Shown: positions 1-64,000 of the stretch, piece after piece
How positions within the stretch are numbered: position 1 is the first letter of the stretch
Layout: every line of letters starts with the position of its first letter
Origin: Phascolomyces articulosus
Lineage: Eukaryota > Mucoromycota > Mucoromycetes > Mucorales > Lichtheimiaceae
DNA: 64,000 bases
Direction: 5' to 3'
Assembly (NCBI GenBank): GCA_025677815.1
Contig: JAIXMP010000009.1
Coordinates: 496,001 to 560,000 of the forward strand
Notes under the pieces: generated by a model
Databases searched by the model: none
What the model was told of the DNA's origin: nothing
What the model saw: only the letters and a program-made list of their open reading frames with translations
Translations under genes and position numbers: made by a program

Positions 1-211
1 ATCCCAGAACAATCCCTCTCAAAAATAACCCATCCCTTGCTGTCTACCCAAAAATTCAACCCTTTTCCCACTGTTTATGCCAATGACTCCTTCTTTCCTC
101 TCATACCAAATACAGTAAATACACGGGGCAAAACGGATACAACTTTTTTTTTGGGGAAAAAAAACAACAAGGTTGTTGATACTATATTTTACAAATGAAA
201 AGAAACTTGTT

Positions 212-1007
212 TTAATCAGTCAAAGCGACACATTCGATTTCAACAGCAACGTCCTTGGGCAAACGAGCAACTTGAACAGCGCTACGAGCGGGTTGGTGTT
301 CAGAGAAGAACTAAAATAATAAACATGATATATAAATATTTCAAAACGCTTGATACATCATCTTCTATGTTTCGAAAAAGATAGGAGTGACTATACATAC
401 CGAACCATAGACTTCGTTCATGGCAACAAAGTCATTCATGTCCTTCAAGAAAACGGTGGTCTTGATGACCTTGGTAAGGTCAGAGTTGGAAGCCTTAAGA
501 ACTTCAGAAAGGTTGGTCAAGACTTGCTTGGTTTGTTCAACAACACCACCTTCAATCAAATCACCTATTTTTTTCATTCAAAGTTATCAAGTTAGTTGAG
601 ATAGCTATACATGGAATGATAATATATAAGCCATTATGTCACTTACCAGTAGCAGGGATGATAGGGATTTGACCCGAAGTATAGACAAAACCATTGACCT
701 TGATGGCTTGGGCTAAAATATATAAATTTGAATGAGAAATAAAATGTCACACTTTTTTCTGTTGTAGGTCATGAACATGACATTTCCTAGGAAATAACGC
801 GTCTTTAAAAGAAACTTACCATAAGGACCAATGGCAGCGGGAGCATTGGCAGTTTCTATAGTTATATTTTATTATTATTTTGTTTAGATAAAATAAAGAA
901 GTTTTAATATTGGACAAGTTTGAAATGGGAATGACCAACTTACGAACACGGGTCAAAGTAGACATATTACGGTTTAACAAAGAAGGGAAAACGCGACGAG
1001 CAAACAT
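212..1007 (-). CDS. RidA/YjgF/UK114-family enamine/imine deaminase, probably mitochondrial
   Basis: RidA proteins hydrolyse reactive 2-aminoacrylate and other enamines or imines released by PLP enzymes. Five exons on the minus strand: 944-1007, 820-855, 647-712, 401-564 and 212-310, all with GT-AG ends and compatible phases. The spliced protein has the family landmarks [18 protein letters not shown] (glycine-rich N-terminal strand), [19 protein letters not shown], and the C-terminal block [20 protein letters not shown] containing the conserved Arg of the active site. Translation starts at [14 protein letters not shown], a basic amphipathic leader that looks like a mitochondrial presequence. 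An internal Met (MSTLTRV) 14 residues later could give a cytosolic form. Yeast has separate mitochondrial (Mmf1) and cytosolic (Hmf1) paralogues, so dual use here is only an inference. The length is normal for the family and no damage is seen. Confidence 0.93.
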
Positions 1008-1968
1008 GGTTTTTTTTCAGTGTGAGATTAATGAACTTTTTTTTTACCCCCGCAAAACTTAGATCTAATGAAATCAATAGTCACTTAAAAGTAGATTAAA
1101 AAGAAGAAGAGTGATTTATTTCCCTCCATCACTTGAACCTTTTTATTCAAATCTTATTTTGCTATGCCTTTTGGGGCATTATATACAAATATAGAAGTTT
1201 TCCAGTTTTTTATACCAACGCAATGCCACAATCACTCCTTGTAACAAAATATAGCTCCACTTTAAAATATATATAACACACATAATTGCATTTGTCTCTC
1301 CATCATCTTCCATGATACAAAAGGTCTATACTATCATATTCTTCATTCTCTCTTTTGTTCGGGCCATCAAACGCATACATGCTGTCAACGTGAGCTTATA
1401 ATTTTTGTTAGCATGGCTTTTTACAAACATAATTTTTATTTTCATGAAAAAAAAAACTCAACAACTTACTACAATGACAACTGCCAAAAATAACTTTATT
1501 TATTGAGGACCACAGACCAACAACTCAATTAAAAATTATACAAACATACACAGGCTCGCATTTATTACTAGAGCTTAACATGCTTATTCCCACACAAAAA
1601 AAAGGATTAGATGCATTTAAATGGTTTCAAATATTTTATTCCTTTTTTTACGTGTGCATATATGATAAAAATGAGGAATATGAAGAGGGAAGAAGGAAAA
1701 TATGAATACAAGTGTTGCTCTCAATCAATAGTTTTCGAGGGCATCAAACTATAAAATAAAACTTTCATACACAAATATATAGAATATAAAAAAAATACGA
1801 ATAATAAATAATAATAAAAAATAATAGAATAGTAAATAATAAAAAAACAAACTCTAACACACATCTGTCCGACGAAAAAAAAATAACACATGTAGTGCGA
1901 ACCTGCGCAAAAAAAAAAAAAAAAGAAAAAGAATAATGAAACAAGCATATACATGTATCAAGATATTT
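1008..1968. other. Intergenic: RidA upstream region and HSF-like gene 3' flank
   Basis: AT-rich with several homopolymer A/T runs, including a run of A near 1910-1924. I see no exon with plausible splice sites or coding bias. Short open frames here are low-complexity Phe/Tyr runs. It should contain the promoter of the RidA gene and the 3' UTR of the HSF-like gene. Confidence 0.6.
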
Positions 1969-3488
1969 TTATCGGTGATGAGAGAGTGAATCCAACGGAT
2001 TGATTACAAATGTATATGGATTATTTGCATCTGTGCCATCACTAGTAACCACACCCGCTCCACTACTACTGCTACTGCTTATGCTTCCGGAGGGTCTTGG
2101 TGTAATAGGTTGATCTACGACCAACATGGATGTGGATGCTTGGCTTCTTGGTGTGTTGGGTGAATGTGGAGAATAAAGAGAGGAGTCATCATCTGAAACC
2201 ATTGGACTAGGACTGGACATACCAAATGGGCTTAATGCCAAAGGTGAAATGGGGGAGCTTAATGAGCTTGTGGATGGATGACGTTGATGATGTGTATAAG
2301 GAGACAAGTTTTGAGTTTGAACGGTAAGTGGACTACGTGACGGTGAGGATGACTGTACAAACATTTGACCTGTAGCAGCTGCAGCAGCGTGTATAGCATG
2401 CGAAGAAGATGCATTGGTGGTATCGAGTGGATGATCAGGTGAGGTAATAAAAATAGAAGGCGTTGGAGTATTTGTTGTCGATGAAGATGTGGTTGGTGGC
2501 ATAGAAGGGGATGTAGATGCGGATATGGAAGTAAGTGATTTGTCGATTGAATGATGTGGATCGTGATGATGATGATGATGATGATGTGGTTGTTGCTGTT
2601 GTTGCTGATAATTCAATTCAGGAGGAATATGACCTCCGTTTTGTTGACTGATGAATTGAAGCATATTTTTCATCAATTCTTCTTGTGAAGCTTGCTTTTG
2701 CTTGGTTTCTGCCAATTCTTTGACAAGTTCATTAAAGTTTTCAAACAAATGATTGATGCGTTGCATCATATCTGAATGCGTGACCTGCATCATCGTCATA
2801 TGGCTGTGTAGATCGCGGTTGTCCCGTCCACGACTTGTATCGGCTTCGATGGCTTTACGTTTGATGTCATCTAACAGATCGTGTCGGTTACGTAAAAATC
2901 GTGGATGCGAGAACTCCCAGATCTGGTTTTCTGCAAGGGTACGATGCCCTCGGGGAGATTTATTCACTTTGTGAAACCCGTACCTAATTTATTCAATAAA
3001 CATCAAGGGCAAACAAGACACTCACATGTTAGCTATAATTCATATACATCATCAAATAATTTAACAATCTAAATAAAAAAAAGCAGTGGGATAATTACAT
3101 ATTCAATTGTCGAACAAAGCTTGAAAAATTATTATGCTTAAAATGTTTCGGTAGCACATCTCGTGAGAATTCCATAATATTACAAACGATGAATGACGAT
3201 CCGGTATAAGTCCAGGCAATAAGATGTTGGTATTGATTATCTATTACCATACTAGTATAAAATAAATATTTATATAAAAGTTAGTTTATGCTTTCTTATT
3301 CGAGAAATAAATGTATATATATAGAAAGATTCTTACTTGTATAATTTATGAACAAATGTATTGGCATTAGAAGGTTTTTGCTGCGATGGTGGAGCAGGTG
3401 CAGGTTGCTGTTGTGGTGGCTGTGGCGGTGTTGTGCTTGTAAACAGGACAGGTTCCTGATGTTCCATGGAATATGAAGGAGCACTCAT
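1969..3488 (-). CDS. Heat-shock-factor-type (HSF) transcription factor
   Basis: Sequence-specific nuclear transcription factor. Three exons: 3337-3488, 3099-3251 and 1969-2983, 439 aa. The HSF DNA-binding winged helix spans roughly residues 36-140. It reads NTFVHKLYN, then [12 protein letters not shown], then the recognition-helix signature [21 protein letters not shown] split over the last intron, and ends with [20 protein letters not shown]. After it comes a coiled-coil stretch ([23 protein letters not shown]) in the position of the HR-A trimerisation region. The rest is a low-complexity tail with Gln and His tracts ([12 protein letters not shown]), then Ser/Thr/Pro-rich sequence typical of activation or phosphorylation regions. 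The N-terminus is short and Pro/Gln-rich. Both introns interrupt the DNA-binding domain. It could be an Hsf1, Skn7 or Sfl1-type paralogue. I see no receiver domain, so it is not Skn7. Confidence 0.92.
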
Positions 3489-3891
3489 TTCCCAGGGAAT
3501 ACAAATGTGTCAAAGAAAGTTTTTAAAAAATGAAAAAAAAAAAAGAAGAAACGGAATTAAAATGGAGTTGAGTTATATAATAAAGTGCGTGTGTTTCGCC
3601 AGATCTTTATTTTCTTTTCTTTATGTTGCAAAAGTTTGGTAACAGACAAGAGAGGAATAAAGTAGCTCTATAAAACAAACACCAATATGTTGCTAAACAT
3701 ATAAATAGAAAGTCCGATACAAGATGATTGGTTGGAACCATGGCCCGAAATTTATAATTGTGGCTCTGTCGAGGTTTATTTTTGTTGGGCTGAGGCAAAG
3801 ATGCAACCACATGGTCTTTATGCACAAATTCAACTGGAGCGCTCTTTTATTATAAATTGGGGGGAGGGAAAGGTTTTTAAGATAAGTGGTT

Positions 3892-5305
3892 TTACAGTTT
3901 ACTATCACTCTTATGATCATTGCTCACTTTAACAATGACTTTTCCAAATGTTTCTCGACTAGCTAATGCATTCATGGCTTGAGGCACTGTTTCTAAATTG
4001 AAAATCTTGGAATACACCACAGGGTTCAATTTGCCTTCAGCAAAGATTTCATAAAGTCCTTTCCAAGTCGATTGAATGGTCTCCGGTTCAAAATTAGAAT
4101 ATGCACCAAAATGAAGGCCACTATAGATATTTATGGTGTAATATTTGAAACAAACGAATATCAGTGGAACGGTGTATTAATTAATACTACTAAACATGGG
4201 GGTTGGGTTGATAAAAAAAATCCACGCGCTCGGATGAAAGGGTAGGTGTTAAATTGGTATGTGTGTTTACGTGTAGTTGTTTTACTTACACGATCGAGAT
4301 ATTCTTTAATAGAATACGATTGGTGGGTAATTTTTCAAATGTGCCCTTTGCAAAGCCGATGACGACAATTCTTCCGTTCCATGCGATGCAACGTGTACTG
4401 CAAAGTAATTCCGCAACATATTAATAATAATCCACATTGTCTCTCGCTCGCTCTCCTTGTTTGAGATCCAAGATCCGAGATTCAAAGTAAAATGGAAAAA
4501 TTCCCTTAAACGGTTTTTTTATTTTTTTTACCTTTCTTCGACCAGACCCACTGGATCATATACAACATCCGCACCATGACCACGAGTCACTTTTTTTACT
4601 TGATCTGTCCAATCTTTATCACGATAATTGATTATAAAATCAGCACCATTTGCTTTAGCTACTGCTAATTTTTCAGCAGATCCTGCTGTTGCAATCACAA
4701 TAGCACCTAATGCTTTGGCAATTTGAACGGCTGCCAATCCTACACCACCTCCAGCAGCATGGATAAGACAGTATTCGCCTGCTTTCAATTGTCCGCGTAC
4801 AATGAGACCAGCATAACTTGTAGGGTAAGTGACATAGAATGCAGCTGCTTGCTCAAAGGACATACCCTTTGGAATATGTCGAACATTTTGTGCTTTGGCA
4901 GTAATGATCTCGGCAAGAGAATGGCTGGATCCAAATACAGGATCACCTGGTTTAAATTCGGGGACAGTGGAACGTAAAATGATTCCTGACCATTCAGATC
5001 CACATATAAAAGGCAGTGGTGGTTTCCATTGATATTTTCCTTGAATCTATTTTTGGGGTGGGATGAAAAGAAAATATATTATTATTAGCTTTTTAGTATT
5101 GATAATGATGAAAATGGTGGTATGATATCATGTTTTGTTTTGAAAAGAGAAAATTATTCACCTGAAGAATATCGAAGAAATTCAAACCAGCTGCAACCAC
5201 ACGGACTTGAACTTCTTCTTGTTCTGGTTCTGCGGGGGATAAATCCGTTCGTAATACTAATTCATCAGGACCATCCAATAATTTTGTAATAAGATATCCT
5301 TTCAT
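3892..5305 (-). CDS. Zeta-crystallin/NADPH:quinone oxidoreductase-like MDR enzyme
   Basis: Medium-chain dehydrogenase/reductase of the quinone reductase branch, predicted to reduce quinones or related carbonyls with NADPH. Four exons: 5162-5305, 4532-5046, 4290-4397 and 3892-4120, giving 331 aa, the usual family length. The GroES-like half begins MKGYLITKLLDGPDELVL and includes LNFFDILQ and PFICGSEWSG. The Rossmann half has the nucleotide-binding motif HAAGGGVGLAAVQIAKALGA, then GADFIINYRDKDW and GADVVYDPVG. The C-terminal exon has LASRETFGKVIV, equivalent to the family's R-x-x-x-G-K-x-V-V ending. The structural and catalytic zinc Cys clusters of alcohol dehydrogenases are absent, which supports the quinone reductase assignment. 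The gene lies 404 bp upstream of the HSF-like gene on the same strand. Substrate is not determined. Confidence 0.9.
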
Positions 5306-5991
5306 TGTTTGTACTTGTTATATAGATGAGAAAGAGAAATAAAAAAGGAGGACACATGCAAGTAGAAAAAGGGATAGTCTTATACTTCCATCAATAACTA
5401 TAATTTATCACACAGGGTTAAAGATGAGATAATGCACTAGTAAGCGTGGGATAGTATGCCATTTATATCGAAATTATTATTCCTCTTTAATTTTTAGGAT
5501 TCCTCCTTTTCTTCGTTCCCTTAAATGAAAAATGACAATCCCTTTCATGTCTGTATCTCGATTTTGAGTCATTAGTAATTACAAAGAATTTATTAATGAC
5601 AATGGATATATAGTAGAAATAGGTTAAAAAAATATAGTTTCCCGATTTGTATAATAGTCCATTTTAAGCAAATAATTCAACTCCAAAACGATTATTCATC
5701 GGTTTTTTTTATGCATGTCATAAATCACATATTAGTTTTTTAATTAATCATGTATCGTTTGGTTAATAAATTATGATTTAATTTAAATATATATATATAT
5801 GGTTGACATAAAAATAATACATATTTATTACACACAGTAGCAACCATGTGCTGGTTTATTCACTATATTATTAAACGTTTAATATAAAAAATACAACTCT
5901 AGTAGGAGATGGTTATTCAATAGTCAAAAATTAAGAGTAAAGAAACAAAAAATGGGAAGATGATGACAATAATGATAATAAAGTATTTAAC
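5306..5991. other. Intergenic: promoter of the quinone reductase gene, 3' flank of subtilase 1
   Basis: AT-rich sequence with (AT)n at about 5789-5802. No coding exon is supported. Confidence 0.6.
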
Positions 5992-8900
5992 TTATTTAAT
6001 TTGAATAGGACCTGAAGCCCAGGTTTCCCAATCCTTCTCATCATCAGGATTACCGAGCCATTTCAAGACAGAAATACCAAGATGATATTCACCAGGGAGA
6101 AGGCTGACAGCAAGTGGGAATTCGATATCAAAGACAGTAGGCAAATATGTACCATTCCATTTCATGGAGATGGAAGGCTGACCACCATACGAGCGACTAT
6201 ATAAGTTAGCATCTGAAAATGCACGTCCAATTTCCTTTCCATTATCATTGAAAAGAGGGAACTTGATTTCTTTGGCAGGGACGTTCAAATAAGCAGAAAT
6301 AATGGGTTGAATAACATCACTACGATCAAAGACATAGGTATCGTTGGGACCAAACACGGGGACATTAGGACCTGTACCGTTGGTTAAAATAGGGGTACCT
6401 TGGCCAAAGACAGGAATGTCGCGTTGATTGCCAACAATACCAACATAGGGAACAGTGATATCCTTGTTTTCCTTGGTACCACTGGTCAATTGAACATAAC
6501 CACTATACATGATATGTTCGGCAGGATTGGTCTTGGGAGGCATTACGGTCACCTTGACTTGAACACTCTTGCCAGGAGAAAGCTTGATGGTCTTTTTCGA
6601 GAATTTTAATTTGGCGGCTTCGGTACCAAAAGTAGCAGGTTCAGTGAATTGGAAATCGTTGTTGCCAGCGTAAGGGATGATGGAGACACTAACATTGTTG
6701 TAAAGTTCGTAAGAAGCAATAGAATCACCATGGTTGGTAATGGTCAAAGTATGGGTTTTGAGGAGGTTGGCTGTGTCGTTGAAGCTAATGGCGGCAGGTG
6801 CAACATGAACTTGCTGCTTGATAGCATCATAGACTGTAAAGTAATATAATAATAAATTTAGTCAAAGATATATTATCAGTATTTTCATAAATTCAAAAAA
6901 AATACTGCATATAAAAAATAATGCGTTATGTATTTTACCTTGAACAAGACCAGCACCTTGACGGCAAGGCGTTTCAACATCATCTTTGGTGTTATCGCTA
7001 GGTGCCTTGTAAGCATAATTCGAGAATTGTTCAAGAACATAAGCAGGTGTGGTTTTCTTGCCTTCCAATGATTTTAAATACAATGCTATGGATCCAGAGA
7101 CATAAGGTGCAGCCATAGAAGTACCACTCATCATACCCCAACTTCCAATGGTTTGAGGAAGTGTAGAGATAATATAACCACCCACACCAGAAATAGCAGG
7201 AGAAAGAGCAAGTTCATTGGATGGACCCATGCTTGAGAAACTGGACACTGTGTTACCAGTAGGGATACGATAAAACTCCTTTTCTATATTAAATGTCAAA
7301 GACACCTTTACCTCTTTTTCAATAATAGCAAGGAGAGATTGACCAGCCTCTTGAGCAATACCCACAGTAGGGATGTTGGCAAGTTCTGTTTGAGGAGGAA
7401 TGACCATATCATTCAAACCGAAAAAGACAATACCAATAGCACCTGCCTTCTCCAAATTGCCAGCTTGCAAATTGGGTGGGCATGCATGAGTAGATTGAAC
7501 CAAGGCTAATTTACCCTTGACATTTTTTGGTACAGTAGAGGCATCGCATGCATCGGAACCGCTGCCTGCGTTTTTATCACCAGCAACAAGCTGACCATTT
7601 GGAATAGTATCATCTGTTTTAGAATAACCTTGGGCGTATTCTATTATAATGTTATTCAGAATAAATAAAAAATAGAGTATAGGTGAGATATTTGAAAATC
7701 TTTGCGTCAGTATAATAATGAAAGGGAGCTAACAATAGAAGTAATTGTTTACCATAGGAAGCTGAAGAGCCACCGACTTTGACAGTAGTGACATATTTAT
7801 AATCGTTATCAAAAGAAGCAACACCAAAGACACCTTCACCAAGAGGACCATCAGACATGGTGAATACACCAAGATCTCCAGAATTCCCAGCAGAAATAAC
7901 AACTACGTTTTACGAATATAAGTACTTTGATATACATTATAAATATATATACATATATAATTATTCAATTTACCTGGAACACCTTGAGCAGTAATATGAG
8001 CAGCAACACGGGCAGTTGAAGTTTCATTCCAGCCACTCAATCCACCCACACTCATACTAATAATATCGACACCAGCATCATATGCCTCCAGCAAAGCTTG
8101 TGTAATTAAATCTTCCCCGGATCCAAGAGAATTACAACCAAAGATGCGCCACATACCAAGAGTGGAATCAGGAGCAACACCGGTAAAATTCTATAAAAAA
8201 TATATCAAAGAGAATGAACATCATTGCATGATGTATCATTATTATCTTTTTTCTCATAAAGCAGCATGATAACAAACGGCTTCGATCGATTACTTACATC
8301 GGCTTTGCCTGCAATGATACCAGCAACGTGTGTACCATGTCCTATATATTATATATATGAATAATGTATAAGCCAAGATTTTCAATAGGGCATATTAACC
8401 GAAATGCGCCGAATTTATATGTCAATAGTTTACCTCCGGGACCGCTAAAAGAAGGTGGGCAATTATCCAAAGGGTCATCATCAGGTTTGGGTGTAGTAGA
8501 ACCGAACTGACCAGCGCCATCGTATTCATCACCAGCCAAATCACGACCATATCGAACTTTATAACCTTCACCAAAACCACCACCCAAGGCAGGATGCATA
8601 TAATCAATACCTAGAGTGTAGTTGTAGAATTTTGTTATAGTTTTTTTTAGTGGTAAAATAAAACAAGATCGGTGTAACTCCAAGAATTATAATGAATTTG
8701 TGTAATTTTAACAAAAATAGTAAGTAAAAAAACCTTAAAAAAGAGTATAACTTACCAGAATCAATGATTCCAACCGTAATTCCTTTGCCAGTATTTTTAA
8801 GTTCTTTATGAACACGATCCACTTGCGTTTGAGCATGAGGAATTAATCGAGACAGGTCAGTGGCACCATCTGAAGAAGAAGAGGATGAGGAAAAAGTTTT

Positions 8901-9344
8901 TGGTCGTTCAATTAAACGTACCGGGTAAACTTTGGAGACAAGACCAGAATCTGAAACAGCCTTGACAATATTTTCATATACACTGTCATGGTCTGTGGAA
9001 AGAGAAGTAACCTTGTCATCGTCCACATTGTCGATGTTGGCATTGGCTTTTATACTCTTTTTTTGATCGATTTGAAAAGTGGCTCCTTTGATGAACTCAT
9101 GGTCGAATATACGATCCAAGGAGAAATCAGCATCTTGATTGAATTTGCCTTTTAAAAGGTCCAGCACTTTTTTTCCATCTGTGTCAGCATCTGAACCACC
9201 AAATTCAAACATGTAACGCCCAGGAACAAATGCATTAAAAAGAGGCGTGTCGAGCTTCGAAGAAGAAGGAGAATCTTTAGCAGCACTTGACATCCCAATA
9301 AGGGAAGAGGCTGTCAGAAGTATGATAGAATTTAGCAACCGCAT
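5992..9344 (-). CDS. Secreted subtilisin-like serine protease 1 (S8A, PA insert, Fn3-like C-terminus)
   Basis: Predicted extracellular endoprotease. Seven exons: 8756-9344, 8434-8610, 8298-8341, 7974-8190, 7753-7902, 6939-7640 and 5992-6833, giving 906 aa. A signal peptide (MRLLNSIILLTASSLIG, cleavage near SSA-A) is followed by an I9-type propeptide to about residue 150. The catalytic triad is visible: Asp195 in GITVGIIDSG, His257 in GGHGTHVAGIIAGKA, and Ser567 in SGTSMAAPYVSG. The oxyanion Asn lies in VVISAGNSG. A protease-associated (PA) insert lies between Asn and Ser (LVQSTHACPPNLQAGNLEKA through GIAQEAGQSLLAI). The C-terminal part from about residue 630 resembles the Fn3-like domain of Vpr and C5a-type subtilases (SFNDTANLLKTHTLTITNHG; LLPGEYHLGISVLKWLG). 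The 44-nt exon holding the active-site His is set off by an intron that paralogue 2 lacks. It was most likely duplicated with the gene at 22660-25902. Confidence 0.95.
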
Positions 9345-12300
9345 AATTCAAATAATTGCCGTTATTTGTTGTTGTTACTGTTGCTTGTTGTATAAAGGAA
9401 TGGAATGAGGGAGCGATTGTAAGGACAGGTATATGATATAAAAAGTAGGTAATGAAGGAGTGGTATGAAGTTGAAAAAGGGAAGAAGAAGAATCGTTATA
9501 TCAGCAGATGAGTTTAATTGAAATAATCGTCCTGTTTTTTAATTATATTATTTATCTTGTCTTAGTCCTGCGTAACCATGACTAGAGAGCGTGAAGTGAA
9601 GAACGAAAAGGTACAAGCATATTATATATATATATGATCATCATTCCATCCACTGCCATTATACTTCTGTGTGTGTGAGTGTGGCACAACAAGCAGTTTC
9701 AATTTATTTTAGCTTCCTTGCACATGAAAGATCACCGAAAAAATTTAGAATGTTTTTCTCTCAGAACAGAACCAAGGTTTATTCTCAGCAGAAATAAAAT
9801 AACATCGATCCAAACCATCTACCTTATTTGTACATCCAATAAGAAATTGACATATGCTTTTTACGATGTAGCGTTTTCAATAGGATCAAGTATTTTGTAC
9901 ATGTCTATATGTTGTTCAAAAAGAGATATATATTTTTTTCTCTACATCATCATCATCATCATCATCATCAAGACAATGTTTTTCTATTCATGCAAATATT
10001 TCAAGTACGGTGGGATGACTCAGCTATGGAATTACTTTCCAAAAGAAAGTGTGAGCTCCAAGTTTATGGTTATTATTATAGTTATAGATACTACTACTAC
10101 CACTGCTAATAATATCTATTGCTATCTTCTAGAAATAGTGTGATACAAACAATTATCAGGAAGAATTTATCCGATGTTTTTGATGTACGTATTACTGATG
10201 ATGATGAGTATTATTATTATTATTAAATAAAGAAATACAAAACTTCTTCATGTATATTAGGACATATACATATACTCTTCCTTTGATTTACGGATAACCT
10301 ATCTCGATTACAATGATCATCATCTTAATAATCAAACCAAGCTTTGAATCACTATGCCTGTCATAATCCCACAGTTAAAAAACTATTGTGTTACCATCAA
10401 AAAATGACTGAAAATAAACTTTCAAATTCATCTATTAAACACATTAAAACTAAACCTTACTTGGAGACTATCCTTTCACTCAGATGGCTTAAAGTAAACA
10501 AATCTCTCTGCATATATATCCTATTATAGTACGGTTAACTGTATGGTCAATGTTTGAATGTAGTTAGTAGTTAAAAAATATCTATTTCCCGATTTCTTTG
10601 GTGTTGCACGGCATGCATTACTGCTGCTGCTGCTGTAAAGGATGGTCTAAACCCTCTGTTCCCCCCTTCATGTTATGAAGTATTACGTTCATAAAAACCG
10701 GTCCGTTAGTTTTATAAGTATTATAATATATGATGATGGTAAGCTACCACTGTGGAATTAAATTATTATTGAAAATGTAAAAATCACAGGGCTCTTTACT
10801 AGAAGATGCAAAGTAACTGTTGAAGCATGATGCATAAAGCATAGAAAAAATGATTATAAAACAAAAATATGTGGTGGAAAAAAAGTGTTCACTTTTTGCT
10901 ATTATATACATTACTATCTCCCCCCCCAAAAAAAAAATAACTAAATCAATGGGATTATGTACTAGCAATAAGGAGCATGTACGTAAGGTTGCACTATCTA
11001 CTATTACCAATACATCACTTCACCAAAATGGTAAATGTTTCCTTTGATGGTTATTATATATATATTTGACTTGAAGATCTCGGATATTTTGGATTATAGT
11101 GACAACTGCATAACCTGGGGCCCAGATTGTTATTATTATTATTTTTATCCATTAGTAATATATTACAAACATCAATTCCAAAAAATAAGGGCATTTTAAT
11201 GATAGCGTAATTACTGGTTAAAGAAATTATGATAGCATTATAATAATACCGTATAAAACAAGAATGGCTTTAATCGCTGATAATGTTATGATATATAGAA
11301 AATTTTCATGAGAATGCAAACCGAGATGTCTTTTCATTTTCTCAAACGCTATATAAGAGGAAGTGAAAAAAGAACAACGCGTAATGATGGCCTTGAACGA
11401 CAACAAGTGGACACGACAAAAACAGAGTTCTAATAAAAAGAGTGACTCATTTTCTTCCTTTATCATCATATCTCTTCAGTGTATCACTGTTTCCCCCACT
11501 TTCTTCCGAACAAGACGTAAAAGGGACAAGAATAATCTGTTAAAAGAAAAAAACGGGACGATGAATAGATTGGAATTTTGAAATAAAAATAATAATTTTG
11601 CACCCTCTACCAGCAGGTTCATGCAACAAATTACGTATATCATATTATCATCGGTTTTCATTGTCCGTAGTGAATACTTATAAGCTCTATATAAAACATA
11701 GTTTAAAAATGTCCCATATGGATATTCTTAATTCACATACAATGTTTACTAATAATAAGAATATGGAATATGAGTAACTATATAGCAAAGAAGAGTGAAT
11801 GACAGGGTGGTAAACGCGTTGGGGCATAGCTATCTTCCCCTATTACAACATTCCCAAATCATTCCAACCTCATAATTATGGAGGGGACACTGTATTTGTC
11901 TTTGCTAAGCAACGAGAGTATATGCACCATACAGGGCATTTCTTACTATGTGTCAATAAGAGGAAGAGAAAACAAAAAGGATCAATACTTTGTTTTATAA
12001 TTAAATGATATAAGTTCTTTCTTGGACAACAACTACATTATAAGGTTCTTTATTTAAAAGAAAAAAGTGTTTCATTCCCTCCAGCATTTTTATAACAGCT
12101 TACAGTCCTTAGTGGCACCCTACATTATTGTTGTATCTTTAGTTCTAAGTATTCATTCATAATTCCGCTGAACATAATAACAATAAAATAATCTAAAAAA
12201 CCACTTATGAGTACTATGTCTCAAGTTCTGATTTTCCGTCAGGCCTTTGAACTCATTCCTTGTAGCTGTTGGAGCGCTTGCCAGACATTTCAATAAGCTG

Positions 12301-15300
12301 CTACTTATTCTATCACAATTACCAAAGCTAATGTATTTCAAACTGGCGGTGTTGTTGTTGTTTTAGAATACTTTACCATAGCCTCAATATGAACAGCACC
12401 TTTATGAAATGATAACTCAAGTCGTGCTTTTTTTTTTTCAATTTGTTCAAAGCGTACAAGATTGCTACTGATATTATATGAATATAAATTATTACCACAA
12501 ACTGAACACAACTTCCAATGGCCAAAACAAATTGACCTGCCACACTATCGGGTATGATGCAATACAAACAACGAATGTTTATAGCGTTGGATTAGAAAAT
12601 GCGCATATTCGGTCTGAAGGCGTTGAGCTGATAACGGATAATATTTGTAGACTAAAGGAATTATTGCAAATGACATCTATAAGTTCACAAGGGTTAGAAT
12701 AAAAATCATGCCAATAACTATGGATCATGTGTGCTGGCGTTCAGAACGAATGTCTTTATTAAGGCCAACGGGATTTGGAGACGTTGCTACTGATTTGTTT
12801 TTTTTTTTAAAAAAAAATACGTATTTATCTAATTTGTAATCTGGTCTGCTACGACCAATATTCTTCAGTCTATGATCATTTACATTCATCAAAGCTTTTT
12901 ACAGCCATGAAGCTACATGGATTTGGCAACAAAATATTTAGATTTAGGCGGTCAGAATTGCAAATGTCAAATGTAGAGTTCATGATGATCATTCAATTCT
13001 ATGCTTGTTGGTGGTGACGCTTTGTTATTATTGGCAAAATTCGAATCCTATTCTTCATACTTTTTCTCTTGTGATGTTGTCATTCTCCAATGCTTTCTTT
13101 AGAGAGCAGAAGGTTGTCCCTATTTCAATAACGACATGAAAAGTTGTAGTAAGCAGCGAGACAGGAGGTTTCTTTTTTATCAAGGATATCAGATGATGTT
13201 ATATTAACACGTGAACATTGAGTTACACCAGTATTGTATTAAATGTTGTATGAAAATCCTGTAATTTAAAAAGGAATGTTTCGCTCCATAAAATTCATAA
13301 TTGACAGAATATTGTATTTCGACGACAATGAGAAGTAATGATAGCACTGAACTCTTGGACTTCTACGTTATTTTATTCAAACAGGAAGCATCCTTGTGCC
13401 TCATGTTTGTTGCGGACTGTAGGATCATCCTGTATAATCCGAAAGCAATAAAAAAAATGCTTTTCGCCTTTGGATTGGTAATTTTTTCCTTTGACATTTG
13501 GTACCAGGATATACAGAGTGTGAGAGATTGTAACAAAAATGAAATTCCTATGTACCGTCAGAGAAGCCTTATGTTTTATATACACGGTGGACCACATTCA
13601 CTGATGTTGTTTGATAATGAGAATAATGATAAGTGATCAAATATACTATAAAATATCACAAGTAGCGGATGACCTTATGTATAGTATGGTATAGCATAGC
13701 ATAGCATAGCATAGCATAGTACACAGGACCACTGAAAGGAATTTTCGGCATACTTTTGGATAATGGAAAAAACAGAAGAATGTACGCTACGGATATCCCC
13801 ATAAAACAGTCTACCATAACAGATAATTGTATCACTTAGATGGATGATGATGTCAATGATGAATTGAAAAAAAAAGATTCATATGGCCACGTAAATGGAT
13901 ATTAATCATCATTCATTATGCACACGCGAGCATTATGTTAAGTTATAACCATTTCCACCAAAATAACCATTTTATATTCTTTTTCCGGGAAGTTATTTTT
14001 TTTCATGCACGGGGACAAAGGGAGAATATACGCATCATGAACCTAAAAATAATTATTTACAGAAAAAAAAACAATGAACACATTGATAAATTAAGAAACT
14101 GAGAAAACAACAAGGTCTTAGCCCAAAGGGACCATGTGGCTCATTCTTCTTTTTTTTTTTTTTTTTAACTCTGCCTGCGCGCCAAGTAAGCTATCATCAT
14201 CATGTACTTAGGCTTTGTTATGATAAACAAAGATGCACACTGTTTTTTTTTGTATGAAAAAAGATGCACACTGTAGGGAAAAACCAACAACTTGTTCCAA
14301 AAAAAGAAATGTTTCTATATCTACCCAGATTTATATGAATAGTTATATATATATACGTACAAAATAATAACAACCTCCTTAACTGATTGAAACTAGTAGC
14401 ATAGAATGGAATAGAGTAATGAACAATGTAAGTCAAACTATTTATTACAAGTTGTAGTAATAAAAGAACAAAAAAGTGGGACTAGTTTATTTTCAGTTTG
14501 TTTATATATTTATTATTATATTATTATTAAGATGATGACTACTGCGCCCGTTGTTTAATAATAATTATAAACCATGATGATCATGATGATGACTGAGAAC
14601 AAGATGAAACATGCGGTTTTCTTTTTATATACTAATACTACATAGTGAAGTTCATTTATAAATGAATAATTTTACTCCTTTTGTTTCTTTTTTTGAACGA
14701 TAAGACTATCATCGTAAAAATGACAAGAATAGGTTCTTTTTTTTAAGGGTCAAAAATAACCCTGTACTTTTTTATACATACGTATGTGCCAAGAAGAATA
14801 AATTAGGCTTGGAGATGGCATGAATAAGGGTTCGAGAACTTTTTATCATCATGATCAATGGTAAATATATATGAAATAAGCCATGCGCATGGTTTATTAT
14901 AAAAAGATGGATGTACTCCGCTTGAAAACAAGGGCTTATTATTAATAATAAAAGAAAGCGTTATACGTTATTTACGGATGACGAGTGTCCCGTTTCCGAA
15001 ACTTGAACACTTTTGCTAAATAATAAAAATAATAAAAATAAATAGGATTGTAAATTGCGATCGACCAGATGGTAGATACACAGAAACTTTTACCATCCAA
15101 TGACGACATGAGAAAAAAGGAAGATCGTCCTGTTCTTATGATTGTTGAAGAGAATGTGTGAATTACAGAAAAAAAAGATAGGTTAGTTTTGTTGACATGA
15201 AAATATTATTTATAATTCTAAAAATAAGAAGTTTGCCACCGTATAACTAGAATTAGAATTAGGAACACAAATATAACCTATGACTAAATTAGGTCTAGAC

Positions 15301-15525
15301 CAAGAGAAAAAAATAAATTTCGGTGTCATAATCCATTTTATTTGGTGAGACGTAGCGCTTGGCAAAACAGAGAAATGAGATCTACCAATCGGTGATAGAA
15401 AAAAAGGATCTACAGAGAAAAAAAAAAAGCTTGTGAAACTTGGAGTTTATATATAAAGAAAAATTAGAGCGTGCTTTTTTTTATTATTTTGCAGGTGGAA
15501 GTCTTCTTTTTCAAGTTTGGTCTCG
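9345..15525. other. Long gene-poor interval with decayed open frames
   Basis: About 6.2 kb with no gene I can support. The left edge (9345-9640) is the subtilase 1 promoter region. Short open frames at 12160-12341 (-), 12478-12702 (+) and 13301-13636 (+) have mixed composition but no recognised motif or consistent splice structure, so they may be eroded relics. Microsatellites include CAT/ATC repeats at about 9945-9970, CTG repeats at about 10622-10635, and a pentamer array at 13691. Long A/T homopolymers are frequent. Confidence 0.5.
13691..13719. repeat. Pentanucleotide tandem array (ATAGC)n
   Basis: Five perfect ATAGC units plus a partial sixth (ATAG), preceded by degenerate ATAGT/ATGGT units. 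A simple microsatellite in the gene-poor interval. Confidence 0.9.
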
Positions 15526-15665
15526 TTTTTCTTTTATATTTCTTTCTTTCTTTCTTCTTCTTCTTTAACCTCTCTTTCTTCCTCTTCCTCTTCTTCCTCC
15601 TCTCTCTTTTTCTTTTTCGTCGATCCCTTTTTCTTCCAATAATAATATCATCTTTTCCTTTTTCC
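15526..15665 (+). promoter_or_regulatory. CT-rich tract just upstream of the mannosyltransferase gene
   Basis: A strand-asymmetric pyrimidine run (CTTT, CTTC and TTCC units) ends about 45 bp before the ATG at 15712. CT-rich stretches at this position are common in fungal core promoters and 5' UTRs. Function here is inferred from position only. Confidence 0.45.
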
Positions 15666-15711
15666 CCCCTTATTTTTTAACACTTATAACATATATCATC
15701 GACGACAAATC

Positions 15712-17094
<1,383 letters not shown>

Positions 17095-18031
17095 ACAAAA
17101 CCACTTCTATTATTATTATACAACATCTTTATACACACACACACACAATTTATTATAATTATTCTTAATACTATTTAATATTTTCACTTTACAACTCAAC
17201 AGCAACTCACATTCACACCACATTTCTTATTTTTATTGCATCTCTCCCTTTCTTTCACAGAAACCCCTTCTTTTTTTTTTATCTTTTATCTCCTTTTCTT
17301 TGATTCTCCTTATTCCTCTTATCGTAATATTTCTGCATCTCTCTTTCTCTTTCTCTCATGTTTCAACTAGTGTACACCATATAATCTATTAACGATATGA
17401 AATTCTTTTACTTGTAAATTATAATAATCTCACATCAACATCCATCCATCTCCTTCTTTTCTCCCCCCTTCCTTCTCACAGCATGTTTTTTTTCTTTCTT
17501 TTTTATTATTATATATATGAAGATTTTTTTATAACAAAAAAAAAATAAAATAAAAAATAAAATGGACGTTTATTCTATGGACGTCATGATAGAATAATAA
17601 TACACTATAAGCAGAGTTTTTTTTTTTTTTTTGATTAATAGTTAGAGAGTTAAATAATGTAGATTCTGGGTTCAGGTTTGGATAGTATATATTTCACAAC
17701 AACAAAGGGGAGGGGAAGAGAGAAAGAGGGTATAAGTGTCAAATGTCATGTTAAAAGTAAGAATTTTGTTATCTGCGTGTGTATGTGTGTGTGTACATAT
17801 GTATGTGTTGGTTGCATTAGGCTCAGAAATGTGTTTTGTTCAAATTCAATGGTTTTAGGCTTTTTTCATAACAAGTATAACATTTTTTATTATATGCATA
17901 TATATAATGTTGAGAGAGTATGGACGAGAGTCTGTGAAAGAGAGAAAGAGAGAGCATGTGTGAGAGCGTGGGCGTTAGAGAATATATATATCTGTCAAAT
18001 ATGGGTGTGAGTTAAATTTTATATGGTTCAT
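17095..18031. other. Intergenic: convergent 3' flanks of the mannosyltransferase and eIF4B genes
   Basis: Both flanking genes end here. It contains (CA)n at about 17133-17147, long T and A runs, and GT/GA-rich sequence at about 17770-17990. No coding exon is supported. Confidence 0.6.
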
Positions 18032-20109
18032 TTACGGCTCCTGTCCGCTGCTACTGCTGCTTTCTACAGGTTGATCATCCAAAGTGGTCTTCTTCAACTT
18101 ATCTTCGACCTTTTTCAAAACACTTTCGGTATCTACAGGTTTAGCAGCACCGAAAGGATTAGGTTTGTTACTGGCTTGTTGATTCGAACCACCTGAGGAA
18201 GGCAAATCAGCACTACGAGGCTTCAAGTTCAAACGAGGACGTTCAGCAGGAGCATCTCGACCACCAAAACGATTATCACGTTTAGCAAAGGCACCACCGC
18301 TCCATGAATTATCACCACCACGACGATCATTGAATCCTCCTCCTTCACGACCACCACGACCACCACGGAATCCACCTTCACGGTTACCACCACGTCGTTC
18401 AGGTAATTCTACAGGTGTTTCACGACGCCATGAAGAGACATCGGTACGGTCAGGTTGACGAGGGGCACGTTCAGGACGTTCCTTGGCTAAATATGCAAAA
18501 TTTGGATTCGTTAGTGAATTATGTATGGCATTCAATCCATGTATATGTGATCCACCAGCTGCTGCACATTTACACAACAACAACAACAACAACAACAAAC
18601 ATTTCCCCTGTCTCTCCATCCCACTCCTTTTTCTCTCTCTCCGTAAACAGTGGTACACTTACGGGGTTCAGCAACATTGACACGAATAGTACGGCCTTGA
18701 AGAGACTAGAATCGTTTGAAAAAAAAAAAAACGAAAGTTCGGAGTGAATTTGTTAAAAAGAAAGCCACCTATCATCTATTTTTTCCCCTTAAAAAATAAT
18801 CACCCTGTAAAAAATACACATTTTACACAAACTACTACAACACACACTTCCTCTCTCTTCTCTCTCTCTTTTTCTCATTTCCAATCTCTGTCTCCAAATG
18901 GATATTTACTTCGCCTGTCAATTCCAAAGCGCCCTTGAGTGATTCCAAATCCTCAAATTCAACATAACCAAAACCCTTGGATCGTTCATCGCGATCACGA
19001 AGAATACGAATGTTAGCAATCTATATATATGGAAATGAATGGATGTTTAGTTTTTATCAGATGGTTGGTTGGTTGCTGTAGTGGTGATGGTGGTGATAGT
19101 AGTACTATTTATGCACTATTCTCATCATTAGGATCATCAAAAAAAACTATGGAGTTGTTGAGAAAGAATCTCCTCTCACCTTCATCTGTCCAAAAAAGTC
19201 AGCCAAATCATCTTCGTTGGCATCAAACGAAAGGTTAGCAATATGAGCTGTAAATGGAGGTTCTGTTGGTAATTCAACAGGAGCACGTGCAGTAAAACGA
19301 TCAGGACGAGGTGCCGAGAATCGTTCACGTCGTTCAAAACCGCCTTCACTACCACCACGGTCTCCACCTCGAGCAGGTCCTCTGGGAAGTTCAAAATCAC
19401 GATCACGACCTTTTTTTTTTAAAAAAAAAATAGAGTATATCTATTGAGTCTTTCTCTCTTTCTATTTGCTTCTTTTTTTTTTAAGAAAAGACAATTAGTA
19501 TTTTACCAAAACGATCGCCACCGCGAGAGCCAAATCCATCATCTTCCTTGACTACATTATTATTATTTCAAATATATTAATCATTCGTTATTTTCTCCCG
19601 CGTTTTCTCTATATAAATTCTCTCTCTCTCTTTCTTTTTAATTTTGTTGGTTGCTAACCTGCAGCTGTATTATAACAAAATGATATATTGAAAAAAAAAT
19701 TGGGTTAACACACACAAAAAAAACGACAACTCTATACTTAGTTACAAATTCTAATAAATGACCACTTACGAGCAGAAGGAAGACTGGCCATTTCGTCAGC
19801 CCAGGATCCGGAGCCGTCTAATTCATTTTATTTATTTATTTATTCAGTTCGAAATGAAATAATAAAAGGTTGTAAGATTCAAAAAAAAAAGAGTTTTTTT
19901 TTTCTCGGCTTATTTTTCAGTCTTTTGGGGGTAGTTTATTATGAAACTTACTATCGTCCGCCAAAAAGTCGGACAACGACATCTTTTGTGCTTTCTTCTT
20001 GCCAGCTAAGAATGAATTTCATGGAAAGAGCATTAGATAGAGGAAATAGGAAAAGGGGAGTGGTGTGTCATTTTCTATAAATCCCCATTTGAAAAAAACA
20101 CTTACACAT
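18032..20109 (-). CDS. Translation initiation factor eIF4B homologue (Tif3/Sce3 type)
   Basis: eIF4B stimulates the eIF4A helicase during mRNA scanning in the cytosol. Exons: 20106-20109 (coding part only ATG T), 19952-20005, 19770-19817, a possible 6-nt exon 19659-19664, 19507-19551, 19180-19409, 18910-19020, 18663-18705 and 18032-18486, giving 331 aa (329 without the 6-nt exon). The N-terminus SGKKKAQKMSLSDFLADD followed by GSWADEMASLP matches the fungal eIF4B leader. One RRM follows, with RNP2 FTAHIANLSF and RNP1 RSKGFGYVEFE, ending GRTIRVNVAEP. After that come Arg/Gly/Asp-rich repeats (GGFRGGRGGREGGGF) and an acidic, Ser-rich tail. Starting at the downstream ATG at 19986 would lose the conserved basic leader, so the split start codon exon is preferred. 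Intron 8 (18487-18662) carries a CAA-repeat. Confidence 0.9.
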
Positions 20110-22659
20110 TGTTATATACAGAGAAAGAACAAAAGTTTAGTCGCCAAAATTTTTTTATTTGAGTTGGCGAGCAGCTCGTCACAAAAAAATTCCTCGGATT
20201 CAAGCGTCCTAACACTTTTTTTTTCTGTGCTTGGAAGATTTGTTACTTGATATTTTGTGTTGCCTGTGTATTACTGCAGCAACAAACTAACTTTAAAATC
20301 CACTAGTGTATATAAGATTCATCTTCGAAAAGAATGGGGATGGGGTTACTCTTTTATAGATCATCCATTTCATCCAACCTTTCTCTCTCTTTTCTATAAC
20401 AACAACTTTTTTTTATTATTCAAAACCGAGTTGTTTTAAAACAGTAGGTTTTTGCTACTGATGCTGCGGGGAAAAACGAGTTGGCAAGGTCCGAGTTTTA
20501 AGGTTATATATATTTGCGAATGAATGAGTGTGGGCACACTATATACTCTGTTTTTTTCTCTCTTCCTCATTGACGGATCGCTTCCATTCGACCCTAGAGA
20601 CTGGTAGATCGCGAATGTCCTTATTCCGTCCATTTTTACCGCCATTAGTATCTAATTCAAGTTGAATAACCAGAGAGAGAAAAATGAAGGACTGATTATA
20701 TTTGGTAGGTATACTTATCAACAAAGAGATTATTTCAGTGGTCAAGCTTTTTGGACTCTTTTTTATCCATGAAAGGTTTACTGGAAAGGCTGTAGTAGAC
20801 TATGGAATGTTATAGGACAAACAATGTTTTGAATGATGTTCAATAAAAAGTCATATATTATTCCTTGATTGGACTTTAATGTACATAATGTGCTAAGACA
20901 TGAAAGGAAAAGTCATCCCTGTCTTATCAATTTGAACTATATACACTTGGAGAATTGCTCGCTTCCACATAGGATATATTAAATATTTGTCTATCCAAAA
21001 TAAAAAGCGCAACAGAATACTAAGAATCATCGAATCTTATGTGTTTCCATCACCCAAGCAATAGGGTATATACATTGGGACCTGGTTTTCAACCCAGGCT
21101 CCTTTTCATTTCTGCGTTTGTTGCTCAAAAAGCAACAGCCATTTTTCATCAATAGCATAAAAAGATAATTTTGTCTGTAATATGCCTCTTTTTTATATAT
21201 TATTTTATAACATGTCTACTATAAACAAGTCTTCGCTTCAACAAATTTCTTATAAGAAATCATCACACTCAATTGTGCATAATTCTCTTCCCTTCCAGCT
21301 GATATAATATCCATCATCAGTAGTTCCAATGATATAGATATATGCCAAGAGCCCCCGACATTTTCCTAACTCTATAAACATGGATCTAGTGCCTTCTGGC
21401 GTAAAAGAATGTGGGTACCTGAATTTAACTAGATTATATTTTTTTCATTACATATCCAACGGTTGACAATGGTGTTATTGTGGTTGTGAAAAACTTTTTA
21501 GAATCGGTCGAGAACCCTTCCTGCTACAAATTCGTTGAACAACATCCTGAATATATGGCAATTCAAAGCACTTTCATCGACAGTATTGAAGACAGAGGCT
21601 CTCATGTCGCTGCAAGAGAAAACAACGATGTCAAATTGGTTTATACCTCCATAGGAATATATAATAAATACAAATAAAAAAATGCCGTACTATAACTTAT
21701 AAGTAGACAAAAAGTCAGAAACCATGTAATTGAAATGGTGTATTGAACCTCATAGGATTTTAAAAAAAGGGCTCACTTCCATTCCCACTGGCAACTACAA
21801 GTTCCATCATGTCCTCAGATATATGGAACTTGAAACATTGAATAACTACTCCACCGATATCAATGATTGGAAAGATGATACATTAGGTATGATTTAAAAA
21901 AGTATCAGGGAGAGAATTCTAAAATATAGGATTATGAATACGATTTATAAATGCTTTCATCTGATTTAGCTCTTTTTTACAAGCGCTTTCATTGGTGGAT
22001 GGAATGGATTTTTAAGTCAGCAAGGAATGAGTGTTTCTATATTATTTTACATTGGAGTTATATAATTTATAGTTACATTTCAGACAATGATACGTAACTA
22101 AATAAATCTGCCTCCACCAAACATTATGTCTATGGAAACAGGTCTTCTTGTCACTTTTGTTAAACCTGATATCCCACATTACTTATCCAAGTATTGAGCA
22201 ATGCATTACTGTATCATTGACATCATAATAGAATACTTCAATAAATCTATTGTTTTATTAATAGAACTATATACTAGTTTACATGCATGCATAAAAATGC
22301 AAACGCTTACACTCATGGTGATATTTCTGCTTGCATTAAAGTGCATATAAGCTACATTCCTATTTAGATACCGCATATAAAAATATCCGTGCGGATACGT
22401 AAAAAAATATGGTAATAATACATTTTCTTTTTTACCCACAACCCAATAAAGTCATTACCCAAAGAAAAGTGATAGATGGATAGATATACATACTTTATTA
22501 TAAATATGTTCAAATATCAAACAGAAAATAAAGAAAACTTTGTACAAAAGAATAGAAATAAAACATTACGTAGTTATTAAAAATCACTCATGTTCTATGT
22601 GTGGTATTTTATGGTATTTTTTTTTTACATGGTACTATATATAACGAGGGGGAGAAAGA
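20110..22659. other. Intergenic: eIF4B promoter and a decayed stretch
   Basis: 20110-20450 is the probable eIF4B 5' UTR and promoter. From 20800 to 22200 the sequence is AT-rich with a few open stretches (see separate entry). 22450-22659 is the subtilase 2 3' flank. No intact gene is supported. Confidence 0.55.
21470..21895 (+). pseudogene. Possible coding relic of unknown family
   Basis: Two short stretches read like protein on the plus strand. One at about 21470-21677 contains FLESVENPSCYKFVEQHPEY and FIDSIEDRGSHVAARENND, then meets a stop. One at about 21770-21890 contains SIPTGNYKFHHVLRYMELE and DINDWKDDTLG, followed by a GT donor-like site. The second faintly resembles the terminal P-x-G-x-Y...DW block of the flanking subtilase Fn3-like domains, but the match is too weak for a claim. 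No start codon, splice pattern or conserved motif allows a gene model. It could also be chance open sequence. Confidence 0.22.
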
Positions 22660-25600
22660 TTATTTTTTAATTTCAAAAATACAAGAACGCCACGTTTCCC
22701 AATCCTGCTTCATATTTGGATCACCAAATAATTTCAGTCCTTGGAAATCAATACGATAACGATGACCAGGAGTCACTTGGATGGTATCATTAGGATGAGG
22801 AGGAAACAAATAATTTGGATCCACGGAAGGTTGTTTTTCGTAATACGTGCCATCCCATGGAAAACTCAACATGCCAAAATTCAAATCGGTATGTGCCATT
22901 GTACTTAACAATGGGAAAGCATAGCCAACGTGCTTATTGGTGTGGGTCACATCGTAGAGTGGAGTGGAAATATGTTTGGTGCCCATTCGTAAAAAGAAGC
23001 CAATTAAAGGGAAAGTGTCTGGGTCTTCCAAGTCAATGGTAAAAGTATCATCAGTGGTATAGACTTGAGTCGCATTGATATCTACCACGAGTGGGCCACC
23101 TTCAGCAAATACAGGTAGTTCCTTTTGATTGCCAACAACTCCCATATAGGGCACTGTGATATCTTTGGTTTGTTGTGGGGCCAAACTCTTGAATTGAATA
23201 AAACCACCATACATGATATGCTCCTTGGGATTGGTCTTGGGTGGGATGATGGAGGCGGAAATAGTGGTTGTTTCACCAGGGGAAAGTTTGAATGTCTTTT
23301 TAGAGAAACGTAATCGGGCTGAGTCGGTGTTGCTGTAATGGGCAGGAATGGATAGGATGTAGTCGGCCGAGGAGTTGAATGGTACAACGGAGACACTAAC
23401 ACTGTTGATCATTTCGTAAGAAACAATCTCACGGCCTGTGTTTCTTACAGTAAATGTATGGGTTTTTTGCAAATGGGCTGTGTCGTTGAAACTAATGCTG
23501 CCTGGAGACACGTGGACGGGCTCCATGATAGAATCGTATACTAAATAACACAATAAACAGAAAAATGTTAGGTTAATATCACCAATCACGACGTATAGCA
23601 GTACCAACAACAATAATAGGAGGTGTCGTACTTACATTGAATAAGACCAGCTCCTTGATGAAGAGGTGAATCCAATCCATCATCTTCATAAGGAGAAATG
23701 GGTGCTTGATGAGCATAATTCTGATATCGTTCCAAAATATCCACATTAGAATATTCAGAAGCATGGCCACCCAAATGTTGAAGAAAGAGAGCAGTTGCGC
23801 CAGCGACGTAAGGGCAAGCCATTGAAGTACCACTCATGGTAGCCCAAGCACCCAAAACACCAGGCACCGTAGAATACACATTGCCACCCACACCACCGAT
23901 ATCTGGCTTCAAATGGTTTTCATAGGTAGGACCGATGGAGGAGAAATAACTAGCCAAACTACCTGTTTCTTCATCAGCCCAAACCACGTCCTTGTTACTA
24001 AAAGTAAGACGAATGGCATGCTTAGAAGATTCATCCAAGGCTTGCAACAAGGTCTTGCCAGTTTGTGTGCCCACATGAGCAATAGGGATTTCGACACCTT
24101 CCACGACATAAAAGTTACGGGGTTGAATATAATCGTAGGAAGTAGAATAGAACACAACACCAATGGCACCTGCGGCTGTTAAGTTTCTGGTTTTATCCCC
24201 TGGATCACATCCTTTGACTTGAACTAAAGCTAAATTTCCTTTGACGTGTTCAGGAATTAAGGTTTCATTGCATGCGTCTCCAACATTGAGTTCACCTGTC
24301 ACTAATTCACCGTCAGGCATTTTTTCGGTTTGTAATAACCGGGCTGGGACATATGCTAATATTTCATTACATTTTACCAAATGTTAATAAAGAACAATAA
24401 TATGCAGTTTTTATTTTTTCTGAAAAAATAAAAAATAAACATACCATAAGTTTCAGAGCTTCCTTTTATTTGGAATTCCCTGGCAAGATAATAATCACTA
24501 TTAAATGAAGAGACAGAAATGATTTCTGATCCAGTAGATGGTGAACTCACAGTAAATGCACCATCTAATCCTGCATTACCAGCAGCAATAATTACTGCAA
24601 GTAAAAAAAAAAATTAATGATTTTGTTGTATTACAAAAGTTATTGTTTTTATCACTTGAGAATAGTTATTGTTGTATGTATATGTTACCTTTTGTTCCAT
24701 TAGCAGCAATGCGATTGAAAATATTAGCAGAAAATGTTGAACTCCAAGCATTGTTTTCACCAAGACTTAAAGAAAGAATATCAACACCAACATCGATGGC
24801 ATCCAATGCACCTTGAATAATATATTCATCCGTTGTGGATGGGCCGCAACTAAAGACACGCCACATGCCCAAAGTAGCATCAGGTGCAACACCTGTAAAA
24901 TTCTATATAAACGAAAATGGACTTTGATTAATTCAATCATGCTATTGTGAGTAAAACTATAAAAAAGTGTGTGCTGACTCTTTTTTTACCTCTGCTTTAC
25001 CAGCAATAATACCAGCCACATGCGTACCGTGGCCTGAAATGGTAGAAATATTACAAGAATCCATTGGATCATTATCAGGGGAAGGCACAGAATCAGGATG
25101 AAAATCAAAATCGTCACCGACTAAATCACGACCATAGCGTACTTTATAACCTTCACCAAATCCGCCACCCAAGGCAGGGTGGTTGTAATCAATGCCTATA
25201 ATAGAAATTTCGTCATGATCATACGTCATCAGTCTCATTCATTTTTTTCTGGTAGAAAATGACGGATTCTATTTATATGTCTATATTTATATTGTTGTTT
25301 GACTACTACTTACCCGTATCCAAAATACCAACGACAATACCTTCACCCGTAAGATTCAATTCTCGATGCACTCGATCTACTTGTGTTTGAATATGAGGAG
25401 AAAGTAACATGGCATGTTCTACAGGACCGTTGTTGCTGTAGGATGATGAGAATGCTTGAGGACGTGGAATAGCGTGCACGGGATAAACGTTAGAAACTCC
25501 CATAAAATTGGAAGCAGTATTCATAATCGTGTTATGGAGTTGACCATTTTGTGGATGTTGATCCCCCTTGATATAAATACTTGCGGCATGGACGAAGGGA

Positions 25601-25902
25601 TGATCAAAGACATGACCCGTAGATAATTCAACATCGTTAAATTCAGATTGGAGGTGTTGAATCAATGCATCAAGATGTGTATTAACATTGGTAGTAGAAT
25701 CACCAAATTCAACAATCATTCGGCCAGGTAATTTTTGAATCATTGGATGATACTGACCAGAGATTTCATCATGCTGTTGTCGTCGTACGAATTTGTTTCT
25801 AACGGCTGCTGTCAATGTAGATTCTGCCTTACTGCCCTGAAGGAGCAGTAGTTGAAGAAGAATAGTAAATAGTAATAAATATTGATACGAGTGTAGAATC
25901 AT
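22660..25902 (-). CDS. Secreted subtilisin-like serine protease 2 (paralogue of subtilase 1)
   Basis: Six exons: 25314-25902, 24990-25195, 24689-24902, 24445-24594, 23636-24355 and 22660-23540, giving 919 aa. Domain order is the same as in paralogue 1: signal peptide (MILHSYQYLLLFTILLQLLL), I9-like propeptide, catalytic Asp195 in GIVVGILDTG, His in SGHGTHVAGIIAGKAE, oxyanion Asn in VIIAAGNAG, a PA insert, catalytic Ser in SGTSMACPYVAG, then the Fn3-like C-terminal region (SFNDTAHLQKTHTFTV) ending in DWETWRSCIFEI. The first exon (589 nt) and the exon with the oxyanion Asn (150 nt) have exactly the same lengths as in paralogue 1, as expected for a duplication. Predicted to be an extracellular or wall-associated protease. 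GTSMACP has a Cys next to the active site where the paralogue has Ala. Confidence 0.95.
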
Positions 25903-27754
25903 TGTTGTGGTGGTTGTGGTTGTGTATTAGGTGTTGCTTAGAAAAAGAATGAAAAAGGAAAAAGAGAATCTATAAGAATTGTTTGTTGTTGTTGCTTATT
26001 ATTTTATTTATGATCACATTTTGGAATTAGGAATGAGTCGTCCTTTATATATACTTTTTTTTTTGTGGCAAAAATAAAACAAGAGAGTCGGCTTAGTGGA
26101 TATAATAACGTTTATAACAACACACGTCAAACAACCACTTAATATAAGTAAATAAACAAATCGAGCGGATTGGTGTCACCAATGGCGCAGCTGCTGGCTG
26201 ACATTGTTTAAAAATACACCCATTTTTTGCGTAATATTAAACCAAAATAAATAAACATTCGGAATATGTTCACCGGGTGCTATTTAAAGAAGCAAGTGTC
26301 ACCTGGCCATGTCACTGAAGCTCTATACTTCTTTTTGTATATGTTTATGATGAATGTTTGCTCTCGCTGTTATAAGTAATAATATGTATTGGCGGGAAAA
26401 GGGCATCACGAATCGAAGTGGCATCTCATTCTGTATTTATCAAAGATGAAAAAAAAACAATCCTCCAATCATTATTCAAAATAAATGATTCTTAGTCGTT
26501 TGGAAACCAAAGATCGCACCACCACGAGAGGGAGGCAAAATAGCAACAGCAGCAATAACAGCAGCAATAACAGCAACAGCAACAGCAACAGCAGCAGTGA
26601 GGAGGTAAAAGAGTGGTCGTCATTGTCAGAGAAGAAAGCTTATTAGCGTTAGTAGTGTACGTTAAGTACAACCACGAGTTCAATTTCACTGCTCCACATA
26701 AGCATGGCTACTAGGCATTTGCTACTATAATAAAGTATGTTTTCCATACACATTATTACATCCGCCACGTCAAAAAAAAAGTTCCATAAATGAACTCCTG
26801 GTGTGAAAAATAAGATAAATATAAATATTGAAAAGAAGTATTTGTCGTCGGCTGACGATGAAAAATTGATTATAAGAATAGAATTCAATGGAATTCCGTT
26901 GGATCGGCTACTTCTATTGAAAACGACAATCAAGAATAGCATTTTCTTTTTTCTATATAGTATAGGACGATATATATATAATAAGAAGAATCATGTACCC
27001 ATTATTATATACACTATGACGGTCCATTTCTTTTCACTACTAGACTACTAGCACATTCTCATGAAAGGAAAAAAGAGAACTATATGTTATTGTAAGTAAA
27101 CAGGTAGGTAGTGAATATTACTCAATGTTCATCACCACCATGAACCTGTATCTCACCTCCTTTGTGTTTGTAAATATAATTATATAAGGAAGAAGAAAAG
27201 CCCAACTCACGAAGCTTATTAAAGTATTTTTCAATATAATATATGAAATAATAATAATCGAGATGTAGAAGTTTCACCAACAATAAAAACATCATGTGGC
27301 TCATCATCATCAAAATCATTATCGCGCAACAGGGAACCGGAGCCTGTTTAAACCTAATACCATATTTGGAGTTTCATCCACAAAATGGCACTCAGCGTAG
27401 CAAGTTAAATAAAGAAAAACTCTAATTTTTTTAAGAGCATTCGTGAAACAAAGTAGGCTGAAGAAGTTATTTCCTTAACAACACACTCGAGTAGTCGAAT
27501 TTTCATTCTTAAATGTGTATCTATTATTATATACAAGATGAATATCTAAGAGATGGGTCAAATATGAACTCATTGTATAGGCTTCAGATTCTGGGATAGT
27601 GGACAAAAAACAAAATATATTATATATTAGAATATTATATGAATAATACAAGAAGGAATAAATAAAATATACAATATGAGAGTAGGGAGGGGGATGAATG
27701 CCATTTTTTAATAGGATGTGTTTGATAAGTCGTAGTAAAATCTACACCTGTTTC
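25903..27754. other. Intergenic: subtilase 2 promoter and downstream flank of the damaged MFS gene
   Basis: Contains the subtilase 2 promoter region (25903-26350), a CAG/CAA-type repeat at 26542-26598, and AT-rich sequence. The open frames here are repeat-derived. Nothing else is supported. Confidence 0.55.
26542..26598. repeat. Imperfect AGC/AAC trinucleotide microsatellite
   Basis: About 57 bp of interleaved CAG, CAA and TAA triplets. Non-coding by context: no reading frame with splice sites includes it. Confidence 0.85.
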
Positions 27755-30017
27755 TTAGATTTTAATCGTATGTGTACCAATGGAAAAAACGAAGAAAAGA
27801 ACCCAAGAAGCCAACAGGGCAGCTGTAAACAAACCAATAATAACAACATTGATTGTTTTGACTTCCATTTCTTCAAATGAATCATAACCTTGACGATTCA
27901 ATTCTATTTCTCGATCATTGCGTTCCTTCATGAGTTCTTGACGTTTTTTACGTGATAATTCCAATAAATTACCCATAAAGAAACGTTGAATAAATAAGAA
28001 GGCGACTACAATACATAATCCCATACATGCCATCACCAGGTACAATATCATAACACCTATATGAAATACATATCGTTTTTTATTTGTTTTTTACAGGTGG
28101 ATTTACCGAAATAATTAAACATGGTGTATTCATAAAAATAAGAATTATTACCTGAGTAGGATTGGCCTTGTGTTCGATCTTGTACCAAACCAACAATGAT
28201 ATCTAAAATCACAGAACCAACTAATATTGATACAGCATGAAACAATGAGTATATAAAGCAATGATTATGACAAAAGTTTGTGATATGATTGACCCACTAT
28301 AGACATACTGTTATTGCTTGATTTATAAATTCCAAGACCTGTTCCAATGTAATCGGATGGTAGAATCATGCCAATCGAGGTAATCATGGGAATGGTACCA
28401 AAGGCTAATGAAAACGAATAAAAGACCATGCCCACCACCGCATTCACATACGTATAACCAAGTAACACAGCACAAATGATCAAAAAGACGCCAGAGAATG
28501 TCACTATAATATATTATAATTTTTCTAACATGAGTCTCTTTGATGTAAAAAATAAATGGATGTCTACTTTAAAAAACTCACATATTTTAATACGATAACC
28601 AAACATATCTATAAAAATACCAAGTAATGGCACCACCACAATAGGCATGATTTGAGATGCACTTGCCGTATAACCCGCAAGCACCCCTGTGGTACCGAAT
28701 CGATTCTGTACCAAATCTGTACTAATCGTTTGAAACGATGACCAGACCGAAGCAAAATTAAATTCAATGACAATGACATTCCAAAAGAACACAGGAAACT
28801 TCATGATGGATTTATATTTAAACGATTTCTTTTTCTTGAGTCGAGAGACCTCTTGATCCGTGACTTCACTGGTACCTTCCAAATGATAGACTACCAAAGC
28901 ATAAATGACGTTCATTACAATGTAAAAACCACATAAAACAAACGCTAACCAAAAGGCCCAAGCCCAATTTCCCGTCCGTTCCGTAATGGGATTAGCCACC
29001 AATGTACCCAAAAAAAGTCGATAATCGACTGATGGAAAGTTGCATGCCAATAGCAATGGATAAATTTTGTGTGCGAAACCATTTGGATAATACAGATTCT
29101 TGCATTGTTACAATAAGTCCACCACCAATACCAAATATAATTCGACCCACGATCATGAGTGGAAAGGAGGCAAACTGAGCCGCCAGGGCCGTCAATAAGC
29201 TTCCCAATATGACAAGACCATTTACCACCATGGTGCAAATTACAGAACCAAATAAATCAAGAAACATACCTCCAACAATAGGGAATATTGTGTTGATGAT
29301 GGAAACAGAGGATGATAAGACACCGTATCGTGTATTGTCAATATGGAGATTTTGAAAAAAAAAATATCATTCAGTGTAATACCATATAGAACGTTTCGCA
29401 TTATCAAATCACTCATCTTTTCATATATAGCATAACCTATATAACTCTTACTTACATCACGAATAGAAGATTTCATAGCACTTAAAGCACTAGTAGAAAA
29501 ATGTGAACCCACTATTTATAATTAGTAACAATAATTTATAGTAAATAAATTGCTTGCTTTGCATCAATTCAAGAGAATTGTTTGTTGTGTATCACAAATC
29601 ACCTGGTAACCTATAATAAGTAATCAATACATTAAATTATTCGAATGATAATAATGCCACACACTGGAATAAAAAGATTTCGTAAGTTAATTACATCAAA
29701 GCAGTAGCAAGTGCGATCACCTTATAACGCCATGGTGCATTAGCTAGTGCTGTATCACCTCCATGGTGTTCTGCTGGCTTCTCTCCTGGAGGTGTTGGAT
29801 GATGATCTTCTTGGAAAGGAAGATCTTTTCCATCCTCAGTATCATCAAAAGTACCAGACTGTGTTCTTTCTGTATCCAACGAAGGTCGATGTAATAACAT
29901 ATCTTTTGACATACGATTTACGGCGTCTAATGATTGTCTTTTATTTGTTATTGTGTTGTTGTTATTAGAACCTGCCAATCTGCCAGCTTGCATATTTTGC
30001 TTCCGAGGGTAATCCAT
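27755..30017 (-). pseudogene. Damaged MFS transporter (MFSD1-like), paralogue of the gene at 40679-42672
   Basis: Coding blocks: 29695-30017, an 8-nt exon 29603-29610, 29456-29511, 28582-29351, 28309-28503, 28152-28220 and 27755-28056. It aligns block by block with the intact paralogue (GSHFSTSALSAMKSSI; GSLLTALAAQFASFPLMIVG; LSKWFRTQNLSIAIG; WSSFQTISTDLVQ; MKERNDREIE). Two lesions break it. A run of seven T (29010-29016 on the plus strand as A) has one base too many after QLSISRLST, shifting the frame. The 3' splice site before NLHIDNTRYG reads CAA at 29352-29354 instead of CAG, with no other nearby AG. Removing the extra base would give a total divisible by three (573 aa), and no other damage is seen, so the decay is recent or part of it is sequencing error. 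Twelve-helix MFS architecture is expected for the family. Confidence 0.8.
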
Positions 30018-32970
30018 ATAATCAAATGCTGGAAGGAGAAAATGTGGTCTATTATTATCTTATGATCTGGTAAGATAATTTTTTTTTAAGAAAAAGAAAT
30101 CATGAAACCCTTGTGTTATCTTTGGATACTTTATCGAATGATCAACAGGTTCGATCAGATAAACAAAAATTATTTGAAAAGGGGGCCGATTAATGCAAGG
30201 GGTTCTTTTGACATCAAGATTATTTATCAGATTCAGCGTATTTAAAATCATGCAAAATCGTAGCGCGGAACCCAAAAGTATTTTTTTTTTTCGGAGGGTA
30301 GAATTCATATTTTTAAAACGCGAGAAATAAATAATGCACCTGGCAAGTAACTTTTCATTGATCTTTGTTTTTATAAACACGGTCCTGTAACATTAGAAAG
30401 CTAGTAGAAGATGTTGAGAGAACAGGTGTCGGATTGATTGATCCAGGTCATATTTAATTTTTTGATTAGGGCGTTGTTGTTCCTTTTGGTGTGTGGTTAG
30501 TTTATTGGCGGTCTGTGATGCTAGTTTTTAGGTCAAGGTGATTGCTTTGAGATTTATTCCATCCGTTTGCCTTGAATTCTGTTATACTTAAATCGCTTAT
30601 TAGGTTTCTGGGTCGTAGTTCGGAAAGCTTGTATTTTTTTTTTTAAATACATTCATGTTGTTGGTGTCGTTTTCAATTGATTTTAAAATAGTTGAATCTT
30701 GCGTGTCAAGGATAATTCATAAATTTTGGCAGCTTCTTTGGAAACGATTTCTTTCTATGTTTTTTTTGTCAATTGCTTCTCTTTCGGTTTGGATTTATCT
30801 CTGTATCACCATTTTCAACCTTGCTTTCAATGATTTTTGTTTTGCCAATAATAGAATCCAATGCTGAGGGTTCAAAGAAAACGCATATGGATTTTGATCT
30901 TCTCATAATCTGAAAATTTTGATAACATGTATCGATATCCAAATCGACTGCTATCTCATATTTTTTTGTCCATCCTATTTAATAGCGAATGATTATATAA
31001 ATTTCAATTCATATAATACAATGTCATAAGGTATGTAAATAAATGTTTATATATTAGTTGAAGATAAAAGGTCTGATGATGAAATGTGCCAAGCATGGAG
31101 GATAATAGCTGGATCCCCAAAAGGTTGATAGGCTGACTTGGATGTCGTATCCTTAATTGGATCGTTTAATATCATGGGGTTTAGCCATAGATACATATCT
31201 TATTAATATAATATCAAAATGAATGTATTTTACTACAACGTTGATATGGATTTTAGCAAAATCTCAAAAGATACAGTAATCCATATAATAATTATCTCAT
31301 CAAGCTTTTATTGATTCAAGTATTGAGCATTGTTCAAAGTAAAGTAATAAAATTATAATTTTTTTTCCTGTGGTGGAGGATGAAAGGTTTTGGATGAAAG
31401 TTTCTTGTGAAGTAAACGTCACCATATTGTGAGAACCTTTGTGGGAAAAAACTCTTCCAGAAGTATTTCGATTTAGTATTGGAAGCTCTAGGAGCGTATC
31501 AGCTTGGTGATTGATACAATGGTTGTATATGATGTTGCTGGTATGCTTTTGTCAAAAGATAAGTAATACAGATATTATTAACAAAAGTGGTAGGAATAAA
31601 ACTAGTGTTGGGTATTGCTCATGACAGGATAGATAATGTGAATGGCATGTCGTTGTCGATAAAATAGTTAAATTCATATATAAAGGTGTATTCCAGAGAC
31701 TGAATACATTGAAAAAAATGTGGATATTGCGTCGGTGCCTTCTTCGTATATTTGTTGAGTGGCACTGAAGGTGTCGAACCGGAGGGTGATAAACCTTCTA
31801 CCTTCTCGTGGTTGTTCTTGTTAATCAGATTACATAGTTTTTTTTTTAGAACTAGGGGAAGGCTATTCATTTACGTATATTTTTAAACAAACTAAAAAAG
31901 ATAAGGTTGATATACGGCGATGGGGTTTTTGACAGTTGATGTGAATAACGGTGCATTCATGTTGGTATAATAGTAACTGAGATAGTTTTCTTTATCTTTG
32001 GGTGGTTATTTGGTTGGTATATTTTCCGATGTGTCCATTATAAATATGTGTTATTTGTGGATTATAATCTAATGTATAGTGGAATGACGGTGGTAATGGG
32101 ATTTAAGTATTCAAGTACGGCAAAAAGTGTACATAAGTATGAAACACTTGATGAGATGCTATATATCAAATCTTTAACAAAGCATAATGGAATATATTCA
32201 TAACGTTGTTATATATGGATCATCTACCACAAACAATGATATCGTAAAAACACCATTACTCTTTCACAACAAAATCGTCCTTTAGCCTTTCACGAGCATC
32301 CATTCAACATACATATGGAAGAATTTTCTTGATATGATATATGACGTTTATTAATGAGTTATTTAAAAAGGATATATCAAAAGTTACAAAGGTGGATCAG
32401 TCACCAACCTTCTTTTATTAGATCTGGTGGACGATAATGAAGCAAATCGGTCATCGGATAAAGTTCGTCGTCTCATTGCGTATGCTTTTCCAATATTATC
32501 CGTATCCAAACGAACACACCATTTTTCGTAGCAATCAAGAACCGCAACAAAATAGTATCAAAGTCATTGAGATAATTACCAAGGTCGTCGATGGAGGTGG
32601 GCCCAGTAATGCTTCCAATATGAGTAAACAAGTATATTCCATCTGCTTGTAACGGGAAACACGAAAAAAGGTGCTCCTTTTTTTATGGCCAGTAAAAGTC
32701 ATACCAATCAAGTGAGAAATCAAAAAAGTGCATCTTTTTTTTCTGTGCTTGTTCCTTTAAGTAAAAAAAACGAGAATTACCCTTCATATAATTAATAATA
32801 ATTTCTAAACTACAGTAAGTCTTTATATCTTTATTTTTATAATACATACGTTATATGGCTCTATAGCTGAAAATTAGTATATAATCATTGATGGTATAAA
32901 ACGGGTGATCTAGTGTATATTTCTATTGTGGGCAATTCAGTTTTAACATACCCAGTAGTATCATACTGGC
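30018..32970. other. Intergenic with scattered open fragments
   Basis: AT-rich. An 83-codon open frame at 31619-31870 (-) contains EGLSPSGSTPSVPLNKYTKK, and a plus-strand stretch near 32400-32640 reads NEANRSSDKVRRLIAYAFPI and then, in another frame, IKVIEIITKVVDGGGPSN. Neither has a start, splice pattern or motif I recognise. They look like eroded relics next to the transposon-rich zone. Confidence 0.4.
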
Positions 32971-33045
32971 TTATTGGTGTATGTATTTATTATTGTTGTT
33001 GAATTTTGAAATTATGCAAGTGCACAAAAAAGGTGCACCTTTTTT
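32664..33045. repeat. Three copies of a short A6-GGTGC-type palindrome
   Basis: A perfect 20-bp palindrome AAAAAAGGTGCACCTTTTTT lies at 33026-33045. Near-copies lie at 32664-32683 (GGTGCTCC core) and about 32723-32742 (GTGCATC core). They could form small hairpins or act as remnant element ends. No function is assigned. Confidence 0.6.
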
Positions 33046-33640
33046 CATGACACTCGCTTGTAACTTATTAATGAAAAATTCGATATGATGGCCTAAAAAA
33101 TATACTTATGTTAGCTTCCTGTAAAACTTTTTATAGAAAATTATCTAGTGGCTTCCTACACCTGGTGATGATGTAAGAAAAAAAAAACTTACCAACAACC
33201 TGTACTCCCATACATCCTTTCAAGGCATTTGTATCTAATGAATTTTTTGTCAAAACACTCAATCTTACTAAATCTTTGGGGACGCAGTAATTGTTTTTTG
33301 GATCAGAGTGAGGTTTTACATCAACAAACCCAAGTGATGCGTCAAAGTATAATCCATCAATCTTGCTTACACAAGAATCTGGCCGTTGAATTATAATCGA
33401 CCCTTTCGCCAGTACATCCTTTGCTTCTTGATTGGTAGTACTCCAAATTTGCACATAATCCCAAACATATTATGGTCCAAAATCACGTTACCACCGGAAT
33501 AGCACGTCATTTTTAGGGCCATCGAGCAATGGTAAAAACACTGAATCAATTTAGCGATAACAAAGTTCAGATTCCTTTATCTCAGATTTCAATTTTCATC
33601 AGTAAGTTTATCCACTCCAAAAAAACAAGAATATAGAATA
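32971..33640 (-). pseudogene. Relic of a mucoralean hypothetical protein family with a PD-(D/E)xK-like signature
   Basis: Reading the minus strand in one frame gives a coherent but broken protein: IKESELCYR, stop, IDSVFLPLLDGPKNDVLFRW, stop, RDFGP, stop, YVWDYVQIWSTTNQEAKDVL, then VSKIDGLYFDASLGFVDVKP, PKDLVRLSVLTKN and GCMGVQVVG. A GTAAGT donor at 33185-33190 joins it to a second exon (HHIEFFINKLQASVMKK) ending at 32971. The layout recalls a large family of uncharacterised Mucorales proteins (a SE-x-x-Y block, then a hydrophilic core with an E/D-x-K motif, then a W/MQ-x-x-G block). At least three in-frame stops show it is not functional. The nuclease-like reading of D...DVK is inference. Further N-terminal sequence may continue to 33767. 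Confidence 0.55.
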
Positions 33641-34216
33641 GTATAAATATATTTTCTTCTTCTATAAATACAAATAATACAAACAGACTGGTGATTGATT
33701 TGATGATTTTTTGTACGATTTTTGGTTGGCCTTTGGATAAAATTAATAAATCAATAGTTGCGTCCAATCTTTCAATTTGTTCGTTTTTTTACATCCTGAA
33801 TAACAAAAATAAATAAATCATATCTTAGGGTTGGCCTTTGATTTTCATTTATCCATCAATGGCCGTTATTATTATTTCTTTTAACCTTAATAATCTGCTG
33901 TATTTTCTGTTCAAGAGTTGGATCAAATTTTTTGGATGAATTGTAGATAGTAGTTAGAGTTGATTGGTCATGATGGACTCCAGATCAGGATGAAACTTTT
34001 TATTCTGTAAAAGTAAAACAGACGACAATGCCCTTTTCCAAAAATAAAAATAAAAGTGAGCAATTTGATGATTTCACCCCCATCAAGTCACAATAAGAAA
34101 GATTCATACAAAGAAACAAAATAGTTCTTATTCACATCATCCCCTTTCTTATTTTCTTTCCCTTACTTTGCACATCCTTTTTATACACGAACCACATGTA
34201 AAACACTTCCGTTTAT

Positions 34217-34630
34217 TTACAATATATGATGAACATGACTTTCGATGCACAATTCTCTATAATTATTGCTACAGATCACTTGAAACGTGTAAAATAAGTG
34301 AGAAACATCTTTCTCATCCATGCGATAACGATTTTCTTGACAAGGTAGTATCAATAATATTTTGTCACTGTCATTCCCTTCACTGTCGCCATCATTTTCA
34401 TCAGTAGAACGATTTGCAGTTGTAGTTGTAGTTGTATGAGTACGACGACGACTACTCTGGTTGGAATTATCCATGCTTGTATTAATAAAAAAGAAATATA
34501 TCAAACCTTTTATATAAGAATCAAATTATATCCCATCCATTTTGTTATCCATCCGGCCAGTACCATACCTATTATCGCTTTGGTTATCATAGATTGGTTG
34601 TAATACAGCTCGAGCAGCACGAGGTGTCAT
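34217..34630 (-). CDS. Small hypothetical protein, Thr/Ser-rich, two exons
   Basis: Tentative gene. Exon 1 at 34569-34630 (MTPRAARAVLQPIYDNQSDN) is joined through a GTATGG donor and a CAAG acceptor to exon 2 at 34217-34475, which starts MDNSNQSSRRRTHTTTTTT, continues with an acidic stretch (DENDGDSEGNDSDK), and ends with LPCQENRYRMDEKDVSHLFY. The spliced frame stays open to a stop at 34217. A further intron after HLFYTFQ is possible. I recognise no domain. It lies between the nuclease-like relic and the Fanzor relic, so it could itself be the 5' part of a decayed element gene. Confidence 0.3.
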
Positions 34631-35132
34631 AGTATATTTTTAGTATTAGATGTTACATTTTCTGCGTCACCACATAGCCTTATGTTTTTGTAAAAATATA
34701 TCTTTAGCTTTTGACCTGGTGAATCACTGTTCTTGTCCTTTTATATTTGTTGATTGTTGTAAAGAAGCATTCGTGCTCCTGGCTTGGCGTTGCCGCCAGA
34801 CGACGCAAAAACAGAAACGACAGAGAAATGATGCTAGTTCTTTTACTGTGCTTTTCAATGATTTTTTGTGCTTGTAAATGATAAGGATTACTTGTTGCCG
34901 ACTAAAAAAATATCATTCATGATTTTAGTTAAAATAACTACAACCTTTCCATTGATGCAAAGGATAATAACCAAAAGATATTTTACATACTAATACTTCT
35001 ACATTCATATGAACGTTTGACCAAAATTCCTTAAATCATATACAACCCTATAAGTTCCAATAAGGTATCAGCTTCATTCCAATTAATTTTAAAAAATAAA
35101 ACCACCAACAATTAAAAGCTTACATTTTTTTG

Positions 35133-35352
35133 TCATGATTTCATGTGTTGCTTCCATATTTTACCAAATCTGTCCTTCCACAAGGAGTATAATGTCTCTC
35201 CATTACTTGCTTTCGAAGTGAGGGACCAAATAGCAACATCATCAATGTTTGTTTTGATGAATTTATTGAAATCTGGGTTTGATTCAACTTAAAAGTATTC
35301 CTCCAAAGCAGCATAACCAGGATATCCATAATGAAAATCTTTAGACCAAAAA
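35133..35352 (-). pseudogene. Broken coding exon of unknown family downstream of the Fanzor relic
   Basis: After an ATAG acceptor at 35353, one frame reads FWSKDFHYGYPGYAALEEYF, a TAA stop, then VESNPDFNKFIKTNIDDVAI and ETLYSLWKDRFGKIWKQHMK to a terminal stop at 35133. The amino-acid composition is clearly protein-like on both sides of the single stop. Family unknown. It lies about 400 bp beyond the Fanzor C-terminus on the same strand and might belong to the same mobile element or to a separate relic. Confidence 0.4.
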
Positions 35353-37248
35353 CTATGCATAAAAACATTTATATATAAAAATTATAAATCAATATGGAAA
35401 TGGCATCTTTCTTTTGTTTTTAGTATAAATCCTTTGATATAAATTCAAATATATAAATAGTACTTGTTTCAGAAAAAATAATAAGCAAGATTTATTAATG
35501 GTACAAATGTACACCAGACAATTAAAATAGGGATAGTTTGCAAGTGTGCGATCAAGATCAAACAAGTGAAACGCGATCTGGATCAAGAAGCTGCGGCTAT
35601 CTGGAACAATGGAACAGGATCCAAATAAGGCTTCTGATAAGCAATTAAGAGAAAGTGATTGTATCAACAATATAAAACAAATATGATTATTCAATGTTTG
35701 AGTGATCGAGAACAGGCCCTCTATATTCATCACCAATAATGACTTTAGCAATTCATATAATGTGGCTTGTTAGCTTAATCATTCTCACATAAATAAAAAT
35801 AACGTACCACCTTGGCCATATTACCAGTTCCTTACTGGCTATTGGAGAACAAGCTGTGCTCTGAAGGGAAGGGTGCCTTGGTTGGTGATTTAAATAATCG
35901 AGGAGGATTTGGCGCATATTACAAGCGGCATTTACATCACGATCCAAAAACTATAAAAAGAAAAAAAAAGTAGCCCAGTAAATACTGACCAAAGCACATA
36001 GCAAAAGACGATGATCTGGTGCAGCATCTCCATCCCACAAATAGTTGAGGCAAACCTTTAAAAGATAGATTACGCGGCGATAATCCTTAACCCCTGTGGA
36101 AAATGTAAAAGTAAGGAACATTAGATAAAATGAGGTCATCCAACAATTTGATTGTACATGAAGCTTACCCAGTTGTACTCTGTCAGGACATTGCGATGTC
36201 CTGATTCTTATTCCGCCCGGTAACGTACAGAACAAACGTCTACGATGTCGAGGGTGTCCACCAGCTTCTTGCTTAAATTTATTATGGCTAAATCTCGATC
36301 TATATAGTATTTATGTTTGTTGTTAGTAATGAAAAAATATATTGATATATATACAGATAGATAGTAATGGTAATAAACTTACGGATGTGTACAAACAGCC
36401 ATATCATCTTGTCTTATATCCAAAAGACGAGCATGACAACCGGAACTTATTTTGCTTGTATTATATTCATCAATACATACCACTGGAACGCAATGACTAA
36501 GATACCTTCTGAAGGTCTAAAAAATTACATAAAGATGTTTAATAAAAGGTATGTTTATTATTCTGATTAAATTTGATTCTCTCGCTTATCCCAAAAAATA
36601 CTGTAACCTTTAGGTTTGTACTTATTATAAGTGTGTATAGAGATAGGTTACGGTAGGTTTCGGTGATAATTTAGTGAGCGCCAACAATAATATCGTTTAT
36701 TGTGAACGGTAGTTTGAGATGCTTATTTATAAGAAGAAACGTTTTAGATAATATTTGATGTTATAATGCTTTATATGTAAGTAGATCAGGTTCAGGGATA
36801 TTATGAAAACGTTATGTCTTAATATAATCAAGAATATAAAGTAGAATCGATGTCTTGGATCAATTCAATAGAAATAATAATAACAATTTGTTATATATTC
36901 TGTGATAAGACTCTTAGTTTGTAAGTCTGAAATGAATAATATGAAATTAAAACAAGCCAATTGTGTGGGCGTTGAGTGACCAAAATATAATTCAATTTAA
37001 AAGATAATTATAAGGTAAAGATTTATTGAATCAAAAGTTGAGAGGTATTTATATGTTTTTGAAATAGTTGTGCAGTAAAAGATAATAAGAATATGTGTAA
37101 TAATAAGAAGGTGTGGTGATAATACTAAATAGGGGAATAACAAATAATTGGATGATCCACACGATAGGGATCTACAAAATAATAATATGAGGGATAAGAG
37201 AGAATAGTGAATATGTGGGGAAATAATAATAGAGAGAATAATAAGATA

Positions 37249-37920
37249 CAGTACCCGCTCGCTAAACCGGTATTCGTTAAACCGGTATTTCGCTAAACCG
37301 GTACAATCTCTCAATTATTTTTTATATACATAGTAAAATACCGGTGATTCGTTAAACCGGTATCCGGTAGACTGGTCCAAATATTTACTGGTGCTATAAT
37401 ATATATATATATTATTTTTAAGTATTTTTATGTAGTTAGCAAGTATTCTACGTAACTCTAGAAGTGCAGGTTTCGAAGCTTTTTAGAATCAAGATTGTGC
37501 TCTGTCCTGCCATAAGTTCATTTTTTTTTCTTCAATATGTCGCTGATAGTCTGCTGATCAGGAACCTTTTCCAATTTGAACTCGTCTTTGGCCCATTTGG
37601 CAAGTTCGGATTGAGTAATCTTTGGCTCTTTTTCTTTCTTAATACAAATAGCAAGCTTTTAACGTATTGTCAATGCACTTTTTTGCCCATATCGACGAAA
37701 ATAAAAGATAATGAAATAAAATAAGAATATCATTATTTACAATAAGCATTTTCGATTCTTTTATATTATGCAACCTAGTTCAATCTTCCAGCATATACTG
37801 TCAACAGGGTTTCAAAAGTTAATCGGTATTCGCTAAACCGGTATTTCGCTAAACCGGTATTTCGCTAAACCGGTACAGTTCCTCACATATTTTGGGTACC
37901 GGTTTAGCGAGCGGGTACTG
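37249..37920. mobile_element. Non-autonomous pogo/Tc1-mariner-type element (672 bp) with TA target duplication
   Basis: The ends are CAGTACCCGCTCGCTAAACC at 37249 and its reverse complement ending ...GAGCGGGTACTG at 37920, a perfect inverted repeat of about 22-24 bp. A TA dinucleotide flanks both sides (37247-37248 and 37921-37922), the target duplication of Tc1/mariner/pogo elements. Subterminal repeats of the unit TTCGCTAAACCGGTAT occur about three times near each end, and a variant lies near 37349-37372. These are candidate transposase-binding sites. The interior has only a remnant of a CENP-B-type DNA-binding domain (37518-37655, minus), so the element is an internally deleted derivative that needs a transposase in trans. 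Confidence 0.92.
37518..37655 (-). pseudogene. Remnant CENP-B-type helix-turn-helix of a pogo-like transposase
   Basis: One open stretch reads EPKITQSELAKWAKDEFKLE then VPDQQTISDILKKKK and a stop. This matches the N-terminal CENP-B/pogo helix-turn-helix pattern, in which a Q-x-x-L-A-x-W block is followed by P-x-x-x-T-I-S-x-I-L. Upstream sequence in the same frame meets a stop almost at once, and no DDE catalytic domain is present inside the element ends. Confidence 0.8.
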
Positions 37921-38179
37921 TATTTGGTGAAGTGGAATTTTAGTTACAATATGTAAAATATATTATACTACATACTTTTGTTGGTGCTGGACCATTTCCT
38001 TTCATTGTACCTCTCAGGTCAGCATCTCCATATGCGATAAGCATCCTTTGGTGGCGTGGTGGTGATTGGATGTGTGTTCCTTGCAAGCGCCCTATATTTT
38101 CTCAAAGAGTTCGCGCTTGTAGACATCGCTCAGCTTTACGTTCAGCCTTGGATTTTTTTAAAGTTGATTGAATATTTGG

Positions 38180-40678
38180 CTATAAATTGAAAATAACAAG
38201 AAAAAGTTAACGTTAAACTATTATATCATTATCGATATTGCATACTGTAGATTAAACTGCTGGATATTAATTACCTTTACTATTCCTCCAGCAATATAGT
38301 CTGCCATAGTGTCTAATGCACATAGACATCAACAGTTTATTTCAAAGTACTTATTACATCGTGTATATAACGACGCAGTGGACAACACTGTATACTTACA
38401 GTCGGGTTCGATTGGACAGTTTCAGGAAGCGCGAGTGAATAATGGGTAGAGTTTAGCGTCGAGTTATATGACGATAAAATGATAATGGAATCTTGACTAG
38501 CAAAATCCCTCTTTTTATATACGTCGAAATATAAGGGGCTAATTACTACGTCTACACTGAGATAAATAATCTGCATTTCTATCTAGGATATCTAATATTC
38601 TTATATTTCTATATACAACCATACGTTCGTCCATCCATCATGTCTCCTTGATATCATCGGATGCTAACCTTATGGGTTGTATATCGTCGTAATGGCATAC
38701 ACCATTACAGTGTCGTATTATCGACATTGACAATATGCACAATCACCATTATTATTATTCATCATTACATCATGTATAATTGATCCTAAATATTATCCAC
38801 ATAAAATTAGAAAACATAGAAATGCCCCCTCATCATCAACCTCTAAAACACTTTCTTTCAATTTAAACCTTTTATTATCCTTTTTAATTTCTATTATTCT
38901 ATTGGCTTGGTATTGATATTCCAAAAATATTATGAAACTAATTGTATTGATAATAAACTTTCCAACTCTATGCTTGATGGCCGCATATTATGCACATGTA
39001 ATTGCTGTTTTTATCAGAAATTAACAATATAATAATTTTAATGCATCGTTGACTATTTTTTTTCTCGCTGTTCATGGATAAAAAAAACAAAATTTTGTTT
39101 CTTATTACGTAATCTCTTTATTAAGAGAATGGCGCAAACATGGATTCACATGCCACAGTACTACTGCTCATTTTAATTGAGAAGATCAATGGTAATGCTC
39201 TTTGGCATGTATAATTAATTTTATGAAGTAGATATACATTCACAAACTCTTTTTTTTACACATTACTTACAGAATTCCTTTAGTTCTTAATAGAGACCTT
39301 TGGGGTAGTGAAAATTCATCTGTAAGCAGAAAATGTGTTTTTTATATCAACCAAACGTGAACGTGGAATGTTCCCTATAATTACACATCAAACTGGTGGG
39401 GCATTCCAAGGAAACCATGATAACTACTAACAGCCAATAAATCCTCACAAATGAAACAATCTGTAAAGTCTTGATCAGTTTCGAAACATTGAATAATCTC
39501 TATCCAGTAATGGAGATAGACACAACGGACAGCAGTGCAAATCCGAATATAATAATAAAGTTATATCTGGTTCTAATACTGTGTCTTTCATCATCCCAAT
39601 CTATTATCTCTCCTCCAGTTTCACCCGGTTTATCTTCTATCCGCCATTGCTCTCCTATTTTTTTTCAATTTTGGCCTCTTATAATCCCTCCCAACTCTCT
39701 TAAGCTACAGTATACCACACTTCATGTTAAACACATCTTTCTTATTCCCAGTGTGTGATTAAATAAAAAAGGACTCGTGAAGTTCATTATATTTATACAG
39801 AAAAAAAATGTTTATTTTAAATTACCAAGGCATACGTTGATGATGTTGGATATACCACTGATGGAAGGATCCAGATCGCAAGACAAATACTTAGGCGCAA
39901 AAATAGGAACGAACGCAGAATCATTGGCGCAAGTTAGTTCTCCAAACAACGTAAAAAAAAATAATAAAAAAAAAAACTTCGAAAAACATGCACATCTATT
40001 ACACAAAGAAAAGGAAGTTAAGGCCGTACGCACCACCAGTAATAAAACAACGTGAACAAATAAATTCTTCACCCCTGTACTTTACAAGTTGAAAAAATAT
40101 TTTGGGTTATACCTACATTTTCTAAACTTCTCACACAAGAATCAAAAATAGTAATATTATGGTGTTATGTTTTGGATCTGCTAAATGTTGTACGATCAAA
40201 AATATAATAATAATCATCTGAACAACAAAAAAAAAAGAGATGAAATACAAATACAGAATTTCATTTGCAAAGGAACTAATTTTTATTTGTCTGTTATCAA
40301 CAGATTGTCCTTATATATATATATATATATATGTAGTGAGTAAAAGTACATTAGAATATCAAATAAGTTGCAAAAAACAAGTAAATAAAAGTAGAGTATG
40401 GTATGATATATGAAAGAGTGGGAGAGGGGAAACGGTTAAGAATTGATAATAATGATAATAATATAAAAAATAATAGAATTATTATGTGTAATTATAAAAA
40501 ATGATAAGTAAAAAAAGATTAGTGCATGTTCCGTTATATAATGGTGAGGAATACAGAGAAAAAAAAGCTGCATAATACAACATAAAAGAAGTTTATAACA
40601 TTTTATCAAAAAATGTTATTAATAATGGAGGCAGTAGTAATTCATTTGTAATATAGAAATATAGCATATATAACTGCT
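38180..40678. other. Intergenic/relic zone upstream of the Fanzor remnant
   Basis: 38280-38340 (-) may hold one more Fanzor exon (MADYIAGGIVK before a GTAATT donor) that joins in frame to 38179. 38400-38576 (-) has an exon-like stretch (ALPETVQSNPT) whose donor phase does not fit the next block. 39471-40055 (+) contains two open frames of unknown nature, one reading MMLDIPLMEGSRSQDKYLG. (AT)n lies at about 40314-40332. No intact gene is supported. Confidence 0.4.
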
Positions 40679-42672
40679 TTACACAGAAGCTTTACCAGAA
40701 ATGGCATAAACAAAAAAGAGGACCCATGCAACAATAAGGGCAGAGATGAAGAGACCAAGGAAAACAATATTGAAAGGTTTGATTTTACCATCCTTGTAAG
40801 AATCTTCACCTTGTGTAATATAGGCCAATTCCTTGTCATTTCGTTCTTTCATCATAGCTTGACGTTTCTTGAGACCAGCTTCAAGTAAGTTACCCAAGAA
40901 GATACGTTGAGTAATCAATAAAGTGACAATCATTACGAAACCAATGGCAGCCAAAATAATATACAAAATCATGACTCCAGTGTAAGCTTGTCCCTCGGTA
41001 TTATCTTGAACAATACCAATAACAATATCAAGAATAGATGTACCAACTATGATCGTAAACAAATTAATGAAAACACAAAGCAATTATTAGATTAGTTGTT
41101 ATTATTAGTTGTGAAAAAAAAGAAGAAGAGTTTATTCGACGTGTCGTTGTTAAGAAAAAAAGGCACACTTACTGTTGTTACTCGATTTATACATGCCAAG
41201 ACCGGTTCCGATATAATCAGAAGGTAAAATCATACCGATACTGGTAATCATTGCAATAGGACCGAAAGCCAACGAAATGGAATAGAAAACCATACCAACG
41301 ACAGCATCAACGTAAGTCCATCCCAATAAACCGCAGCTGAGAATTAAGAAGACGGCAGAAAGAAGAACTAATGATTAAATATTAGTAAACAAAATATTAA
41401 AAAAATTTCCTAAAAAATGATGTTCCCAAAAAAAAATTTCTTCCAACTACTTACGAATAATAATACGAGCACCAAACATATCCATAATGATACCAAGAAC
41501 AGGTGTACCAACAATAGGCACAATCAAAGAAGCCGAAGCCTTATAACCCGCCAATTGAGAATCACTATTAAAGTGAATTTGAATCAACTCGGTACTAATA
41601 GTTTGGAAAGAAGACCAAACGGCAGCATAAATGAATTCAATGGTAATAATACCCCAATAAAAAAGAGGGAACTTGAGGACAGACATGATTTTGAATGATT
41701 TCTTTCGCTTCAACTTGAACACATCTTCCTTGTTCATGACATTATTACCAGATAAATGACGAACAATCAAGGCATAGACGAGATTCATGACAACAGAAAA
41801 GGCACAAATAATCAAAGCAAGCCAAAAGGCCCACACCCAATCGCCAGTGCTTTGGGCGACAGGGTTAGCAGCCAAGGTACCCAAGAAGGAAGCTAAACGG
41901 CTGATGGATAACTGAAGACCAATCGCAATAGATAAATGTTGTGTACGGAACCATTTGGAAAGTAAGGATTCTTGCATGGTAACAATTAAACCGGAACCAA
42001 TACCAAAAATGACTCTGCCAACGACCATCAAGGGGAAAGAAGTGTATTTACCAGCAATGGCGGTTAATAAACTGCCAATGATAATAAACAAGTTGACCAC
42101 AAGTGTACCCCAGACACTGCCGAATAAATCCATAAAGACACCACCAAGAACAGGGAAAATGGTGTTGATAATGGAGACAGCTGAGGCAAGGACACCATAA
42201 CGCGTGTTATCAATCATCAAGTTCTAATTAAAATAAACTTTGATGTATTAGTACGTTTTTTCTTTTGTGATCGCGTACCGGTTTATTTAATAATGTAAGG
42301 TTGTTATTCTTACCGTCTTGATAGAAGATTTCATGGCACTAAGCGCAGAGGCAGAAAAATGAGAACCCACTATATAAAAATGTATAAGTCATCGTCATAT
42401 ATCACTAGGTAATAAGTACCTGGTCGACAAAATCATCATTTTTTTTTACCTGGCAATAACAAAGCAGTAATAAGAGCAATGGCCTTAAATTGCCAAGCAG
42501 CATTGGCCAGGGCAGCATCACCCCCTGTTAACCCATGATGATTATTATTTTCAATGGCTTCACTTGAATCAAGTGTATCATTCCTGATAGGATCCGAAAC
42601 AGTATCATATTCTGTTTTTTCACCAGTGACGATCGTTTCTTGTTTTTCTAACGTAGCAGGATTATTCGTCAT
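40679..42672 (-). CDS. MFS transporter, MFSD1-like
   Basis: Predicted multi-pass transporter of the major facilitator superfamily. Similarity of the central blocks suggests the MFSD1 branch, which in animals acts in lysosomal membranes, but substrate and location here are inferred. Five exons: 42450-42672, 42314-42369, 41455-42223, 41173-41367 and 40679-41046, giving 536 aa. The N-terminus is hydrophilic (MTNNPATLEKQETIVTGEK) and cytosolic. The first helix region carries GSHFSASALSAMKSSIKT. The loop GGVFMDLFGS fits the MFS D-x-x-G-x-R region between helices 2 and 3. Helices then follow with GSLLTAIAGKYTSFPLMVVG and LSKWFRTQHLSIAIGLQLSI. A basic central loop (KLKRKKSFK) separates the two six-helix halves. 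The C-terminal half has GIIMDMFGAR and DYIGTGLGMYKSSNN and ends in a hydrophobic helix. No lesion is seen. It lacks two introns present in the left paralogue, whose main exon would be the same 769 nt after removal of one base. Confidence 0.9.
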
Positions 42673-44119
42673 GACGCTATTTTATTTGCCTACTCTTTTT
42701 TGATTTTTCGATAGATTTGGTGATATGGTCTTTTTTTGGTCAAGAAAGAAATAGGTTGAAAAAAAAAAGAAAAACAAGAAGTGAAGTGAAAAAAAAGAAG
42801 CGAAATAAGAAAAAATAGGCCTGGAAAAGATTCTTTTATACCAAAAATAGTTTTTTTTTATTTTTCCTGATTTCCAACATGCTTTGTATAACCATTGAAA
42901 ATTTTTTATCAGATCCTTTTTAGAGTTTTTATACATTTAAAGAGAGAAGTATCATCAGATGCGATGCGTAACAACAACCACTCTACTATGGCTCTATTAT
43001 TCGCATAACTCCGCGAGACTTTGAACCCGGGACTATACTATAGGTTCGTAATACAAACGAATTAAATACGGTAAAAAGGCTGTTGCTTCGAATAAGATTT
43101 ACATCTGATTATCTGGGTCTTAATAACGAGCATATAGAGAAATGAAAGTGGCCATTGCGAAAAGGAAATCACACCCTGGTCTTTAACGGTGATGGTGGAA
43201 CTTAGTAGATGCGGAGTGATATCCTTTTTATAATAATGAATGTTGGGTATAAAATAAATGTGATAGTAATAGCTAGATGCAGTAAAATGAAATCAATGCA
43301 TGAGTAAAAGTATGCACTTATAATGAAAACAGAAAATAATACCCTTTATGATGAATTGACCTGCATACTATTTACTATTTACTATGAACGGACAATTTTC
43401 CTTACAAGGGGTATATTCTTATGTTTTATTATAAAATAAAACTGTTGTCCCTCTTTTGTTACACAGTTCACTTGCTCGTGTTGTTAAAGTGATACCTAAG
43501 AGTCATACGATCTGATTGTGATCGTGAGTACCTGAATGTAAAACGCGAAAACGTGAATGTATTTTTTATATTATGTTACCGTTCATATATATATATAATA
43601 TTATATTAAAAAGAAAATACGATGATGATGAAATAAAATATATATTCACTAAAGTCACATGGTATACAAAATGTATGTATGTGTGTGTGTGAATGTAGGA
43701 TGGGAAACATAATCTAAAATGAAAAATATGTGTAAGGGGTGAGTAAGAAAAAGAATGGCAAGAAACACCAGATCAAGAGAGGGATGCTGATGTTGATGGT
43801 GGTTTCCTTGAGTGCATCCAAAACAGACTCCTAAACCAAAGTTTCCCCGGATAGCAATTTCTTTGTAACATGGTAACACCAAAATGGAAAAGCGAAAAAA
43901 AAGTCGTCTTTTTAAATATGGTAATCATTACAAGCACAGACTTCTTTTGCATTCTAATTACGACTAAAAAACCTTCTTTTTCTTATTTGCATACATATTA
44001 TTATAGGAAATATATTCCATTCATTATATTATAAAGCAAAATTAATGATGATAAATATGTATATGCATACAATGGGAATAGCATGATGAATGATACATTT
44101 TATTTATTATGGTTTATAT
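42673..44119. other. Intergenic between the MFS promoter and the TRP1 3' end
   Basis: AT-rich. A 75-codon open frame at 43655-43882 (-) reads CYKEIAIRGNFGLGVCFGCT then NHHQHQHPSL, but has no splice partner or recognised motif. A GGGTTCAAA box near 43024-43032 (minus) was examined for a tRNA and rejected. Confidence 0.5.
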
Positions 44120-46510
44120 TTATTGATGAGCGGCCTTTGCACGACTCACAAATTCACGGATTTTTTCCAAATCCTTGACACCATCCGTTTCCACACCAGA
44201 AGAAACATCGACAGCCCAAGGGGAAACTTGGTGAATGGCTTCAGCAACATTGGAAACATCCAACCCACCGGCCAAAATCACAGGGAAATTGGTACTTTCA
44301 GGATAACCCGCTCGTTTATGAGTGACTACTTGTTGAGCAATCGACCAATCAAACTTGACACCACGACCTCCTTGTTGATCCAAAGGAAGATCCGAAACCT
44401 TAGCATCCAAAAGAACATAATGATAATTACCAGGATGCGTAATATGGGGTAATTGAGCAGGATTAAAGGAAGAAGTATCCATATGGAATGCCTTGATGAC
44501 AGGGACAGGTAAGAAACGTGCTAATTCTGCAGATTCTGTACCATGTAATTGAATCAAGTCAAGACCCACCGTGGTCGCAACACGGGTCATTTCTTCGACG
44601 GATTCATTGACAAAGACACCTACGACTAATGGTTTACGAGGTCGTTTTTCCAATAATTGTTTTTGGAGTTCAAACCAATCGGTGGATCCACCACGATAAT
44701 TGCCTCCCTTTTGGGGTTGGACTTGTTTTTTTCCTTCGACTTGTTGATCAGATGTATTCCCATCCAATGCACGAACAGCTTGGACAATCTCACGTGCTTT
44801 TTCTACACCCACGAATCGTTTGGATTTAGGTGCAAAAATAAGACCAATTAAATCTGCACCTGCTTTAGCAGCCTCTACTGCCGCTTCTACAGATGAAATC
44901 CCACAAATCTTGACCAAGGTACGTGCAGGAGCAGGAGGTTCAGCTGGAGGATCTTGTTTTTCAAGTCCTAATAATTCGGCCACAAATTCCTTGAGATTCC
45001 AAGCACGCATTAATGATTCACCAACCAAAATACCACGTACACCTTGTGTCACCATGGGTTCGACATCAGCGCGACTAGCAATACCCGAAAGAGCACATAA
45101 AATGGTCTCTTCAGGGACCATTTTAGCTAATCGAGTGGTGGTTTCCATATCCACATCAAAACTATGCAAATTACGATTATTGACACCAATGACTTGAGCA
45201 CCCAGAGCATTGGCACGTGCCATTTCTTCTGCATTATTGACTTCGACCAAAGGTTCCATACCCAAGGCCTTGGAATAATTATATAAATCATGCAATGTTT
45301 CATCAGACAGCATGGCAACAATCAACAAAACGGTATCGGCACCGTACAAACGTGCTTCCAAGATTTGGTATCTATCCAAGATAAAGTCTTTACGCAAGAT
45401 ACAAGGACGATTGGGGAGATGATCTAATGCTTGGCGTACTTGACGCATATCATTCAAGGAACCACGGAACCATTTCGGCTCCGTCAATACGGAGATAACG
45501 CTTGCGCCCGCCAATGCATATTTGAGGGCTTGTTCCGCTGCATTGGCTTTAATATCAATTTCTCCCTTGGAAGGAGATGCACGCTTGACTTCAGCCAATA
45601 AAGCCAAAGGTGTTTGACGAAGACGTGCTGGGAAATCCTTGAGTGGTGGGGCAAGGTGTAAATCCAGTAATTTTTCCAAATGTTCTTGACTTTGACCTGG
45701 AATGTCTTTGGCTGCTTGTACATCTTGTTGTCGTTGAGCATAAATACGTGTCAAAATGGAAGAAACACCACTGGGTGTTGGGGAAGGTGTAGGTGTGGTA
45801 GCAGCAGCGGCAGCGTTTTCCTTTGGTTGTTGAGATTCTTGTGCCTTTTCATCTCCTTGTTGTTGTTGTTGAGGTTGTTGCTTTTCCTTTTGCTTCTTGG
45901 GCAAAACACCAGCAGCGGGATTTTCATCCCAAGAACCACCACGTAAATTCAAAAAGTTGGCAAGCATGGTACGACCATGGTCACACAAGATACTTTCAGG
46001 GTGGAATTGAACACCTTCAATGGTATATTCCACATGACGAACACCCATAATGACACCATTGTCAGTAGTAGCGGTCACTTCCAATACATCTGGTATGGTG
46101 GTAGGCATACCAGCCAACGAATGATACCGAGTGACTTGATTATCTTGAGGTACATTCTTAAAAATACTGCGTCCGTCATGTTTAATAGTCGATGTTTTAC
46201 CATGAAGAATATCACCAGCATAAGAGACAGTACCACCAAAGACTTCGAAAATACATTGTTCACCCATACAAATGCCAAAGATGGGTATCTTGCCTGCGAA
46301 ATGGGAAATGACGTCTCGACTGACACCAGCGTCTTGCGAAGGATGACCTGGACCAGGAGAAATAACAATGTTACGAGGGGCTAATTTTTCAATCTCTGGA
46401 ATCGTAATCTTGTCATTACGATGAACAATCACGTTCGCACCCAAAGCGGAAAGGTATTGGTATACATTATAAGTAAATGAATCGTAGTTATCAATCAAGA
46501 GGGTTGCCAT
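44120..46510 (-). CDS. TRP1: Trifunctional tryptophan enzyme: anthranilate synthase GATase / IGPS / PRAI
   Basis: A single uninterrupted 796-aa frame. Residues 1 to about 200 form the class I glutamine amidotransferase subunit of anthranilate synthase: the oxyanion region [12 protein letters not shown], nucleophile Cys81 in FGICMGEQC, and catalytic His170 and Glu172 in VQFHPES. A Gln/Ala/Pro-rich linker (about 205-250) follows. Indole-3-glycerol-phosphate synthase occupies about 250-525 ([54 protein letters not shown]). Phosphoribosylanthranilate isomerase occupies about 530-796 ([64 protein letters not shown]). This G-C-F order is the standard fungal fusion, acting with the separate TrpE subunit in cytosolic tryptophan synthesis. 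The absence of introns contrasts with most neighbours. All catalytic residues I can check are present. Confidence 0.97.
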
Positions 46511-46973
46511 AGTTGATAGTGTTTATATAGGAAAAATAATTAAATAAATAAGGGCAAAGAAGAGAAAATTTGATATTCAAAGGACGGGAATTATAAATAA
46601 AATTTGACTCTAATAATGAGTCAAAAAAAATAATAGAAAAAAAAAAATAAAACTTTAAAACACACAGATCTACGATTTTGACCAATCAATAGTTTCATCA
46701 TTTTACTAAAGATATGATACAATAACCCATCCATTTTGTAATCTTTTCCTGCGTGTTTGCTTTGCTTGGCTTTCTCAAATTTTATAATAAATTTCATAAT
46801 CCATTTTTGGATTTGTTTCCTTTTTGCTTTCTTTTTTTCTTTTACAACTTCTTTTTCTCCTCCCTTCTTGTTCTCCTCTTTATTTTATTACTACTATTAC
46901 AGCTACTACCTCTTCTTTTTTTTATATTCCTCTCTTTTTTTCTTTCTCATTGATATAAAAAATTAATATATAC
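46511..46973. promoter_or_regulatory. Shared divergent promoter of TRP1 and the forkhead gene
   Basis: 463 bp separate the two start codons. The right half (about 46810-46950) is strongly CT-rich on the plus strand, immediately before the forkhead ATG, like the tract before the mannosyltransferase gene. TRP1-proximal sequence is A-rich. I do not identify a clear Gcn4-type TGACTCA site; TTTGACTC near 46602-46609 and TGAGTCA at 46617-46623 are worth noting, the latter a perfect Gcn4/AP-1 core. Confidence 0.6.
46617..46623. promoter_or_regulatory. Candidate Gcn4/AP-1-type site (TGAGTCA) upstream of TRP1
   Basis: TGAGTCA is the reverse complement of TGACTCA, the core bound by Gcn4/Cpc1 bZIP factors that control amino-acid biosynthesis genes in fungi. 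It lies 107 bp upstream of the TRP1 start. Chance occurrence of a 7-mer is possible; position and target make general amino-acid control a reasonable inference. Confidence 0.5.
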
Positions 46974-48214
46974 ATGGCATACTGCGATGAATGTGGAATA
47001 CAAGTGATGCATAACTCACCACCCCTTGATGGCGTTCGTCACCAACACCATTGTCACGTCGTTACCATTGGCACACCACCTACTGAGAATAATAAAAAAC
47101 ATATAGTAGAACAACACCCACACCATGGGAACGCTAGCAGCAAAAACGACAATAGTAATAGTAATAATAATAATAAAGAGTTGCCACGTATACCCGTCGC
47201 TATGCGACACCCATATATGATTGCTTCAGTGCGCCAATATCGTTCCGATGCACAACAACTTCAACTTCAACAACATATTATATCCGAATCCTTTGTTCCC
47301 GTAATACCTTATTCAGTAGACCGCCCTGCACGAAAACGAAGGCGACCTCCATTTTCATGCTCTTCTTTGATTATTCAAGCAATTTCTACTTCAGAAACAG
47401 GACAAATGACGCTTCAAGATATATATAAATGGATTCTTGATAAATATCCCTCTTTATATAATGAAGAAGATACAGGGTGGCAGGTAGAGATATATTTACT
47501 TTTTTTTTATTAAGAAATGTACGCGTTTTTTTTATAATAATAATATATATCTAATGAATAACCCTTTTATTTTTGTATAAACAAATATAATAGAATACCA
47601 TCAGACATAACCTTTCACTGAACAAGTACTTTAAAAAGATACCAAAATCAGGCTCGAGTCGTGGTAAAGGTGGGTTTTGGACATTAGATTCAAAATATCT
47701 TGAAGATGAAGGACAAGGTATCAAGAATCGACGGACGACCCCGAATAACCATCATTCTAACACGAGACCCGAACAAGCGTCACCGTCATCACCAATAACA
47801 GCTCTCTCATCCATATCATCATCCACAACAACAACACCACCACCACCATTACCATCACACAAAAAATCATCATCATCATCTATATCATTATCATGTCCAT
47901 TAGTATCACGACAACCACCACCGTCAGCATCATCATCTCAACAACAACCTTCACGATTATTACAACCCTTAGTCTCACCTTCATCACCCTCTCCTTCACC
48001 TCTTATTCATTCATCTACTTCTTACATGAAATCCCATTGTACTTCATCCTCATTAATATCATCTTCATCACCGTCTTCTTCATCTCCTTCTTCAACTACT
48101 ACTACTACTACTACTACTACTATAATGACTACTAGTACAGCACCCTCGAATTCAAAAGAAATATCTACATCCCCATCATTTCATGTGATGGATATACAAA
48201 GTATTTTAAACTGA
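46974..48214 (+). CDS. Forkhead (winged-helix) transcription factor
   Basis: Nuclear DNA-binding regulator. Two exons: 46974-47483 and 47594-48214, giving 376 aa. The N-terminus has low-complexity His/Asn-rich sequence. The forkhead domain spans about residues 122-215: RPPFSCSSLIIQAI (helix 1), MTLQDIYKWILDKYPSLYN (helix 2), then across the intron [20 protein letters not shown] (recognition helix 3, with the signature N-x-I-R-H-N-L-S-L), and GKGGFWTL at the wing. A basic run ARKRRRPP immediately before the domain could be a nuclear localisation signal. The C-terminal half is almost entirely Ser/Thr/Pro repeats, usual for disordered activation regions. The single intron splits the domain right before the recognition helix. 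Possible relatives are the Fkh1/2, Fhl1 and Hcm1 types. No FHA domain is present. Confidence 0.94.
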
Positions 48215-48476
48215 TGATATATAAAAAAATAGCCCCCCATATAAAATACACACACACATACTTATATATATCCTTCGTTACAGTTCGCAAAAACAACAAC
48301 AAAACAACCACCCCATCTTGTAATAAAACTTCCTCACTCTCATTTTTTTGTTCTTTTTGTTAAAAAAAGGTTCACATGTGTTGTTTGTTTTTTTCTTTTT
48401 TTTTTTTTACTCAACAAAATAGAGCACACATCATGATGCATTTGGATGATGGCAATTCATCCTATCCATTAAAAAA

Positions 48477-51400
48477 TCACCAATCTTTTAAGTTATCTCG
48501 TACGTTGGTAAGAAAAGTATCCACCGGTCCTTGTAATGCTTGGTCCTCCTTTCGTTCTATCCATGGCATACGTACACCCAAACTTTTAATCAATTTTTCC
48601 AACTTGCTTTCATGAGAATCTTGTCGCCATAGGTCAGTAAAATCCACTTTTTCTGGAGACGCTTTGTATATTTTTAACAGGTTGAACTAGGATTAAAAAA
48701 ATCTGATGAGATCTCATTTTTTTTGATGTCTGTATGTGTGTGCGTGAGAGTTCTCTTATTTGGGAGGAGGAGGAAGGGGGAATGGAGGGTTTGAAAAGGG
48801 AGAGAGGTAAACGAGTACAAAAAAATATAACTATTGAGGAAGCCACAAAATCACTAGACACATAATCACCAACATTATCATCGTACGATATATATAGAGA
48901 AAGAATATATACACAAAATATGAAAATAAAGGATTTACACTTACAAGTCGATCTGCATTTTCCGATGAAAGTGACTGATCATTTTGTAATTCATAGATGA
49001 GGCGTTTTGGGATCTTTCGATCATCGTTACTGTCACCCACATAAAACCAATTGATGACGGATGCCGACCCAGGCAATCTTGGGTCGTACGGACCTACAAT
49101 TGCACCCACAAAGGGCTCAATTGTTGTTTGTTCCGGTATCATGACATCCTCTTCTTGTTGACATGTTTCTCGACAAAGAATTTGATAATTGCGCTGATTT
49201 TCTAAATCCACAATACTTGGATCTGGAATAAATGTTGGATGAGAATGATACCATCCTACCACGGTCATGTTTTTTTCTTCAATCAGTTGACGTGTTTCAA
49301 TCGCACTAGTAGGATCCATTTCTACATTCACATCATTTTGCCCTGTATTAATGGAACGACATGGAAACGCTTCTTTGATGCACATCTCTATCATCATGAA
49401 TAATTATATAGGTAGCATGTAATGTAGGATAGAGTTTAAGGTTATTTTTAAATTTAGTATATGCCAATTTTGGTAATAAACAAAGCCCAGAAAAAATTAA
49501 CCTTACTTTTTTGAACCTTATCCCATTCTCCTGCCAAAAATCCAATGATTTCTGTCGTCATCAGGTGCGCATGGAAATCCATCGCCAATAAGACATTGGA
49601 ATGCACTTGTAGTTCAAAGGGTTGACATCCCGGTATATTCGAACCTGGTTTTCCATTGAATGGTTCACATTTTATCATGGTCAATGGGTCACTAATAAAT
49701 AAATAAATAGATAATATAAAAAAAAATATCACTTATCAGTAAAAATTTTCAAAATCAATAGATAATAGAAAATAGATATATTTTTATATGATACGAAAAA
49801 AAATCCAGCTTATCTAGATTTTGTGACACAACTCACTCATCCTTGTTAAGTTGACTATACATAATGGAGGGTCGCTCACGTGTTCGACGTAAGCGTAATT
49901 TTGAATAACTTGTCCGACCATTTTCGTCATAGGCAGAAACATGTTGTTCAGGAGTTGCGCTACGAGGCTTGGAATGCTTACTTTATAAATTATAAATAAA
50001 ATAAGAACAATAGTAATATGGTTTAAATAATGCGAAATAGGAGTTATTAGCCATCCATATAAACATCATACATTATATATACATATGAACATTAGCAATA
50101 CAAATAAAAAACCTTACTTCTTAGGGGATACTTTTCTTTGCGTTGAAGGAGGAGATGCTGATTTACTTCGTTCACCAACAGCAAGTATAGGCACAGTGGA
50201 TGCTGGATCTGTTGTTGTTGTTGTTGTTGTTGTTGCTGTGGTAGTAGCAGTATTCTTCTTATTATTTGTAACAGTATTAGAAGTGGTCGTAGGTTCAGTA
50301 TTCGAAAGTGTTGGTGGAATGTGTTCTTGTTCTTTGGATACATTATGTTCTGATTCAGTGGTTGTATGTGATTTGTTTGCCAAGGAAGATGGGGTAGGTT
50401 GCGATGGCAGAGATGATGATACTGGTGGAGGTTGTGGTTGCTCTTGTTTTGTAACAGATCCTGATGATGAACTACCATTATTTTGTCCTTGATTGGCAGT
50501 GGATCGCGCGAGATAAGCCCTTGCAGCTGCAGAATTAGGATCCAAAGGTTTACCTGATAATGTATATCCTTCTCCACTTTCACGCACCTAGTAATAAAAG
50601 ACACACATATTTAACAATAAAGAAAAAAAAATAACCTCAATACCCTTATTTTTTTTACCCCAAATCCAAAACTATATATTCATTACACAGCCTCTTCCCC
50701 CTTTACTTTCTCCCCACCAATAGCCCACCTTATCCGGTAAAGGAATTTTATCACGATACATTTTGATAAAATGTTTTTGTGCATGACTTCGAATAGAATT
50801 AGAATCTCTTGTTTTGATATGGGCTGCTAACTAATAATAATGATAGTGATAACAATAAAAAAAAAACTTAGATCCAACTCATATATCTCTTTCTCTCTTT
50901 TTATCATGATAATGGATCCCACTTTTTAATTTTACCTTTGGCCAATCTCGACCAAATAACTTTAATCCTTCTACAAATCGAGATTCTTCTTCTTCAGAAT
51001 ACACGCCACTATTAAATCCTTCAGGTAATGGCTTTTTGGGTTTCTTTGCAGGTGTTGATTTTTCAATCGAGGTGATATTCTTTGTTTCATCATTGGATGT
51101 TGTTGTTGTAGGCACCGTTTGTTCATCTGTTGTTGTTGGTGTGGATTCATGTTCTGGTTCAGAAGCTTTTCGCTTACGACCGCGTTTTCCTAAACCCAAA
51201 AAAGTGTATTATTATAATTATTGGATAAATCCACCCTCTCCCATTCCCACTTGATCTCATCCACTCTTTCCATCTCTTCTGGAGTGAGACGCCTACCTGG
51301 TGCGGGAGACGCTTTTGCTTTTGCACGACTCTTTTTCTTTTTAGGAGCATAATTATCGTCTTCACTATCTTCATAATTCCCATCGTTGTCGTCTTCGCCA

Positions 51401-51570
51401 CGCGCATTATATTGTTCATAAGCACCTGCTTCATTACTATATTCTGCATAATAATCGTCACTTGCCCCTGATGCCATGGCATCTTCAGCTAATAATCGTG
51501 CAATGAGAGCTGAACTCATTTCTTCCTCCTGCGCTTTTGAAAGTGGTTCTTTATTCTTTTTCGTAGGCAT
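48477..51570 (-). CDS. MYSM1-like protein: SANT/Myb domain plus JAMM/MPN+ deubiquitinase
   Basis: Eight exons: 51297-51570, 50936-51189, 50729-50830, 50118-50587, 49837-49980, 49507-49691, 48945-49387 and 48477-48686, giving 693 aa. The N-terminal 90 residues are acidic with a basic patch (KKKKSRAKAKASPAPG). A SANT/Myb domain covers about 150-207 (GVYSEEEESRFVEGLKLFGR, SNSIRSHAQKHFIKMYRDKI), of the SHAQK type. A long Thr/Gln/Ser/Pro-rich linker follows. The MPN domain (about 420-600) has complete metal-protease elements: Glu in TTEIIGFLAGEWD, and GWYHSHPTFIPDPSIVDLE, i.e. H-x-H-x7-S-x2-D. These are the zinc ligands of an active isopeptidase. In animals MYSM1 removes ubiquitin from histone H2A. 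The SANT plus JAMM combination makes the same role likely. I see no clear SWIRM domain between them. The first exon ends at CCA-G with a GTAGGC donor, because the later alternatives break the frame into GKRGRKRKASEPE. Confidence 0.9.
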
Positions 51571-53056
51571 TTTTCGTCTTTGTTCGTATCTATTTTACCC
51601 ATTATATATTGTGCGGCCCCCATAACCCCCAATTTTTTGGTTAAAAAACAATAATAATAAAAATAAAAAATTAAAGGGCGTTTTTGACATGCTTTTTTTA
51701 TTGTTACCTGTGGTGTCAAAAAATAGAATAAACGCGTTCCTTGTTTTTTTTCCCACCAATTCAATGGATATGCTTTATGGAGTTGGAATAGAAAAAATTA
51801 ACGTTTGAACCGGGTTGTTGTAGAATAGTAGTAATATAATGGAGGTTTTTAAAAAGAGAATAGAATACAATGACGTTTGTTAATGGAGTATATATAAAAT
51901 AATAACAAAAAAATCAGTTACGCGCACAACACGTCGTAACTACACGCGAGGAAGAGAAAAGTTATAAATATGGTAATTGTTGCTCCAACTTCCAATTCTC
52001 TTAAACATGATTGGCTGAGAGACCCTAAGAGCACAAAAAAGGGAGTTTTCAGCGCTTTCAAGTTTTCAAGTTGGTAAGGTGTTCTTTCGTGATATTGGAT
52101 TGGTTTTAATTCAATTTTCAAATATCAACCTTTTTTTTCTAATAGGTAATAACTATATCCGTTAATAACTAAAAGATAAAGCATGTATCTGGATTGAGAG
52201 AAATAGCTCTTTTCAGAGTAACCAGAAGAAATAAGGTTATCTAGAAGTAGTAGTTACTATATGCCTCCATCCCACGACAAAATAAATGTATTTTATGGCA
52301 ATAATAATATAATACATTAATTGCTCTATTTTAAATATGTATAAAACACCTGGTACTTGTTTCAAGGATGTTTTTCAATAATTGGTGTAGAAGAAGTAAT
52401 TTTTTTGTCAGCAAATGGCGACTAAACCCACAACATACTACCACTAGGGGAAAACGATACGAATACGTAACAGCCAAAAGTAAGAAAAGTTTATTATACT
52501 GATGTAATATATACTTGAAATATATTTACATTTGTTATTTATTGTAGTTGCACTGAAATGGAACCATGTACATTAAATAAATGAAACATTTCTTAACTAA
52601 CATACAATCATGGATATATAATGATTTTCTAAATTTATTCAGTAACTGACAGAGTAACTTGATTACAAAGTATGAATTATCACTTTGATACATCATTGTA
52701 ATTATAGAAAATTAAGCTTATACGTAATTTCATTATATCAATGATAGATGCATAAGTGTGGATCCCAAAATTAAAATGGTCGGAAAAAACTCCTGTCAAA
52801 TAAGTTCTCTTTCTCTACCTCCTCCATTAAAGAAAACCTTACAGCCAAACCATTACCTTGTACCAAAAAAGACTCACATTACCAAAGAACTTCTCTCTTT
52901 TTTTTTCTTTTTTAAAAAAAGAAACTTTTGGTTTTTTTGGTTTTGTAAGGTAGTCAAGGTATTTTTTTCCATGTTGACCTTGGAATACTCATTATACTAT
53001 ATATTTTAGATTCGTGGTTAATAATTAATAGAAAAAATAATAGTGCTCGTCTCTCA
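51571..53056. other. Divergent intergenic region between the MYSM1-like and STRIP genes
   Basis: Both flanking genes point outward, so it holds two promoters. It is AT-rich with a pyrimidine/purine-mixed tract at about 52800-52920. Open frames here are short and low-complexity. No gene is supported. Confidence 0.55.
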
Positions 53057-56000
53057 ATGATACAAACAGAATCAACAGCAACAGGGCCCTGGCGACAATG
53101 TACAACAACGAATGCTATGAGGTGCGATCCATTTTTGTTGTCGGAAACAAATCATTTCATGACTGGATTAAAAGATGATAATAGCTTTGTTGTTGACGAG
53201 GTAAATAGCTTTTTTTTTTGAAACTTTAATTTGTGTCAAACATTTTTAGTTTTAAATATATATATATTTATATATAGACAATGAACTTGGATGATTATAA
53301 AAAGGAAATGGACGCATTCTTTAACTATACTGATCTACTATCAACCTTACGAGAATACTATAATGCATATCAAACTTACATTGAAACGCGTAAGTTTATA
53401 TATTATGTTTTATCACATGGACTCAACAGTGGCAAGAGAGAGGATGTGTGTGTGTGTGTGTGTGTGTCAATCCACTCTATTAGTCTGTTCTCCTCTCTCT
53501 CTCTCCCACACTCAACCTCCTCAAAAATTAATATAACCTTTTTTTCTTTTTATTTGACGCGTGCTGCGAATAGATGGAGGGAACATCGATGCTTCGTATA
53601 TTGCAAAAATGAAAGATGAAATTGAAAAAACAAAATCGGATACGGATCGTTTGATCATTGTTCAAAGTATTGCCTATATTACTCTTGGTAATGATTCTAT
53701 CAATATGCGGCATCCTCCAATACACAAATGAAACTTTTGTTCTAGGATACTAAAAATCGAGTCAAATTTATTTTAGGATCGTTTTGTGAAGGTGAAAATG
53801 TATTGAAAAGCGAACGAAAATTCATGGAAGGCATGGTGATCAACAACAATAGATGGATACGTGATTCGGGACTTGTTCAGCGACTCTTTAAAATTTTATT
53901 CGATGAAGCTCACTCAATATCAAACAGCAATTACAACCATAACAATACGTGAGTCTGCTCCTCCTCTCTCCCTCCCTCTTTTTTTGATTGGTATCACATC
54001 TATCATTGTATTAAAATTTTAGGAGGGATCTTCTTTGATGATTGGTATGTGATGGATTGGACACGTATTTCTATATACGACGATTTCTTTTTTTTTGTAG
54101 ATTCCTCAAGAATATCCATGAAAAGTTGATTGATACTTATCTCACAATTCTGTACTTGTCAATCATAACACATGATCACCGGAACAGAACATTAAAGAAA
54201 TCGTCTGGTGGGTGATTTATTTATTTATTACCTTGCATATTTATTTGGTTCTCTCACTTGTTGATCCCCCATCCAGGTTTGCTTTATTTATAACAATCCT
54301 TATGCTTATTTTGTTGATTTTTTTTCTTCTTTTTTAGATATGCCATGGATGAATGAGGGTGATGATACACCTGCGCAATTAATTAAAATTATCGCTATCA
54401 ACAAGAAAACAAAAGAAACACCATTTCACACAAAGAAGGTATTATATTTAGATGAAACACCCGCGCGCCCAAAATCCTTTTTAGAGCTGGATAATCATTT
54501 CATTGGACTTTTGGCGCTTCTTGTTTGTATTAACTCTCTTACTTTGTGCAAGTTTTTTTTGTTACTCTACAGGGTGTTGGTTATGCATTTCGGAAATACG
54601 GACCAAGCCAATTCAATCAAAAATCAAGTTCGGTCATGTTATGATTTGCCACCTGTTGATAACAGTAAATAATCACAATCATCTATTACCAATGCCAACA
54701 ATCGTAAAGCAGCATACTTAATTCAGAATTATTATTATTTTATGATGATTAGACAAACTTTTTAAAACAACACCCATTGATCTTTATGCTTTTCATTGTG
54801 AAATTCGAAACAAATATATTGATTATCAACTTCCAAATCACCAATTCTCGATCACCGATACATCCCTTGCCGCTGCTACTGCTACTACTACTACAATTAC
54901 TGATGAAAATGATACTACATCATTACCCATGGAAACTATATTTGGAAGCAACACCATACCAGCCTTTCAACATGATTTTCCACCCAAACCTGCTTCTAAA
55001 CCAAAGTCTGCTACGACTACAACTACATCATCACCCTCATCTTCTTCTTCACTATCTAAAGATGACACTCCCTCTGCAATTGAATTTAAAAAACAATTGG
55101 AAAAAACACAATCGAGTACGCCATTTGCCATGGGAACTCCTAAAGCGATCGAAGAAGCAGGTCAGCTTTATAATTCATATATGGATATGTCTGTCAGTCA
55201 ATATCAAATCATTCAAGAACGAGAAAAACTTTTCCAGCAAACACGCTCAAATTCTGTAGTACAATATGATAGTCTCAAAAAAGTGGATAATTTCTATGTA
55301 AGTTTCTTTTTCTCATCAAAAAAAGTGAAGATAAGAAGATGGCGTCAAATGAAGTTATTGAATGATTAGAAGAAGAAAAAATATTCACAAACGCACTTGG
55401 ACTTTTATTCTGATGATTAGGCCTTGGTTGTACAAGATTTACCTGTTGTGGTGAATGTGTTGCTTGAACAACTGCTGACATTGGCACCAACAATTGAATC
55501 TCCAACATTTGAATCTACTGGAAGGGGTATGGAACCCGTCGATGATCATGAGCATGCTGATGCAGTTCGAAATCGAGAAATTATCCGAGCAACAGTATCG
55601 TCTCTCTTGTTATTATTATTAAAATGGTTCAAAGCTTCTCGTAAGTTTTTTTATCTTTCTTTTGACACCTGATGCTCTATTTGACTATCATTCCATTTAA
55701 CATAATGAATACGCCGTGTTTTTGTATCTTCTGTTGGATTAGATGTGATGAAGTTTGAATACTTGAGCCAATTACTTGCTGATTCAGGTTATTTGATGTT
55801 AAGTGTACGATCCTTGATGATTGAAGATCTCAAAACCATTTTCCGAACAAAATCGCATAATGAAGCCTATGGGTATGATATATAGAAACATTTCCTCCCT
55901 TGTTTATATATATACCAGTATATAAAAATATGCTAACATGATGACTGTTAATATTTGTTGTATATTAGATTTTTTTCACAACTTGTTCATATGAATTTCA

Positions 56001-57378
56001 ATGAAGAGGGTACATTTTCTTCTTCTACATGTTCATCCTCATCTTCATTCTCAATATCTTATTCATGGGATCAATCCCCTCCAGAAAGTCCATGTATTGA
56101 TGATATAGATGATGACATGACGTGTAACCAATTGAACAGAATTTGGGTATTGGATACATTACGTATCTTGCAAATGATGACAAAAGGAAAACCATTACGA
56201 AATCGAATCTTAGCACAATATAACGCTCGCGTATGTCTTATTCCTATTCAACGATGCGCAAAGAAGAGATTCTATAATGCTAAAATGAATATTGTTTGAT
56301 ATTTTTGTTCTCTTTTATAGATTCCATTGAAACGGATTGCCAAACATAACAATGACTCTATTGAAGAATTATATGCATTGAAATTGTTAAAAAGTCAAGT
56401 ACGATACCTTGGACTGAAATGGCGAACAAGTAAATATTTTTGATTGTTTTTTCTTCTTCATATTACATGACTCTTTCTGGTAAACACAAAATATTTATAT
56501 ATTTGGGAGTTGTGATTAGATAATATGAAGACAGTGTCAGCTATTTCACGACGATGTCCAATGAATCTTCGAGATGATTGGTTGTCGTTATGTGACAATA
56601 ATGGTGATAATAATAATAATAATAATAATGAATTGGTAAGTTGAGACTCTAGGATGATCTAAGTGGTGAACATAGAAACTTAAGCATGTGACATGAATTA
56701 TAGAATTCTGAAGCGAATTTGCGGCTACTTGTCAAACTATACCATGAACAGTTTTACGATATCAACACATTTACTTCAAATTATGACCATGAAGACGATG
56801 AAAATACTATCGGCTCTGATGGTAACCATTGTAATGGCGACTACGACAAAAACGATGATGATGATGATGAAATGACAATTAATCGTTGGACTATTGGAAC
56901 ACAAGAATCTCCTACATTTGATTATACCTCCTCATACAAACTCACACGACAAATTAATGAATTATTCAAACAACCACTAAAACGCAGATTGAAAGCCAAA
57001 GAAAGGCAAGTCATTGTTGAAGCCGATGGTTGGGACATGCCATCCCCCTTTGTCAATGCTGATGGAAATTCATTTGCATCCAACAAGAATGAAATGGAGT
57101 ATGATGACGATGACGATGTGGATACAGATTATGATGAAGAGGAGGATCAAGAAGCCAACAAGAAAAAGGAAGACCCATTACAAAATATTGATTGGAATAA
57201 TTTAACAGAAGATGAACTCAATGCACGCATGAATTTGGTGGAAGAACAAACAGAACAGAGATGGCTCAGTGTGGATTTGGATGACCCTGCTTATATTAAA
57301 GTATTGAATGCGCTTGAAATTGATGATGGAGAGGATACACCAGTAGTTGATGAATATGAAGAAAACCCTTGGTTGTAA
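53057..57378 (+). CDS. Far11/STRIP1-type subunit of the STRIPAK phosphatase-kinase complex
   Basis: Striatin-interacting protein family scaffold (N1221-like N-terminus, DUF3402 C-terminus). Fourteen exons: 53057-53200, 53278-53389, 53574-53687, 53777-53948, 54101-54207, 54338-54438, 54553-54664, 54753-55297, 55421-55640, 55743-55872, 55969-56230, 56321-56429, 56520-56635 and 56704-57378, giving 972 aa. Family landmarks are LLKWFKASHVMKFEYLSQLL, IWVLDTLRILQMMTKGKPLR, YALKLLKSQVRYLGLKWRT, NMKTVSAISRRCP with DDW, and ANLRLLVKLYHEQFYD. The residues after HTKK were placed by comparison with the family pattern KK-hydrophobic-LLL-W/Y-K/R: splicing 54439-54552 gives HTKKFFLLLYRVL. That intron is 114 nt and stop-free, so retention would insert 38 in-frame residues. 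The C-terminus is very acidic (YDDDDDVDTDYDEEEDQ). STRIPAK links PP2A to kinase and cell-fusion signalling in fungi. Confidence 0.9.
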
Positions 57379-57973
57379 TCTCTTTCTTTTGTATATCGAC
57401 CTTTTGCTTACTACAAACACATGCTTATATTTACATATATAATACACTTACATTATTATCTCCCCTTTCCTTTCTTAACCAACATAATCATACCCGTTTT
57501 ACACCCTCCCCTTAATCATATAAGACTCTTTTTTTTTCTTATCTTTGCGTTCCATTATGATGTGAATTCAATTTGTACATATATAGTATAACTATTTTAA
57601 TCAGTATCCACTCCCCTCACATTTCTTTTTTCTTTGTTATAGTAAAAAACAAATGTATGTTGTATTTGTTAAATAACTTTATATCTTTTTCTTCTCTCTT
57701 CCCCCAGCACAATATTGCGTAATGAAAATAAAACATTTTATTCATCTTCTAAGATGATCATTATCCAAAAATAATTTATATGTTACTGAAAGTATTTATA
57801 TTTTTGAAGTATATCTTTTTAACTAATAATACAGATAGATCAGATCAAGTTGTGATAGTACCTACGTATAATATATAAAAATATTTGATGGTTGTATATT
57901 TATATACATAAATGATACCACACCCACTATATTATAACATTGATAGTCATTTTGTAATAATTCACTATATATT
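57379..57973. other. Intergenic between the convergent STRIP and phospholipase genes
   Basis: 3' flanks of two convergent genes. AT-rich with pyrimidine tracts. Nothing else is seen. Confidence 0.6.
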
Positions 57974-60310
57974 TTAAATAATGATTCTATCGTTTTCACC
58001 AGGGCAAAGAATCTATAATAATATAACAACAGCAAGTTAATATGAAAAGAGGTGTGGTAAAAACCATTTTTTTCTGTTTCCCTTGTTATAAATTACCTCT
58101 TGATTCTTATTAAAATTATGAACGGAGGGCTTATAGGGTCGTGGAGTAAAGAGATTGTTCCAGGCAATCTATTTTTTTTTAAAAAAAAGGAAACCAATGA
58201 CGGTTAACTTTATAAGAATATATACTAGCTAGCTTACTAAATTACGTTGCTTTTATGTTTTTACCTTTGAAATCCATTGGTGGCTGATCAAGCTGGGATG
58301 GAAACAATCAGCATTGCTATATAGTAGTAAAATACAAAATACAAAAAAAAAGAGATCATAATTAAATGATATGGTTCTTTAGATGAATCATGTATCATTC
58401 TCTACGAGTATATGATACAAACTTTCGAAATTATTACCTCATAGCTTCAAGAGGGAACCCTGCAATGTTGATGTTATTGGGTTGGTATGTGACACCAAAT
58501 CCAGTGTTGTTCTTTCCTTGGTAGCTTTGGTAAATCTCAATAAGTTTATCGTTGTAAGCTACAATAATTATAAAGAAAAAATGGTATCATTTCTTTGTGT
58601 GAGTAATAATAAAATAATATTATTATACGCCCCAGCTAGATAAAAGAAAATTCATTACAGTCAGCAAGTGCGTCCATTGCGCGACGACTACTACTAGTTC
58701 CTTGGAAACAACCGCACAAATTACGATTGAGTGGTTGGCCTGCAATTGTATTACAGTACGATTGACCTGCTGTCAAATTATAAACTGGTGACACATGGAA
58801 TACTCCAACTAATTGCATTATTTTAAAATAGTGGCATTAGATATCATGTTGAGCTAAACTCTCATAACAATAGTATAAGGGAGCATCGACAAATATGACA
58901 GTTAACTTACTGAGATTAACAATAACGTTGGGAACATTTTCAACAATGCGTTTCACAGCAGCCGATACATAGCTTCCATACCTTGCTGCAGTAACGTCTA
59001 AGGCATTAAGGCCACAGGAAGCACATTGATCGTTACCTATAATATATCAACATGGTATTGAATGATGAGAGTGTTTTAGTATTTCGTAACGATGAAAGAG
59101 CATCAAGGAAACAACAAAAAAGCTTACTTCCAATTTGAATATTGACAAGTTTCCAATCATTTTCAAAATCATTAGAAAGACTCTTCATTTCTAAATAAGT
59201 GTGTATAAAAGCTATTAATAATAGACACATTGAATTGACAAAGAGTATACAGTATATAAAAGCGTACTTGGAATCAAATAATCAAGTTGATTTGAGAGAC
59301 TGCTTGCAGTAGCACCACTGACTGCACCATTTAGCTTATCATTGTTTCGATCTAAAAAGGGGAGTATTTATATTTTGCTATTATTTTTCTTACAGAAAAA
59401 AGAAAGCGGTGTTATTATTATTATTATTTGCTTCTTTATTCTTACATGTAAATGCTGGAGAGCACCATCCAGCTTCGCCGGGGTATATAAAAAGCAGATA
59501 TTGGTGTTAGTCCCAAACTGAAAAATACCAACTTTTTTGAACATGATTGCTTTTTAACATAAATATAATATATATAAAGGAAATTGATCGATATGTACTT
59601 AAACAGAGTGATACGGAACGTTCACCAAGGGACGGGCCAACCAAGTCGGGGCTAAAGTGTCTGGTGAATGTGGCCATTGTTTGAGCATCACTATCACCAC
59701 CAATACCATAACTTTGGCCACGGTATCTATTATTATCATTTTATGTCATCATTTGAATGTTATATATTGAATCATCAACATAATGTATAATAAATGTAAA
59801 AAAAAAGATCATTACTCTCTGAATGACGAAGTATCGATAATCGAACTAGAGCCCATCATACCAAAGCCAGCCATGATACTAAAATAAACAAATATATTTT
59901 TCAAAATGATGAGTCCATGTACACTTGTGATTATTGCAAAATCTTTTTTTTACAAGTTTCAGAAGCGACCTATATTTGAAATAAAAATTATTTTACCTGT
60001 CACCCATTGCAGCGATCACTTTGATATCATCTAAATTTTGTATAATATATATAATCAAAATTGTGAGTCAACCCGTTATGTTACCCTATACTAGATTACC
60101 TATTATTGATGATAATTTCATAAAATGAAAAATAATTTGAATACATTTACCAGCTCGAACATCAGTAGCATCCTTTGGAACACCTGTACGAGGTGAAAGA
60201 GCCGGACAATCGTCAATTTTAGTGACATTCACTGCTAATACAGGGGAACTAAATAGCTGAAATCCAACCAAGGTGAAAGCCAAAAAGGTCAAGGAAGGTA
60301 ACAAATGCAT
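57974..60310 (-). CDS. Secreted GDSL/SGNH phospholipase B-like lipase 1
   Basis: Thirteen exons: 60151-60310, 59997-60030, 59816-59878, 59599-59726, 59446-59472, 59268-59351, 59128-59190, 58911-59036, 58659-58808, 58438-58558, 58265-58316, 58097-58168 and 57974-58012, giving 372 aa. A signal peptide (MHLLPSLTFLAFTLVGFQLF...VLA) is followed by the eukaryotic phospholipase B1 blocks: IKVIAAMGDSIMAGFG with nucleophile Ser65 (split codon), EYRGQSYGIGG, NDKLNGAVSGATASSL, ENDWKLVNIQIG, and SNADCFHPSLISHQW with the catalytic Asp322/His325 pair. It ends CPGENDRI. Paired cysteines suggest a secreted protein. The 27-nt exon 5 (GWCSPAFT) uses a weak CGAAG acceptor. The more obvious CAG acceptor upstream (59509-59511) would bring in a TAA. 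Family enzymes cleave ester bonds of phospholipids or other lipids. The neighbour at 63074 is a tandem paralogue. Confidence 0.88.
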
Positions 60311-61124
60311 CTTTCCAGAAGAGCTATAGTATGTAGTAAAAAGTAAAAAGAAATGGAATGGATGTTGGGCCTGTTTGTATAAAAGATGAAGAAGAAAATG
60401 TAAAAAATCAAATCAAAACTTCCTATTTATATACACAACTACGATAGGTCCATCAGCACCTATTCTACATATATCAATATATTCATTTCCAAGCATTAAA
60501 TCATCGTTAATACATTGGCATAATGAATATAGCTCTGTAAGACATTGCTTGATAATTTTCATTCATTGGTTTCTTTGGTAGTGGTTGTTACGGTGATGAT
60601 GAGAAATTTTATCCGGATTTATTATATCATATCTTATTATTTTGCTTTATTTAGTCTAATTTTTGTTTTTTGGATTACATCTTGTCAAATGCTTTTCCCC
60701 CAGATTTTTTGTAGCTAAAAATCGACTTTTAATTAACAAAAAAAAACTTTATTCGCGAGGGAACATTATTACGATTGATCCGCGGGATATATGCAATAAT
60801 AATAATAAAAACAACCTATATAACTATTCAGACTTTCAAATATAATTTATTTTTTTCTCTCACATACTAGAATAGATCAATAGTGATGCCATTCTGCCTG
60901 GCCACTTAACAAACAACAAGTTTGCAAACCTTTATTATGAGTGTACGTAGTAGCAGATTGGTACTCCACTTTATTTATTTTATCTAAAAAAAAAGGTATT
61001 CCTGGTATAATAATTCGACATATACAAGCATAACCAATTTAAAGTAATGTATATGATTCCTTATAAAATCCATCCAGGTAATTGGTACTGAAACAAATGT
61101 GGTTAAAAATCAAATAAAAATAAT

Positions 61125-61255
61125 GCTGCTTACATGCTTGTGCAACATTAAACCAAATGTTTTCTCTATGGCTCTCAGCATATCAAGTCACACAAAACGA
61201 TCGAATTAATGCTGTTCTAATTAAGTTATGTAAGATCATATCTTTCTTTCCCCAC
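61125..61255. repeat. Diverged direct repeat, copy 1
   Basis: Shares ordered blocks with 62464-62600: ATAATGCT, TGCTTGTGCAACAT, a CAxxTCACACA block, TATGTAAGA and TTTCTTT. Roughly two thirds of positions agree by eye over about 130 bp with small indels. Probably an old dispersed element or a local duplication. Confidence 0.5.
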
Positions 61256-62463
61256 GTCCGAATAGTAACAAAAAGAAATCTGTTATTGACACGCTAATAT
61301 ACCATTACTCGATTACATAGGCAATGAGTGCAGGACTAATAAGTTCATGAAATATAAAAAAAACCGGTGAGTAACGTTACTACAATTATATGAAGAAAAT
61401 TGTTCGTTGCTTTTTTGTATAGAGAAAGACGTAATATGAAATATGCCCTTTTCTGATCAATTTATTATCGATAGATGAAAACAAAGATCTAGATCATGCT
61501 GTGATATTCATGATAGTAGACGGACTTTTTTTGGCAATATGATGATGATGTAGTATTAAACAGCATATGCTTGATGATCACTACTATATGGATATCAAAA
61601 CACAATAGATAAGGAATGTAATATAAAACCCTACTAGTTTCCGGCAAGAATTACCATACTCTATGAAGCATCATGTTATAATATATATGATAATAATTAT
61701 AATAATACCGATATTATGATTTGATGAATGAGAAAGAAAATGCATAGTAACATTTGTGTCCTTGTATTTATTATACAACGTCCCGAAATACCAGGAATTG
61801 GTGGTAAAAACTTACCCATGGTCTATGTACAATGGTTATATTTGTTACAGTTATTAGCTGCTGATTCTCCTGACCGGTATTATACTACTAGATTTGGTAG
61901 GAAAAATATATTTATCATATTTACATAAAAAGAAAATACTAGTGACTTACATGTAGTCGTATTTTCTTTTTGTTTACATTAAGTTCTCAGATACATAACC
62001 TCAAGCATATGCATTTAATTATAACTACCATCGTTAGGTGCAATCTTCAAGTTTTCCAGCCTTGGTATTTACTTGGAGTGACCAAGTGCTAAATGAATGA
62101 AAGAGATACACTTCCTTTCCAACATGACAATGGTAGTACCAACATCAAGAAACACTTCAATCTTCTTTATTGGAGTATGACTTTAGGTTGAATACATAGC
62201 GACTCTAATCATCTAATAAGATGTCGAAGGAGAAACCCAAAAGAGAAAACACTTCTTTATTAAAAAATATATCAGTATTACTCAAGAATAAATTTATCTT
62301 GTGCGCTATTAACATTGTCAAAACATGCGCAACTTTTAAATTTGGTATTAGTGGAGTAAAAGTAAGCAAGTGTAAAGGATATGCATGGTCAGATGAATGT
62401 TTTTGATTTACTAGAATCCAGTTAAAATTTTGATGTAACACGCAGGTAAAAGTACAAAGAAAT

Positions 62464-62600
62464 AATAATGCTTATGTGCTTGTGCAACATATATTGATAC
62501 AATTTCTCCACGGTCTTAAAGCTCAGGTCACACAGAAAGATACGATACGTTTCCTTAAATCAATACTGTCCTTCTAGCTAAGTACCTATGTAAGAGCATT
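62464..62600. repeat. Diverged direct repeat, copy 2
   Basis: Partner of copy 1 in the same orientation, about 1.34 kb away: ATAATGCT, TGCTTGTGCAACAT, GGTCACACAGAAAGATACG, and CCTATGTAAGAGCA. It lies downstream of phospholipase gene 2, whereas copy 1 lies upstream of gene 1, so the repeats are not equivalent flanks of the duplicated gene. Confidence 0.5.
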
Positions 62601-63073
62601 TCATTCTTTATCTTTAATCAAACTCAGTATAGTAAACTCTGTTGATGATGATATTATGAATATATTACCTTGTTGGTTTTCAAGTATATACGCTGTATGT
62701 TATACAAATAGAATTATGAGAATCACAGCCAATTATGATGATATTTTCGAATGATATTATAATCGATAATATACCTTTTTCCCAGCTTTCCTACGATGGA
62801 TAAACTTCAATGGAAAATCAAGATTATAATGTATTAATTCTTCCATGGAAGTATTTTTTCTACGTTGCTAATTGTATAAGTGCTTAGGTTTTTGAACGAA
62901 TGTTTTAAAAAGTGCATTAAATTCAAATGTATAGCAGCAACTAGATTGATGGCTGTATATTCATGTTTTAATGTGTGCTTTAATAAGAAATAATTTATTA
63001 TACATAATATAATAAAAAAAGAAGCCATACGTTCTTCATGTCCCCATCTTTACTAGATACATGGTATTGTTTA

Positions 63074-64000
63074 TTAACTAATTCTGATTCTGTCGAATTC
63101 AGTAGGGCAATAGATCTGTTATGTTTTGAAATACCAATCAGTATCATTGAGTTACCTTGAGAATAATAATGTTCCATAACAGTATTTACCTTTTTGTTGG
63201 CATCAAATTCCCAGATACCTTGACGGTCCGGTTGGGATACAAAAAGATTTTGCCATGATGTCTATTTAAAAAAGAGAATATAAATGCCAATATCCTACGT
63301 TTTCTTTATTTGAGATACATTAAAATATTTCAATCCATACCTTTGCAATCCATTGGTGATTGATGAGACTTGGATGGAAACAATCAAAGTTACTATTTGT
63401 TATTATTACAAACGATAATAATTTTCAATGATCAATAATATTATGTAAATAGATATGTAATAAAGCAGTGTTTCTTTACAATTATTATATATATACCTTA
63501 AAGCTTCGATGGGGAAACCCAGGATATTGATGTCACTTGGCATATATGAAACAGCAAAAGTATCACTTTGCTTGGATTTAAAATCTTCGTAAATTTCCTG
63601 GAGCTTGGCATTGTAACCTTAAAAAGAGAGAAAAGAAAATTAGACAAGATAAAACGTAAACAACAAGTAACAGTGACCCGTTTTTTTTTTTTAAAAAAAA
63701 AGGGATATGTATATGGGATAATATATTTTACCATCGGCTATAGTGTCCATGTGAGTACGGTTGGAATCGGCACCTTGGAAACATGAACACATTTGACGAT
63801 TGAGAATGGTATTCGGGTCATTGTTTTGAGGACGGCAATATGCTGGACCGTCTTCCGTAATGGTATAAACTTGGGAAACTTTAAATACACCCACTTTATT
63901 GTATAGTATATTCCGTAAATAAAAAGAACATTAAGTTAAAAAAAACATGATAATACTAATATTCTTTTATAAAAAGGATTATCACAACTTACACAAGTTG
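63074..64000 (-). CDS. Secreted GDSL/SGNH phospholipase B-like lipase 2 (5' end outside the window)
   Basis: Partial gene. It continues past the right edge of the window. Visible exons: 63993 to beyond 64000, 63732-63893, 63497-63617, 63341-63392, 63190-63261 and 63074-63115. They reproduce the last six exons of the tandem neighbour, and three have identical lengths (121, 52 and 72 nt). Landmarks are GVFKVSQVYTI, QMCSCFQGADSNRTHMDTIA, AVSYMPSDINILGFPIEAL, SNFDCFHPSLINHQWIAK with the catalytic Asp-x-x-His pair, SWQNLFVSQPDRQGIWEF, and the terminal CPTEFDRIRIS. The Ser nucleophile block and signal peptide should lie to the right of the window. Function as for gene 1. Confidence 0.88.

Follow-up and report, generated by a model that had tools for sequence, protein, structure and literature searches.

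A probable Fanzor pseudogene without its N-terminal half in the mucoralean fungus Phascolomyces articulosus

Tblastn of the Circinella umbellata protein BDC45DRAFT_532106 (P0001, 340 aa, partial) on a 64,000-nucleotide stretch of the Phascolomyces articulosus genome (contig JAIXMP010000009.1, positions 496,001 to 560,000 of the forward strand; hereafter the window) delineates, on the minus strand, a Fanzor relic that runs from 38322 to 35864 in six exon blocks. The matched segments follow the order of the protein (38322-38275, 38179-37976, 36516-36385 and 36304-35864; segments at E 4e-39 and 1e-29), and the last of them spans two introns and contains blocks 4 to 6. The relic and the repeats in and beside it are arranged as follows:

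38275 to 38322, minus strand: exon block 1, CALDTMADYIAGGIVK; 5' side broken mid-exon at 38322, GT donor kept
37976 to 38179, minus strand: exon block 2, interrupted in frame by a TGA and carrying YGDADLRG, which is not RuvC-I; AG acceptor and GT donor kept
36383 to 36516, minus strand: exon block 3, with CIDEYNTSK (Fanzor-type RuvC-II Glu) and the first zinc knuckle, SSGC; AG acceptor and GT donor kept
36169 to 36299, minus strand: exon block 4, an arginine-rich insert separating the zinc knuckles; AG acceptor and GT donor kept
36056 to 36093, minus strand: exon block 5, VKDYRRVIYLLK; AG acceptor kept, donor uncertain
35864 to 35950, minus strand: exon block 6, with RuvC-III (LDRDVNAACNM) and the C-terminal tail; AG acceptor kept
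36597 to 37248 plus 37921 to 37952, no strand assigned: older dispersed repeat, matched at 82-93% by ten further rows that start near 36600 and reach the query end
37246 to 37923, no strand assigned: short element whose inverted ends (27 bp) are perfect, lying between TA 37247-37248 and TA 37921-37922
38366 to 38712, no strand assigned: dispersed repeat directly upstream of the truncated block 1; at least 47 other rows
34624 to 34822, no strand assigned: dispersed repeat of about 200 bp downstream of the relic, seen in at least 40 further rows, with 40 of 91 candidates scored

The blocks quoted by an earlier sequence-only reading of the window were recovered where it had placed them, on the minus strand and in the same order as in P0001, by both tblastn and BLASTP. 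That reading had joined five blocks in a common frame; the frame over blocks 1 to 5 is continuous, but the blocks number six, the extra one being 38322-38275, and the junction phases are unequal (block 3 stops after the second base of a codon, block 4 after the first). The GT donors of blocks 1 to 4 read GTAATT, GTATGT, GTAAGT and GTAAGC, and the acceptors of blocks 2 to 6 all end in AG. Joined, blocks 1 to 5 give a spliced frame with no frameshift and one stop in 214 codons, the TGA of the 38179-37976 block, which had been noted before together with SSGC in place of CSGC; both are confirmed here. The lone stop, the unshifted frame and the kept GT/AG sites leave room for a spliced transcript of the relic. 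The locus is already annotated in P. articulosus as a hypothetical protein, BDA99DRAFT_558216 (P0002), several pieces of which are 100% identical to the window by tblastn. This model omits part of block 2, TGA included, and takes a peptide of the short element as exons; its exon choice is an annotation artefact.

Blocks 2 and 3 are separated by an intron (the gap 37976-36516) that two insertions, one nested in the other, have enlarged. The short element measures 678 bp and is inserted at a TA within the older repeat; eight rows, the window's own included, cover its full length at 92-100%. In L018, L019 and L020 the older repeat is uninterrupted at the short-element site, which fixes the insertion order of the two elements. 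A weak Pfam match of the short element to HTH_ABP1_N (E 9e-4, 19.3 bits against a cut-off of 22.5) hints at a parent of pogo/CENP-B type. For the repeat upstream of block 1, 40 of 104 candidates were scored and 50 rows listed, of which one is the window itself, two lie outside the repeat and some are second pieces of one place. The relic region is flanked by genes resembling MFS transporters at 28514-30059 and 40679-42223, both on the minus strand, with Pfam MFS_1 matches in the ORFs 28992-29366 and 41447-42223.

All six joined blocks, read in the corrected frame, align with P0001 by BLASTP at 149 of 228 identical columns (65%; E 4e-113), a match that is not due to chance. A protein search with a query in which block 4 and part of block 5 were out of frame and block 1 was absent returned four proteins at E<=1 among 32 candidates (best E 3.7e-54), two from C. 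umbellata, one from C. minor and one from P. articulosus itself. Members of the same family share the motifs of the relic: YGDADLRG, DEYNTS and LDRDVNAACNM in P0001, DEYNTS and LDRDVNAACNM in C. umbellata BDC45DRAFT_357300 (P0004), YGDVDLRG and DEYNTS in C. minor INT45_013123 (P0003), and YGDADLRG in C. minor INT45_007538 (P0006). Unlike the relic, P0001 keeps CSGC and CQNC and extends further toward the N terminus. The Circinella copies look partly decayed too, because P0003 has EPG at the DPG position and RSGC instead of CSGC. A protein search with profile A5 yielded three proteins at E<=1e-4, of which two were already part of the query.

The profile check that the sequence-only reading had called for bore out its assignment in part. 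Profile A3, run against 177,635 PDB sequences, placed the Fanzor1 structures PpFz1 and SpuFz1 as the top two at E 0.015 and 0.034, values not significant alone, and two acidic residues align; the third was not found in the window, and the corrected joined blocks score 23.5 bits with PF07282 (E 6.4e-5), below the gathering cut-off of 26.3. P0001 itself scores 23.2 bits with this family, and a genome search with PF07282 (E<=0.001) found four places, the window not among them. The two leading PDB matches hint that the relic belongs on the Fanzor1 rather than the Fanzor2 side. Single-sequence searches with the first composite of the blocks, which was partly out of frame, gave chance-level PDB matches (best E 0.56) and no NCBIfam family, and AlphaFold2 models were unusable (pLDDT 40 for P0001 and 34 for P0005, the protein encoded at C23).

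Two of the three catalytic residues are readable in the relic. In the alignment of profile A3 with the PDB, the Glu of CIDEYNTSK aligns with E541 of SpuFz1 and the Asp of LDRDVNAA with D606, both given as catalytic residues in the available excerpt of PMC11423790. By hand count, the DEYNTSK Glu corresponds to residue 935 and the DRDVNAA Asp to residue 1000 of the 8gkh chain, a distance of 65 residues that is the same as between E541 and D606. The excerpted text of PMC10711439 places an alternative RuvC-II Glu six residues ahead of the zinc finger, and the relic matches this spacing, with E, six residues and then SSGC (CSGC in P0001). Based on this spacing and on the register with SpuFz1, the earlier RuvC-II and RuvC-III assignments hold.

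The first zinc knuckle lies inside the DEY block and not in the 35990-36299 block, which had been likened to the zinc-ribbon insert. The homology of block 5 extends beyond 36056 to KVCLNYL, a decayed second knuckle. Comparison with P0001 indicates that no complete C4 zinc finger is left between RuvC-II and RuvC-III: the relic has SSGC and CLNY against CSGC and CQNC, a loss of two of four cysteines, the second inferred because KVCLNYL stands where P0001 has KICQNCL. In P0001 (residues 212-294), the two zinc knuckles of this Fanzor family stand 75 residues apart, much more than the 12-18 in the search pattern given in the excerpt of PMC10711439 and the 34 counted in SpuFz1.

Upstream of block 1 the gene could not be followed. 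None of the N-terminal parts of five relatives (P0001, P0003, P0008, P0009 and P0005) matches the window at an E value below 0.16, and the RuvC-I Asp in its DPG motif was not found in the window with these queries, in agreement with the earlier description of a decayed Fanzor-type gene without its N-terminal half. In the whole genome (E<=1), P0001 matches solely from residue 119 on, at the window locus, C23, C67 and C35; in a search confined to the C77 locus, its residues 37-116 are also matched, at E 7e-5. There (L056), the exon equivalent to block 1 continues upstream unbroken, and the window copy was therefore cut inside an exon. The dispersed repeat at 38366 starts 44 bases upstream of the break.

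Further Fanzor loci were found in the same genome. A search with the first composite (partly out of frame, E<=10) gave five rows at the window locus and a single row at C23. With P0001 as query, C67 and C35 also came up, as weak places, and P0011, an N-terminal half from C. minor, matched 17 stretches at C26, C21, C77, C32, C100:1288 kb, C35 and C67. Seven other loci of the relic's family (L048, L047 and L054-L058) are partial or broken as aligned, with stops that may partly lie in introns through which the alignment ran. This check applied tblastn of five relatives to ten of the 13 fetched loci, leaving out L043, L044 and L045; among the ten, L046 (C45:1634757) has no match to the five. At the expected VDPG, C21 reads VDQG and C77 reads LGP, and at the C21 locus two successive matched pieces lie 3.3 kb apart.

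An intact copy elsewhere in the genome had been suggested, and none of the relic's own family was found in the genome searches made; a distant Fanzor with all motifs does exist at C23:

L042 (C23:1323000-1332900), frame 4911 to 6041, minus strand: C23 Fanzor frame, with two further open frames upstream

In this gene (P0005, BDA99DRAFT_532144), a single open frame of 376 aa contains RD and four Cys as well as DPG and the alternative Glu. Inverted repeats measuring about 1.6-1.8 kb, 80-90% identical, lie on either side, and the stretches matched in the genome searches are 31-36% identical. A single-sequence PDB search with its protein matched LaTranC (E 0.055 and 0.095) and gave one further match attributable to chance. 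A second, broken copy at C25 (L043) is 91% identical over 3.2 kb and has a stop shortly before the DPG block. At C33 (L045), a 323-aa open frame carries DPG and NRD together with a Glu ahead of CPTC, and has CPDFH at the expected place of the second knuckle; at C27 (L044), DPG and EHNTSK lie in two successive frames, and one ORF of that locus matches nothing in the PDB below E 0.25. C23 is thus perhaps not the sole complete Fanzor of the genome, since C33 and C27 also carry Fanzor motifs. Other kinds of PF07282 or Fanzor-like places are represented by C33, C27, L046 and L049, the last of which (C45:1806038) is related to the C23 gene and decayed.

A guide-RNA scaffold and the ends of the putative former element were also sought. 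An Rfam scan of 33000-41000 gave no match at E<=1, a result that covers guide RNAs of families held in Rfam and would miss others. Around the relic, no convincing inverted ends were seen among the 25 listed of 86 inverted-repeat pairs, and a second DNA-level copy of the relic gene, which would define the element ends, was not found in the genome searches.

We conclude, with high confidence, that the locus is a pseudogene: the C-terminal part of a spliced Fanzor gene of the Circinella/Phascolomyces/Zychaea lineage that has lost its N-terminal half and two zinc cysteines. It retains the stretch from RuvC-II through the zinc ribbon to RuvC-III, and we propose that the Fanzor was once carried on a mobile element and that an intact relative would be an omega-RNA-guided DNA nuclease, as expected from SpuFz1 and PpFz1. 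The break at 38322 removed the RuvC-I Asp along with the regions N-terminal of RuvC-I; the stop codon and the loss of two zinc cysteines are further damage, and two transposable elements, one within the other, entered one intron. Because the RuvC-I half and zinc cysteines are missing, nuclease activity of the present copy is most unlikely. In simulations (1000 runs per setting), 36 amino-acid changes produce a mean of 1.97 stops, with one stop or fewer in 41% of runs, and the stop count fits recent death and neutral decay alike, without discriminating between them.

This conclusion departs from the sequence-only reading, which saw a Fanzor fossil with all three catalytic motifs present. Its three quoted motif strings do occur in the order it gave; however, the first, AYGDADLRG, belongs to the downstream YGD/YGS segment, and its candidacy as RuvC-I was rejected, the relatives having RuvC-I (DPG) as a separate block further upstream. 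In Zychaea mexicana P0009 the order is SIDPGIRSLVTAV, much later VAYGDG, then LIDEY, and in P0005 it is GGDPGICSLL, then IAYGSA, then TSEIRTSK; AYGDADLRG aligns with the YGDG of the former and the YGSA of the latter. RuvC-I of P0009 and P0011 reads DPGIRSLVTAV, and P0001, which starts one residue past DPG, aligns with P0009 from there on. Moreover, the YGDA Asp is Asp in six and Ser in two of the eight A3 rows that cover the segment or its equivalent, a count in which the window's own gene model leaves the segment out; Ser stands in P0005 and P0010. It also stands too near the Glu, at 33 residues in P0001, as compared with the 158 residues between D383 and E541 of SpuFz1. The YGD/YGS block probably occupies the position of the canonical TnpB RuvC-II strand, and survival of all three motifs is very unlikely.

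Two other explanations fare no better against the same data. The fungus might have exapted the truncated, RuvC-I-less gene as a nuclease-dead Fanzor-derived protein that is still spliced and expressed; nuclease-dead TnpB relatives have been exapted in bacteria. The splice sites kept at the read-out junctions, the unshifted blocks with their lone stop and the existence of the automatic model P0002 are what such a protein would lead one to expect, but the unmatched N-terminal half and the two lost zinc cysteines speak against it, as does the fact that P0002 skips the TGA part of block 2 and uses the short-element peptide; we judge exaptation highly improbable. Were it true, the relic protein would be a eukaryotic counterpart of those bacterial proteins. 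An unrelated zinc-binding or transposase fragment that resembles RuvC by chance would explain why the Pfam score is weak and falls short of the curated threshold, yet such a fragment would hardly share 65% identity over 228 columns with P0001, a bearer of the TNB, alternative-Glu and RD motifs, or yield two Fanzors at the head of a PDB profile search, and this explanation is exceedingly improbable. A Fanzor pseudogene therefore remains our preferred reading.

As such, the relic is a decayed record of the spread of Fanzors in one Mucorales lineage, within a genome that holds several Fanzor loci. It alters nothing in the known working of Fanzor nucleases; its practical lesson is that the Fanzor YGD/YGS block is easily mistaken for RuvC-I. 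A literature search on Phascolomyces articulosus returned nothing, and in another search none of the 15 papers listed, of 335 with at least two of the terms, contained the word Fanzor; neither result shows that nothing has been published.

PpFz1 (Parasitella parasitica, 9cf0) and SpuFz1 (Spizellomyces punctatus, 8gkh) are described in the excerpts of PMC11423790 and PMC10432273 as RNA-guided nucleases with solved structures, the zinc finger of SpuFz1 being CCCC. The relic shares with them the register of the pre-zinc-finger Glu and the RuvC-III Asp, and differs from both in lacking RuvC-I and two Cys. Bao and Jurka (2013) reported transposon-borne Fanzor elements in Rhizopus, Phycomyces and Mucor (PMC3627910, excerpt). 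Some of the Fanzors in that excerpt belong to MuDR-like elements, which have inverted ends and 9-bp duplications, whereas no ends were recognised at the relic among the inverted-repeat pairs listed; as a putative Mucorales Fanzor1 gene, presumably once borne on a transposon, it would otherwise be of the same kind as the elements described there.
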